Shown piece after piece: positions 1 through 64,000 of a stretch of DNA of 64,000 nt. The position numbers were made by a program, and so were the translations under genes. The stretch covers positions 9,052,001 through 9,116,000 of the forward strand of contig NC_068569.1 of NCBI RefSeq assembly GCF_025698545.1, read 5' to 3'. Under the pieces are notes generated by a model. The model saw only the letters and a list, made by a program, of their open reading frames with translations, did not search any database and was not told the origin of the DNA. Each line of letters starts with the position of its first letter. The first letter of the stretch is position 1. Source of the DNA: Gossypium raimondii (Eukaryota; Streptophyta; Magnoliopsida; Malvales; Malvaceae).

Positions 1-397
1 AGACTCTAATTACTATGCATTACTTGTTGAAGTACTCTTATGTTGGATATTGGGCGAGTTACTTTTAAGTGGGAACACAAATGAATTATATATTTTTAAG
101 ATACAAGAATATGGATTTCACGTTTGTAAACATTTATATATTTTTTATATTCACCATTGAATTAATTATTTAATAAACTCATAAATTTTAAAAATAATCA
201 CAAATGTATGTTCACATGCTTTTTTAATACATAAGATTACTATATTTCTATAATATCACTTTTTTTGCTGGAAAAAAAGAAAAAAGAATTGGAATATGAA
301 TTAATGAAATGATGGATTCATCTAATATCGATTTTTCGTTACAAATTGCAAATCATTTCACTAAATAAATGGTTGTGTACAGCGCTTTCAACATTTC

Positions 398-690
398 CTA
401 TATATTTAGTGCCCCACAAGTTGTATTGATCTTAAGCCTTTTTTCGACCAAAACCACCTCTTATTCTCACATCTATCCACCTACGTAAACTTTTTCTACA
501 CTGCCTATATATTTAGTGCCCTATGTGTCCTTAACCTACATACACCCACAAGTTGTATTTATCTTAAGCCTTTTCTCCATCAAAACCACTTCCTATTCTC
601 ACATCTATTCACCTACGTAAATTTTTTCTACATTTCTTCTATATTTAGTGCCCTATGTGTCCTTAACCTACAATACACCTAGACGTTGTA
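398..690. repeat. Tandem duplication, about 2.5 copies of a 110-133 bp unit
   Basis: A block starting near ATATATTTAGTGCCC and running through AAGTTGTAT, CTTAAGCC, CCTACGTAAA and TTTTTCTACA occurs at 398-508 and again at 509-641. A third, partial copy covers 642-690. The second copy contains an extra segment (ATGTGTCCTTAACCTACA) that the first lacks. No reading frame runs through it, and I do not recognise the unit. The flanking 1-397 is plain AT-rich sequence with nothing I can call. Confidence 0.75.
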
Positions 691-778
691 TTTATCGGAT
701 CACGTTTAAGATATTTTGCATGGTATTTATAATGCTCCGCAATAAAAAAATCCATGGCACCATAAATTTCAGCCCAAT

Positions 779-1464
779 GTTCTAGACCTGTTCATGGGTC
801 GGGTCACTTAGCCCGGCCTGAAGGCTTATCCGAAATGTGAGAGGATTTGAACAAAAATATAGTCCCGAAAAATGGGCTTGGACAAAAGAAATAAGGCCCG
901 TTTAGAAAATGGGCTGGGCCTAGGGTAAGACATCTTTTTCTTGGCCCTGCCCGAATTCACTAAATGACAAAAAAATCTTTTTTTTGGGTCTTTTAATATT
1001 ATTTTCTTACTGTTTCTCCCTATTTTGCTACTATTTTACTATTATGTTGTTACTATTTTGTTATTATTGTTTGGATATTTTATAAAACTTATTTTATTAT
1101 TATTTTAAAGATATTTGTTAATTTTGTTATTATTTTAGTGGCATTTACTTGTTAAGTTGCATGTATCTTATTGTTATTTAAGTATACATATTTTTTAAAA
1201 TTTATTTTCAATTAGTTGAGCAATATTTATTTTGATGCTTTTAGTATTTTTGATGCATTATATATATTTTAAAATTATATAAAAATAATATAAAATTTAA
1301 TATGGGCGGGTCGAGTCGAGTTGGGCCCAAATTTTAACATTTTATCCGGGTTGACCTGGACAAAATTTTAAACTCATTTTTCGAGCCGGGCCAAACCCAA
1401 GCCTAACAAATAGACCTAAATTTTTTGTTGAACCCGGCCCGGCCCGGCTCATTCACACCCATAT
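779..1464. mobile_element. MITE-like element with GC-rich inverted ends, copy 1
   Basis: The two ends are rich in GGGTCGGG, GGCCCG and CCCGGCCC and are roughly inverted copies of each other; the middle is AT-rich and non-coding. Landmarks on the left are TCATGGGTCGGG, GGCCCGTTTAGAAAATGGGC and a TTTTTTTGGG junction. On the right they are GGTCGAGTCGAG and GAACCCGGCCCGGCCCGG. The same organisation occurs at 32013-32662 and 33452-33868, so this is a dispersed non-autonomous family. The transposase class is not determinable from the sequence. Confidence 0.6.
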
Positions 1465-4400
1465 TTCGAACATGCAAAGACCTTTTTCCACCAACTTTAT
1501 AAGTCCAACAAATCTTTATGACTTATAAAGAAAAAACAAAGGGTTTAACTAAGTCATTTCCAACCACCACAACAATGTAAAGTTTAATTTTGATGTAGAA
1601 ATTTCGGTTCAAATAATTTTAAAGAAGCTCTACTGACCAAAAGTGTATGAGGCGGGATATAATCTCATGAGTTCCACGTATTTTATTTTTATTTTTATAT
1701 ATACCAGATTTCAACCATGTTTTACGTTGAGTTGATTATTTATTTTGTAATTAAATTATGGAGTATAAATTTAAAGTTTATAATATGCTCAAAGTTCTTT
1801 AACTCTTAGTATATTTAGAATTTAATCTTCATACTTTCAATTTTAAGAATTTAGTCTCTTTATTTTTGAAATTAAAATTTAGATCCAGTTGTTACCATTG
1901 TTATAATTCTTTCGTTAAATTTACTAGAGTGACATTTTGAAATTAAAAGGTATTCACTTGATATCTATATAATAATAAAAGACACGTAATGAATCTTGAT
2001 ATTTAGTGATATGATAAGAATCGAGGTGCTAAATTAAGTTAAATTTCAAATTTAAGAGAAATATAGAAATTAAAATTAAAATTGAAAAAATAAAAGGTTA
2101 AAAGATAAAAATTGACCATAATCTTTTGATGTAAAAAAAGAGACGGCTGTCATGAGATGATATGGCGATGTAGATATGACAATTTCACGGTTTGTTTAAC
2201 TAATCCATCCATACTAAATTTTCACACTAGCAAACTGGGAGCACGTCACCCTAACTTACAGGGCAACCCCATCTTGTAAATGGATATACTTCATTGTCAG
2301 TCCAACCGCCACAATACACTACGTGTTTTCTTATTTGCAATGACAGAGTGGTTGCTGGTTAGGCACATATATCACACATCATTTGCTTGACTTAAATCAA
2401 AACCCTCAATTTGTTAATAATTTTATATGTTTTTATCTGTTTTACAATATGAATTAAATTGTGTTCTGATATTTAATTAAAATTTTTCAATAATTATAAT
2501 TTTAGGCTTCAAACTCTGTTTAAATGCTTGAAAAATAAATTCAATACCATTTTTTCCAATAATTTATTAATGCATTTTCTTTAATTATTCGTGTTGTTTT
2601 TTCTATCACGCTGATATTAATGTATTATAATTTATTTTATATAAAACTGCTTATGGTTGATTATATATTTGTTTGGTTGAATGCCAAATTTGTTGCCATA
2701 TAAGGTAATATATAATATCAAGAATGATGTAATCATCTCCCCTCGGAATAACCCTACTCCCATCTACGAAATCAATCAACATCCCTAATAAAATGGGACA
2801 GAAAAATCGGGTTTGGTTTGTTTGACGAAGATGTTTCCTCTAATGCCCTATATTTATTTTAGAATATTATTGCAAAATCCAACTCCACTACTGAGTACTG
2901 ACTCATTATGGCCGATCTACTTAATTAAACTCCCCAAAAAAACACATTTCTTTTTCTTTTCCAAAATCAAGACTTAATTCACAATTTACCTCTTTAAGTA
3001 TATCTTCTTCTTTTGTCTCAATTTTGTTACTAAACTATCAATTTTCTATATTAAACAACTATGGCCAACGAAAAAGTACCACGTGGCATGTGAAAAAAAT
3101 CACGTGGCAATTAAGTTTATTTAAAATAAAAATATTAAATTTAAAATAAATATAAAAATAAAATAATATTAAATATTTAAATATTTAAAAAAGTATTTTT
3201 GACTTTAACCAACTATTGACCGACGTTGACTGGTCACATGGTGCTATTAGAACCTGGCATGTGTCCTTTTTAATATTTTAATATTATATATTATATTAAT
3301 TAAAAATATAAAAATCATATATAATATATAAATTTTAAAAAGTCAAAATACTATATAAATATTGAATATATGGTCAAATTTAAAAAAGTATTTAAATTTT
3401 TTAAAAAATTAAATTTAAATACCTTTTATAATTTTATAAAAAATATTTTAAATATTCTTTACAAATTTTATAATTTATTTATATGTTTTTTCTAGAGTAT
3501 ATATATTTTCTGAATTTTTATATATTTATTTTCATTTTTATATTTTTAATATGTATATACATTTAATAAAAATATTTTTACATAAAGGTAAACTTTTTCA
3601 TAAATTTCCATAATCTAATATCAGTTTACTTGAAATAATTTATTATTTTTGTCGCTTGAAATTTTTAATTTGAATTTCCAATTATGAAATAACAAAATCA
3701 CGTGACATATCTCGATATCTTTTAATAAATCGACTATTACATATTATTTTAAAACCCTAAAATATGAATAAAAATAAATTTTTATTTAGTGTTATTAGTC
3801 AAGTTGAACAAATTCAAGTATGGAATTTAAAAATATAAATCAAGGGTCCTTCTGTTTTGTACATAAACTAATAAATTAACTATCTATTTAAGTGTTGTTG
3901 AACAAATAAAAGAAAATAAAAACTTTTTAAGGTGATATAAGTAAAATGTTGAGCTTTAGTGAGATGGTTATTCTTCTATCTACTACGATGTTTTCTACTT
4001 TTGATGGCTACTGTAAAAATAAATTCTACTCAATTTACAACTTGTATGTATTCCAGTTGTAAATTAAGGAGAAGAAAATAATATTAGAAGCTGAAAGCGA
4101 AAGGTAAAGTAAAAACTCTTGAATCCCACCGAAGAATCAAGTGGAAACTCCAAAGACAAGTTCAACTTTGTCTATTTGATGAACTTGCTTCCTGTGCTTT
4201 GTCTCATTTCATAAAATATATTAGAATTGTGTACGATTGGCAGAGAAGTCAATGTACGGCAGGTATGTCGTATTCTGTTGTTATAGCATTGATAAAATGA
4301 TTTGGCCGGTTAGCGAAAGTTAACATGTGGCTGTTTCACCCCAGTCATCCAACGGGGGATGGAAATTTGGAAGGACAAGGACGACGATGGAGGCTACCCC

Positions 4401-4694
4401 TCTGCTCTATGCTCCACCCTACGTTCTTTTTTCTTCTTGTTGTGAGGCAAATACAGGAGCAGAAGATTTTTAATTTTTATTGAAATTCAATGATGTAATT
4501 CAAAAAAAGTGCAAGGACATAAATTTCAGTTTCATTTAAACTCACCACCCCCACTAAATAGGTTCGTAATTTTGCATTTACATATTTACATCACAATTAA
4601 AAACTTAAGTAGTAAGATCACACAACACAACTTCCAAACCAGATAGCTGCGGTACACAGGAGAATTTCAAACTTAAGATTTCTGATGCCAATTG
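1465..4694. other. Gene-free AT-rich spacer
   Basis: About 3.2 kb with no convincing coding region on either strand. It holds long A/T runs and the short motif CACGTGGCA on both sides of an AT-rich stretch at about 3080-3260, probably an old repeat. The last 200 bases before 4695 are the likely 3' untranslated region of the minus-strand BAHD gene; an inverted AATAAA lies near 4476-4481. Confidence 0.5.
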
Positions 4695-6578
4695 TTACAA
4701 CTGGTAATTGGAAAGTTCAAGGTAATCGGAAGTGAGGGGCCTCAACACACCACTAGCTTCAGCCTCTATCAGCTCCACCTGCCTTTTGAAGAGGTGCATA
4801 TACACCACCCAATCACCTTCTCTAGCAGGACTCGGCATCGGCATGACATATCCAGAATCCCCTCCCCAAGGAAAATGGTATGACCCGAATAGAGGCTTAC
4901 CCCATCCGAAATCCACTTTCGAAACCGGGAAACGCTGCCCCGATGACACTACAAAAGCCGGTCCCTCCTCGCTGCCATTGCTATATATCTTAGCCAGTGC
5001 TGGCTCAGGACGATGAGCTTCAACCCAGTCAATCAGGCCCAGGAAGTGTTCCTTTGTCACCGCTTGCTCCAGGAAGTCATGTACCTGATTAGCCACCCAC
5101 CACAATGGTTTTTCCATCAGTTCACTTACTCTCTGCCCTCCAAACGGAATGGAAAGGACATTTCCGAAATAACAACTCATTGAACTCGCTTTCTCTTCAT
5201 CTCCTTCGCCTAATCTGGCCCTTCCGTCCACCACAATCCCCATCTTGGTGGACTTGAAACCGTCCTGTGCAGCAAGGACTGCTATCATTTTCCATAAGAA
5301 GGCACTGAAAGACTCGAGCTTGGTCCTTTTGTATCCGTTAGTGCAGGCCAGTGATTGAAGTTCGTCGAGTTGCTCAGAAGTGATGTAATATATACGACTA
5401 ATAAGATGATCAGTGGGTTGATAGTGCTGTTTAGGGGGTGGTAGTGAGGATATGGGCACATACATGTGATCCAGAGACGGATCGATGCACCCTGGACGCC
5501 TGGGGTTCACCAGAGACCTTCGAAAAGACGGTACCAAAGAGATTGACTTGGATCGAGCCATTTCAGCCCATGATACAAGAAACATGTTGGCTGAGTAGGC
5601 ATCTGCTATTCGGTGATCAAATGTGCATGCCACCACTATTCCGCCGCATCTGAGTTCTGTTGCCTGTAAAGGTTAAAGTGATCATTCCAAGGAGATTACA
5701 AATCGTTATTGTTAACTATTAAAGCTACCTTTTTTTGTTTGTAATCTTATAAACTTGATTCTTCCTTTAAAGATGAATCAAGATTCATTCTATCACTATC
5801 ATCCATTTAATTATGAAAAATTAAATATTGAAATACTACGATAATATCTATGTATGCATTTACTATTATTTGAGCCTTCTAAAAGAAATTACTGAGTTGA
5901 TGTTGGGAAATGAAAAAATATATATTTGAAAAGATAAATCATTTTGGGTGGTCTAAGAGCAGGCTAGAAAAGGAAGTTGTCACCCCCACCAAATTTGTCG
6001 TCATCTAGTGGAAAGGGTGAATAAAAATATTCTCCAGATCTTTTGGTTATAATTCCCATATTAATTCTGAGCCAGAAGGAATGAATTTGAGTGTGTTTCT
6101 TAATTATTATTCAGACGTCAGGGAAATGGTTGAAGTTATAGGAGGGAATCCTTTATAATACCTGAACTGAGAGCACTCCATGTTTCTTCTCAGGTACGAG
6201 TCTGCCTTCAATGCTCTCATCAGGGTTATGCAAGTCGAGGTCTCGAAGCTCAACATCAGCATAAGCTTCTACGAAATCCACCCCACGGTTGTTGCAAAGA
6301 AGCTCGGGTTCGCCCACAGTGTTAGCCACAACCTCGCCCGCAAAGGCGTAGTAGGAGACCAGAGCCTGAGCCATGGCTTTCTTCAGGACACTGGCCATGG
6401 AAGTGAAGCTCACGATGCTGCCTTCTGGTTTCTTGTAACAAAAGAAAACTCCCACGTCGACGGGAGGCAGAAGCAAGTCAAGGTTAGAGAGTGGTAGCCA
6501 GTGTTGTTGCAATGGTAACACTGCTGCCACAATTTCCTCCTTGCTCACCGTCACCGTGAAATCTACTTTTGCACCCAT
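4695..6578 (-). CDS. BAHD acyltransferase, coniferyl alcohol acyltransferase-like, copy 1
   Basis: Two exons, 6162-6578 and 4695-5663, join in frame across a 498-bp GT-AG intron and give a 461-residue protein, normal for the family. BAHD enzymes move an acyl group from acyl-CoA to an alcohol or amine in the cytosol. The catalytic HxxxD is H156-RIA-D160, just after the intron, and the structural DFGWG is at 390-394. The N-terminus ([14 protein letters not shown], then GVFFCYKK) and [14 protein letters not shown] match what I know of petunia coniferyl alcohol acyltransferase, which makes coniferyl acetate for phenylpropene scent compounds. Substrate here is inferred; a hydroxycinnamoyl transferase of another specificity is possible. 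ATG at 6578 begins MGAKVDF. No stops or frameshifts. A paralogue lies at 17594-23184 in the same orientation. Confidence 0.9.
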
Positions 6579-6677
6579 GCTTGCCTACCTATTAGCTCTG
6601 AGTGGTTTTTTTTTTTTGGTAGGAGATATCCTAAGAAAATGATTAATAGTGAGTTTTGCATGAGCAATGTAGCTTCA

Positions 6678-6684
6678 ATTTATA
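6678..6684 (-). promoter_or_regulatory. Probable TATA box of BAHD copy 1
   Basis: TATAAAT on the minus strand, 100 bases upstream of the ATG at 6578. The same heptamer lies 70 bases upstream of the paralogue's ATG, which supports its role. Confidence 0.55.
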
Positions 6685-7479
6685 AGCAAAGAAAGTATTA
6701 AATAATGTTTCACCTACTCCTAATGCTAAATAATTAATAATAACTATAAACAATAAGAATAAAATATAAAACAAATACTTATGCAATGATTAGTTTATTG
6801 AAAGATTAATATAATTAAATATTTATAAGGTAATAAAATGTAAATAATTTAGATAACAAATTACATCAGTAAAATAGAAGAGTTGCTTTTATTTTATTTT
6901 TAAAAATTAAATTATTTTTATATAAGACTTCAATCTTTAAAGTGGATTTCATTAAAGGTTTAATTAAATATAGTATTTATCTTAAAATAGGATCAATCAG
7001 ACTCTATCATTCTCAATAATAATAATAAAACATCAATTTCACTCCAAAGATCATGCTACACATACGTTTGCAAAACAATTAAGCTTGAGTCAAAAGTTAA
7101 CCCATGTTGTTTTCATTCTATTTTATTATATAAATATTTAAAAATCGTTAAAATTTCACATTCAATTAAATTTACATATAGATTCCATATAATCGACACC
7201 CAAATTGGTACGGTTTCATAAGTACACACCTCTAATATCAAGGAAAATCTTTTGTTTTATTAGACGAAGGGTAGCAAGTCACAGATTGTGTTTGGTATTT
7301 ATGTTTGGCGTTGGTACGTCTAGCCGTAGAACAACTTTATTATCGATACTATTACTAATAATAATACAATACGAGTCACGGCCTTCGACCTATATTATCC
7401 CTAGAATAACATTTTTTCTAAAGTTAGGGAGATTATTACACCTTAATAAAAATATAAATTGTTAATTAATATAATTTAT
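6685..7479. other. AT-rich spacer upstream of BAHD copy 1
   Basis: Non-coding, very AT-rich. It should contain the distal promoter of the BAHD gene to its left, but no motif is specific enough to call. An open stretch at 7205-7465 on the plus strand lacks composition or motifs of a real protein. Confidence 0.4.
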
Positions 7480-7705
7480 TATCTAAGTCCCTGGTTGAAT
7501 TGGTGTTACGAGTCAATCGAACACCAACTTGATTAGAAAAATCTAAAATATCTTTCCATAATTGAAATAAATTATATTATTTGAAAGAGAACTATAGCCT
7601 TTTATCTAAAAAAGACCAATAACAACTTTTTATGTTGTGGACTTGAACCAGTGATATTTACATAAATAAAACATTAATTTTACTACTAAACTAAAACTTT
7701 ATTTT
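7480..7705 (-). mobile_element. tRNA-derived SINE-like element, copy 1
   Basis: Read on the minus strand, the head has TAGTTTAGTAGTAAAAT, close to a tRNA box A (compare TAGCTCAGTGGTAGAGC). About 40 bases later comes GGTTCAAGTCC, an exact fit to the box B consensus GGTTCRANYCC. The tail ends near ACACCAATTCAACCAGGGAC. The internal polymerase III promoter layout and the presence of two relatives (7770-7975 and 21630-21860) suggest a tRNA-derived SINE. The RNA is not a functional tRNA: the acceptor stem is not formed. Confidence 0.5.
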
Positions 7706-7769
7706 TAATATAATATTTACATATTAATTGTATTATACATATTTTATTATCTCTTTTAATTGTATATCT

Positions 7770-7975
7770 ATAATACTATTTAACTCTTTGACTGAGTTGG
7801 TATCATGGGTCAACTTGTTATCAATTAGAGAAATTCCCAAAATGACCTTCGTAATTAAAATAAATTATATTATTCAAGAGTGTTTTAGTCTTTTACTTAA
7901 AAAAAGCTATAATAAAAAATTACATATGGTAGGACTTGATCCTATGCTATTTACATTGATGAAATTTTAAGGTAA
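7770..7975 (-). mobile_element. tRNA-derived SINE-like element, copy 2
   Basis: Same orientation as the copy at 7480-7705 and about 290 bases away. Shared landmarks on the minus strand are a box-B-like GGATCAAGTCCTACC, the AATATAATTTATTT stretch and the terminal ACCAACTCAGTCAAAGAG. The box A head is decayed or truncated. Confidence 0.45.
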
Positions 7976-8230
7976 TTTAATTTATTTTAAGATATCAAAT
8001 GATGAAACTTTGGGGTTTTACTAAAATAATCCAAAAAATTAAAAAAAAAACCAAAATAGTATACCATTTTTTTATTTACCAAAATGGTACAAAAAAACAG
8101 TTAAAAAAGCAGAATGGATGATGGGCTCGCCACAAAGGCACATTAAAGGTGCTCAGTGGCGAGGCGGCACCAAAGCTGCCATTGCCACAGGCGGCACCAC
8201 TTCAGTTATAAGGCCCGATTCAGTCCAGCT

Positions 8231-8266
8231 GAAGGAGAAGAAGAAGAAGAAGAAGAAGAAGAAGGT
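8231..8266 (+). repeat. GAA microsatellite next to the MULE left terminus
   Basis: About nine GAA units. Matching CTT/TTC-rich sequence lies at 13275-13390 beside the right terminus, so the purine/pyrimidine-rich tract belongs to the inverted arms. Lys/Glu-rich open frames over both tracts are low-complexity artefacts. Confidence 0.8.
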
Positions 8267-8389
8267 GGTGCCGAAAAAAGAGAGAAAGAGAAGAAAAAAA
8301 TAGAAAAAATAAGGTATTTAAAAAAAATGGATTATCTTGTTATTATGTTTTTCTGTATAATTTTTATTGTTTTTTGTTGTTAGTTTAGT

Positions 8390-8670
8390 TATTATTGTTA
8401 GTTATTAAGATTAATAAAAACTCAAATTCATGGTTTTAGTTAGTATTATTATTGTTAGTGTTTAGGGTTTAGTTATTAATAATTATTGTTACTTAGTATT
8501 ATTGTTAGTAAAAACTAATATTATTATTATGGTTAGTTATTAGGATTAGTAAAACCCTAATTATTATTTTAGTTAGTATGATTGTTAGTTTTTACATTAT
8601 ATTAGTGTTAGTTATTATTTTTAGTAAAACCCTTATTATTATTGTGTTAGTTATTAGGATTAGTGGTTAA
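8390..8670. repeat. TTAG/TTAT-rich simple-sequence stretch
   Basis: Irregular repeats of GTTAGTTATTA, TTATTATTGTTAG and TAGTAAAACCCT with no fixed period. Non-coding, inside the MULE. Confidence 0.5.
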
Positions 8671-8819
8671 ACGTTGTTCATGTACAAAATGATAATTGAA
8701 ATAGTATGAGCTTAAGAATGAAAAAATGCATATTGAAACATTAATTTTTTTATTTAAGTAATTTATTTACTGTTCGAGATTATTTTTTGAAATTTTGTTT
8801 ATTTTTTAATAGATTGAAT

Positions 8820-9967
8820 ATTGAAGATGGATGATAAGTTTTTTGTATGCGAAACTAGACTCAATAAGCTTTAATTTCATATTTTACTCATCTTCTAATT
8901 CGATTCCCATGATTTTTGGTGATTTTTCAAAGTTGGCACACTGTTGTTGCCCAAAACTGTTTTTGTGCAATATGTTGATTACCATTTTGACCCTAGACTT
9001 TTAACATATGACAATTTCGTCCCTAGGCTCGAAAAATAAAATTCTTGCAATTTAATCGTTGATTCAAGCGTAATAATTCTCATACATATCAATAACAGCC
9101 CATGGATTCCATGAAATTTCAGAATTTTTCCACAATTTCAATACTTTTCAACTTAATCCCTAAAACATGTTTTCATCCAAAATTCTTTAAGAAAACACCT
9201 TTAAACATCCATTAACATATCAATTTCATCATAAAATAACAAAAATCATATGAACTTATCAATGGTGTCTTCTTGAACTTTCAACAAAATGAGAAACTAG
9301 TAGAATACTAAGTTGGACCTAATTGTAAAAGTCTAAAAATATAAAAATTTCAAGGAAAAAGTAAGAATTACACTTACTTGAAGCTAAAATATGGAGGATC
9401 AGCTCTGAACCCTCTTCCATGGCTGCTTCCCACCGAAATTTCAAGAAGAAATGGTCTTGAAATCCTTACAATAAATTTTGGCCACATAAACTTTATTGTA
9501 ATTCCAATTTTGTCCTTAAATACATAAAAATATTTGATTTTTTTAACGGTATGTCGTCTATGCCACTTAAGTTGGTCCATTTACTCTTTTAGTCCTTTCT
9601 TATTTAATTTTTAAGTTATTTAATCACTTTAGCAAGTTTTGCATCTTTTCAATTTAGTCCTTTTTAATTAATTGACTGCCGAAACGTTAAAATTTTCTGA
9701 CGAAACTTTAACACTACCATATTGACACTCCGTAAATATTTATAAAAATATTTACTGCTTGATTTATAACAACGAGGTCTCGATACCTCTTTTCCTCAAT
9801 TCCTTGACTTAATAAATTTTTATAAAACACAAATAACTAATTCAAAAAATCTCTTCAAAATCATATTTGACTCATAATTATTAAATAATAAAATTTGCGA
9901 GCTTATTTTCTGAATTTGGTGGTCTCGTACCACTGTTTTCAACATTTCTAAAAATCAGGCTATTACA
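8820..9967 (-). mobile_element. Truncated retrotransposon LTR nested in the MULE
   Basis: On the minus strand it begins at 9967 with TGTAATAGCCTGATTTTTAG. It then follows the same order of landmarks as the solo LTR at 25526-27564: AAGCTCGCAAATTTTATTAT, TAAATATTTACGGAGTGTCA, GTTAAAGTTTCG and AAAAAGGACTAAATTGAAAA. It therefore belongs to the same LTR family in opposite orientation. The 3' part of the LTR is missing or diverged beyond about 8820. It ends three bases from the transposase relic at 9971, which starts mid-protein. Confidence 0.65.
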
Positions 9968-9970
9968 GGA

Positions 9971-10534
9971 CACGTGTTCGTCGAAGATGTCAGGGATGCA
10001 ATGGTTGCAAACCGTCGGATGGCAAGGTTGATGAATGTAGAAATATATTCACGATGTCTGGAAACGTTTCAAGTTACTGAGACCATCGGTCATTGACCCG
10101 GTATACCACCTAGGTCCTATGGAATTGATCTCCGGAACAGACAGTGCGACTGTAGGAGGTTTGAAACACTTCATTATCCATGTGCGCATGTCATGGCAGC
10201 GTGTGCTAAAGTGAACCTTAATGTTGAACAATTTGTCGATGATGTGTATACGCTCGACCGCACATTGCGTGTCTGGGAAAATGAGTTCCGCATCCTGCCT
10301 GACCTGTCTACGTGGGAGGTGCCTTCGACGACTTTTGAGCTTGTCCCAAACAGAGGGCTATGAAGGAATCCAAGAGGTAGTCCGCAATCATCCAAAATCC
10401 GTAATGAAATGGACATTAGGGAGAAATCTGACGGTAAGCGTTGTGGATTATGCAGGTTAAGTGGTCATAATCGGAATAAATTCCCTCAGCGAAACTATCA
10501 TGTTGGACAGTCGTCAGGATCGGGTCGGAATTGA
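9971..10534 (+). pseudogene. MULE transposase C-terminal part with SWIM zinc finger and zinc knuckle
   Basis: The frame opens with HVFVEDVRDAMVANRRMAR and contains a SWIM zinc finger, CDCRRF..LHYPCAHVMAAC (CxCx(n)CxH). It goes on to FVDDVYTLDRTLRVWENEF and ends with a zinc knuckle CGLCRLSGHNRNKF, where the last Cys of CX2CX4HX4C is Phe. This is the C-terminal half of a MuDR-type transposase, which cuts and joins terminal inverted repeats in the nucleus. Two in-frame TGA codons (10094-10096 and 10361-10363) sit where the family has Arg codons, consistent with CGA-to-TGA changes. The N-terminal and catalytic parts are absent, with an LTR fragment abutting at 9967. No frameshift is needed; all segments share one frame up to TGA at 10532-10534. 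Confidence 0.85.
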
Positions 10535-10840
10535 GCTTATGCTGTAAAAATGTTATGTATAATGTTGTAATGTTGCAAAGTTGTTGTAACACCCATTAAC
10601 TTAAATTCAGCTTATGCTTATGCATATGCTTAAATTGTATCCAAATTAAGTTATAAAAAGTATAATTCATTTGGAATAATTAAAATTATATCCAAAATGA
10701 AGCCATTTAACCTTAAATTCAACTTTAATATAATGCAAAAAGGGAAGAAAAGTTCCGTAGTAAGCATACCTAAAATTAGAATAATTAAATTTATACAAAA
10801 ATTACAAACTTTGTAATGTACAACAAAGTGCAATAAACCC

Positions 10841-12148
10841 CTAAAATTGATGGTTCGATGGTGTGGTCCTAGGGGTATACCTATGCGGAGGTCGACGTTC
10901 ATGTTGTGGGTGTTCGTGACGACCAACATCCTCATTAGGTGTAGGTGGGGGTGTGCTAAACATAGAGGAAAAATCATGTGGCTCGATTGGCATCGAAGAA
11001 CTTGAACTGGAAAGAGTTCCATGATGCTGTGGATACGGGTCGGGAGTGCTGTACTGCTGCGGGTACGATCCAAAGATATCAAACTCGTATAAGTATTCGT
11101 CCTCCCCTTCCCCGGCATGCTATTCGATCATCAGTCGGTATATCGGGACAATGTACGACCTCCGGATTCCCGGATAAGTACTCCACCTACAAAAACAAAT
11201 ATAGTATGGTTGGTAACATCAGTCAATATAGTATGACTATAATTAATGACAAGTTATATTTTATCACCTGTTAATTAGTGGATAAACATATGGTTGGTAA
11301 GTAACCGATGCCAAAAATGGCATCCGATAAAGCGCCCAGGACTGCAACAATATAAGGCATCTGCCCATGTCTACAACAGAAGGCTTTGCCGTCTGACAAA
11401 GCTCCCGATACAACACTGCCAGAACGGCGGAGCCCCAGCTATACGAGTGAACATTGGTCAAATTAGCTAATAGGGGTAAGTACATGATATGAACCTTGTT
11501 GTTGTTTGAATCGGGCATCAATACTCCCCCTATAATATGTGTGATGTAAGCTCGAGCAGCACACATCAACTCTCTTTCAGTGGCATTAGCTAATAACTGT
11601 TCAAATTTGACTTTCAGCCATGTAAATTTCAAGCCCGTAAAATTTGACTCATCATCGTTTGGCGAGTCTCCTAGTAGCTGATAACATAGTGCATCCGGCT
11701 CAGTAAATGCAGTTACTCCCGTTACGGGACTCCCGTCGATTGGGAGCCCAAGCTGCAGTGCAACATCATCTAAGGTCACTATGCACTCCCCACACGGAAA
11801 ATGAAAAGTGTGGGTCTCCGGGCACTGTCGCTCCACTAGTGCAGATATTAAATCATACCGCAAGTCGAATGTCCGGATCAATGTTGCTGAATCGAATCCA
11901 GCTTGCTCCAAGTAGGGCATCAGTCGTGAATCCGGGGGATATCCTATACCATTCACCCGGCCCCTTAGTCCGTGGTACGAGCCCTGATGTGTTAAATTAC
12001 AGAAAATAAATATTAGGATAATATGATTTATTTCTGTATATTACGTATATCCTTTTTTAATAGAACCCGTGATTAACAAATAATAATATATTACCATATT
12101 ATTAGCCACATACAATATGTGAGGGTCGTCGTTAATCAATCGAGTCAT
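10841..12148 (-). pseudogene. Plant mobile domain (MAIN-LIKE type) protein gene, nonsense-mutated
   Basis: Three exons join in frame: 12095-12148, 11268-11983 and 10841-11186, 371 sense codons apart from one internal stop. Exon 1 gives MTRLINDDPHILYVANNM. Exon 2 has GRVNGIGYPPDSRLMPYLE, FHFPCGECIVTLDDVALQLG and LPIDGSPVTGVTAF, the core of the aminotransferase-like plant mobile domain. Exon 3 gives VPIYRLMIE, then a TAG at 11120-11122 (codon 279) where relatives have Gln, followed by an acidic and Pro/Ser-rich tail. Arabidopsis MAIN and MAIL1 of this family act in transposon silencing and meristem maintenance; many family members are carried by transposons. This copy lies within the MULE and converges on its transposase. 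The stop makes it a probable pseudogene, or a 278-residue truncated protein. Confidence 0.85.
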
Positions 12149-12174
12149 TGCGATGCTTGCAACTTCAAAATAAA

Positions 12175-13030
12175 TTTAGTAAAAAACCATTATTTCGGCC
12201 CTTTGTTCATATTTTTTCCCGGATTTTATTACTTTAAAAAATATACTATTTTTTAATTTTATTATTTTACATTATTTTAGTAAATTATGTTTGAAATGTA
12301 TTAATTTATTGTTTTTAAATAAATTTAAAAAAACCCTTATTTCGTCCCTTTGTTCGTATTTTTTTGCGGATTTTATTACTTTAAAAAATATATTCTACTT
12401 TCTAATTTTATTATTTTACATTATTTTAGTACATTATGTTTGAAATGTATTAATTTAGTGTGTTTTTAAATAAATTTCAAAAATAACCCTTATTTCGACC
12501 ATTTGTTCGTATTTTTTCCTGAATTTTATTACTTTTAAAAAATATACTATTTTCTAATTTTATTATTTTATATTATTTTAGTACATTATGTTTGAAATGT
12601 ATTAATTTAGTGTGTGTTTTAAATAAATTTAAAAAATAACCCTTATTTAGGCCCTTTGTTCGTATTTTTTCCCCAAATTTTATTACTTTCAATAAAAAGA
12701 TATTATTTTCGTATTTTATTATTTTAGATTATTTTAGTACATTATGTTTGAAATGTATTAATTTAGTGTGTGTTTTAAATAAATTTAGTAAAAACCCTTA
12801 TTTCGCCTTGTTCGTATTTTTTACGAAGCCTTATTGTTTCAAAAATATATTATTTTCGTATTTTATTATTTTACGTTATTTTAGTACATTATGTTTGAAA
12901 TGCATTAATTTAGTAAAAACTCTTATTTCGGTCCTTTGTTCGTATTTTTTTCCAGATTTTATTACTTTCAAAAATATTTTATTTTCGTATTTTATTATTT
13001 TACATTCTTTTCATATTTTATATTTTCTTA
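12175..13030. repeat. Tandem array, about six copies of a ~153-bp unit
   Basis: Each unit runs CCCTTATTTCG..CCTTTGTTCGTATTTTTT, GATTTTATTACTTT, TTTTATTATTTTACATTATT, ACATTATGTTTGAAATG and TTTAAATAAATTTA. Copies begin near 12179, 12332, 12485, 12640, 12787 and 12914; the last two are shortened. It lies just upstream of the mobile-domain gene's ATG (12148), still within the MULE. An open frame at 12748-13095 is an artefact of this array. Confidence 0.85.
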
Positions 13031-13627
13031 AATATATTTTTTATTTTATTTTTAATGCTATTTTTGTAAAAAACTCATTACAACATGCTAAATAAATTTC
13101 ATAAAAAATTATCTAATCAACATAGAAGGTACATAACATGGGTTTTTCATGCTAAATAAATTTCATAAAATATATATGCTAAATAAAATAATAAAACACA
13201 TATAATGTACATAACATAGATTTTTACACAAATATTACAAAAAAAATTTAAATAATACAAAAAGAATTACCTTTACTTATTTTTTTCTTTCTTTTCCTTC
13301 CCTCCCTCTTCTTCTTCTCCTTTCCTTTCCTTTCTTTTTCTTTCTTCTCCTTTCCTTTCCTTTTCTTTCTTTTTCTTTCTTCTCCTTCTTTCTTCTCCTC
13401 CAGCCGAATGGTCCCCCCATCCCAATATAAGGGCTGGTGCCGCCTGTGGCAGTGACACCTTTGGTGCCGCCTCTGCCACTAGTGCCGCCTGTGGCAGACC
13501 CTCCACCAGGGTCCTGTCACTTCCATTAGCAGTTTTTTTTGTACCATTTTGGTAAATAAAAAAATAGTATACTATTTTAATATTTTTTGTTTTTTATGAT
13601 TATTTTCGTAAAAAACCCCGAAACTTT

Positions 13628-14576
13628 TGAAGTAATTTAATTTATTTAAAAATACAATAAAAATAATTTAAACCTGGCCAAAACAATCAAAATCTAATTA
13701 ACAAATTACTTACAAACTTTTATTATTTTATTAAAAAATCACTGCTTAAATATTTTATATTATTTTTATTTCTTTCCCTAGATAGTAGGTGTACATAGGG
13801 TTGGTTTGGTTTGGGTAGCTCTCATGATTTCTTTCTCAACTTCTTCATTTGCGTTTAGAATCTTATAATTTATCTTATTTGATTTTGTATAATTTTATAA
13901 TTGGTTAATAAATTAAATGATGATATATTATTTTGAATTTTAATAGTAAATTTATTTAGTTTTATTTTAGATACTCAATAATGTTACGAATATTTTATTA
14001 TGAAGTGGATGAATATAAGTTTGATGTAATAGTCATTAAAACTTCTTATATATATAAATATAAACTTTAAAGAGCATTATAAACATTCTTATTAATCAAT
14101 AAAATAGCTACTCCTTTTTTGCTCTTTTATTTATTTATTATTATCTATATCATAACAAATAACAATATATTAAATTATATACTATCCATACATAAAATAT
14201 GATTGTACTTAGAAATATATTGCGGAACCTATTTTATACAAAAATAACAACAAACAAAGAGGATTAAACCTTCAATATTTAACCAAATTATTGAGCAATA
14301 AGTATAAGATGATTACAAGTTGAAAACCGAGAGATGTGTAGAAGAAATACCAAATGCGAATAACATAATAATTGAAGAGACCCAAGCTTAATACAAAATC
14401 ATGAAAATTTTAGCTGTAAGTAGGAAATATGAGGTAGCTAAATTTCCTTGGACCAGTCGGGTCTCTTGTTTTATACTAATATGCAGATGCTACGTCACGC
14501 ATGAAAATTGACCCTCCATTATTACCCAAACCTCGTTTTGTTTCTATGTAGTGTATACATATAAATATATATTAGC
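13628..14576. other. AT-rich spacer
   Basis: About 950 bases between the MULE and the next MITE. No coding signal, RNA gene or repeat is recognised. Confidence 0.4.
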
Positions 14577-15033
14577 TTAAGTTTTCATTTTCGTCACTTA
14601 ATTAAAAAAAGTTATAATTTAGTCACTCAACTATTTGAAAGTTTTCATTTAAGTCATTAGACTATTAAAATCGACGTTATATGGTTTTCTCTGTTTGCAC
14701 TATCTGCACAAATCAAAAGCTCTTTTTTCCCTTCTCTTCTCTAGTTTAGTTTTTTCTTCATGAAACATTTTTGCGTGTCACGAATTTACGAACCAAATTT
14801 TTTTTTGATATACGACATTGACCGTGAGACCAACTTGGATCTACAATATGCTTTTTTACTCGTCGATGGGTATTGATCCCCATATCGATTGTCAAATCGT
14901 CGCTTGGAGCTCATTGGTAAAACACTTAAATAAAAACTTTAAATAGTTCAGTAACTTAAATGAAAACTTTCGAATAATTTAATGACCAAATTGTAACTTT
15001 TTTAATCAAGTTATTAAAACAAAAATTTATCCA
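14577..15033. mobile_element. MITE-like inverted repeat, ~455 bp
   Basis: The left arm (about 14578-14667) contains GTTTTCATTT, AGTTATAATTTAGTCACT and a second GTTTTCATTTAAGT. The right arm (about 14942-15031) is its inverse: ACTTAAATGAAAAC, AATGACCAAATTGTAACTTT and TTAAAACAAAAATTT. The roughly 90-bp arms enclose a non-coding centre. I do not know the superfamily. Confidence 0.6.
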
Positions 15034-15255
15034 TGGCTAATGGTGTAGTTTATTTATTTATCTTTTTCTAAAGAATACTTTTTCTTTCCACTTTCTAGTT
15101 CGGTGGATCTAACGTATATTGTGTGCATAACATACCAAAAAAACAAAAGATAGTTGGTGGAGACAAAGTGTGCTTTACCCTAGTACGTGTTTTTCAAATT
15201 TTTTAAAAAGAATCTCTTGGCAGGGGTGGAAGGTGAAACCAGGAGTATTGTAAGA
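15034..15255. other. Short spacer between two inverted-repeat elements
   Basis: About 220 bases without a recognisable feature. Confidence 0.4.
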
Positions 15256-15264
15256 TATATTTTA

Positions 15265-16147
15265 GGGTTTTTTACTAAAATAATATAAAAAAATAAAAAA
15301 AATGCCAAAATAATATACAAAAAAAATTATTTACCAAAATAATACAAAAAAAAAAGATGGCTGAAGGAGGGTAATGGAATGGCGGCACCGGTGGTGCCAT
15401 TCCCATTGGCGGTACAGGACTAAAATGTAACTATCTGCAGTTTCAAGGACCTGACATGAAAATTTACCATTTTGAATTTTGAAAGTGAATTGGTGCCGCC
15501 TGTGGGTGTGTCAGCGCCAAAGCTGAAACTTGGCTAATTGCCTTCTAAGCCCTCCTTATTTATTATCTTCTTTTTATTCCCCTTCAACTCACTTTTTTTT
15601 TATTTAATAAACAAGCCCTCAACCTATTTTTGTAGTTAAATAGGCTCTTAATCTATGATTTTTACTCATAAAAGCCCTTTATTTTATTATTAAAGTAAAT
15701 ATATTTTACCTAAAGTAAAGCTATTTAAAAAAGTATAAACTAATTCGCATTTTATGTATTATTTTGGTAATTTGATGAGAATAGTTTATTAAATAAAAAA
15801 ATTAGCCAATAATAAAATAAAGTGAGTTGAAGGGGAATAAAAAGAAAATAATAAATAAGGAGGGCTTAGAAGGCAATTAGCCAAGTTTCAGCTTTGGAGC
15901 TGACACACCCACAGGCGGCACCAATTCACTTTCAAAATTCAAAATGGTAAATTTGAATGTCAAGTCCTTGAGACTGCAGATAGTTATATTTTAGTCCTGT
16001 GTCGCCAATGGGAATGGCACCACCGGTGCCGCCATTCCATTACCCTCCTTCAGCCATCTTTTTTTTTTGTATTATTTTGGTAAATAATTTTTTTTGTATA
16101 TTATTTTGGTATTTTTTATTTCTTTTATATTATTTTAGTAAAAACCC
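15265..16147. mobile_element. 883-bp foldback non-autonomous Mutator-like element
   Basis: Two arms of about 345 bp (15265-15608 and about 15790-16147) are near-perfect inverted copies around a unique centre of about 180 bp. The ends are GGGTTTTTTACTAAAATAAT and its inverse, the same as the 5.6-kb MULE. A perfect 9-bp target duplication TATATTTTA flanks it (15256-15264 and 16148-16156), the Mutator hallmark. Both arms carry GGCGGCACC motifs and the segment AAGTTTCAGCTTTGG. It encodes no protein and was presumably mobilised by a related MULE transposase. A transcript across it would fold into a long hairpin. Confidence 0.85.
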
Positions 16148-16156
16148 TATATTTTA

Positions 16157-17593
16157 CTATTTAATTTTAATTATAAAATATATTTAAAATTATAAAAAAT
16201 AGTTTCTTTTTCATATAAAAAGTTATCTAAGATTGAGCTTTGCACAAGTAAAGTCTTTTTCAATCCCAACTTTGATATGACGATCAAGAATGATTTTACA
16301 TTAAAATCTATAGTATTAAGTAAAATAAGACATCGAACGAATTAAAAAAAAAGGTTAAAAATTAAAAAGACAGAACTATTTTCAAATATCTGTAGATATA
16401 TCCATTTTCACATTTCTATCCAATTTTCAAACCTCATTGGATTAATGGCAATGGTAACGAGGATGATGATATGCTTTGGGTAGACAAGTGAATGAAAAGG
16501 ACATTGAAAATGATTGTATAACCCAAACACATTTTACCTTGAATGGAGCAAGGTTTGCAATTAAACCAACCAGTTTTTGAGTAAAGTCAGAAAATTGTAC
16601 ACAAATTAGTCGTGCTTGACTTGCAAGTCCACTAATTAAAACAAAGTTTCCTTTCAATGGCATTCTGCTTTCTGGCACCAGCTGCTCTGATTCTAAATTA
16701 ATGCCTCTCTTGCTATACCACCAATCAATCCTTCACTAATATTTTTTTCATCAAAACTAAACCCGTAAAAAGAAAAAAAAAATCCAGAAAACAATTTGGA
16801 AAATTTGAGTTTGTATTATAAAAGTCAGGTAAACTAATGTATGATATTAATTATTGATAAAACTAATGTATTTGATTAAATGTAAGGTTATTACAAAACC
16901 ATTAAAATAAAATAAAATATATATCCAAATCCTGTTTGTTGGTTTGATGGTCAAGTTTTATCGTCTCAAGTGTGGCCTGGGTTTGAATTTGCACGGCTTT
17001 GCCCTTCTTTTGTATTTCACTAAAAAAAAGAAAGGTATATCCAATAAATTTGAAAAATGCGTTTTTATGTGTTGTAACCATTAAATTTATCTTCAAACTT
17101 TTTTTTTTTTTTACAATTTTCATTGTAAAAAGTACACTCTCAACACTTGCTATGGCAACAGGCAAAATCAGCACTAACTTAACCAGGCGATATATCGATG
17201 GAGTTACAATTTTTCCCTTTTTGAATTATTATTTTCATAAACATTGGAATGAGAAGAGAAAATGACACCTATAATTAGAATAAAGTAAAACTAGTCGTAG
17301 GTAGGTGAGAAAAAAGAGAGTAATAAATTGTATATAATTATTGATAAAACAGAAGTGGATAAGAAAAGTAGAAATTAGTTATTTATTTACACATGTATTA
17401 GTGTATTACCAATACAGTGACACATCATAGAACTATAAGTACAAATCATAGAACTCCCATAAGAGAAATATAGAGAGTAGAACATCTATTTTAAGTACTA
17501 ATACCTTAATTTTAAAATTTTAAGAGGAAATATAGAATGGGAGTTTTGTCGTTATTTTATCAGATTAAATTTTACCCAAACAGAGAAGCGAAC
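16157..17593. other. Spacer downstream of BAHD copy 2
   Basis: Mostly AT-rich, without a supported gene. It includes a possible SINE-like segment (16930-17115, listed separately). The last few hundred bases before 17594 should hold the 3' untranslated region of BAHD copy 2. The minus-strand open frame at 16442-16678 resembles nothing I know. Confidence 0.4.
16930..17115 (+). mobile_element. Possible SINE-like segment with box A/B-like motifs
   Basis: TGATGGTCAAGTTTT followed about 30 bases later by CTGGGTTTGAATTTGC resembles the box A and box B of a tRNA-derived promoter (box B consensus GGTTCRANNC). A T12 run ends the segment at 17101-17112. No second copy in this window, so this is weak. 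Confidence 0.3.
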
Positions 17594-20500
17594 TTAGAGA
17601 TTAAGGTAATCAGAAGTTAAGGGCCTAAACACCAATGCAGCCTCTTTTTCTATTTGCTCCAACTGCCCTTTCAATAGCAGCATGTACACCACCCAATCAC
17701 CATCTCTCACCGGACTAGGCATCGGCATAACGTATCCACAAAGTCCACCCCATGGGAAATGGTACGATCCAAAAGCCGGGCAACCCCATCCGAAATCCAT
17801 CTTTGAAACCGGGAAACGCAGCCCTGACGACACCACCACTGCTGGCCCATCATCCTTCACCACGTTGTACACCCTTGTCATTGCAGGCTCAGGTCGGTGA
17901 GCTTCGACCCAATCAATCAGTCCCAGGAAATGTTCCTTATTCGTCGCGGGTTTTAGAAACTCGTGAACTTGTTTCGCCACCCGACACAAAGGCTGTTCAA
18001 TTAGTTCACCAATAGGTTGCGATCCATACGGAACGGATAGCACATTTCCGAAGTGATATGTCATGGCAGTGGCCATGTCTTCATCTCCTTCCCCCAACCT
18101 TGACCTCCCATCCACAACAATCCCCATTTTTGATATCCTGTTTCTATCTTTACTGGCAGCAAAAGCTGCCACCTGCTTCCACAAAAACGCACTGAATGAC
18201 TCGAGCTTGGACCTTTTGTCCCCATCGGAAGAGGCAAGTGACTGAAGCTCATTGATTTGGTCACTACTAACGTAATAAATGCGACTTATGAGATGATCAG
18301 TAGGTTCATGGTTTTCTTCTGGAGGTGGCAATGAGGGTATTGGCACATACATCTCGTCCAGCGACGGGTCAACACGCCCTGGTCGTCTCGGATTCAACAG
18401 TGATCGACGAAAGCTTGGCACCATCGAAGCCGGTTTCGACTGAGCTATCTCCGCCCATGACACAAGAAACATGTTGGCTGTGTATGCATCAGCTACTCGA
18501 TGATCAAATGCGCATGCCACCACTATACCCCCACATTTTAGTTCAGTTGCCTGTACGCATCAAAACTAAAACCAAATTTAGTCTCTTCTATACAGCTTGT
18601 GAAAGCTTACGTGAATTGTTATTAAAATTTCTCCAAACCCTGATTAATTAGTACAAGTTAATAACTTGAATTAATTAATTAAGATTTGGTAAACTTAAAT
18701 TTAAAATTGTTCCAACTTAAACAATACCAAAGCTGGATATTGATCTGTTTTGGAAGTCTACAAGTTACTTATGTCAATATCAACCAATGTATTAGCAGTT
18801 GAGTATGAACTTGTCATTGCGTAAACCAACATATTCCTTCTTACTGACGACGTCCAAAATGCTAGAAAAGTCCATAAAAATGAACCTCTTACGAGAAAAA
18901 CTATTTCATACCTCATATTTAAATTGATTGAGATGTAGGATTAAAAATAACAAGGATGATTGTGTCGTATACATGCATAATATTAAATAAGTCAGATGCT
19001 ACCTACTCTTCCATCAACATCTCCATAAAATATTCAACTATTTTTAGTGATGTACTCGTTAGGTAATACCAGCTACCAACTGCAGTCAATATCCTGTTGG
19101 TATATATGGTACAAGAGAAATTTGTTCATTATTAATGCGTATCAAATCAAGGGTGGGGTTTTGATATATGCTCATATGATAAAATTACAGTGTAGTACCT
19201 TCAAATTTTTATAAAATTATAACTAATTTTTTGAATAGAATATATTAATTAAATATAAATGTGCTATCAAACCATATATTAAACTCATTCCAATATAATT
19301 ATTATAAATTTTAAACCAATAGTTTAACCACATACTATAATATAAACAATTCGTTTTTAAAATTTAGAAACAAATATGTGCCACTTATGATTCATGCCTA
19401 TCTTTTATGTTTAATTGGTATTGTTATTATTGTAACAACTAAAAGAACACGATTTCCTCTCATCTAAATATTAAAGGGAGACTGTGAATAAAAGTAATAA
19501 GTATGATATAAAAAAATTGATTTTATATGAACATTATACTTTTTTCATGAGTAAATTAGATAAATGATCATCTTATTATTAAAAACTTTTTATTAGATCA
19601 CTTGATTTTAAAAATTATAAAATATATTTTAAGTTCAAATTTTAAATTATAAATTATAAAATATATTTTAGATTGATATAACTGTTAACTTAATGACTTT
19701 GTATTTTTGACAAATTATTTTTAATGCACATCATTTCCGTATCATGTAATAGCTTAAAAAATATATTAACCTCTGCACCTTCCCCATTTCCCTTCTATTT
19801 AATCTCCTCTAACTTCGCACCTTGCAGCTTTCTTTGCCTTTCGCAGCAGACGCTACTTTTGGGTATATATACATATATATGCTTTCAAGTTTCAAGCCTA
19901 TTTGTTCCTCTAAATTTCATTTAGTTTCTTCCTTTTTGACAATAAGAAATGGGAAATTTAATTAGAAAGAATTTAAATTAGAAAAGTTTTATTTTAACGC
20001 ATGCTTTAATTTAAATCCACCCAAATTAGTTCGGATTTGCCATGATTCTGATAGTGGGGTTTGTCTTTCAATTCTTTTCGGTTCTAATATCTTTATTGAT
20101 TTGCATTTTAGAGTTAATATTTGAGTTTGATAGGATAAAAATGTCTTTTCCAAGCATTGATTTGGAAATGTGATAGTCGTTCAGATCTAAATGTTTTGGG
20201 TTTTTTTTTTTTTTTTTTATGAATTGAAGATTTGGGTTCTGGGTAATGATGATGATTGAATATTTGATTATGATTTTTAGCATAGAAATTCATGTGCGGG
20301 ATTCTGGTTTTTGTCTCCCCACAGTAGGGTGGTGAAGTTTTTTAATTTAATACTATGTGTTATTCAAAATCGATGATTCGTTGTGTTCTGATTTTATTAA
20401 ATATATTATATTTAAGCTGACGACACTATTTAGTTGAATGTTTGGATTTCCAGTACTGTTCGTTCTTCTTTACAAATTGCAGCCCGAACCGCTAAATGAT

Positions 20501-23184
20501 TTGGGTGAGAGGGGGGAGGGAGAAGGAGGGCTGAGCGGTGGTGGGAGAGGGAGGAGAGATGGTGTAATTTGAGTTTTTTTATTTTTTTAATTTTTTTTAT
20601 GAGTTATAAGAGGAGGGTAAAATTCTTGACCACGACTCATTTGTTAATATTTTTTAAAATTATTATACGACATGGAAATTATGTCTATTAAAAATAATTT
20701 GTTAAAAAAATAAATTAACATTTACATTAGCCAACCTTTAATTATTTAACAATTTTAAACTTAAAATAATAAATTAAATTGTCATTTTATAATATTTTAA
20801 AATTAAATAACCCTAACAACACTCACCATTTACATAATAAGCTAGGTTAAGTTTCTCCGCTTAATAGTAAAATTCATTATTTAAACAAAGTAGGTAAAAT
20901 TATTGACCTCAATGATAACTCAATCATTATGACTTAGAAAGGGACTAAATTGAATTTAAAATGATTCAACTTCTTCTCAAACTTTCTTGACCTCCTACAA
21001 AACCATGTTTAAATTATTGTCTTAAACTGAGTTTGTTGCTGTGTCATGTTTTAAAAATATTTCAACGTTTGAATACTCAACTCAACCACTTTTAAATTTA
21101 CTTCAACTTGAGAGTTAAATCTCACGCGACATGTGTGGCCTTTAACTTTTTTTTGCTTCATTTAAATGGCTTCTAATTGTGGTTCAATTAATAAAATAAT
21201 AAAACTATATTAGGGAGTTTCAATTTTTTATAATTTAATTTCGACTTTTGATAGAAAACTAAATATTTTTTAAAATTGAGGTTAGAGCCACTAAAATTTA
21301 TTTGAAGCAATAATTAAAACTCATGTCTTGCATCTAGATGTTAGGTTGAAACCCTAATATCCCTTTCTCGTAATCTTATAAATAAATATAATTATTATAT
21401 GAAAAAGTAACTTGGATATGACTAGAGAAAATATAACAAATATATATTGGGCTCGAGATTATACTTGATATTGGATTTTTCAAATAATTCCTTAAAAGAA
21501 TATTGTATTTATCTTCATAATATTTCAAGAATCCAACTTATTAGTAATTATTTTATAAAAAAATTTTAGTAAGTTTTTATAAAAAATATTTCAAAGAATT
21601 GAAATTTTAAATAATTTATACTTATATTTAAGCCTTTGTCTGAATTGGTGTTACAAATCAACAAATCACTAATTTAATTGAGAAATTACTAAAATACATT
21701 TTATACAAAGTAAGTTATATTACTAAAAGGTGTTTTGGTTCTTTTATATTTTAAATAAAATCAATAAAACTCAATTATAATAAGATTTTAATCTATGGCA
21801 CTACATATTTTAAAATTTTAATTTTACTTCAACCAAAAATACTAATTAATTTTTATATAAATTTTTACAAATATAGTTATTACATAATTTTTTCACTGTA
21901 CAATAAGTGTACCATAATTTAGTATGATAACACCTTAGGAGTTAAGAAGGAACAAAGGCCCTATATGTCCCTCATGAGCCTACTGTAATGCAATTATGTG
22001 TAATACAAAATTAAGTTGGTGTACTAGTTAATTGAAGATCAATTTAATTAAAAATATAAAAATATAAATTAGAAAAAGAAATAAAATTTTATTATAAATA
22101 TATATATTTTAATATTTTTATTTTATTTTTATAATTAAATAATTTAAATTATAATTTGAAAAAAATTAAGATAAATGAGTGATAAAGTCGAAATATTTAA
22201 GATTTTTTAGGTACGGGTTCAAACATTGGCAGTGATTATATATATTATTTCACCCACAACTTGGGTGTCACATAATCTAGTACTTTTAAACATAAACACG
22301 ATTAACGTGTCCAAGGGTTGAATTACATACCCAATTGTGAAGGTTTTGATATTTGACTGGTTTGAACAAAAATATTAGTTCCAAAAATAAACTTGATTAA
22401 AAAAATATAAGCTCTATTTAAAATATGGTTAAACTTGGGTTTTAATATTCAATACTTAAGTTTAATTTTTCAATTTTATAACATGTTAGTTTTATTTTCT
22501 TTTATATATTACATATTTTTATATAATATATTTAGATTTAAAAATTTAAGAAAAGTTTTTTAATAAAAATAAAATAATATGAATGAGTTTAAATAAACTT
22601 AAATTAATCAACTTAGGTAAAATATAAGTCTCAAATTTAAAGTGGAGTTAAACTTTAATAATTGTTGACACCAAAGTTGAATTGGCCCATAGATTAGACA
22701 CTTTTAATCATAACATTGGTATCTTTTATATCTTTATTCTACTGTAGCACTAATATTCATGAAAACGTACCTGTACGGCGAGCACACCACGTTTCTTTTT
22801 AGGTACGAATTTGCCTTCAATGCTGTCATCCGGGTTATGAAAATTGAGATTTCTAAGCTCAATATCTGCATAAGCCTCCACGAAATCCACACCTCGATTG
22901 TTACAGAGAAGCTCCGGCTCCCCCAGGGCGTTGGGGACAACCTCCCCACCCAAACAATAGTAAGAGATAAGTGCTTCAGCCAAGGACTTCTTCAAAACAC
23001 TAAACATGCGGCTGCTGTGGGAGCTGGTCGGTTTCTTGTAGCAGAAGAAAACGCCGAAGTCCAGCGGCGGCAGCAGCAAGTCTAGGTTGGTCAGTGGCAG
23101 CCAATGGTCTTGGAAAGGCGCCACTGCTGCCACAACTTCATTTTTCCTCACTGCCACCGTGGATTCTTCCTTTACTGATCCCAT
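17594..23184 (-). CDS. BAHD acyltransferase, coniferyl alcohol acyltransferase-like, copy 2
   Basis: Exons 22771-23184 and 17594-18550 join in frame (..AVQ/ATEL..) over a 4220-bp intron and give 456 residues. The motifs are H155-RVA-D159 and DFGWG at 390-394. [22 protein letters not shown] and [14 protein letters not shown] match copy 1, and the intron sits at the same codon, so the two are paralogues from a local duplication. It should transfer an acyl group from CoA to a phenylpropanoid-type alcohol in the cytosol; the exact substrate is inferred from resemblance to coniferyl alcohol acyltransferase and could differ from copy 1. ATG at 23184 (MGSVKEES) follows a TATA box at 23254-23260. The reading frame is intact. 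The intron is about eight times longer than in copy 1 and holds repeat-derived DNA, but the splice sites (CAG/GTACG and GTACAG/GCA) are good. Confidence 0.9.
19700..20630. other. Unexplained promoter-like island inside the BAHD copy 2 intron
   Basis: On the plus strand (antisense to the gene) a C/T-rich stretch with TTCGCACCTTGCAG precedes TATATATACATATATA near 19863. A 14-18 base T run follows near 20201-20219 and a G/A-rich tract at 20507-20568. It resembles a 5' leader and promoter fragment, perhaps captured by a transposon, but I cannot assign a source gene. Confidence 0.25.
20507..20568 (+). other. G-rich tract with quadruplex potential
   Basis: Purine tract with runs GGGGGG, GGG, GGG, then GGTGGTGGG, GGG and GGAGG in about 55 bases, far from the local AT-rich background. 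It lies on the strand opposite the BAHD transcript. Confidence 0.5.
21630..21860 (-). mobile_element. tRNA-derived SINE-like element, copy 3 (decayed)
   Basis: Related to the copies at 7480-7705 and 7770-7975. On the minus strand it ends in TAACACCAATTCAGACAAAGG and has TTTAGTAATATAACTTA in the body. The box B position reads GATTAAAATC, so the promoter is mutated. Confidence 0.4.
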
Positions 23185-23253
23185 TTCTGACGACTACCGT
23201 AATATCAGTGTGATGAGAAAGAGGTGATGATGGGGTTTTGCATTAGACAGGGA

Positions 23254-23260
23254 ATTTATA
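23254..23260 (-). promoter_or_regulatory. Probable TATA box of BAHD copy 2
   Basis: TATAAAT on the minus strand, 70 bases upstream of the ATG at 23184, matching the element of copy 1. Confidence 0.6.
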
Positions 23261-24439
23261 GAAAAACGAAAGGAATAATGATCCTCCCCAACCCTATTTC
23301 ATTTTCAAAGATAAGAAACAGAAAGTAATATAATATGATTGGATAAATGTTAAAAACAAAATATTGTTATGTTAGGATGTTACATCCATCCCCAGCGTAT
23401 GCGATTCAATCACATTTTACTTAACCAGTCACCACTTCCTTCTTTAAATTTAATTTATCCAACTCCTTTGAAAGTGTCAAAGTGCGGAAGATTTTTTATA
23501 AATTGTTTTTAACTTTCTTAATTCCCAACCTTCTCTCAACTAGTTAGCTTAAAGCGTTTGACCTTTTACGTGAGTGAAGTCCAAATCAATCCGATAACAT
23601 ATATAATAATTACTCCTCTAGTTAATTTTTATGGATTCCCCTTCTTTTTTCTGTAAAAATTATGTTTATTTTAGACTAAAAATATGATACATAAAATATT
23701 TTAAAACTTACGTATAATAATGATTGATATTTAAAAATTAATATAATAATACATAAAATATAAAATCACCTTAACATAAATAAAGGTGCTTTTCCAAAGC
23801 TCACTATAAATTATACAATTTTGAAAATACCTTTATTTATGGAGTCAAAACTCGCCATAAATAAAGATATTTTCAAAATTGTATAATTTTGTAGCCACAC
23901 TTTGTCTTTTATCAATGACTATTTGCACTCAATAACGTTGATTAGTTAAGGGTTAGTCATCTCTTTCCATTATTTATATATGATTCAAGGACTGTTTGTT
24001 GACGAAATTTATGAAGAAGTTGTAGTAACTGAAAGTGACTAGAGAAATATTAATTATTAAATACCATGTGTTATTATTTTATGGCCCTTCTTTCTTTTCT
24101 CAACTATATAATACATACATGGATACATAGAAGTTAATTTTCTTTTCTCTCGTAATCTTGATAGTTTTTTTACTAATAGGTGAAGTCAATAAATTTTAAG
24201 GTATAACGACATAAAATTATAAAGTTTTAAATATTTTACTAATCAAATAGTTAAAAGAAAACTTAAATTAAACAATTAATTATTACAAGAGATTAAATTT
24301 GAAATTATCCAATTTATTCAAGGAGGAAGTAGCTAGCTTTTATATATATGTGTATATATATATATAAGAAAAGAAACAAAGCCTAAAGCACCATAACTCT
24401 CTCTCGCACAGTTCCTGCTATGGAGGGGCACCATTCAAT
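23261..24439. other. Upstream region of BAHD copy 2
   Basis: Distal promoter and spacer, AT-rich. A strong hairpin at 23811-23886 is listed separately. About 23530-23610 resembles 28215-28290 (TTAGCTTAAAGCGTTTGACC against TTAGTTTAAGACGTTTGACC), an old duplicated segment. No gene seen. Confidence 0.4.
23811..23886. repeat. Near-perfect hairpin, 32-nt arms and 12-nt loop
   Basis: The arm at 23811-23842 (TTATACAATTTTGAAAATAC..) is the inverse of 23855-23886 with a single mismatch. The loop is 23843-23854. Weaker complementarity continues outside the arms (CAAAGCTCACTATAAA against TAGCCACACTTTG). It lies about 630-700 bases upstream of BAHD copy 2. It may be a small MITE or a foldback precursor of small RNAs. 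Confidence 0.8.
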
Positions 24440-24665
24440 AAGCTAGCAATGAAGTTGGCCTGATGATTTTGCTTCCTTGAATGCATGAACTACCTAGACA
24501 CCTTACAACAATATTTGATTGCACACATAGCATTAACATTGTTAGTCTCGACTATGATCCGACGATGTCCTTGCTCCCAGAGTAATGAGAGGTCATGCCG
24601 TGCACACAGCCCACAACTCCACTTCTATATCAGAGCAATATTTAATGCTTCTACAATAACCCCAT
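24440..24665 (-). pseudogene. RNase H-like retroelement fragment
   Basis: On the minus strand, VEALNIAL, then ARHDLSLLWEQGHRRIIVET and NHQANFIASLLNGAPP resemble the RNase H-like (RVT_3) domain found in plant LINE-type elements. There are stop codons and no flanking reverse transcriptase. Too short to type further. Confidence 0.4.
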
Positions 24666-25175
24666 AACCACTGACCATACCCATTGCACTACATTACTTG
24701 TTGATTCTAGTCCATAGTTATTTTTTACAGCTCTATCTATATTTATCATGCTGAAAAAAATATTCATAAATAAAGAAAAATATGAAATACACCCAGATTG
24801 CCATGTGGACTACCGTGTTTAAATTTTAACCTTTAATCAATATTTTCGTTAAAAATAATATCTTAGACTTGTTTTGTGAAGTTATTAGTCAAATTTGATT
24901 TTCTTTTTTAAAGATAGATAGTAAAGTTTAACTAAAAAAAGAAAGAATTAAATTGATAAAAAAAATAAACATTAATGACTAAACTTTCATTACGTATCCT
25001 ATTAGTTGTGGAGGAATGTGCTTAGTGTTTTGATTTATGTATCATTAAGTTGGAAAGCTGAGGATAAACTAAGGTATTCAATTAACGTTAACAGAATAAG
25101 CTCCGTAACTAATGCACGGTTGAGGCTGTGAAGAGTAATTTCTAATTTTTGGCAACTAGAATTAAACACTTTACC

Positions 25176-25307
25176 AATATCCAAATATGAAAATCAGGTG
25201 TAAAACCAAAACTATCCCATAATGGGTTATTGAAAATTATGAATATCTAAATATGAAAATCAGCTGTAAAACCAAAACTATCCAATAATGGGTTATTGAA
25301 AATTATG
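25176..25307. repeat. Two direct copies of a 66-bp unit
   Basis: AATATCYAAATATGAAAATC, GTGTAAAACCAAAACTATCC and ATAATGGGTTATTGAAAATT occur twice, at about 25176 and 25242, with only a few differences. A third start (AATATCC at 25308) leads into the LINE relic, so the duplication may mark the relic's edge. Confidence 0.75.
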
Positions 25308-25525
25308 AATATCCATGTATTTCGGGATTGCTTGGCTGCAAAGGAAGTTCGGAAACATGTGGAGTTCTCTAGTTGTGTCTTTTGGTGTAATCACATGGAG
25401 AATATGGAAGAATAAGAATCTCATTATCTTTCAAATGTTACTTGGCCAACCTTTGAAATTGCCAAAGCCTCCCTTAGTTGGGCGCAACAATATGAATCAA
25501 ACCAAAGAACATCTATAAGACCAAT

Positions 25526-27564
25526 TATAACAGCCTGAATTTTCAGTGGCAACGGAAACGGTGACTTGAAGTCACCAATTCCGATGAGTAAGCTCGTAAA
25601 TTTTATTATTTAGCATTTACGAGTTAAATGTGATTTTAGAAAGATTTTGTGAAATAGTGATTTGAGTTTAGAAGGAATTATTAGGTTAATTGATTTTAAA
25701 AACGGGGTATCTAGACCTAGATTTTATAAATCGACATGTAAATATTTTTATAAATATTTACGGAGTGTCATTAAGGTAGTATTAAAGCTTCGTTAGAAAA
25801 TTTTATCGTTTCGATGGTTAATTAATTAAAAAGGACTAAATTGAAAAAGTGCAAAACTTGCTAAAGTGATTAAATAGAATAAATGGTAAATAAGGGAGGA
25901 CTAAAAGGGCAATTAGACACCCAAGGAATGGCTGAGGCGGCATAAGCAGAAAAAAATCTTGGAATTAGGTGATTTAAGGGTGAAATTGTAAATTTTGTGA
26001 AATTAACTTAAATAAATTGAATTCTAAACTTTTCTAGGCAATTCTTCTTCAATTCTCAGTCAAAAACAGCCATTAGAGAGCTTCTTAAGCTGGTTTTTAT
26101 ATTTTTACTTCATATCAAGAGCTCGTAGATCGACAAGAAAAAGAGAAATTAGTCGATTAGTCTCTGAACTATTACCAATTTTATAATTCAACCCAGGTAA
26201 GTTCATATGGTTAAACTTTCATGATTATTTGTTAATTTAGGAATGGTATAATATATTTATTCATATTTTGTTGTTGAAATTAAGATTATTGTAAAAGTAT
26301 GAAAATTGAATTGAATGTTTAAAACGAGTAAAACGCAGGATTAAGTACGATCGTTCCGTGGCAATGAATGAATTGACGGATAAGACCATGGTTGGACCAT
26401 GGCAATGTTTAAATGTAAGACCATAGCTGGGCTATGGCATTTTAATGAAAAGACCATAACTGGGTTATGGCACCTTGAACGTAAGACCATGGTTGGACCA
26501 TGACAGTATAGATACATGTGTAAGACCATAGTTGGGATATGGCATTCTGATGATAAGACCATAATTGGGTTATGGCACTACAAATGTAAGACCATGGCAG
26601 GGCCATGGCAATGCATGTGTAAGACCATAGTTAGACTATGGCACAAAAAGAACGATGTACTCATATCTGTAAGCTGTTCTTCGATTCAGTAAGAAATGGT
26701 AAGAGACTTATGTGATTGAATTGAAAGATTTATAAATTATTATTGATATTGATATGAAGGAAGTGTGTGTTTATTGATTATATTGTATTTGACAGATAAA
26801 AATGTATGATTTATTTACAATTTAATTTATTATATTATATTAAGTTCGGTAAGATCAATGTTTAACCTATTGAACTTTCTAAGATTCATTAAGCTTACTC
26901 GTGTTATTTAATGTTCTTGTAGATTAACGTGTAGTCGGAAGATCAGATCAACACATCAAGCTACACTATCCAGTTTATTCCGGTAGTTTTTGCAATGTAA
27001 ATTTTGGTTTATATGGCATCTATAGGGTTGGTTTGACAATGAAATAGTTTGAATTGTGGTTGTGAATATTAAATGTTTGTATGCATGTAATTAGTAGTAG
27101 AATTTGATAAATCAATGAAATGAGTTAAATAGGCAGGTATAAGTAAATGAAATATTTGTGATTTTATGTCATGTTGAGAACATGTTTTAGCTTGTATTGA
27201 TTGCTTGGTTGGGATATATTGGTGTATGTGAATGTTGAGTGCAGGTTAATGTCAAAATGGGTGAGAAAAGTGGCCTTAAAATGGTCTATTTTCGTCCATA
27301 CGGGCAGAGACACGGGCATGTGTCCCTTGCTTCTAAGAAAATTTTTAAAATTTTGGGAAAAATTCCCTGAGTACCCGGTTTAGTCTCGATTCACTTCTAA
27401 GGTGAATATTGGGCCTCGAAGGTCCATCTAAGGGACAATATGAGTGTTATATGATTTGTTCTTAATGTGTAACAAAGGTTGGGAAATGTCAGTATTTAAT
27501 TTATAAAGTTTGGTAATGCTCCGTAACCCTGTTTCGGTAACGGATAAGGGTTAGGAGTGCTACA
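25526..27564 (+). mobile_element. Solo LTR, 2039 bp, with CCAAT target duplication
   Basis: The element starts TATAACAGCCTGAATTTTCAG (expected TGTAACAG, so its second base appears mutated) and ends GGGTTAGGAGTGCTACA. It is flanked by a perfect 5-bp direct repeat CCAAT (25521-25525 and 27565-27569). No internal retrotransposon domain lies beside it, so it is a solo LTR left by recombination between two LTRs. It splits a LINE relic. A truncated relative sits at 8820-9967. It contains an unusual hairpin array (26381-26644). It is probably from a Ty3/gypsy element, but that is inference. Confidence 0.85.
26381..26644 (+). repeat. Eight-unit array of covarying hairpins inside the solo LTR
   Basis: Eight units of 32-39 bp each contain GACC followed by a six-base stem, a five-base loop, the complementary six bases and usually GC. 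Stem pairs in order are CCATGG/CCATGG, CCATAG/CTATGG, CCATAA/TTATGG, CCATGG/CCATGA, CCATAG/ATATGG, CCATAA/TTATGG, CCATGG/CCATGG and CCATAG/CTATGG. Six of the eight are fully paired while using three different sequences, so changes on one side are matched on the other. Confidence 0.85.
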
Positions 27565-28006
27565 CCAATCTTCCAAATTTGCTCTACCATAAACGCACAG
27601 AAGGAATGTGAGTTCTTCTTTTCTTCGATGGTGCAGTGGAGTGAATCACGGGGAGTGTTGCGACTTGTGGAGTGATATGTGATCAAGCTGATAATTTGGC
27701 CTTTGGATACAATTGGTATCTAGGCAGTTGTACTCCTTTTGAGGCGAAACTCTGGGGTATTTTAGATGGACTCCTCATTTTGTTGAATAAAATATACAAA
27801 CTGGCCACAATTCAAACAAATAATGCAGATGTGGCTAAGGCCTTGACTGATAAAGAGATGGAAGATTCAGGTGTCACTATTCCTAGAAGGGTTCAAAGGA
27901 TCAGACGTTTTGAAGGACAATGGAAGATCAGAGTTGTGTCCAGAGAAACAAACATAATTGCAGATTGTTTGGCAAAGATTTGCCTTGCATGGAAGACAAG
28001 TTTATA

Positions 28007-29839
28007 AATTTTCGGTGTGTCTCCTAATGAGGTGTTGGGGGCTCTTCAACAAGATAAAACTTATGGTATATTGGAGCAATTATTTTGATATAGTTTAGTT
28101 TTACTTTTCACCAAAAATAAAATAAATTCTAGACCATTATGTGAATTCATTTCTTGCATGTAGTATCAATAAATATTAAACCAACCACCTTCAAGATAAC
28201 TTAGCTAACCTGCTTTAGTTTAAGACGTTTGACCTCTTTAGAGTGAGATCAAATCAATCAAATAAGATATATTAATTGCTGGATTAGTCCATTTTTTAAT
28301 ATTTGTATTTTGAGTCTAATTATATAATACATATGCATGTTTGTGTATGTATCTAACATCAAGCGGCTCTATCTTGCCTAGTACTTTCTGCACCTTGGTA
28401 ATTTTATATTTTGCGAAGTAATTATAGATTGACAGATATAAAATCCCTTTTCACAAATTCATTTATAACTAAAATCCTTTGTAAAAATAGAATATATGAA
28501 ATTTTCCTCGATCAACGGGTTATGTATTTAATTAAATGACTTAAAATTAGAATATATCATATACTTTGTCAAATTTTGGACATTATTTATTTAAAAAGAA
28601 AAGGATGAAGAAAATGTTTTAAATGTCAACCTATCGGATATTTTTTATTTAAAGATGATTGTATGGTTAGTGAATTTGGTCTTCATATCTAATTTTTAAA
28701 CTATTTTATTTAGCTGTGGAAATTTAAATTTTAAAAATTTAGCTTATTTTAGTTTTTCTTGTTATCTAATTGATAGTTCCTGGTTTTCGACCTTGTGCTA
28801 TCGTACCAAAAGGAGGAAAAAGATTTTTTTTAAAAAGAAAAATGAAAGAATGCAAAATAAAAATAAGTTTTAATATATTTTCAAGAATATTGAAATAAAT
28901 GGAGAAAATATTAAATTGGGAAATTTCATTATTCAACCCATCATAAATTCAAACTCGACACCCAACAAAAAACAAATGTAAAAAGCATTTAATGATAGTG
29001 ATATGTTTTCATAAAATTAATCATACCTAATTGTTAGGATATTATTATGAGATATTATTTTTAAAAATATCTAAATATATTTTGGTATGCATTAAAGAAA
29101 ATATTATATATGTTTGCTATTGAAAAATATATTATTATGTGACTACTACGGTATAAATATTATATATACTCTTAACGTCTATTAATAAGATTGACAGGGA
29201 TTACATTATTTTGTCATGATATCAAGAGCTTATATTCCTCATTTTATAATATATAAAATAACTTATAAATACTTTTTAATGATAATTTTCATATATATGT
29301 ATATATTTCGCTATTAAATCTTAATTTTATTTCTACTATACTCAATTTCAGCATTATCACCATGTTGCTATTTTTAATATTAGCTGCTGTTGTCAATAAG
29401 AGCAGAATTAAAAAGAAAAAGAAAAATTGTGAGAGGTTCTTATGTATGTTGGCCTTCAAATGGAGAAATAGTTACTTATAAGACTGAAATGTCAGCAAAT
29501 TCACATTGAAATCTGAAATGAACAGCTTGCGTTTGTGCTCTTTCAACAACTTTTGATTCCACCTAATTTAAACTGAGTTTTGCCGTCCAAACGAATTCGC
29601 TTTTTTAATCTAAGGTCAAACATTATGAACAAATGCATTTTCTAAAAACAAATGCATATATTTTTATTTTCTAAATGTGTTTTTTTCTAGAAAAGTGGGG
29701 TTGGATAGGAGCATTAATTTATCTGTAATGCTTTTTTATTTTGATTCTCTAATTATCCAGCTAAAGTAGCTTTAATTAAATAGGAGTAATAAAACCATCA
29801 GATCAATTTTGAGGATCCAAGAAAAACGAAGAGTTAGGC
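28007..29839. other. Gene-free AT-rich spacer
   Basis: About 1.8 kb. A stretch near 28215-28290 resembles part of the BAHD copy 2 upstream region (23530-23610). Otherwise nothing is recognisable on either strand. Confidence 0.45.
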
Positions 29840-31550
29840 TCAGTTATTGAGAACAATGAAAAAAATTAATTGTGTTAAAAGGCGGACAATTATCAGCCTG
29901 GACTGCTGCACTATCGGGCAAAACAAGAGATAAAAAGCAAACAGTTTGGAGAAGTGGTGTTTTATCTCCATCCGCGACAAGACATGTGATAAGTTTTAAA
30001 AGATGTTTAAATAATAAGTCTACCACTAGCAAGCCGAGAGGTCTGATGGGAGTTGAGTCCACCAATATAAACCTACGCCTAATTTGCAATTTAAGCAGTA
30101 TAAGGAGTAGGGTCGATCCCTCAGAGACTGAGTTTACTGCAAATTGTTGCTCTCTTAACCAGATTTATGTCGGGGCAGTTGTCGTGCCCAAGATATTAGG
30201 GGAGGATAAAATCGAAAACCTCGAACCTGAAATAAATAAATAAAACGCGTAAAAAGTAAAAGTTGAAAATAAAATAATAAAAAACAGTTAAATAAATTTG
30301 AAGAAAAATTAATTAGAATAAGCTCAGCTTTAGGCACGAATTTTTCCTCTTCTTTAAACCGATCCTCGAAATTAGATGAACTCCTCTTTTCCAATAAGCT
30401 AGTTTTAGCTACCAAGGACGCCTCGGACACCAACTCTTCCTTGTGTAAATTAGTTATGGAACGTCCCATAACTAACCCTTATCGATTGAACAACCACAAA
30501 ACGTTCGTGATTTAGAACTCCGGCAGCTTTGCGTTCTAGAAGAGCCTAGCTCGAACCAATACCCTCAACCGCGTGGGACATTTAAATCTGGTTGCTACTT
30601 CCCTTGACGGAACCAAACAATCTCCACTTGGCACGCCAATGTGTTCACAGAAAACCGATTAAAATCGATCCTTTCGGAATTCCAACTGTACGTCTAACCA
30701 CACTAAATCAAGTCTTTTTTGACTTATTGTTGATCTGACTTTGTGAGTTGACAAAATCATACTCTTAATCCGGAGAAATAATAAGTATTGAAATTTAGGA
30801 GTTAATTTGTTCGGGTTCGTAACTCACGGGTCTTGACGAGGCTAATTCCGACCTAAATTTGAAAATAGATTTAGTTGGCTAAGGTTTGGGGCATGTTGGT
30901 ATTGGATAAATTAAATAAGGTAAAAATAGGTGAAAAAGATGGGTGGCGTGACTAGTATGAGGGGCTAGAATTTTGGTGATGTTTTAAAGTGGGTTAGCTA
31001 TTGGGAGTGAAAAGAAAGTTTGAAAAAGGAATTGTTAATGGTCTAAGAGGTAACAAGCTGGAAAGGAATTGAAAGTAAAGGAAACTAAATACTACAAATA
31101 AATTCGTTGGTAGAGAGGAGAGAACGTATTCAAGGATGAAAGCTTGATTTCTTGCTTGATGAATAAATGAACAATGTAACATCTATTTATACTAGTGGCT
31201 TTATTAAATTAGGAGCCAACTAGTCATAGAAAATTAAGGAAAAATATTCCATGATATACAGAAAATCTCAACATAATCTCCCACTAAGTCAACAAAAATT
31301 TCAGCTAATTAATCTTGGAAAAATTCTGCTTTGACCCTCTTTCTTTGGTTCTTTTTTCAATCTAGCCCAATTGTTTTATTTTTCTTCTATTTAGCCCTAA
31401 ATTGCATCCCTGCACAAAATTCAATATAAACATAGAAAAATTAGTGGTGCACTCTCATAAATTAACCAATTTAATTACATAAAATATGTAACTTTAGTAT
31501 TTAATCAAGGTTACCTATGAACTCACCCTCTCAAAAGGAATATCCGTGCA
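29840..31550. repeat. Unclassified retroelement-like sequence
   Basis: Less AT-rich than its surroundings. It contains AGTAGGGTCGATCCCTCAGA, a motif I associate with the untranslated leader of plant LTR retrotransposons, and degenerate non-coding sequence after it. Open frames here (for example 29872-30243 plus and 30155-30469 minus) have no recognisable domain. Boundaries are approximate. Confidence 0.3.
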
Positions 31551-32012
31551 ACGCATAGCTTGATCTTAATTAGAAACGATGAAGAGAGGATCAACGGTTA
31601 AAATACCAAGTCTACATTTTACTACTCTTCAAAATTTTTATCTTTAGCATTCTCCGACTCTCCATCCTTGTTTTCCTTCGACTCCATAAAGAGGGGAAGC
31701 AGGTGGACTAATTATCTACATTGTTACAGATATCAACTACCTTTGCGTAAGCTGTTATTTCACAAGCTAATGAATATGATTTTAAGTTTTGTAAGTGCAA
31801 CATACTTTACAGAAAACATGAAAGCAAAATAAACAAGTCATAAAATAAAAGAAGGGAGAAGCTTACCTACATGAACAAGCAGGTCAGGCTAGCTGCCCAA
31901 AAGTTAAAACTGTCAGTAGTTACTAGAAAGATCCAGTTTGATGCCGATTCTTTGTGGGGTCATCGCTGCCAACAACGCAAATGGAAACAGTCAATTAAGC
32001 TACTTATTGGAA
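31551..32012. other. Spacer
   Basis: About 460 bases of mixed composition without a supported gene; the short open frame at 31871-32065 runs into the next repeat. Confidence 0.35.
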
Positions 32013-32662
32013 AGTTGACCTGTTCATACCCGGGTCGAAAGTTGGTCCAAAAAGTAGGGGTTTAGGAAAAAATATAAGTTTAAAAAATGAGTTTGGGTAA
32101 AAAAGACTCGTTTAGAAAATGAGTCGAGTTTCATGTAAGACTTTTTTTCGAGTCCGGCCTGTTTTGGCCCAAATATGCAAAAAAATAATTGCTATTTTTT
32201 ATACTATTTTCTTGTTGTTTACTACTGTTTTGTTGCTATTTTCTTCTTGTTTTTTTTATTATTTTCTATCATTTACTATTATATTACTACTATTTTGTTG
32301 TTATTGTTTGGATATTGTATAAATCTTGTTTTATTGTTAATTTTGTTACTATTTTAGAGGCATTTGTTTGTTAAGTTATACCTATCTTAATATTATTTAA
32401 GTATACATATATGTTTTAAATTTATTTTCAATTTGTTCGGAAACATTTATTTTAATATTTTTAGTAGTTTTGATGTATATATATTTTTTAAAATAATATA
32501 AAAATATTATTACGGGTGGGCCAGACCGGGCCTAAATTTTAGCATTTTTATCTGTCTTGGACTTGGATAAAATTTTAGGCCTATTTTTCGAGTCAGGCCG
32601 AGCCTAGCAAATGACCCTAATATTTTGGTTGAGCCCGGCCCGGCCCATGGATATCTCTACTA
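32013..32662. mobile_element. MITE-like element with GC-rich inverted ends, copy 2
   Basis: Same family as 779-1464. The left end has TGACCTGTTCATACCCGGGTCG; the AT-rich centre has CTATTTTCTTGTTGTTTACT. The right end runs GGGTGGGCCAGACCGGGCC to TTGAGCCCGGCCCGGCCCAT. The centre closely follows copy 1 (TTGTTATTGTTTGGATATT, GTTAAGTTATACCTATCTTA), so both derive from one full-length element. Confidence 0.65.
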
Positions 32663-32749
32663 GAAAGTATCGGTTTACCAAACCTAAGGTTAGTAAAAGA
32701 TCAAATTTCACTTATCACCAAACAGTTATGATTTGTTATTCGGTTACTT

Positions 32750-33255
32750 TTCTTTAGCGGTGAATAAAACCTGATTCAATTTGAAAAATTCGATAAAAAC
32801 TTCAAATTTCAAATTAAATAGTTCGAGTTATTCGAGTTATTTGAATCAACTCGAATAAAAAAAATCAAATTTTTTGCTTTAACTCAAATATGAATTACAT
32901 AATTCAAGTTATCTAAAAATTCAAATAAGAAAAGACAAAATTATGTTGTTTTGATAAATGTTTATTTTTCTAAAATTAAAAGTCAAAACTATCAAGTTAA
33001 AAGGTAAAATTACGTTGTTTTGATAAATTTTTACCCATCAACCGTACTTATTTAGTTAAATAATCTTTTACTTCGTCTATTAGTTAAATAATCAATCCAT
33101 GTGAACATAACATTGAGTATAAATAATAAGATTCGTTAACTCGATTCGAAAAAAATTCAAATCGAATTCGGTTGCTAAAATAGTATTCGTCAACTTGACT
33201 AACTCGAAATTTTTTTACTCAAATTGAATCAACTCAATCGTATACTCACATTTAC
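32750..33255. repeat. Dispersed repeat rich in TCGAGTTA motifs
   Basis: TTCGAGTTATTCGAGTTATT and AATCAACTCGAATAAA on the left and inverted versions (GTTAACTCGATTCG, GACTAACTCGAAAT) on the right bound an AT-rich centre. It resembles a repeat I know as common in cotton. Ends are uncertain and it has no coding capacity. Confidence 0.4.
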
Positions 33256-33451
33256 TTTTCTTTACAGGTTGCTCATGCCATGTAGTTAAAACCCAACAAA
33301 ACCAATGGTTTTGGAATTTATGGGCTCATTTGTTTCTTTTGGGCTTACTGAACTCTCTTTTGTTTTATTTTAAAGCCCAAATCAACGTTTCTTTATCCAA
33401 CCTTGTTGGGATTTTCATTTGTAGAAAATTATCAGTTTGAATGATAATTGT

Positions 33452-33868
33452 TGGTGTTATCTAATGGGTCGGGCGGCCCGGCCCGACTTGACGGCCTGCC
33501 CGAAATATGGGAGGGTTTGGGTAAAAATATAGGCCCGAAATATGGGCTTGGGCAAAAAAATGAGGCCCGTTTAGAAAATGAGACGGGTCTCGGGCACCGC
33601 TTTTATGGCCTAGGTCTGGCCCGGCCCGAATAATATATATTTTTTGTTTTAAAATATTTTTAAAATACTTTTTTAAATTTTTTTATTTTAAAAATAAATT
33701 TTTAGTGTTTTATTAAAAAAATGGGCCGAGCTCGGGTTTAGGAATTTTTTTCCTGGGTCGGGCCTAGACAAAATCGCAAGCCCATATTTCGGGTCAGGCC
33801 GGGCCCGGGCCTAGGATGCGGGCCAAAAATTTTTTTGGACACGGCCTGGCCCATGAGCACCTCTACTA
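33452..33868. mobile_element. MITE-like element with GC-rich inverted ends, copy 3 (short form)
   Basis: The left end is AATGGGTCGGGCGGCCCGGC with CCCGAAATATGGGAGGGTTT. The right end is the inverse (AAATCGCAAGCCCATATTTC, GGCCTGGCCCATGAGCACC). The middle is a short A/T tract, shorter than in copies 1 and 2. It lies about 450 bases upstream of the ATG of the plus-strand gene at 34320. Confidence 0.7.
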
Positions 33869-34319
33869 TGAAGTCCAAAGAGATATAAAGAGTCATAGAC
33901 ACGTAAATATATAATGCTCTGAATAACGACACTAAAAACTAATGGTGGAGGAGCTAAGCTACTTGCTCCGGTCTTCCCAAGACCACGCCTTCATTTTGAT
34001 TCTTCACTCTTTATTAGGAACACAACTCAACAAACAAATCATTATCAAAACCAAACCAAACCAAATGAAGCCAAACAACATATTAGATGGTTTATAGATA
34101 GAGTTCCATAGCCATAGACCCTTTGCTACCACTAGAACCTCATTCACCCACTTACCTCCAAAAACTAGTGATGTTGCCAACAAGGTGGGGCAAGGGAGGT
34201 TTGTATTCTCCGCACCATGCAATCAGGATCAATCTAAACCCAAGGTTAGGCAACAACTAGAAACCATAAGTTAACACACTGTACTATTCAAAAAAAAAAA
34301 TTCATTCAAGGAGAGGGTG

Positions 34320-35300
34320 ATGATGATGAAGGGGGCGGCATTGGCGGCTGATATAAAGAGGAACCTTGGGGTGATTAAGGAAAGGGTGTTGGAGAAACTG
34401 GCTGCTGCTGCAGTCCCTGCCGATGCTTTGGAGAATGCTAGGCATTTCTTGGAGAGTGTGGTGAGGGATGTTACGGTTGCTGCTCAGGGTCTTACCAAGG
34501 ATGCTTTGCACCGTATCAAGACTCATCTTGTTGATATTCTTCCTTCACTTTCCCCTGCCATTACTAGAAAGGTAGGTTACTTTCTCTTCCTCTCTACACT
34601 CTTCTTGATTACTGTTAGGACTAGGGTGTTCAAAGGGTGAGACTTGAGTTACATATAATAAGCTTTAGCTTCACATGTATGATTAATCTTGTTCAGCGGA
34701 AGGGACTTTCTCATTTATTAGTAGCCAGCTTTTATCTACTTGTTAGTAAAAAAGTGTTGAAATTAAATAAGGACCAACAAAAAAAGAAGATAAAAATCAG
34801 ATTCTTTTGAACATCCTGCATACAGAAAATTATTACATAGCTTGAGACCAGAAATGCACTTTAGCTATTTTTATCCTAGTAAAGTGCAGTGTTGCTTCCT
34901 CAAGCAATATAAACTCTTAAACTGCGTAACCAATAATCGAACTGCCTACTCTACTGGACCTGTTTTAGCACATGAACTTTGAGCCTGTAAGTTATGTTGT
35001 CAGTCCTTTATGATACATGTATGATTAGTTCTTCTTTACTCTTTCTTCTCCTTTATGATGGCTTGGAACTACAAGACTGGTAATTTTTTAGCCTTAACTT
35101 ATAATTGGCATCATCATTGGTGATTTAAGCAGCTGGTGGATGATGCCGAGAAGGAAGCTAACGAAGAACACGAAAGCGAAGGGGAACAACAAGAAGGAGA
35201 AGAGGCAAGGCAAGATGAGCATCAACTTAGCGGGAAGTCCACGTTTGTGTCACCGGCGTCTTCTCTGTTTGCTTTAATCAAACCATTATCCAGGCTTTGA
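34320..35300 (+). CDS. Small conserved-looking plant protein, function unknown
   Basis: Exons 34320-34571 and 35133-35300 join in phase 0 across a 561-bp GT-AG intron and give 139 residues. Three ATG codons in a row open it (MMMKGAALAADIKRNLG); I take the first. Exon 1 codes a helical, Ala/Val/Leu-rich region (VLEKLAAAAVPADALENARH and VAAQGLTKDALHRIKTHLVD). Exon 2 codes an acidic Glu/Gln-rich stretch (EKEANEEHESEGEQQEGEEA) and a hydrophobic C-terminus ending ALIKPLSRL. No signal peptide or clear membrane span. The acceptor AAGCAG allows an alternative start of exon 2 at 35130 (one extra Gln). AAATAAA at 35353-35359 is a likely polyadenylation signal. I do not recognise the family; codon pattern and clean splicing make it a real gene. 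Confidence 0.75.
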
Positions 35301-35359
35301 AGATTATATAGGAAAGTCTAACATACTCGTTTTGTCTACATTTTGCTTCCAAGAAATAA

Positions 35360-35995
35360 AGTTTAGAGAGCATACACAGTCGAATCTCTAACTGAATAAT
35401 GGAAAATCAATCCATGTAAAGAAGATAAAGTTATGTGAGAAGCAAGCATTTTTTATAGTTTCTTTACTGCCGTCTTGGATGTTCTTTCTTTTGCTTTGCA
35501 TCTTAGGTAATGATGGTCAAATTCATAAAACGTAACCTAACCCATGGATTTATAGGAAATCTGATGATGATATGAGATATCATGTTCAGGCAAGTAGAGT
35601 TCATATCAACTAAAGCAAGATTCCCTTACAACTGGCTAAGGCTTTTCTTCTTGCATTTGAATTTTCAGTCTTTACAGAACTAGTGAGCACTTATTGTGGC
35701 GCTAACTGAAGGTACAAGGCATGTTGCATCTCAGTTTTTTAAGGTTTTATTCAGTCCACCGTATATGTGGGTGTACAAAAACAATATTTGCAACTAAACT
35801 TAGGGAAGATGATGAAACTCAATGATTGCCTACATTGATTAAAATAATTCATTGAACAATGTGCGTCAAAAATATCAATTTGTATAAAAAAAATTTCTGA
35901 AGTAATTATCATCTCCCTTTATACAAGCATAAATATCTATTTAGATATTTACATTGCTTAACAATAAACATCTTCAAATAATCACAACTCTTTAT
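35360..35995. other. Spacer between the small gene and the retrotransposon
   Basis: About 630 bases holding the tail of the gene's 3' region and then AT-rich sequence up to the TTTAT target site at 35991-35995. No other feature. Confidence 0.4.
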
Positions 35996-38407
35996 TGTAA
36001 TACCCAATTTTTGACCCGGGCCCAACTAAGCCTAAAGCCCAAACCCATTACAAGCCCAAGTCATTAACCCAAATACCTGACCCACTAGCCTAAAATAAAA
36101 AAAATGAACAGCAGAAACATTTGGCAATAAGCAGCAGATCGGCATCACCCTCGCCCCCACGTTGCAGCAACCGTCTTCACGCATGATCGCATAGCAACTG
36201 CCCACGTTCTCCAACGCCCACAGCGGCAACAAGCCATGAACCACGAATAAAAATAATGGCAGAGAGGACGACAAAGGGGGGGGAGAGTTTTTTTCGATAG
36301 TTTCTTTCTCCGTTGTTTCGGCTATATAAAGCCAAATCAAATCTGTAAAAGGGTTACACAGACATATATTGAAAAATACTGAAATACGAAAGAAAAGAAT
36401 CAGGAAAAAAACAAATTTTTGAAGGTGATTTGTTCTTTCCAAGTTTTTTTTACTGTTTCTTTTTTTTGTCTCATCTTTTTCTTTTGTATTTTACTTCGTT
36501 TTTTTGAGAAAGAAAACGAAAAGTAAAAGAAAGGGAGGAGATTCTTACCAGCAGAGGCGCGCCATCGGTATCGTTTGCTTCATTTGTCCAAATCAAAGTT
36601 AAAAGGGAGGGGGTTTTGGCGTGAGGAGTTGGGAAGAAGATGAAACAATTTTTGAAGCTGCTGCAGAATAGCTTTAAATTTGAGATTGAAATGGGTTTTA
36701 AGCACTTATGGGTTATTTATGCTTTTAATCCTCTCATGTTTTCATTATTTCAAAACCACTGTTTTTGCTATTTTCAAATTTTTCCCTAAAACATTAAATT
36801 TGTTTGATTTTAATCCAGTGCTGCACAGCACTTTGGGAGAAGAGGGATTAATTTCCCTTTTGACCCTTCATGTTGCCGGCATTTTGCAAATTCATCCTCT
36901 ATTTTAATTTGATTTGGTGTTGTTAATTTTGTTTTGATTCTAATTTAGTCCATTGTATTTGCTTTTACAAATTAGATTAAATATTAGTTTGTTAATACTA
37001 TTATTGTTATTAAGTTGCTGTTATCTTTGTTATTATATTATATATTACTATTATTATTATATTACTTATTATTATTATTATTATTATAATAATATATATT
37101 TATGCGCATATGTATCTTATTTTATATATATATATTTTATTTTATTTTATTTTATTAATATATATACATTTTTTATTTTTTATTATTATATTTATGCATA
37201 TATACGCATATGTTTGTTTTATTATAATATATATGTATATATTTTAAATGTTTTTAAATGAATACACATACATATTCTATTATTATTTTATTTTCTTAGT
37301 TTTTACATACATACGTACATACATTATTATTTGATAATATTTATACATTTTTCATATTTTTATAATCCTATATATATATTTCTTTCATAATGTGCATGTT
37401 TATACATTATTCAAATTATTATAAATATTTTTTGCATGTTTTATGTATATATTTTCATTTTTTTATAATTTACTAATATATTATATTTTTACTCTTTTTT
37501 TTTTGTAAATGTATGAATATACTTGATATGTATTTTATTATTGTTTTATTTTCATGACTTTTGTATTCATATATATGTATGCACTAACATTTTATAAAAC
37601 TTATGCATTTATTATTATTATTATTATTTTTATTTCATGGTCATATACATACTTGCAAAATTTACTTTTATACCATTTATATATATATATATATATCATA
37701 TACATGTATAATTTAAATTAAAATATTCGTTTCATGTTTCATTGACATTTTTAACACATTTTTTAACTACATTTTGATTTTGTCAAAATATTAAATTATT
37801 TTTTATGATTCAAAGATTTTCAAAATAAAAACGATATTCAAAGTTAGGGATTTTCGAGGAAAATTGAGCCCTAACGTATTGGGTTCCGATTTTCTTTGTT
37901 AATTCCAAATAACCGAGAATATTCATTATTTAAAATGTATAAACAAAAATCATTTTCGGGAATTCAATATGTTATGTCCTAACGCATTGGGCATGACATA
38001 TTGCTTTCTCGAAATGAAGATTTTCTTTGAAAATTTAATTAAAAAGCGATATTCAAAATTCGGGGATTTTGAGAAATTGTACCCTAACGTATTGGGTCTC
38101 AATTTCTTCGCATGACTTGAATAATTGATTATCCTTTTCAGATTTCAACATTTGAGTTTAACAAAATCTTTTTAATTTTCGACACTAAGACATTAAATAA
38201 TCAATTTGGTACCGATTTTTGGGCGTTACGAGGGTGCTAATCCTTCCTCGTGCGTAACTGACTCCGGAACTCGTTTTCTCAAATTTCTTAGACCAAATTG
38301 TTTTAAAGGTGAGCCGGTCACACCTAAATCACGGATCGGTGGCGACTCCAGTTTTTGTTTTTAAAGTCGACAACAAATTTTTTGTTTTCAAAAAAATGGT
38401 TTCGACA
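35996..38407 (+). repeat. 5' LTR of the Ty3/gypsy element
   Basis: 2412 bp, TG..CA ends. It includes a C-rich start (CCCAACTAAGCCTAAAGCCC), a very AT-rich middle with TA and TTA simple repeats, and three ACGTATTGGG/ACGCATTGGGC-type motifs near 37875-38100. Open frames within it (36032-36442 minus, 36953-37261 plus) are low-complexity artefacts. Confidence 0.92.
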
Positions 38408-38429
38408 GCTTGGCGACTCCACTGGGGAC
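38408..38429 (+). other. Primer binding site of the retrotransposon
   Basis: TTGGCGACTCCACTGGGGA starts two to three bases after the LTR end. This is the expected place for complementarity to a tRNA 3' end; in Ogre-type elements a tRNA-Arg primer is reported. I could not compare it with a tRNA. Confidence 0.65.
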
Positions 38430-39044
38430 CTTCGAGAGTCGAGCCATAAATTGATTATTTAGTGTCTTTTTGTCGAAAATTAAAGTTTTTTTAAAAAAAT
38501 CATAATTTTCCTTTGCATGCATTGATTTTCATTGTTTGCTTGTTTGGCTTAAGTCTGTTATCTTATTTGCATTTTGCATCTCATAACGTCGGTCATTTTT
38601 ACCCCTTTAGGTGGGAGTGAGAAGCTACTCCTTCGTGAGGTTTTCACCTCCATGCAGGATAGTGGATCACTTTCGGGATACATCTGTACTTATGTCTTCG
38701 TGAGATTTTCATCTCCGTGTAGCCATAGGGAAATGTATCCCCCTGAACTGAACTCGGTCTGTATGAGCCTATAATGGGTGAAGATCGAGGAATTTGCTGG
38801 TTCGGGTACCCTTGCTCTAGAAGCCAAACCTCATATAGTGAACTTTAGGAACTTACCCTAAGTAGAATTATACCAAACCCTAGTAGTTACCCAATTAGGT
38901 ATTTCATTATTTTCTGTTTGTTTTTATACTTGATACTGACTTGTTGTGTTTTGTTTTGACTGCATGACATTTTGATTGCATTGCATTTGCATCTTAGAAA
39001 AGAGATGTTGATTCAAGTTCGATTACTAACTTAGAAAGCTTGTC

Positions 39045-40485
39045 ATGGAATACGGATTTTTTGATAAAATGGAAGATAATACAGTTGCCCGAATATATCC
39101 CGAGAAACGCGAGAATGGCGATGGAAGAGTTCATGACTTTACTTCGTGGCTCGAGGTTCAAGCTGATTATTCGAGAGCTATCGACATTCCAACTTCCTTA
39201 AAGAAGTTGATAAGCCTTACGAGGATGGGTAGACGATGGATTGCAACTAAGGTTAAGCAAAAAGGAGTTAGTAGTGTTGTTCATTAAAAATTTACGATAT
39301 TTATCTTAAAACATACAGATGAAGTAAGAGGTCGATGTTTCTTGGAGTATGAGGGCGAGGCCGTATATGCATCCGTTTTTATGTAAAGAAGTTTGTCTTC
39401 TAGTGAAGTTTTTTAAATGGAATTGAATCAGAATCAACGTCTCTTTATACATTCATTTCATGCATTCGCATTACATGACATCATATGCATTAAAATCCAT
39501 TGAAAATGCCTAATTGAGTAAAATTATTTCAGTTAATTTGGAAAACCAACACCCTCACGGCACCCAAGCAAAGACTAGAGAAATGGACCAAAGGTTGGAG
39601 AAATTAGAGCAAATGCAAGTGAGGATGCAGGAGCAATTGACCAAATTTCAGCAAGATATTAGAGATCAGTTGTTAGAATTCCAAAGAAATATAATGTGCC
39701 AGTTAACCCAGTTATTGGCTAAAGGTTTAGAAAGAGGGAAGACCCCAGTGGTCCACTTTGGGGATTATAATGAGGACCCTACATATCCTTCAGGCTTCAC
39801 TCCAACAAATACCCAAGCACAACCAAATGCATATCCACAAAGGGTAATTGTTAACATCCAACCCCAATATCGCATCAAAGACCAAAGACGGTGAATTTCG
39901 GACCGCTCAGTTCACTCGATGGGCAATTTAACTAATCATGTTGTCATTGATGATCAAGCAGAAACAGAACAGGCGAGGGTGGAGTTCCTAAAATAGTTTG
40001 AAGATCGTTACAAACGGAAGGGGCGAGAGTGGAACTCTCAAATCAATACTACAAAGGCCCCAAGGAAGAAGGGGAATAATGGGGATAATGTAGGCAGATA
40101 TAACAAGGGTCACTCAAAACCAGTCACTGTGGGCCGGCCAAAGATAAAAATCACCAGCCGTCAGATCCCTTTAAAGCGAGAATCTTACACGAAGATAAAT
40201 ACGGAAGGACCTCAGTTCACGCCTATACCGATGTCATATAGCGAGCTATACCAAAGTTTATTTAATACACATGTGGTGTCTCCCTTCTATTTGAAACCAA
40301 TGTTGCCCCCATTTCCTAAATGGTCTAATACGAATGCTCAGTGTGAATACCATGCAGGAATTACGGGGCATTCGATAAAAAATTGCACCGCTTTCAAGAA
40401 ATTGGTTGAAAGGCTCATCAACATAGGCGTTGTCAGATTTGAGGATTCATCCAGTGCAAAAAATCCGCTACCCAATCATGACTGA
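39045..40485 (+). pseudogene. gag relic with zinc-knuckle-like motif
   Basis: Broken frames in order: MEYGFFDKMED..SLKKLISLTRMGRRWIATKV (39045-39287); a coiled-coil stretch DQRLEKLEQMQVRMQEQLTK with PTYPSGFTPT (about 39505-39891); and FTPIPMSYSELYQSLFNTHV, SPFYLKPMLPPFPKW and CEYHAGITGHSIKNC (about 40129-40485). The last is the CxxH..GH..NC knuckle characteristic of Tat/Ogre-group gag. Stops separate the pieces, so no full capsid protein can be made. Confidence 0.75.
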
Positions 40486-40934
40486 TAATGGGGTGAATAT
40501 GATGTATGATGAAGTGTTGAGAGGTGTTCACATCAATGCCATATATGAAGACACAATTGAAAATGGTCCTTTTTAGATATCTATCCTTATGAACTTGGGA
40601 GTGTCCTAAATAATCGGATTGTAGAAGAAATCTCTATAGTTTTTAGAACTTATTTAGAGTAATGTTCGGAACACACTTGTTGCTTTTAGCTTAGAGGCAA
40701 TAAGAATTCCTTTGTGAAATAGGCTCATGTCTGGACGTCGTTATTTTAATGAAATGCATCCTTGTGATCATTTTTGAACCAATATTGATTCGTTCTGTTT
40801 GAATAGTTATTCTTTCATTCTTTTGGATTTTCTTCCACATCATTCATTCATTCATAATCATATTGTATAGATAGTTCTTCATAAATTTATACATTCTTTT
40901 GTATATTCTTTGATATTTATTATGGGCCCCCAGA

Positions 40935-41245
40935 TATCAATGACATGAATGACACTGCTACAGATTTAGAATTTCTTTTTGAGCAAGACATGTGTTTAGA
41001 GAGATCTCATGACTTTGAAGATGACATAGATCGTAGCCTATTTCCAGACTTGTTGAGGATGGTAGAGCAAGAAGAGAACAAATTTTACCTCCTGAAGAGA
41101 CAATGGAGATTGTGACTTTAAGAGAACATGCATAACCGGAGAAACGAAGCAAGACCTTGTTAAGTTACTTCAAGAGTTCAAAGATGTCTTCGTATGGTTA
41201 TACCAGGATATGCCTAGGTTAAGCACTGATATTGTAATCTGAGCA
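40935..41245 (+). pseudogene. Start of pol, before the reverse transcriptase domain
   Basis: One frame reads INDMNDTATDLEFLFEQDMC and RSHDFEDDIDRSLFPDLLRM; after a shift it continues ETKQDLVKLLQEFKDVFVW and YQDMPRLSTDIV. This is the segment that normally leads into the reverse transcriptase. The next expected residues are missing, so a deletion junction lies close to 41245. Confidence 0.6.
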
Positions 41246-41306
41246 ATAGCACGTTAAAAATCTGCAGTATGTTCAGGATTCACATCGTGAACGATGCAGT
41301 TAGAAT

Positions 41307-42125
41307 TCTTTGTTGGGGCAATACCTTCTTCTCTAGCTTATCCCGTTGAAGTCAAGTTGTCATTTTTCTGTATTTTTGTTGGATTTCATCTTAATTGAAG
41401 AGGAAAATCTAAAATTTTCTCGTCATAGTTTTGCCCCAAAAGGTTCTATGAGAGAAACCTGATACCAAAGAAGATCTTTTGCATACAAAATGAAAGTGAA
41501 AGATCTTATGGGGAAGACCTTATCTGGAATAATATTGATTCTGATCGAAAGGGATGACCTGGACTTGCCTAATCCTATGAGTACAGATTCAGTTTAAAAA
41601 AAACAAAAAAACAAAAAAAACAAAAAAAGAGAAAAAATAGAAAAAAGAAAAAAAGAGAACAAAAAAGAACAAAAAACAAAAAACAAAAAGAAACAAAAAA
41701 ACCTCTATCGGGGCAATGTCTTTCTTTTTAGCTCATCACGGTTTTTCCATTGAGGTTAAAATTATTTCTCTTCGGGTATTGGCTGAGCTAAAGTAGGATG
41801 AAGATCCAATCTTGATAAGATCAGTTGAACTTAATTGAAGGAAATTGACTAAAAGTAATTCGTCACGGTCAGATGTACCAAAAACGGATAATGCGAGCTT
41901 ATAACAAAAAAGGTTCGTCCTAGAGAATTCCACGAAGGAGACCTGGTATTGAAAAAGATCATTCCTCTACAAAAAAGATTTAGAGAAAAATGAGTGCCAG
42001 ATTGGGAATGTCCTTATGTTGTAAAGAAGACATTTTTCGGAAGAGCACTGATCTTGAGTGAGATGGATAGTAAAAACTTGTCTAATCCTGTAAACTTAGA
42101 TTCAATCAAGAAATGCTTCGCTTAA
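41307..42125 (+). pseudogene. Two integrase C-terminal relics around an A-rich spacer
   Basis: GAIPSSLAYPVEVK (about 41310-41595) and a second, parallel segment with SIEVKIISLRVLAELK, then WYxKRSFLYKKDL and VDxDSxKNLSNP-like remains (about 41705-42125), resemble the GATPFSLVYG..EVE..LRVL tail of Tat-group integrases. Both have many stops. A 100-base A-rich tract (41596-41700) separates them. The central integrase catalytic domain is absent. Confidence 0.5.
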
Positions 42126-43509
42126 AGAAGGAGAGGACCAAGGTAAAAAATCTGCAAAGGGCACTTTGAGTCGCAAAAAAAAAACAAAAAAAAGGATGGG
42201 AAATGAAAAAGTGAAAAAATGAAAAATGGAAAAGTAAAAATGGAGAGGCTAAGGTGAAAACCCGCAAAGGGCACCTTAGACCAAAGGGGATTTGAGTTGA
42301 AAACCCAAAAAGGGCGGCTCAAATATTGATCAAAATTGGGCATGAGGTAATCAGAGCAGCTCAAATGTTGATTGGAATGGGGCATGCGGTGATCTTGCTA
42401 TGCCTGAATCAGCAGGAAAGGGTACGCGACATCTTGGGGCATCGACAGAGTAATGTAGATCTCCTAAACACATGTCAAACTCAAAATGGTCTTCAAGAAG
42501 TTTGTACAGAGAAGTTCAAGCTGCGACATCTGGGGCACCTCGTCTCCATACTATTTATTTTGAATTTGTTGTTCTTGAAATACTTCATTCTTTTCCAAGA
42601 CACGCATTCCCAATCAATTTCTTTGTTATCCTTCTTTACTATTTTTGATAATTTATTCATTTTGAGCTATGCTCAAAACTAACTTTATTCTTATCCATTG
42701 TTATGACCTTTTTGCAAGCATGTTGCATTGGAATAATGATTAATGGACTAATAAAACTTTCACAAGGGAAGTTTTGCATATTACTCTAGAAGTTTCTAAA
42801 CAATATAGGAGCCTGAAACAGGATTGTTGTTTAGAACGCACCAGGTTTGAAGGTGGGAAATCTAATAAGGAAGAGTCTGATTAAGACTATCTCTTTGGAT
42901 TTTGTTGTCAAAGGCATTGATTAAACAAAATGACAAGATGTCGTGTTGGTGATAAAGCTTCATTGAGCAAATAAGTAATGATCATCAGGCAATAGAAAGA
43001 GGTTATCTCGGAGAAGAGAGCCTTCATTTTTGCATGAGTCTTTGGTATGACACCTTGGGAACGGTGTAAGGAAGTAGAACGATTTAGGTCCTGTATCCTT
43101 GAATTGTGATAAGGAAGGGTTGAGGAAAAGCCACATATTTTTACCATTGGGTTACGGTGAAAAAATGATGGTACATTTTTACATCCCAGTGGATTAAACT
43201 TTGAGGTTTACAGTGGGGGCAACCTGATTGAATGTTTCTTCTGAAAAGCCAGCTGAGCAAGAGGGATTTGTAGAACGTCGGAGACAAAGCCTTAATAAAC
43301 TTTGAGCGGTGATAACCTAAGAAGGATCATTCTTGAAAAATATAGAATAAAATTCTGCATTCATGCAAATACTATTCACACCTGTCTAGTTAGGAGCATT
43401 GGATTCATTTTGATCATGCCATTAGGCATAATCAGGTTCATTATACATGTCATGTTTTACAGAGAACAAATCAGTGAAGGTTTTAGATCTTACCTTCTTG
43501 TATAGACAG
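42126..43509. other. Retrotransposon 3' non-coding region before the tandem array
   Basis: Degenerate sequence with recurring AAAACCCGCAAAGGGCACCTT and CTGCAAAGGGCACTTTGAG segments. It contains an A-rich stretch (42175-42240) and no supported protein. The open frame at 42326-42682 has no known domain. Confidence 0.45.
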
Positions 43510-44720
43510 CGAAGCAGATAAAAAATGGCAGATTTTACCTCCCTGTGGTTACAGTGGAGTACATTGAAGCCCTAATTCTACTTCCCTAGGCAGCAGTGGA
43601 ATAGATTAAAGATTTCAGATCTTGTCTCCCTAAGCGGTAGTGGGGCAGATCAAAGATGGTGAATTTTACCTCCCTGTGGTTACAGTGGAGTACATTGAAG
43701 CCGTAATTCTACTTCCCTAGGCAGCAGTGGAATAGATTAAAGATTTCAGATCTTGTCTCCCTAAGCGGTAGTGGGGCAGATCAAAGATGGTGAATTTTAC
43801 CTCCCTGTGGTTACAAAGTGAGTACATTGAAGCCGTAATTCTACTTCCCTAGGCAGCAGTGGAATAGATTAAAGATTTCAGATCTTGTCTCCCTAAGCGG
43901 TAGTGGGGCAGATCAAAGATGGTGAATTTTACCTCCCTGTGGTTACAGTGGAGTACATTGAAGCCAGTAATTCTATCTCCCTGGTTGGCAGTGGAATAGA
44001 TTGAAGATTTCAGATCTTATCTCCCTAGGAATTAGCAGAGCAGATCGAAGATGGCAGATTTTACCTCCTCGTGGTTACAGTGGAGTACATTGAAGCCGTA
44101 ATTCTATCTCCCTGGTTGGCAGTGGAATAGATTGAAGATTTCAGATCTTATCTCCTAGGAATTAGCGGAGCAGATCGAAGATGGCAGATTTTACCTCCTC
44201 GTGGTTACAGTGGAGTACATTGAAGCCGTAATTCTATCTCCCTGGTTGGCAGTGGAATAGATTGAAGATTTCAGATCTTATCTCCCTAGGAATTAGCGGA
44301 GCAGATCGAAGATGGCAGATTTTACCTCCTCGTGGTTACAGTGGAGTACATTGAAGCCGTAATTCTATCTCCCTGGTTGGCAGTGGAATAGATTGAAAAT
44401 TTCAAATCGTATCTCCCTAGGAATTAGCGGAGCATATCGAAGATGGCAGACTTTACCTCCCTGTGGTTACAGTGGAGTACATTGAAGCCGTAATTCTATC
44501 TCCCTGGTTGGCAGTGGAATAGATTGAAGATTTCAGATCTTATCTCCCTAGGAATTAGTGGAGCAGATCGAAGATGGCAGATTTTACCTCCCTGTGGTTA
44601 CAGTGGAGTACATTGAAGCCGTAATTCTATCTCCCTGGTTGGCAGTGGAATAGATTAAAGATTTCAGATCTTGTCTCCCTAAGCGGTAGTGGGACAGATC
44701 AAAGATGAGAGCAGATCGCA
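43510..44720 (+). repeat. Tandem array, nine copies of a ~131-bp unit, in the retrotransposon 3' region
   Basis: Each unit carries TTTTACCTCCCTGTGGTTAC, GTGGAGTACATTGAAGCC, GTAATTCTA, GCAGTGGAATAGATT and a TTTCAGATCTTRTCTCCC block. The GTACATTGAAGCC landmark recurs near 43558, 43690, 43821, 43952, 44081, 44212, 44345, 44474 and 44606, a spacing of 129-133. Two subfamilies exist: early copies with CTAAGCGGTAGTGGGGCAGATC and later ones with CTAGGAATTAGCGGAGCAGA. More degenerate relatives continue to about 44950. Confidence 0.92.
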
Positions 44721-45040
44721 TCAAATCTTATCTCTCTGAAATTGCAGTAGAGCAGATCGTACCAGACACATCTTTGAAGTTGCAGCAGAATAAGTTGAAG
44801 TTACGAGTCTTATCTCCCTGAAGTTATGGTGGAGCAGATTAGAGATTGCAAATTTTGTTCTTTTGAGAAGCTACAAGGTACAAGTCCCATCTCCTTGATG
44901 TTGCAGTGGAGTGGATTGAAGCACCGATTCCTATACCTCTGCAGACGCAGATGGTTGGAATGAGGCTACTTGAAGAGCGCCAAGGTTCAAGATGACCGGC
45001 AAAATTGGGCTTTTAGTCTTTGCTCGTTCTGTTACGATAA

Positions 45041-45058
45041 CGAGCAAAGAGGGGCAGC
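45041..45058 (+). other. Polypurine tract of the retrotransposon
   Basis: CGAGCAAAGAGGGGCAGC directly precedes the TG of the 3' LTR, the expected site for plus-strand DNA priming. Confidence 0.65.
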
Positions 45059-46722
45059 TGTAATACCCAATTTTTGACCCGAGCCCAACTAAGCCTAAAG
45101 CCCAAACCCATTACAAGCCCAAGTCATTAACCCAAATACGACCCACTAGCCTAAAATAAAAAAATGAACAATGAAACATTTGGCAATAAGCGGCAGATCA
45201 AGATCACCCTTGCCCCCACGTTGCGAAACTGTCTTCACGCATGATCGCATAGCAACTTCCCACGTTCTCCAACGCCCACACCGCAACAAGCCATGAACCA
45301 CGAATAAAAATAATGGCGAGAGGACGACAAAGGGGGAGAGGTTTTTTTCGATAGTTTCTTTCTCCGTTGTTTCGCTATATAAAGCCAAATCAAATCTGTA
45401 AAAGGGTTACACAGACATATATTGAAAAATACTGAAATACGAAAGAAAAGAATCAGGAAAAAAACAAATTTTTGAAGGTGATTTGTTCTTTCCATGTTTT
45501 TTTTACTGTTTCTTTTTTTTTGTCTCATCTTTTTCTTTTGTATTTTACTTCGTTTTTTGAGAAAGAAAACGAAAAGTAAAAGAAAGGAGGAGATTCTTAC
45601 CAGCAGAGGCGCCATCGGTATCGTTTGCTTCATTTGTCCAAATCAAAGTTAAAAGGGAGGGGGTTTTGGCGTGAGGAGTTGGGAAGAAGATGAAACAATT
45701 TTTGAAGCTGCTGCAGAATAGCTTTAAATTTGAGATTGAAATGGGTTTTAAGCACTTATGGGTTATTTATGCTTTTAATCCTCTCATGTTTTCATTATTT
45801 CAAAACCACTGTTTTTGCTATTTTCAAATTTTTCCCTAAAACATTAAATTTGTTTGATTTTAATCCAGTGCTGCACAGCACTTTGGGAGAAGAGGATTAA
45901 TTTCCTTTTGACCCTTCATGTTGCCGCATTTTGCAAATTCATCCTCTATTTTAATTTGATTTGGTGTTGTTAATTTTGTTTTGATTCTAATTTAGTCCAT
46001 TGTATTTGCTTTTACAAATTAGATTAAATATTAGTTTGTTAATACTATTATTGTTATTAAGTTGCTGTTATCTTTGTTATTATATTATATATTACTATTA
46101 TTATTATATTACTTATTATTATTATTATTATTATAATAATATATATTTATGCGCATATGTATCTTATTTTATATATATATATTTTATTTTATTTTATTTT
46201 TATTAATATATATACATTTTTTATTTTTTATTATTATATTTATGCATATATACGCATATGTTTGTTTTATTATAATATATATGTATATATTTTAAATGTT
46301 TTTAAATGAATACACATACATATTCTATTATTATTTTATTTTCTTAGTTTTTACATACATACGTACATACATTATTATTTGATAATATTTATACATTTTT
46401 CATATTTTATAATCCTATATATATATTTCTTTCATAATGTGCATGTTTATACATTATTCAAATTATTATAAATATTTTTTTGCATGTTTTTATGTATATA
46501 TTTTCATTTTTTTATAATTTACTAATATATTATATTTTTACTTTTTTTTTTTGTAAATGTATGAATATACTTGATATGTATTTTATTATTGTTTTATTTT
46601 CATGACTTTTGTATTCATATATATGTATGCACTAACATTTTATAAAACTTATGCATTTATTATTATTATTATTATTTTTATTTCATGGTCATATACATAC
46701 TTGCAAAATTTACTTTTATACC

Positions 46723-46766
<44 letters not shown>

Positions 46767-47473
46767 TATACATGTATAATTTAAATTAAAATATTCGTTT
46801 CATGTTGCATTGACATTTTAACACATTTTTAACTACATTTTGATTTTGTCAAAACATTAAATTATTTTTTATGATTCAAAGATTTTCAAAATAAAAACGA
46901 TATTCAAAGTTAGGGATTTTCGAGGAAAATTGAGCCCTAACGTATTGGGTTCCGATTTTCTTTGTTAATTCCAAATAACCGAGAATATTCATTATTTAAA
47001 ATGTATAAACAAAAATCATTTTCGGGAATTCAATATGTTATGTCCTAACGCATTGGGCATGACATATTGCTTTCTCGAAATGAAGATTTTCTTTGAAAAT
47101 TTAATTAAAAAGCGATATTCAAAATTCGGGGATTTTGAGAAATTGTACCCTAACGTATTGGGTCTCAATTTCTTCGCATGACTTGAATAATTGATTATCC
47201 TTTTCAGATTTCAACATTTGAGTTTAACAAAATCTTTTTAATTTTCGACACTAAGACATTAAATAATCAATTTGGTACCGATTTTTGGGCGTTACGAGGG
47301 TGCTAATCCTTCCTCGTGCGTAACTGACTCCCGAACCCGTTTTCTCAAATTTTGTAGACCAAATTGTTTTAAAGGTGAGCCGGTCACACCTAAATCACGG
47401 ATCGGTGGCGACTCCAGTTTTTGTTTTTAAAGTCGACAACAAATTTTTTGTTTTCAAAAAAATGGTTTCGACA
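45059..47473 (+). repeat. 3' LTR of the Ty3/gypsy element
   Basis: 2415 bp, near-identical to the 5' LTR. Differences are mainly 1-3 base indels in the first 600 bases and a longer TA run (46726-46765 against 37677-37698). Followed by the TTTAT target duplication at 47474-47478. Confidence 0.92.
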
Positions 47474-47478
47474 TTTAT

Positions 47479-47957
47479 TAATAACTAAGTGATAGAACTA
47501 TCGGTAACTAAAAGACATATATCACTTTTGATGCTTCCCTTATAATTTTTAGATCATTTGTAAGTACTAAAATGTTCTGGTCTAACATGTCTTCACCCTC
47601 CCACCCCTCCAAAACAGTGTCGGACTGTCTTCGGTTAATACGATTCCAGATTGTTTTCGACTCGTGGGATACAATAATCCAGAGTGAATATTAACCAATT
47701 TCAAATCATTTCAGAACACACACAAAACAAGAGTTAATTATTCTCTTGAACAACCATTCTCTTATATTGCCTCTATCACAAGCTATCTAACATGTCTCAG
47801 TGCATGAATGTAGGTTCAGTTGCATGTTATAGATTTTACCATTACCCTCTGACCGATGGTTACTAAAGTCAGCAACGGGAATTCACATAAAATCGAATCA
47901 AGAACGAATGAATGAAAAATCTTTTTATGTAGCTGTAAAAGAATCATCATATACAAT
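47479..47957. other. Spacer between retrotransposon and the small plastid-protein gene
   Basis: About 480 bases, no repeat recognised. It should include the 3' untranslated region of the minus-strand gene that ends at 47958. Confidence 0.45.
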
Positions 47958-48852
47958 TCAAGGTCCGTCATCCCAATCTCCAATCAAATTACAAATATCG
48001 GAACACTCCACCAAGCTGCACATGAAAAGATGAGTCTTCATAAGTAGATTGAAATTATTGGACCAGAACTTGGAGAAAACTAACATCCAAAGCACAATTG
48101 AACTATGATCCAATATTCTTTGCCAACGGTTGTTAAGAGTATAGGCAGTTTGCATGCAAAACTATTCTTTCATTCGTATAATTGATATAATTGAATAGTG
48201 ATGCTGGTAATAGTATTAAGTATATATAGTGAATGCTAATATGAGAAATAAAGAAAAGGTACCAGTAATTCCGACTTCGAAACCCTTCCTTAAAAACCAC
48301 CAATGGTCTGTACAGAATGAAATAGACAATCAAATTTTCACAAAAGTAATGTGTTAATGCAGAATAGGAGTAGTGTAAGGAACCATAGCAAAGGTTGCAT
48401 TGCAGCCAGTGGTTCTTTAGGGCCTTGAGCTAGCAAAATGAGATGGATCCTTGGAAAGAATTCAAGTACCTTCTTATATTAAAAGGACCTTCTCCAGGAG
48501 AGCCATCACCCCCTCTAATGCAAGTGGTAACACATTTGATAGTGCATGTCTCAGCTTTCCTAGACTTTGGTCGCTGGATTCTAGGCTTTTTGCAATCTTT
48601 GGCGGATGAGCACTCTCCTGAAAGTGTTTGGGGTATGTTGGATAGTGTTTCCGAGTCTTGTGGCACCTCAGCTGGCATAGCTGCGGAGACTAAAACAGCA
48701 GCAGCCGCAAGGAAGCTACCTGCAAGGTTGCATCTGCGGCTGAATCTGGTGAGGTTGTTACTGCTTTTGCTGGAAACCTTGTTGTTGTTGCTGTTGACAC
48801 AGTACAAAGAAGTTTTAACACGGAAAGCTGCACCAGGGCCATAAATTAGCAT
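47958..48852 (-). CDS. Small Cys-rich protein, probably thylakoid lumen, function unknown
   Basis: Three exons, 48470-48852, 48263-48307 and 47958-48015, join in frame over GT-AG introns and give 161 residues. The N-terminus is Ser/Asn/Arg-rich and nearly free of acidic residues (residues 1-45), like a plastid transit peptide. A hydrophobic stretch NLAGSFLAAAAVLVSAAM follows and ends in an Ala-rich site, the layout of a bipartite lumen-targeting signal. The mature part has two Cys clusters, CTIKCVTTCIRGG and CLVECSDIC, around GEGPFNIRRPLVVFKEGFRS. The protein ends NLIGDWDDGP. I believe this C-terminal core is conserved in plants, but I cannot name it. ATG at 48852 is the only in-frame start. 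It lies upstream-to-downstream with HCF173 on the same strand, 880 bases apart. Confidence 0.82.
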
Positions 48853-49734
48853 TATGGTTAAATAATTGTTTAGCTCTTTCTTGCTATCAATTCTGTTGCT
48901 TCATTTTAGCAGGGTTAAAGAGAACAAGAGCAGTCACATTTCCCTTATCTCTTGAACTATATTTTCATGTTGTTGGTGGTCCTTGCTTGCAGAGTTATCA
49001 TGTGTCACTTTGTTGATCCACGTGTTCACCTTTGTTTTTGTGGCTGGCCTGTAATCACCACACTAAGATTACAGTCACCGCATAACCCATCCGTGGAAGT
49101 ATAAGATTTGGGCCAAGTTGCACGCGGGTATGATCCCATAGCAAGCAACATCATCAATCTTCAAGCACGTGGAAATGAAAGAATAATATATATTCCTTGA
49201 ATTTGATCATTTTCATTGCCAGTTCCCTGTGTCACTTGGCTTATTGAGATCTTGTCATAGAAGGAAAGGATAAAGGATCCAATGCATTACCGTTATAATC
49301 CAATTAATATGTTCTTTAAAACATCCCAGCTGAATGAATTCACTGATTATTTTATGCACATCTCATTCCAAAGAACATGTCAACACTGTTCAATTTGATT
49401 TATGTAATATTTCATGATGGTTTACATCACAGTGAACCATAAATTGGAATAAAAGACACAACTCATTATTTAGAGCTTTTGCTCCATATACACTATATGT
49501 TATCCATCATACATACATGCATACACATTTTCTATATGAGACTACACATGGATTTACAGTAAACAAAAACTATGCGTAACATAGAGGGCAAATATCATCT
49601 GAGCAAAAGAGAACATAAAAATTTGTTGCTGACTTCCAAAGAGATCATTATGGGACTTCCATCTTCTTGTTTAAGCAGTTCCGACAGGATGCCGTTTCTC
49701 AGAGGTTGATAACATGTTATCCCTTAAATGAATG
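48853..49734. other. Intergenic region between the small plastid gene and HCF173
   Basis: Holds the promoter and 5' leader of the small gene on the left and the 3' untranslated region of HCF173 on the right. No repeat or further gene is seen. A CATACATACATGCATACA run lies near 49509. Confidence 0.5.
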
Positions 49735-52700
49735 TCAAGTGTTTTTTTCCAAAACAGACAAGGCCGGAGTTAAATAATTGTTTGCTTTGTCTGGCAAATG
49801 GGCAACCTGTAGAAAGGAAAAGTATAGCTGCTTCAGTTCAACTCAGTACGGTTACTAATCAATTAAAAGCTATTATGCAAGGTTTTATTTTGTCCTCACC
49901 AGCTCATAAAGTTCCCTCCCTTGCTCAGCAACATATTCATGACAGACCTGCACACAATCAATCAAGTTTCTGTTAGTTCTGCCATTCTTGAAATAAATCT
50001 TGTGTTAATCAACGTTACCCACATCAAAGCTCTTATTTCTTGCTGTCGAATCATGCAATGCTTTCACGCATATATCAGCCACATCAGCACAACTAATTCC
50101 CTGATCAAAGGAAGAGAGTGGTAAGGCAGAATGGTAACTTTGTAGCCTTTATTACAGTCTACAACAATAGTAGTACATTCTCACCTGAGAAATCCTGTTT
50201 CCCTGATCGAATATAAGAGCACGTTGGCCCCCAGGTTCTTCCTGTAAGAATGAAACTTTGATTCAGTACATATTTTGGCCATAAAAAAGCCAAGCTTAGA
50301 TATGGAAAAAGTTTGAAAACATTTGGTAGGGAAGACTCCTACTTGGCCACTTACCATTGTAACATGCAAGAGTTACTTCACAGATTTTCTTTTGTAAAAC
50401 TAACATACAACCCTCTAACCGCTATTTGTGAAGGGACTAGAGCACATTAGCTAGTATAAACACCAATCACACACTGATTTGAAATGTTCCAAATTGTGCA
50501 CATATAGTTGGAAATGCCTCAAGACATATCTTGGAGACTCTGTTTCATTGCAAATTTTTTATGCCCTTATCCTTTTTCTTTTCGAGAATAACACATACAC
50601 TGAAACAATGAGCTTGAGTAGTATATAAGCATGTTCAATGATTCAAAAGAGTTAATATTATAATCACATTTGTAAAGGGCTAGCCAAGATAACCACCACC
50701 TTCACTACCCCCAGAATAAATGGAAACAAAAATAAAGGGAAAAACGCCTTAGGTTTACACCATTACATGTAAATTTCAACAGGTTGCCAAGAATGATATA
50801 GCAGCATTACCATTAGTGGACCAGGGCGAATTATTGTGTACCCGAGACCAGATCTTCTCAATGAATCCTCACCAGCCTGAACAATACTCAATCATGACAA
50901 CATAATACGTAAGAAAAGGATTACAGATAAGGAATTGTTCTCGCATTAATAGAAACAGAAGCATAAGACAAGACTGACCCTCTTGGCTTTCAAAACTTGC
51001 TCCCTTCGGTTTGGCTCAACTCCTAATCCCGTGCATGATACTAAAATAAAATCTGTTTCCTGTCCAGTCTGCAGAATATCAGGGTAAATTTATTTAGAAT
51101 TGGGTAAAATTACTGATTTTCTTCAAAATACAGCATAATTACTAGAGCGTTAACATTATCCTTTATAATATGGTAACCACTTTCATGCATGTGCACACAG
51201 GAATGTCCCAGCTTGCACACAACACACAAGTGGAATGAAGCAAACTCAATGGAAAGAGCAAACTCAAGAACACTGATCTTTTGCAGCCCAATCCGTATTT
51301 CCTTAACATACATATATTACAGGCAGAGGCTCAAAGCAACAATGCCTTTTTTGCAATTCACTCATCAAAGTTCATGACTACCATATCACATGATTCATAC
51401 CAGGATAAATGTTACCAAAAAGGTCTAACAGTGCTCATTTCTGATGTTATAGCACAAATGATGGTATAAACTACAAAGTACCACTGAAGGTCCATCTGTT
51501 GAGAATGGATGAATATACATAAAACACTTACAGGCAAGGCTTTTATATATTCTAATATAAGCTTGAAACTTCGGGGGTCTTGCTTCATTCCTGCTGATCC
51601 TTCAACAGGCCTCTGCAGGAAGAATATAATATTAGAATCTTTAAAAGCAGAATAGTGATTATTTGATGAAGGGGAACAAGAAATTGATAAATCATCAGAA
51701 ATCACTGTCACAACAGTATGAATGCTGATGTGGTGACAGTGCTGATGTTGCGCTAGAACAAAAAAATGGTCACTAACTTCAATTGTTAATCATCTTTAAG
51801 ACTTGATTACACCACATCTTGCCCAATTAGGAGATGTTTATGGAATAAATGAAAACAATAGCTAGTTTTTTGTTAGAGTGTGGTAGAGAAATATGGGAAA
51901 CAAATAAACTCTCATGGTCTCATCAGCAAAAAGAGAGTGATGGCATGAGTCATTAAAAATGTATAACTGCACTGTTCCTAGAGACCATAAAACCTGAGAA
52001 GCTATCATTAAAAAAAGTCATATAACTGCTAAAACAATAATAGTTTAAAAATTAGGTAACAAAAACACAGAGTTTCCCCTTGTAGCAGAAAGCAAAATTT
52101 CTGCACACAACTGTAACATGCATAAGACATAAGTTTTCAAGAAAAACTTGTTGAGTGTGTTTGTGACCACAAAGTTCCAACATGCAAGCTTATGATATCT
52201 TATCTAAATATTAGTGTTCCGTTCACATGGTGATATGCAAGCAGAAATTATCATTCAAGTCCATTAGAAACTGAAGTTCCTACATCAAGGGTTCATAATG
52301 TGTGATAAACTCTCACTACACAGTGCTCCACATGTTTCAGACAGTAATGAAAATATCTGTCCCTGGAAAGATAACATTCAGTATTCACCAAATTTAGTCC
52401 ACACTAGTGTAAAATCATAACATAGGAAAACAAATCCTTTTTCTGATGTATTTTTGATAGATTTGTGTTTATTATATGATTCCGTAAATTTATATTAAGT
52501 TCATTTGACACTCCACAATGGATGGCCATATAGATTTTCAAGAAGTAACAAACAACAGTGAGACTATACAGATGATTAAGATGCCATGATTTCTCCTTGG
52601 TTCAGAAATCATTTACAACATTCAACATGATACCAAGCCAGCACTCACAAGACCATAGGCATCTATTACTATTAGCTAATAACTTTTACTGTTTTAACCC

Positions 52701-55265
52701 TCATATTCAGCCACAAATAGGAAAAAAAAAAAAAGACTCCACATGCCATGACCTAAATTAACAACATTTCCTTAGGCAGATTGTGGAATTCCATATGACA
52801 AGTACGAACTGGCAACCCACTTGATAATAGTAAAAAAAGTCGATCTTGAAAATCTGATGATCCAAAAACACAACCGTATACCAAATTACCATTCAAATAG
52901 TTATACTTTGAGAATAAATGCAGGTAAGGGTCCGTTATACTTTTACAGGTTATAACTAGGTGAAATAGTGCAATTTTCGAAACACACAAACCTGTCTTCG
53001 TGGCTCAAAACGTATAGTTAATGTATGTACAAGGAATGGATCTAATGGTGGATCATCTGGTTTCACAGGACGGAAGGATGAAAATGGTACTCTGACCTGT
53101 CAATCACAGTAAAAAGGAAAATATGTCATCCAATTGATACCGCTCACCACAATGTTAAGAAAAAGAAGATCCGATGCATAGAATGGTTATAACGGAGAGC
53201 CCATAGGTTTCTCAGGATGAGAGATCATTACCCTACAAAATCCTATTTTTGTGTTTATTCTGGCAAAATATAATTTGCTTTGAGTTGTATCTGCTGAAGG
53301 ACCAGCTTCAAGAATTACAACATATGATCTTCCATTACCACCAACAGATAGAACAAGACCTTCATACCTGAACACCGAATTCACTTGAGTGAGGTGCACT
53401 TAAAGGTAGAGTCAATGTATCTGTTAATAACAAATCAAATAACAGCCAGCTTCTGCTAAGAAAGAAGGTATGTAGATAATAGAACTATCATATACCTGTC
53501 AAGTGTGGAACCTAAAGGAAGTGAAAGCTTTTTCGACAGTTCAACATACCCACCTCTGGTGAAAACATAGCCTTCATTTGAGCATCAAAAACAGAGTTAA
53601 AGATAGAATAACCTATATTTATCACAGGTAATAACCACACAAGAAGGGTGTAAATCTTCATTGCTTCAAGCTAGGCAAAATGAGATTGTAACTGCAACTG
53701 ACCTGAGAAAACAGCTTGTCCTGTCTCAGTGTACTCAAATTTAGCATCCATTCCACCATCATACTTTGAAGCAATCACATCCTGGAAATAAGTACCTTGA
53801 CGTACTTCCCATCCATGTAATGAATCTTCAGATTTGAACTTAGTTATCAAAAGCTTGCTTTTGCTGCTTTTCCCTGCCCGGAGTTGTGCCAGTTTATTGT
53901 TGTAGTCCTGCAGAGAACGTTAGATATCAGTTCACCAAAGCTATTTTTGGGAAGAAACATAGATTGACTATGAATCAATCCACCACAACTGAAAATTTTA
54001 TCAGAATCCTAGCTGAACAAGGTAACCTAGCCGTATAGACAGATAATGTTAAAACGAGTTCACTCGAGAAATACCCAAGTGTAGGACCAGCAGAGGAATT
54101 AAATTTATCGGGGGGAAAAGGGGTCATCTACTGCCTCTAGAGTAGTGATGATTTGTTTTGAGCATTATGAGGCATGGAACACCAGAAAAAAAGAAAAGAA
54201 AAAGCTAGCCTTGGAAGAATCCATTGCACTCAAATGTGCATATAATATTAAAGATGGAGTAGAAAAGAGGGACAAACCTGAAGTGCTTTGGTAAGGTTTG
54301 AAACACCTTGATGGTCAACTCTATAAAGATCCCCAGTAATAGTGGACCGAGCAGTGGCACAGTAGATAATCTTGTTGCAACCTTCTACTGCAGCTTGAAG
54401 GGAGGAAGGGTCACCCACATCCCCTATTACTATCTCAACTGACCTGGGGAGCATGTCCAACACCTCTTGGTCTGCCTTCCTCACCAAAGCCTTCAATCAC
54501 GGAATTAAAGGGAAGCATTAATCAAAATAAAAGTTACAAAATTAAAGAATCCCCAATCTATAATCTATCACATAGTTTATTTTTACCCCTTTTAGGCATT
54601 GAAAATGCGTGGAAAACTAATATTTGAAGTACAAACAAATGTAAAAATAGCGTTTTATAAGAGGAATAGAAGAAAAGAGAAGAAAGTGGTAAAAGCAAAG
54701 CAACCTTGACAGTGTAGCCTCTGAGCATGAGCTTACGAACAACAATGCGACCAATGCGGCTGGTGGCACCAACAACAAGGACAGTGGTGTTTTGAGCACC
54801 AGGAATGGCAAACTCACACATGGGTCCTTCTCTAATAAGCAAAGCATCCAAAGCTTCCATGTCATCTGCACGAGTAGTCCTTGAAATCTGCCCCAACCCA
54901 GAAAACTTCCTCCAAACATCGTCGAATATTTGCCTGGATTTACGTCCCAACCCCACTGGATTCACGTCGTCCAAACTCAATGAAACTTGCTGCTGCTGCT
55001 GTTGTTGTTGTGGCTGCGGCTGTTCCTCTTCTGACATGGATTCAGTTGTTGTTGTAGTAACGGGAGTTGGAGAAGAAGGTTTTTTAGCTTTGGGTTTTCT
55101 CTTCTTGTTGCCTTTGCCAGTGTCGGGAGAGGCAGCAGCGCGAGGGATAAAAAAGGTAGTACTCTGACAAGGAGAGGATTGCCATTTCATCCAGTTGGGG
55201 TAGCTGTTAAGACTGTTCCTTAAACTGGTTGAAGGGCTTAATGCTGTTGCAGTTGCAGCGCTCAT
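49735..55265 (-). CDS. HCF173: HCF173, chloroplast psbA translation factor
   Basis: Thirteen exons join in frame to 595 residues, close to the about 598 of Arabidopsis: 54705-55265, 54278-54490, 53703-53907, 53496-53571, 53232-53367, 52992-53096, 51532-51612, 50979-51068, 50811-50876, 50185-50241, 50023-50100, 49900-49947, 49735-49806. HCF173 binds the psbA mRNA in the stroma and is needed to translate the photosystem II D1 protein. Features seen: a transit-peptide-like start, a Gln-rich run (residues 82-93), an atypical SDR/NmrA Rossmann start VLVVGATSRIGRIVVRKL (162-179), then a CIA30-type insert from about 260 (SSKSKLLITKFKSEDSLHGW, YVFTRGGYVELSKKL, FLVHTLTIRFEP). The Rossmann tail is LGYTIIRPGPL and ISCADVADICVKAL. 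I chose ATG 55265 (MSAATATAL); no ATG lies upstream in frame. No defects. Confidence 0.95.
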
Positions 55266-56560
55266 TGCTGCTTTTTTTTTCCTCAAATCAATCCACTGGA
55301 AGGTTAAAGAACAGGAAAAAAAGCCCTGAAAACAGAAATTACATACATATATATATGTGTGTATTATTGCGAAGTGGATAATTATGAAAAGATGACATTT
55401 CTTTTTCTGGAAAAGAAATTAAGAAGAAAGGTAGGGTGGTGGAGGGCTGAGAGATCAAAATCAAAGGAAGAAGCCAAACAAAGGCAAATGAAAACCACAG
55501 AAAGGGTTTCGGGAACAATTAGTACGTAATGTTTGAGCCAATAAGCGCGCCACGTTGAGTCACTTGTTTCCTTTCATTCCTTGGACACGACATGAACCGG
55601 ATCAAATTACGGAAAGCATTCAGATTTAAATATTTTTTTTTAAAATTGTTGGTAATTAAATTCAAATAATTTTATTTTATACCGATAATAAATAAAATTG
55701 AGTTGCAATCCCTAAATGCTGCAATTGAAAATGACAACCTAAGGCAGATCACATATGATCAAAATTATTTTGGTTATTACAATTTCACCTCATTTCAGAT
55801 CCTGACACTATTGAACAAATTCTGATTGTTCATATTTCTCCGTCAAATTGAGTGATGGAATTGAAAAAAGAAATTCTTACATTGGGCGGGCCGTAATATA
55901 TACAGAATTCCATAGTACTGATATTAAAAATGAATTGATGCAGTTCTCCAATGCTTCTACTTATTTTTCCATCTTAAACATAAAGAAGCCATTCTACAAA
56001 AAGGGGTGTCAATGTTCCAAGAACAAAAGGGAAAAAAAAACCCAAAAAAAAAAGATATTGAAACTAAGCTCCCTCAATCCAACATTCCTCTGTAAGAAGC
56101 AATTTCGACAGATTTAGAACAATTATAACACATTCGCCACCAAAGGGATGGCAATGAATACAAAAAATAAAAAACTAAAAATAATAACCAGATTGGGGCA
56201 TTGACACACATCTATAATTTGAGCTCCAAGGAGAGGCGAGGCAAGGCAAGGCGGCATAGTAAGCAACTGTTGCAGGCTGATCAGATCTATAAAAACTTCA
56301 TCAACTTGGTTTTAGGGAATCTGGTCACGTGTTTTATGAATGAAAGAATTGTGCGCTAAGAAGCCATCACTAATCAATCTGTTTGTAGTTTTCTATGCCT
56401 ATATACCCTTCTGAGCTTCTAGAGATCCACCGGCTTTCCCCATCAGGCCTAGTTGCAAGAAGTGAACCAATGGAGCAGCACAAAAACTATTTTCTACCTG
56501 CCTTTCTAGGAGAGAGCATTTTCATCAAAATCCAAATTTATATTTACAATTTGGTTTTAG
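55266..56560. other. HCF173 promoter and HAC1-type 3' untranslated region
   Basis: About 1.3 kb. The left part (55266-55600) is the HCF173 leader and promoter; CCAATAAGCGCGCC at about 55538-55551 includes a CCAAT box. The right part (about 56200-56560) is the probable 3' untranslated region of the acetyltransferase gene. The middle is AT-rich with an A-rich stretch near 56032-56055. No separate gene is supported. Confidence 0.5.
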
Positions 56561-59500
56561 TTACGCAGAGTTACCAGCAACCTCTGCTGCTCTTTGTCTC
56601 ATCATCTCCATCACAGCAGCCCTTCGCCGAGAATCAGACTGCTGTTGAAGCCTCCTCAAATGTTCCTTAAGATCTCTGTATTCATTTTAAAAAATAAATA
56701 AATAAATAAAAGTGTCAAATTTAAATTATATCACTTAGCCCAAACAGAGAAAGGGGCATAACATATGGCTGCTCAAGAGGGTTAGAGGCATATGCATGTA
56801 CCTGCAACGTGGTACATGGCATTCAGATTCTTTGCATGCTCGAGCATGAAGTTGTAGTAGATACCACATTTTCTTGCAAAGTACACAACCACCAGAAGCA
56901 CGTTTTTTGCATTGTATTCCATGGCGGAAAAGCCCCTTCACTTTCCGACAATTTGGGTATTGGCAATGTGCAGAACGACATTGTGATGCATGAACCAAAA
57001 GGTCAAGCATTTTCCTCAGCTGCAAATTTCAAGAACCAATCTTGTTATGGTCATATACTCAATTTTCCAACCATCTACTCACCAAATCAGAAGGAAAATA
57101 ATATATTTGGGGAACATAAATACATTACTTAGCATATTTCAATAGACAAGTGCAAGTGCCAATATCATCTCAGAAACATCCAGTTAGAGAGTTCTTTAGT
57201 CACACGTTCCTATTTTATCAAGTCATTTACAGACAAACACCATTTCTGATTTTCTATTTGATGTTTATATACACAATTGACCAGCAGGAAAAACAGATAT
57301 ATGTAGATGCATTTATGTTTTTATGAGATTTTCCTGATTAACCACACTCAACTAATCAAAGAGTTAAGACAATCTTTTTTATTATGGAAGAGTTCAATAA
57401 ATTTATTAAAAATGATTTACCTGCACAACCCGTAGTTGCCTAGCCTCTTTATTTTGTGCATCACGTTCAGCCAAGGATGGATGATTCGTTAACTTATGAG
57501 GATGATCAATGCCCCCATCCTTGTAGTAACAGGAGTTGCACACATCATAATCAGGGCACACTTCACAGCGCCAGCCTTGACCAGTTTCAATGTCCAGATG
57601 GCATACATTACAGGTTGTGACAAATGCAGGGGCAGTTGGATTGTGCAGATGGTAAAGAACCATCATTGAGGAATGTTTGGCCCGCCTTAGGGTATCATAC
57701 TGATAATGATTCCCTTGACAAAGACTCAAAAATGCCTGCCTAGTATCGAAGAATTCACTCTCAAGAATTTCATCTCTATCCTTTGTATCAGTAGGCACAT
57801 CAGTAATTTCAACCTGCACCGGAACAATTTTCCACAAAATTCAATTAGCAAAGAAAAGACAGTCTGCATACAGAAGCAGCATCAGGCACAAACTTACTGG
57901 ATACAGAACATGTTTTTCCCTCTGATTGAAGGGATGTCTCTCTCTTTCTTCACGTTTCTGCTCTGTTTCATAGCACCTGTGAAGGGATAAAGAAGCAACC
58001 ATCAAATCCATTTATCCAGGACATTTTCTCCTAGTTGACAGTAGCAGAGTGAAATAAGAACAGAAAAGATTAAAGATATGAATTGCGTCATTAAGCTTCT
58101 AATCAGAAGGGGAGTTGAGTACTGAAACAGGAAATATAACCAGTTCTAAGAGCTCAAGGATCAGTCTTCTTTTCCCTAAAAGCAGAGGAACAAATGTAAT
58201 AATCTGACTTAAAACTGAGGGGAAAAACCTCTCTATAACATCACTTGAGTAAATTCATACTATTAGAATTAACATGTCAACTGCCAGGACCAGGGTAACG
58301 GTAACTACCTAGACATTCTTTTCTTTTTCCCCAAAATATGAATATTCTCTTTTGCCAAAAACATCAGGCCCGGCCAGAGGTTAATTCAACAATAAATTCC
58401 TAGTAACTTAACAAGATAGCTCATCATTCAACATGACCAGCCAACAGTGGGATCTTTCACAACTAAAATAGTGGCACCATGGGTTGAAAGTTTAGCATGC
58501 TTTCTATTACCGTAAAGCTGAGCAATCTAATGCTTATATAGAATGTAATGCCCAATTCTGAGCAAAACTAAAAGTAAAAATAACAAAAATAATGCCAAGG
58601 AGTTATATGTCTAGCATACCAATGGATTAGTAACAATTCATGATTAGCATATGAATGTGAGCTGCACTTGCAACCATCAGAATCAAATATAAACAAACAT
58701 TTCTAGAACGCGGAAAAAGATTGAACCCTATCAGAGATTCAAACTTGTAAAACAGAAAATAGAAACACTGTAACAGAGATGCTTAACTATGTCCTTGAAA
58801 GAGAGCATACTCCTCCCCCGTGCATAGATCTGATTGAAAATTTAGTGGTTTGTGCTACAAAATCATAGTACTATTTATAGACCAACTGATAAAACCATTG
58901 CCTGCTAGAGTATTACACGAATATAATTCTACAGTCACACATACACAGGCAAACAGAGGAGTCAACTATACAAGATAATAATACAAAGCCAAACAGAGTA
59001 GCAGTCATACCTATCACAAATCTGAAAGTTCTTGCACTGATTACAGACCCAGCGGCTTCCAGATACCATCAGGATACAACAATGAGTGCAACAATGCTGC
59101 AAGTGAACCATGATAAAATCCTCTTTCATTGGAGAAATGGTCTCACCAAGCTGAGTGCAGGAAAAAGGAGGGAAAAGAGTAACATAACCAGTTAGAGTCC
59201 CTTGGGTCATGATATGGAAAGGTCAAGACTAAGATAGCAAGATTGTAATTTCCAAATCTACCGGTTTAGTGCTTTACAAAGAACAAAATCATAGGGGGAA
59301 AAAGGCAGAAACATTAGTAAGAAAAGAAATTACTTTATGCATCAGCAGCAGATCCTTTGATGCATTAGAAGAGAGATCAGCCTGACCAGATGCTTTCAAA
59401 GCCCTTTTTGTTAGGGTCTTTTTGATTGTTCCTTTTTTATTCAGCTTTCTGCCATCTTCTTGACGAAGCTGAATAATTAGATCTTCAGCAGCCCCAGGCC

Positions 59501-62500
59501 AGTAATCACCATCAAAATATGGCAGCCTAGCTGCTGTTACCTTCGCCTTACATTCGCCCGTAGTTAGGAAGAAATGATCATATAAATTAGTAAGATCAAC
59601 TACAATGTTTTCCTTGGAAGCTTTCCTTAACATTGCTAAATACCTGAAACAGCATTCACAGAAACCAGGGAAATTAATAATAATGGATTAATAAAATATA
59701 ACTTGTGATGGAAAGGAATTTAAAAAAACAAACTATTTGCCTCACCATTCCCGCAGTTTATCTGATTTGGGTGTTTTCTGAATTTCTGGATGACAATATA
59801 TGATATAATCTTCACCCTTTAGTGGAGGGCAAGCCCATATATAGCAACTTGTAAAACCACGCTTCTTGCAATATTCAAGGTATCCAATCTGAAAATTTGA
59901 GGTGTAGATCCAACATGTTAGACAATGATCTCAACCAAATAGATATCACTACTATATGTAAAAATGAAAATGGTGACAATAATTATCACTAAGCAGAATC
60001 CAATAAGAGTTTCGACTTACAAGGATTTCATGGTAAACAAATGTACGGAGAGCCTCTCCAGTAACTGCTTTAACCTCAGGACGGAAATACTTGACTGAGT
60101 CTAGGTATGACAGATAAACACGTCGCTGATTTGGGAATGCACATTCTGATCCAAATTCTTGAACATACATCCCAAACAAGCATACTTCAACCCCTTCAAT
60201 CTTCTGAAACAATAAAACTACCTAAAAGAGAAAAACATAACTTGATGAGCATTTGATAATTACAACAAAAGTGCCATTTTCAGCATACAAGCATCTTACA
60301 AAATCTATCAAAAAATGTAAATAAAGCATACATTCAACTTAATTAGTTATGGCCAAACCTTTGATTTATATGGAAACTCTAGCGGATAATTCTCTTCTTG
60401 AAAGATTTCAAGAAACCGTGGCTTCACTTCCAGCTTTTTGTCAACCGATGAAACAACTCTAACCACAAGTGCCTCAGCACCAGGAACCTGGAAAAAACAA
60501 AGAAAAAAGGAAATAAGCTTGTTATGCGTCCCAAGTCCATGAGAAGTCACTGGAAGTTATTTTGAAAGACCAGAAATGAAATCAACAATAAGAAGAAATT
60601 CCATATAAAGAAGGAAGTTAATGGGCCCAAGTTGAAGGAATCAGAAGTTTTAAGTTCTCCCCCCATAGATAATAAGCTTAGTGACTATCTGACCTATAAC
60701 TGGCTAGTGGATGGCAAAAGTTGGTAAGATCCAGTCACCCCCTTTTTTAAAATTCTCCTAGCCATACAAAAAACAAACTTCATGCAGAAAGCTCAATCAA
60801 CAGCAACAAATATGCTTCAACTTGTATCATTTCTACAGCTTTTGTTTCTACAGCATATAACTAGGAACAAGCAAGCTTATTTGATTATGACCACATTTCT
60901 TCTTCTGTTTTTTCCTTATTCATCGTTTTGTCAGTACGTGCGTAGCAAAAGGATAACCACATACAACAAAGAATCAACTGCCATCATGAGAATAGTAATC
61001 ACCTCATCATAACTCTTTCCTTGAACTTTGGCCCTCTCTTGTCTTTCCTGTTTCAGTCTCCTAAATAATCGCTGCTCTATGTGGTCACTGAGGATTGTTC
61101 TTGGCAAATCTTTGGCGCCAAGAACAGCACTCTGAGGTAAGGGCTTCCGCTCCCCTCTTTCAACCTCTTCAATATAGCAATTGGGGCATGTATATTCAGC
61201 TTGCCCACCATCATTCCTTCTACCATTAAATAAAGCACAAATTTGATGCTGCCAAGCCTCACACTTATCACATTGAACCCACTGCACAATTTTATTTAAG
61301 ACAAACAAAAATGTAAGAGAAAATGTTAGGGCTGACCATGAAACATAATAATAAAGTATGTATTGTATTGTTACTATCGTGCATACCCATTCTTCAGTCT
61401 CTTCATCATTTTTCTTCTTCTCAAGCCTTGCTTTAGGAATGGCAGTTCCATCAACAACAATGCTATCTCCACGAGATTCATTGTGGCATGGAATACAAAA
61501 ATAATGTCGCGTATCACCAGCACCCACCGTGTAGTACATTGCATTGCGCTTAATGCGAGCACCACAATGGCTGCAATAAATTGGTGGTGGTTCAAAAGTG
61601 AGTCTCTCAACTGCACATAACTGACAGGAGTTCTCACTCATAGAGTGCTCCATCGCTTGATTCTTTTCAGCTTTCGCTTTACTCTGTAAAAGAAATAAAA
61701 GAAAAATGACTATCATCAATATACCCTGTTCAGTCACCAAGTCCATTTCTGGCCTACCAAGTAGTATGCTTGCATGTATATAACCTCCTACAGCTTTCAA
61801 TGATCTACATAATGCTACAAACGGTATCTAAAACAAATCACAACAATAAAATATAGTATACCTGGCCAACCCATTGTCTGAGACCTGTAATATGCTCCCG
61901 AACTTGCTCCGGGGTGAACAGTTCAGTCAGTGAAACCCCTTTTATTTTTGGTTTCCCAGACTTATTTCCAGCTGCACCTTCAGAAGACTGTGTAACATTC
62001 TCTGGTTTAACCAAGTCAGGTTCCTTCTCAATCTCAGCATTTTCTTGCTTACGAAGACCACCAAATTCATCACTTGTAATAGGCTCAGCATCAGATTTCT
62101 GTTTGCTAATGTCTTCCAAAACATCCTTCATCTCAGTAATAACAGGACTACCTTTAGCAGAACTCATGGGGACATCCGTCTTCACTTCCATAGGCTCAGA
62201 TTTAACTGGCATACGCCTGTCAACATATCTGTAATCTTGACGCTGGATATCCTGAGATATGTGAGTTTCAGTAACAACACAACCTGATGCTAAAGGACCT
62301 TCACTTTTAGCAATAACTGATTGAGAAGATTGTTCTATCTTCATGCGTTTCAATGAAGGCTGTATGTCTACAGAAGTGTCAATTGCTGCAGATGTAGAAG
62401 TTATTCTAGTTGAAATGTCTCCAGAACTATCTGTTTTCGTAGATATACTGTCCGATGATGGCAAGATGGAAGTAGAGTTTAGACAGGCACGTGCCTTCTG

Positions 62501-64000
62501 AGCCTGTACATAATTGTTAACATGAACACAAACAGGGCAGGCTGGATATCTACAAGTCTTGTGATGACGGATCAATCTCTTGGAATGATGGCAACGAGGA
62601 TATGAACATTGAGATGATTGACATGAATCCATATGAGATAACAATTTTCGTACAGTAAAGCAATAGCCATCACACTTGCCCTCAGATGCTTTACATCTAC
62701 GAGCATGGCGCAGTAACAAAAGCCACCTCACTTGATTTCGGAATTGCCTGTCATGGCTCCCACTTCCAGCACCCCTCGAATTTGAAAGATTCGATGAGCT
62801 TTTAGGAATAGTGGATGCACCGGCAGATAAATTATTACATTGAGCTTCATCCTGCCCAGATATTCTCTGCTGGAAATCCTCTTGGACGTGCTGCTCGCGT
62901 GACATGTTCACTGGCATTTGAGACTGCTCTTGTGAGTGAGGGAGCCACTGGCCCTGCACAGCTGATTCTGGCGGTGCTCCAGCTGAAAGTTTATAATCAT
63001 TTTGCGACTCCGGAACCAATTGGTGTTGGTGCAACATCTGTTGCATTTGTTGAGAATTTTGTGGAAGCGATGAATGCATATCCTGCTGACTAGAGATCTG
63101 TTCAGCATGATTCTGCTGGAATTGACTCTGCGATTCAGAAAGCTGAAATTGTCCAGAAGCTTGTTGATGTAGAACCTCGCCATGGAGTTCCACTCCAGGT
63201 TCATGCTTCACTTGACTACCTATATCAGAAGCCATCTGAGGCTGACTATAACCACTATTATTGCTCATCAAATTTTGATGCTGCTGATTTTGCTGTGGAT
63301 GGTGTTGCTGTTGCAGAAACTGCCGTTGCTGGAACTGAAGGGACCGCTGCTGGAACTGTTGCAGCTGATTAGCTTGAAGGACATTGTCTCTCGAAGAAAC
63401 TGGAGGTTGGAAATTCATCTTTTCAAAATTATCCATGGACTGCGGATTCATATGGGCAGCCGATTGCATACCATGTAAATTTGACTGATTGCTTATCAAA
63501 GAAGAATTTGCTCTGGATATAGACTGCAAATTGACTGGATCTGAATTCTGAGAGTTTGTTATAGATCCAACAGATGTTGCAGAGCCATACAAGTTTCCAG
63601 ACCCAAAAGAATCAGCATTGTTCATTCCATATCCATCACCTGACACAAATCAAAACAAATATATATTTGCTTTCCTTAAGAAAAACTTGAATATTTCAAT
63701 AATAAATCGCATATTCAGATTCATTATTACTAAATTAAAAGGTGATAGAGAGGAAGAAATAAATTCATAAGGTTACCTTGCATCAGGGGTCGCTGATGTT
63801 GATCAAAGTGTTGTTGCAAAGGTTTTGGTGAATTAGCAAAAGGCGTGGTAGTCTGATATCCTCCAGAAGTTCCTGGTTCATTAACAATGAGCATATTGTT
63901 GCCCATCATCCCCAATGCACCATTTAGGGAAGCATTAGGAAACCCAAAAGTTTTCTGCTGCAAGCCAGACCTGATGCCACTACCTATTTGGCTGCCAAGG
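56561..64000 (-). CDS. HAC1: HAC1-type CBP/p300 histone acetyltransferase, partial (5' end outside window)
   Basis: Thirteen exons join in frame: 63777-64000 (cut by the window), 61862-63639, 61387-61683, 61003-61281, 60359-60487, 60021-60221, 59746-59888, 59334-59643, 59011-59150, 57898-57976, 57421-57813, 56802-57019, 56561-56675; about 1434 residues of an expected near 1700. It acetylates histone tails as a transcription co-activator in the nucleus. Domain order seen: Gln-rich region; TAZ1 zinc finger ([18 protein letters not shown], 62540-62740); Cys cluster [18 protein letters not shown] finger ([17 protein letters not shown]); KAT11 core ([55 protein letters not shown]); two ZZ fingers (CCTHCCILM.. 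and [19 protein letters not shown]); C-terminal TAZ2 ([12 protein letters not shown]). Ends [12 protein letters not shown]12 and other HAC1-clade paralogues cannot be excluded. Confidence 0.95.

Follow-up and report, generated by a model that had tools for sequence, protein, structure and literature searches.

The window, by which we mean the whole 64,000-nucleotide stretch of cotton DNA that was analysed, contains a solo long terminal repeat (LTR) carrying an array of eight short self-complementary units (Table 1). The LTR has the termini TA and CA and is flanked on both sides by CCAAT; we read the TA start as a mutated TG, and with this the two marks used to recognise the LTR, TG...CA ends and a target duplication, were both found. 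Its relatives in family C suggest that it is of Ty3/gypsy type. At the family-A loci examined, no primer site follows the LTR ends. In a search of positions 25500-27600 against Rfam at gathering score no family was found, the only sub-threshold match being SNORD14, on the opposite strand and outside the array. Comparison with other copies divides the LTR into leader exons and introns, and intron 2, which holds the array, also has a branch-like region and a T-rich run.

Table 1. Features of the solo LTR and of its hairpin-unit array, in positions of the window (a slash within a sequence at an intron end marks the splice border).
Feature	Position	Strand	Basis and remarks
Solo LTR, TATAACAGCC...GTGCTACA	25526-27564 (2,039 bp)	+	read directly
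5' target-site duplication, CCAAT	25521-25525		read directly; identical five bases follow the LTR
3' target-site duplication, CCAAT	27565-27569		read directly
Leader exon 1, 3' part, ends TTTTTACTTCAT	25933-26113	+	end set by intron-containing copies; 25933 is the approximate point where the intronless copy L149 starts matching, not a mapped exon-1 start
Exon 1/exon 2 junction, intron 1 exactly absent	26113-26114	+	comparison with intron-1 copies
Leader exon 2, ATCAAGAG...CAACCCAG	26114-26196 (83 nt)	+	copy comparison; 87 nt in family C
Intron 2, donor AG/GTAAGTT, acceptor TTCTTGTAG, holds the array	26197-26922 (726 nt)	+	loss in L149 and family C
Hairpin-unit array, eight units	26381-26644	+	spacing 35, 33, 33, 39, 33, 33, 33
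Unit 1, CCATGGT-TGG-ACCATGG	26386-26402	+	sequence, fold of unit alone
Unit 2, CCATAGC-TGG-GCTATGG	26421-26437	+	sequence, fold of unit alone
Unit 3, CCATAAC-TGG-GTTATGG	26454-26470	+	sequence, fold of unit alone
Unit 4, CCATGGT-TGG-ACCATGA	26487-26503	+	sequence; C.A at pair 1
Unit 5, CCATAGT-TGG-GATATGG	26526-26542	+	sequence; pair 6 mismatch, pair 7 T.G
Unit 6, CCATAAT-TGG-GTTATGG	26559-26575	+	sequence; pair 7 T.G
Unit 7, CCATGGC-AGG-GCCATGG	26592-26608	+	sequence
Unit 8, CCATAGT-TAG-ACTATGG	26625-26641	+	sequence
Branch-point-like ACTTTCTAAGATTCATTAAGCTTACT (ACTTACTAAGCTT in several relatives)	26874-26899	+	copy comparison
Exon 3 side of the LTR, starts ATTAACGTGTAGTC	26923-27564	+	junction copies; 27564 is the LTR end, not a mapped exon end

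The eight units lie where the initial annotation had placed them, at 26382-26643 with their conserved flanking bases, and with arms and loops as it described. Six are perfectly paired over six base pairs; the exceptions, again as reported, are unit 4 (CCATGG/CCATGA) and unit 5 (CCATAG/ATATGG), in each of which a single position is mismatched. The six-base-pair stem with a five-base loop that had been proposed is correct in that six bases pair, but single units fold with seven base pairs and a three-nucleotide loop, the first and last bases of the supposed loop pairing in all eight units (C.G, T.A or T.G). The general form of a unit is AAGA-CCATNN-N5-NNATGG-CA, with TAAGA conserved before it and CA after it; the pattern AAGACCAT N2-16 ATGGCA has seven matches in the window against 0.01 expected, unit 4 escaping the pattern. 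The stems follow the order GG-AG-AA-GG-AG-AA-GG-AG, so that a higher-order unit of some 105 bp recurs along the array. Because this repeat points to some three ancestors, the three stem types of the window array are not independent evidence of compensation, and the caveat in the initial annotation, that units may derive from three ancestors, holds here.

All genome searches were made in the 750.8-Mb assembly that contains the window. In six divergent copies (L003, L008, L039, L050, L064 and L066) the similarity to the window LTR that precedes the array begins at LTR 671/672, the opening bases of a GTAAGT-like site. AG/GTAAGTT is present in most of the family-A, C and D copies shown and is altered in family B. 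After the array, families A, A', C and E have a ACTTACTAAG-like stretch, a T-rich run and YAG, all of which are missing from other loci with the common right flank. The exon junction predicted for family A upon loss of intron 2 has one match, identical at 22/22 positions, in the copy L149 (C5:17537967); the reversed control gave 3 matches at up to three mismatches. L149 aligns with the LTR to position 671 and again from 1396, LTR 672-1397 (26197-26922, with the array) being absent, and this BLAST border is ambiguous by an AG repeated at both ends. The array begins 184 nt past the intron-2 donor and ends 278 nt ahead of the acceptor.

L149 also has the junction left by intron 1. In family A that intron measures 469-481 nt (CAT/GTGAGT...TTCTAG/ATCAAGAG), and a search of it for hairpin units found none. 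Among 13 sampled copies with both ends readable, intron 1 is present in 9 and exactly absent in 4, the gap being 0 in L019 (the window copy), L026, L028 and L036 against 469-481 nt in the nine others. On the evidence of these genomic copies the hairpin array sits in a functional intron, and both leader introns are removable at GT..AG junctions. The precision of the junctions in DNA copies also suggests that the array would be present in unspliced RNA and absent from spliced RNA. The placing of the hairpins in an intron was unexpected; it had been missed in the initial annotation and alters their likely function.

In family C (GT/AC stems) the intron-2 junction occurs at 4 places with up to three mismatches (reversed control 0), and the three of these that were examined (L150, L151 and L152) each lack two introns, cut out at GT..AG borders. 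In the coordinates of L059 the missing introns are 742-1210 and 1298-2096, and the array is at 1502-1731; the BLAST intron border is likewise ambiguous by AG. L150 and L152, with which L151 does not group, lie on the same strand 6.3 kb apart. A primer-site-like sequence with 2 mismatches to TGGTATCAGAGC follows L152, and before L150 there are a Ty3-like integrase piece (7q5b, E 4.4e-10), which in this one family-C element matches Ty3-G Gag-Pol, and a Tf2-1 SH3 piece. Because of the spacing, the shared strand, the primer-site-like sequence and the integrase and SH3 pieces, we read L150 and L152 as the probable two intronless LTRs of one element. Intron-containing family-C copies form 19 same-strand pairs, chosen by eye among the matches listed (100 of 741), that are 6.9-7.6 kb apart with a median of 7,503, and 7,503 less the 1,268 nt of two introns is 6.24 kb.

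In compact family B (L050 and L008) the LTR does not contain the array, which follows the primer site and is still within the leader. A pair of stretches in L050, each some 305 bp long, 96.8% alike and separated by 2.7 kb, are read as its putative LTR ends. Family B was examined for an intron, and the donor-like site proved variable and no acceptor was found. The leader position of the array in L050 and L008 fits an RNA role.

The two introns have been lost unequally. Genome-wide, the intron-1 junction has 51 matches with up to three mismatches (reversed control 1), and the intron-1 acceptor is kept at 338 places. CAT/ATCAA is intact in 35 of the 51 and not in the other 16; the exon-1 ends of the 35 are ACTTCAT (11), GCTTCAT (11), GCATCAT (6), GCTACAT (2) and five more found once each, and the family-A exon-2 start is also present in 21 of them. 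For intron 2 of family A, the junction that marks its loss occurs once, the acceptor is kept at 188 places and the donor at 735. Fisher's test against 1/188 gives 1.3e-8 for the 51 junctions, 5.7e-6 for the 35 and 0.002 for the 21; the copies are related and the counts are of places, not events, so that these values are guides and not probabilities. Family C has lost intron 2 at 4 places and kept it at 741. Among the matches listed, an intron-2 donor lies 84-87 nt downstream of 13 of the 51 intron-1 junctions (81 typed of 100, from a total of 735), and an intron-2 acceptor occurs at 9 of the 51 places (100 of 188 listed). A tree of family-A copies meant for counting the losses of intron 1 had too low a resolution.

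As judged from these copies, leader splicing does not in itself prevent retrotransposition, yet RNA without the array-bearing intron appears very seldom to found a new copy. Fully spliced copies do exist, including the element with both LTRs intronless (L152 and L150), and because intronless copies occur the array is not absolutely needed. The inequality might arise simply if the units slowed the splicing of intron 2 by folding, unspliced RNA then being just commoner, with no packaging or export factor involved. The array does stand between donor and acceptor, and intron 2 is kept more often despite a donor that looks the stronger by consensus (AG/GTAAGTT against AT/GTGAGT). However, at 184 nt from one splice site and 278 nt from the other the array does not cover the signals directly, and precise splicing of intron 2 occurs; we regard a brake on splicing as a distinctly improbable account.

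Units resembling those of the window are abundant, with 4,844 matches genome-wide at up to three mismatches and 7,151 exact matches to TAAGACCAT N9 ATGGCA (reversed control 0). The set used for analysis of the stems, deduplicated by sequence, comprised 495 units from 115 loci, 95 of which have at least two units; some single-unit loci in this set are doubtful. Pairs 5-7 are unselected in these units because they were found through the outer conserved bases only, to which 465 of the 495 have up to two mismatches. Pairs 5 and 6 (n=495) were AG/CT in 119, AA/TT in 98, GG/CC in 96, GT/AC in 90 and AT/AT in 16, and pair 7 (n=465) was C.G in 244, T.A in 139, T.G in 59 and C.A in 6. Seven fully paired seven-base-pair stems each occur in at least three loci, and every one is a single compensated pair away from another. 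There are 203 distinct stem-loops, of which 26 recur in at least three loci: 15 are fully Watson-Crick, 5 have G.U only and 6 are broken (four by C.A at pair 1, one by C.A at pair 2, one being a bulged form). Among stem-loops confined to one locus 111 of 158 are broken.

The shuffle comparison was made on 105 of 260 distinct units and used five measures, two of which showed no excess. Paired cells amounted to 93.5% against 83.3% with the 3' letters shuffled, and covariation to 0.407 against 0.197, with slid controls at 0.06-0.11; pairs changed on both sides numbered 3 against 3.7 and further pair types 11 against 11.7. On a tree of the 260 units, stem pairs 5, 6 and 7 were the top three among 231 column pairs. 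Their family-wise values were 0.005, 0.01 and 0.675 under a looser null, in which substitutions were reshuffled among columns, and 0.08, 0.195 and 0.875, none significant, under a stricter null that kept column counts and redrew branches. Pairs 5 and 6 beat the looser null, and no pair beats the stricter one. Pairs 1 and 2 had no compensated alternative in the 465 units, which were chosen on those bases, nor, when left free in the search, among the matches listed (100 places).

A bulged family of the form TAAGAC N5 CTGGG N4 TGGCA has 2,164 matches (control 0). Among the matches listed, 60 of 100 (of the 2,164) have pairs 3-6 all Watson-Crick, whereas shuffling the arms, a control that ignores relatedness, gives 18.3 on average and 31 at most; the types in the listed places include ATGT/ACAT (23), ACGT/ACGT (20) and CTGT/ACAG (12). 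This family compensates at pairs 3-4, and the fully paired stems at pairs 5-7. Arrays contain from 1 to 9 units, and the unit core is kept across subfamilies while the spacers differ. Compensated change within a single subfamily was sought and rejected, ten equal arrays showing scattered decay only. Divergence in these ten arrays of one structure was 4.8% in stems, 4.6% in loops, 3.2% in flanks and 6.5% in spacers, and the equal decay of stem and loop is as expected of dead copies.

Selection on pairing, as put forward initially, gains from the genome-wide compensation at five of the seven pairs, which is the better account when set against neutral repeats; it is limited by the lack of compensation at pairs 1 and 2, by the stricter tree null, which is unbeaten, and by the two measures of five without excess. 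We prefer a constraint on pairing to neutral repeats because stems change on both sides yet stay paired. Within these limits, the outer pairs, the loop and the flanks would be kept by sequence and the inner pairs by complementarity.

The array could also be a passenger, what matters being the length of intron 2 or a different portion of it; the stems would then descend from a few duplicated ancestors, their arms repaired by hairpin-templated copying, by which we mean strand switching inside the stem during reverse transcription or replication. Such an origin would suit the 105-bp higher-order repeat of the window array, the variation of arrays from 1 to 9 units, the decay of stems as fast as loops (4.8% against 4.6%) in the ten same-structure arrays and the stricter tree null that went unbeaten. 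It would not readily produce seven stem types, to which the bulged family adds three common ones, nor leave a broken pair 1 (C.A) to persist unrepaired in many loci, nor conserve the unit core across subfamilies with differing spacers, and we consider it the least probable of the explanations weighed here.

Several features of the sequences bear on whether the units act as RNA or as DNA. Wobble asymmetry was tried as proof of RNA and rejected, since at pairs 2-6 of the 465 units 40 G.U cells stand against 32 A.C, which does not discriminate. At pair 7, T.G exceeds C.A by 59 to 6; the site is a CTG at which the mirror change in the loop is equally common (53), and the excess is therefore explicable by mutation bias. 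At pair 1 there are 74 C.A against 12 wobble pairs, the opposite direction to pair 7. A periodic footprint was likewise rejected, neighbouring units being spaced by 30 to 57 nt and beyond, with no common period.

In predictions of RNA folding the array stretch has z = -5.36 on the plus strand and -5.46 on the minus strand. Each of eight unit types folded singly, the bulged one included, closes a 3-nt loop with a stem of 7 bp, at energies from -6.6 to -9.3 kcal/mol. When the plus strand of the array, or of the whole of intron 2, is folded to minimum energy, only 2/8 units form their own hairpin and the rest pair between units; with pair span limited to 60 nt, 4/8 do so. On the minus strand 6/8 have their own hairpins in both folds of the array alone, and in three of four runs overall. 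A row of eight separate plus-strand hairpins was rejected, the energy model favouring inter-unit pairing. Self-complementary units can pair internally, with one another, or between two RNA molecules. A cruciform in duplex DNA would be unlikely for 7-bp stems.

These observations bear on the idea that the units are transcription-factor sites read in duplex DNA, together forming an LTR enhancer array of the kind proposed for the repeated motifs of Sireviruses, with the surrounding intron either incidental or an enhancing leader intron. The outer CCAT...ATGG is nearly fixed, the similar numbers of G.U and A.C at pairs 2-6 suit an absence of selection on RNA, separate hairpins are disfavoured in the plus-strand fold, and palindromic arrays of LTRs are called cis-regulatory in two papers (PMC2829016, PMC10760457). 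However, a duplex-read site needs no complementarity between its inner arms, and pairs 3-7 vary yet stay complementary, with several combinations per array; the spacing of 30 to 57 nt and more implies no single helical phasing; and an enhancer alone would leave the keeping of intron 2 and the loss of intron 1 unexplained. We therefore think DNA sites an unlikely basis for the array, if the least unlikely of the alternatives.

Our preferred reading is that the units form an intronic RNA array which favours intron-2-containing RNA as the replication template. The array would consist of tandem self-complementary RNA units, each with a 7-bp stem and a TGG-type triloop, in the second intron of an LTR-encoded leader. 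The leader of this Ty3/gypsy-type element would be spliced, introns 1 and 2 both being removable, and new copies would nearly always come from RNA with intron 2, intron 1 sometimes having gone. As hairpins, or by pairing between units or between RNAs, the units would bind a factor multiply, the candidates being the Gag of the element and host proteins that export or retain RNA. Such multivalent binding would mark intron-2 RNA as template, and fully spliced RNA would serve mainly for translation. We infer that the unequal loss is due to the array and not to a different stretch of intron 2, and that the array acts as RNA on a factor which is presumably among these candidates. Because the plus-strand fold gives only two of eight units their own hairpin, we put this function at somewhat short of an even chance. 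More tentatively, we regard it as possible that a multivalent intronic LTR array separates unspliced genome RNA from mRNA, through packaging, dimer formation or export; the mark would persist even as duplication and compensated change renew the number of units and their stems.

The genome offers hundreds of natural trials in copies that keep or lose either intron. If it is true that the array retains intron 2 in the template, it would be an element for packaging or export that is open to direct test. Intron-bearing and intronless LTRs within one family can also mislead annotation and dating. The literature describes the sorting of genome RNA from mRNA by plant LTR retrotransposons as poorly known (PMC3735527, PMC12786077), and a review describes plant LTR elements as generally without introns, with Ogre and EVADE among the exceptions (PMC12786077); a maize survey reports no obvious structure peak for Ty3/RLG (PMC10760457). 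Among titles and abstract openings, with partial coverage, we found nothing on cotton LTRs that carry hairpin arrays or introns, and for introns within LTRs one paper, on lentiviral vectors.

The palindromes of Sirevirus LTRs are reportedly treated by Bousios et al. 2016. The earlier statement that no function is described for such arrays in LTRs has to be qualified by these elements, which belong to Ty1/copia and whose LTRs have clusters of palindromic repeats linked to cis-regulation and small RNAs in three papers (PMC2829016, PMC5311732, PMC10760457); in maize the palindromes are given as small-RNA hotspots (PMC5311732, PMC10760457). The likeness to the cotton units is that short palindromes are clustered in plant LTRs and that they stay symmetrical although their sequence varies from element to element. 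Most Sirevirus units are built on a CGG-CCG core and are found close to CpG islands, on the upstream side of the TATA box (PMC2829016). The cotton units, unlike these, have a CCA...TGG core, Ty3/gypsy-type relatives and a place in a spliced leader intron. Two marks of the Sirevirus repeated-motif LTRs were looked for and not found: the CGG-CCG core is absent from the units, and in the one family-C element tested the integrase piece matches Ty3-G Gag-Pol, against a Ty1/copia identity.

Enhancers of the Tnt1/Tto1 type consist of short tandem dyad units in the LTR, commonly regarded as duplex protein sites upstream of the transcription start. The cotton array resembles them in having short, dyad-symmetric units in tandem within an LTR; those enhancers are not known to have compensated stems. 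Retroviral packaging signals and export elements are RNA structures of the 5' leader that lie 3' of the splice donor and are present in unspliced RNA only. By analogy, the cotton array, which is downstream of a leader splice donor, would be confined to unspliced RNA in the same manner. Unlike retroviral signals, it consists of about eight near-identical tandem units inside the LTR, and its packaging or export role is one that we infer. A further parallel is BARE of barley, which is reported to keep the RNA that it translates apart from the RNA that it replicates, the unspliced RNA being replicated; its intron is located where the gag domain ends, and attempts to amplify DNA copies of the spliced RNA from the genome did not succeed (PMC3735527). 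The cotton element may be compared with BARE as a plant LTR element that would have both spliced and unspliced RNAs, with the unspliced form as template. Unlike BARE, it has its introns in the LTR leader, and its spliced copies are present in the genome.

Among the 486 classified hairpin units, the last base of the stem, which belongs to the outermost C.G pair (stem pair 1), showed a G to A change (ATGG to ATGA) in 80, against 12 for the neighbouring base; no methylation context was recognised for this excess in the same set of units.

Beyond the ends of those family A LTRs sampled among loci L009-L038, no primer site was found, and this family, to which the solo LTR carrying the array in the window belongs, may persist mostly in solo-LTR form.

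Two loci, L050 and L008, represent a compact element with an LTR of ~0.63 kb and the primer site TGGTATCAGAGC, the internal region being ~2 kb long in L050; the hairpin array of this element is positioned in the internal leader, not in the LTR. A further family comprises L006, L074, L075 and L099, in which TAAGACCATAGCTCGGCTATGGCA-like units are separated by longer spacers containing other short, putative hairpin-like motifs (GTC...GGACA). At L039, L049, L053 and L066 there is one unit each, with the loop TAT (CCATAGT-TAT-ACTATGG), and a GATAAGTGATAGCTTCGGCTACACTTATCTGATC-type tandem repeat adjoins this unit at L039, L049 and L066.

Several other repeats are present within the window. One of them is a direct repeat whose two copies probably represent the LTR pair of a further young retrotransposon.

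Other repeats within the window
Feature	Window coordinates	Size or period	Identity and remarks
Tandem repeat	12168-13025	147-bp period, ~five copies	88% matches across 12168-12914
Self-reverse-complementary stretch	15263-16149	~0.9 kb	85% identity
Direct repeat	35996-38407 and 45059-47473	2.4 kb	97.3% identity
Tandem array	43513-44707	131-bp period	Between the two copies of the direct repeat
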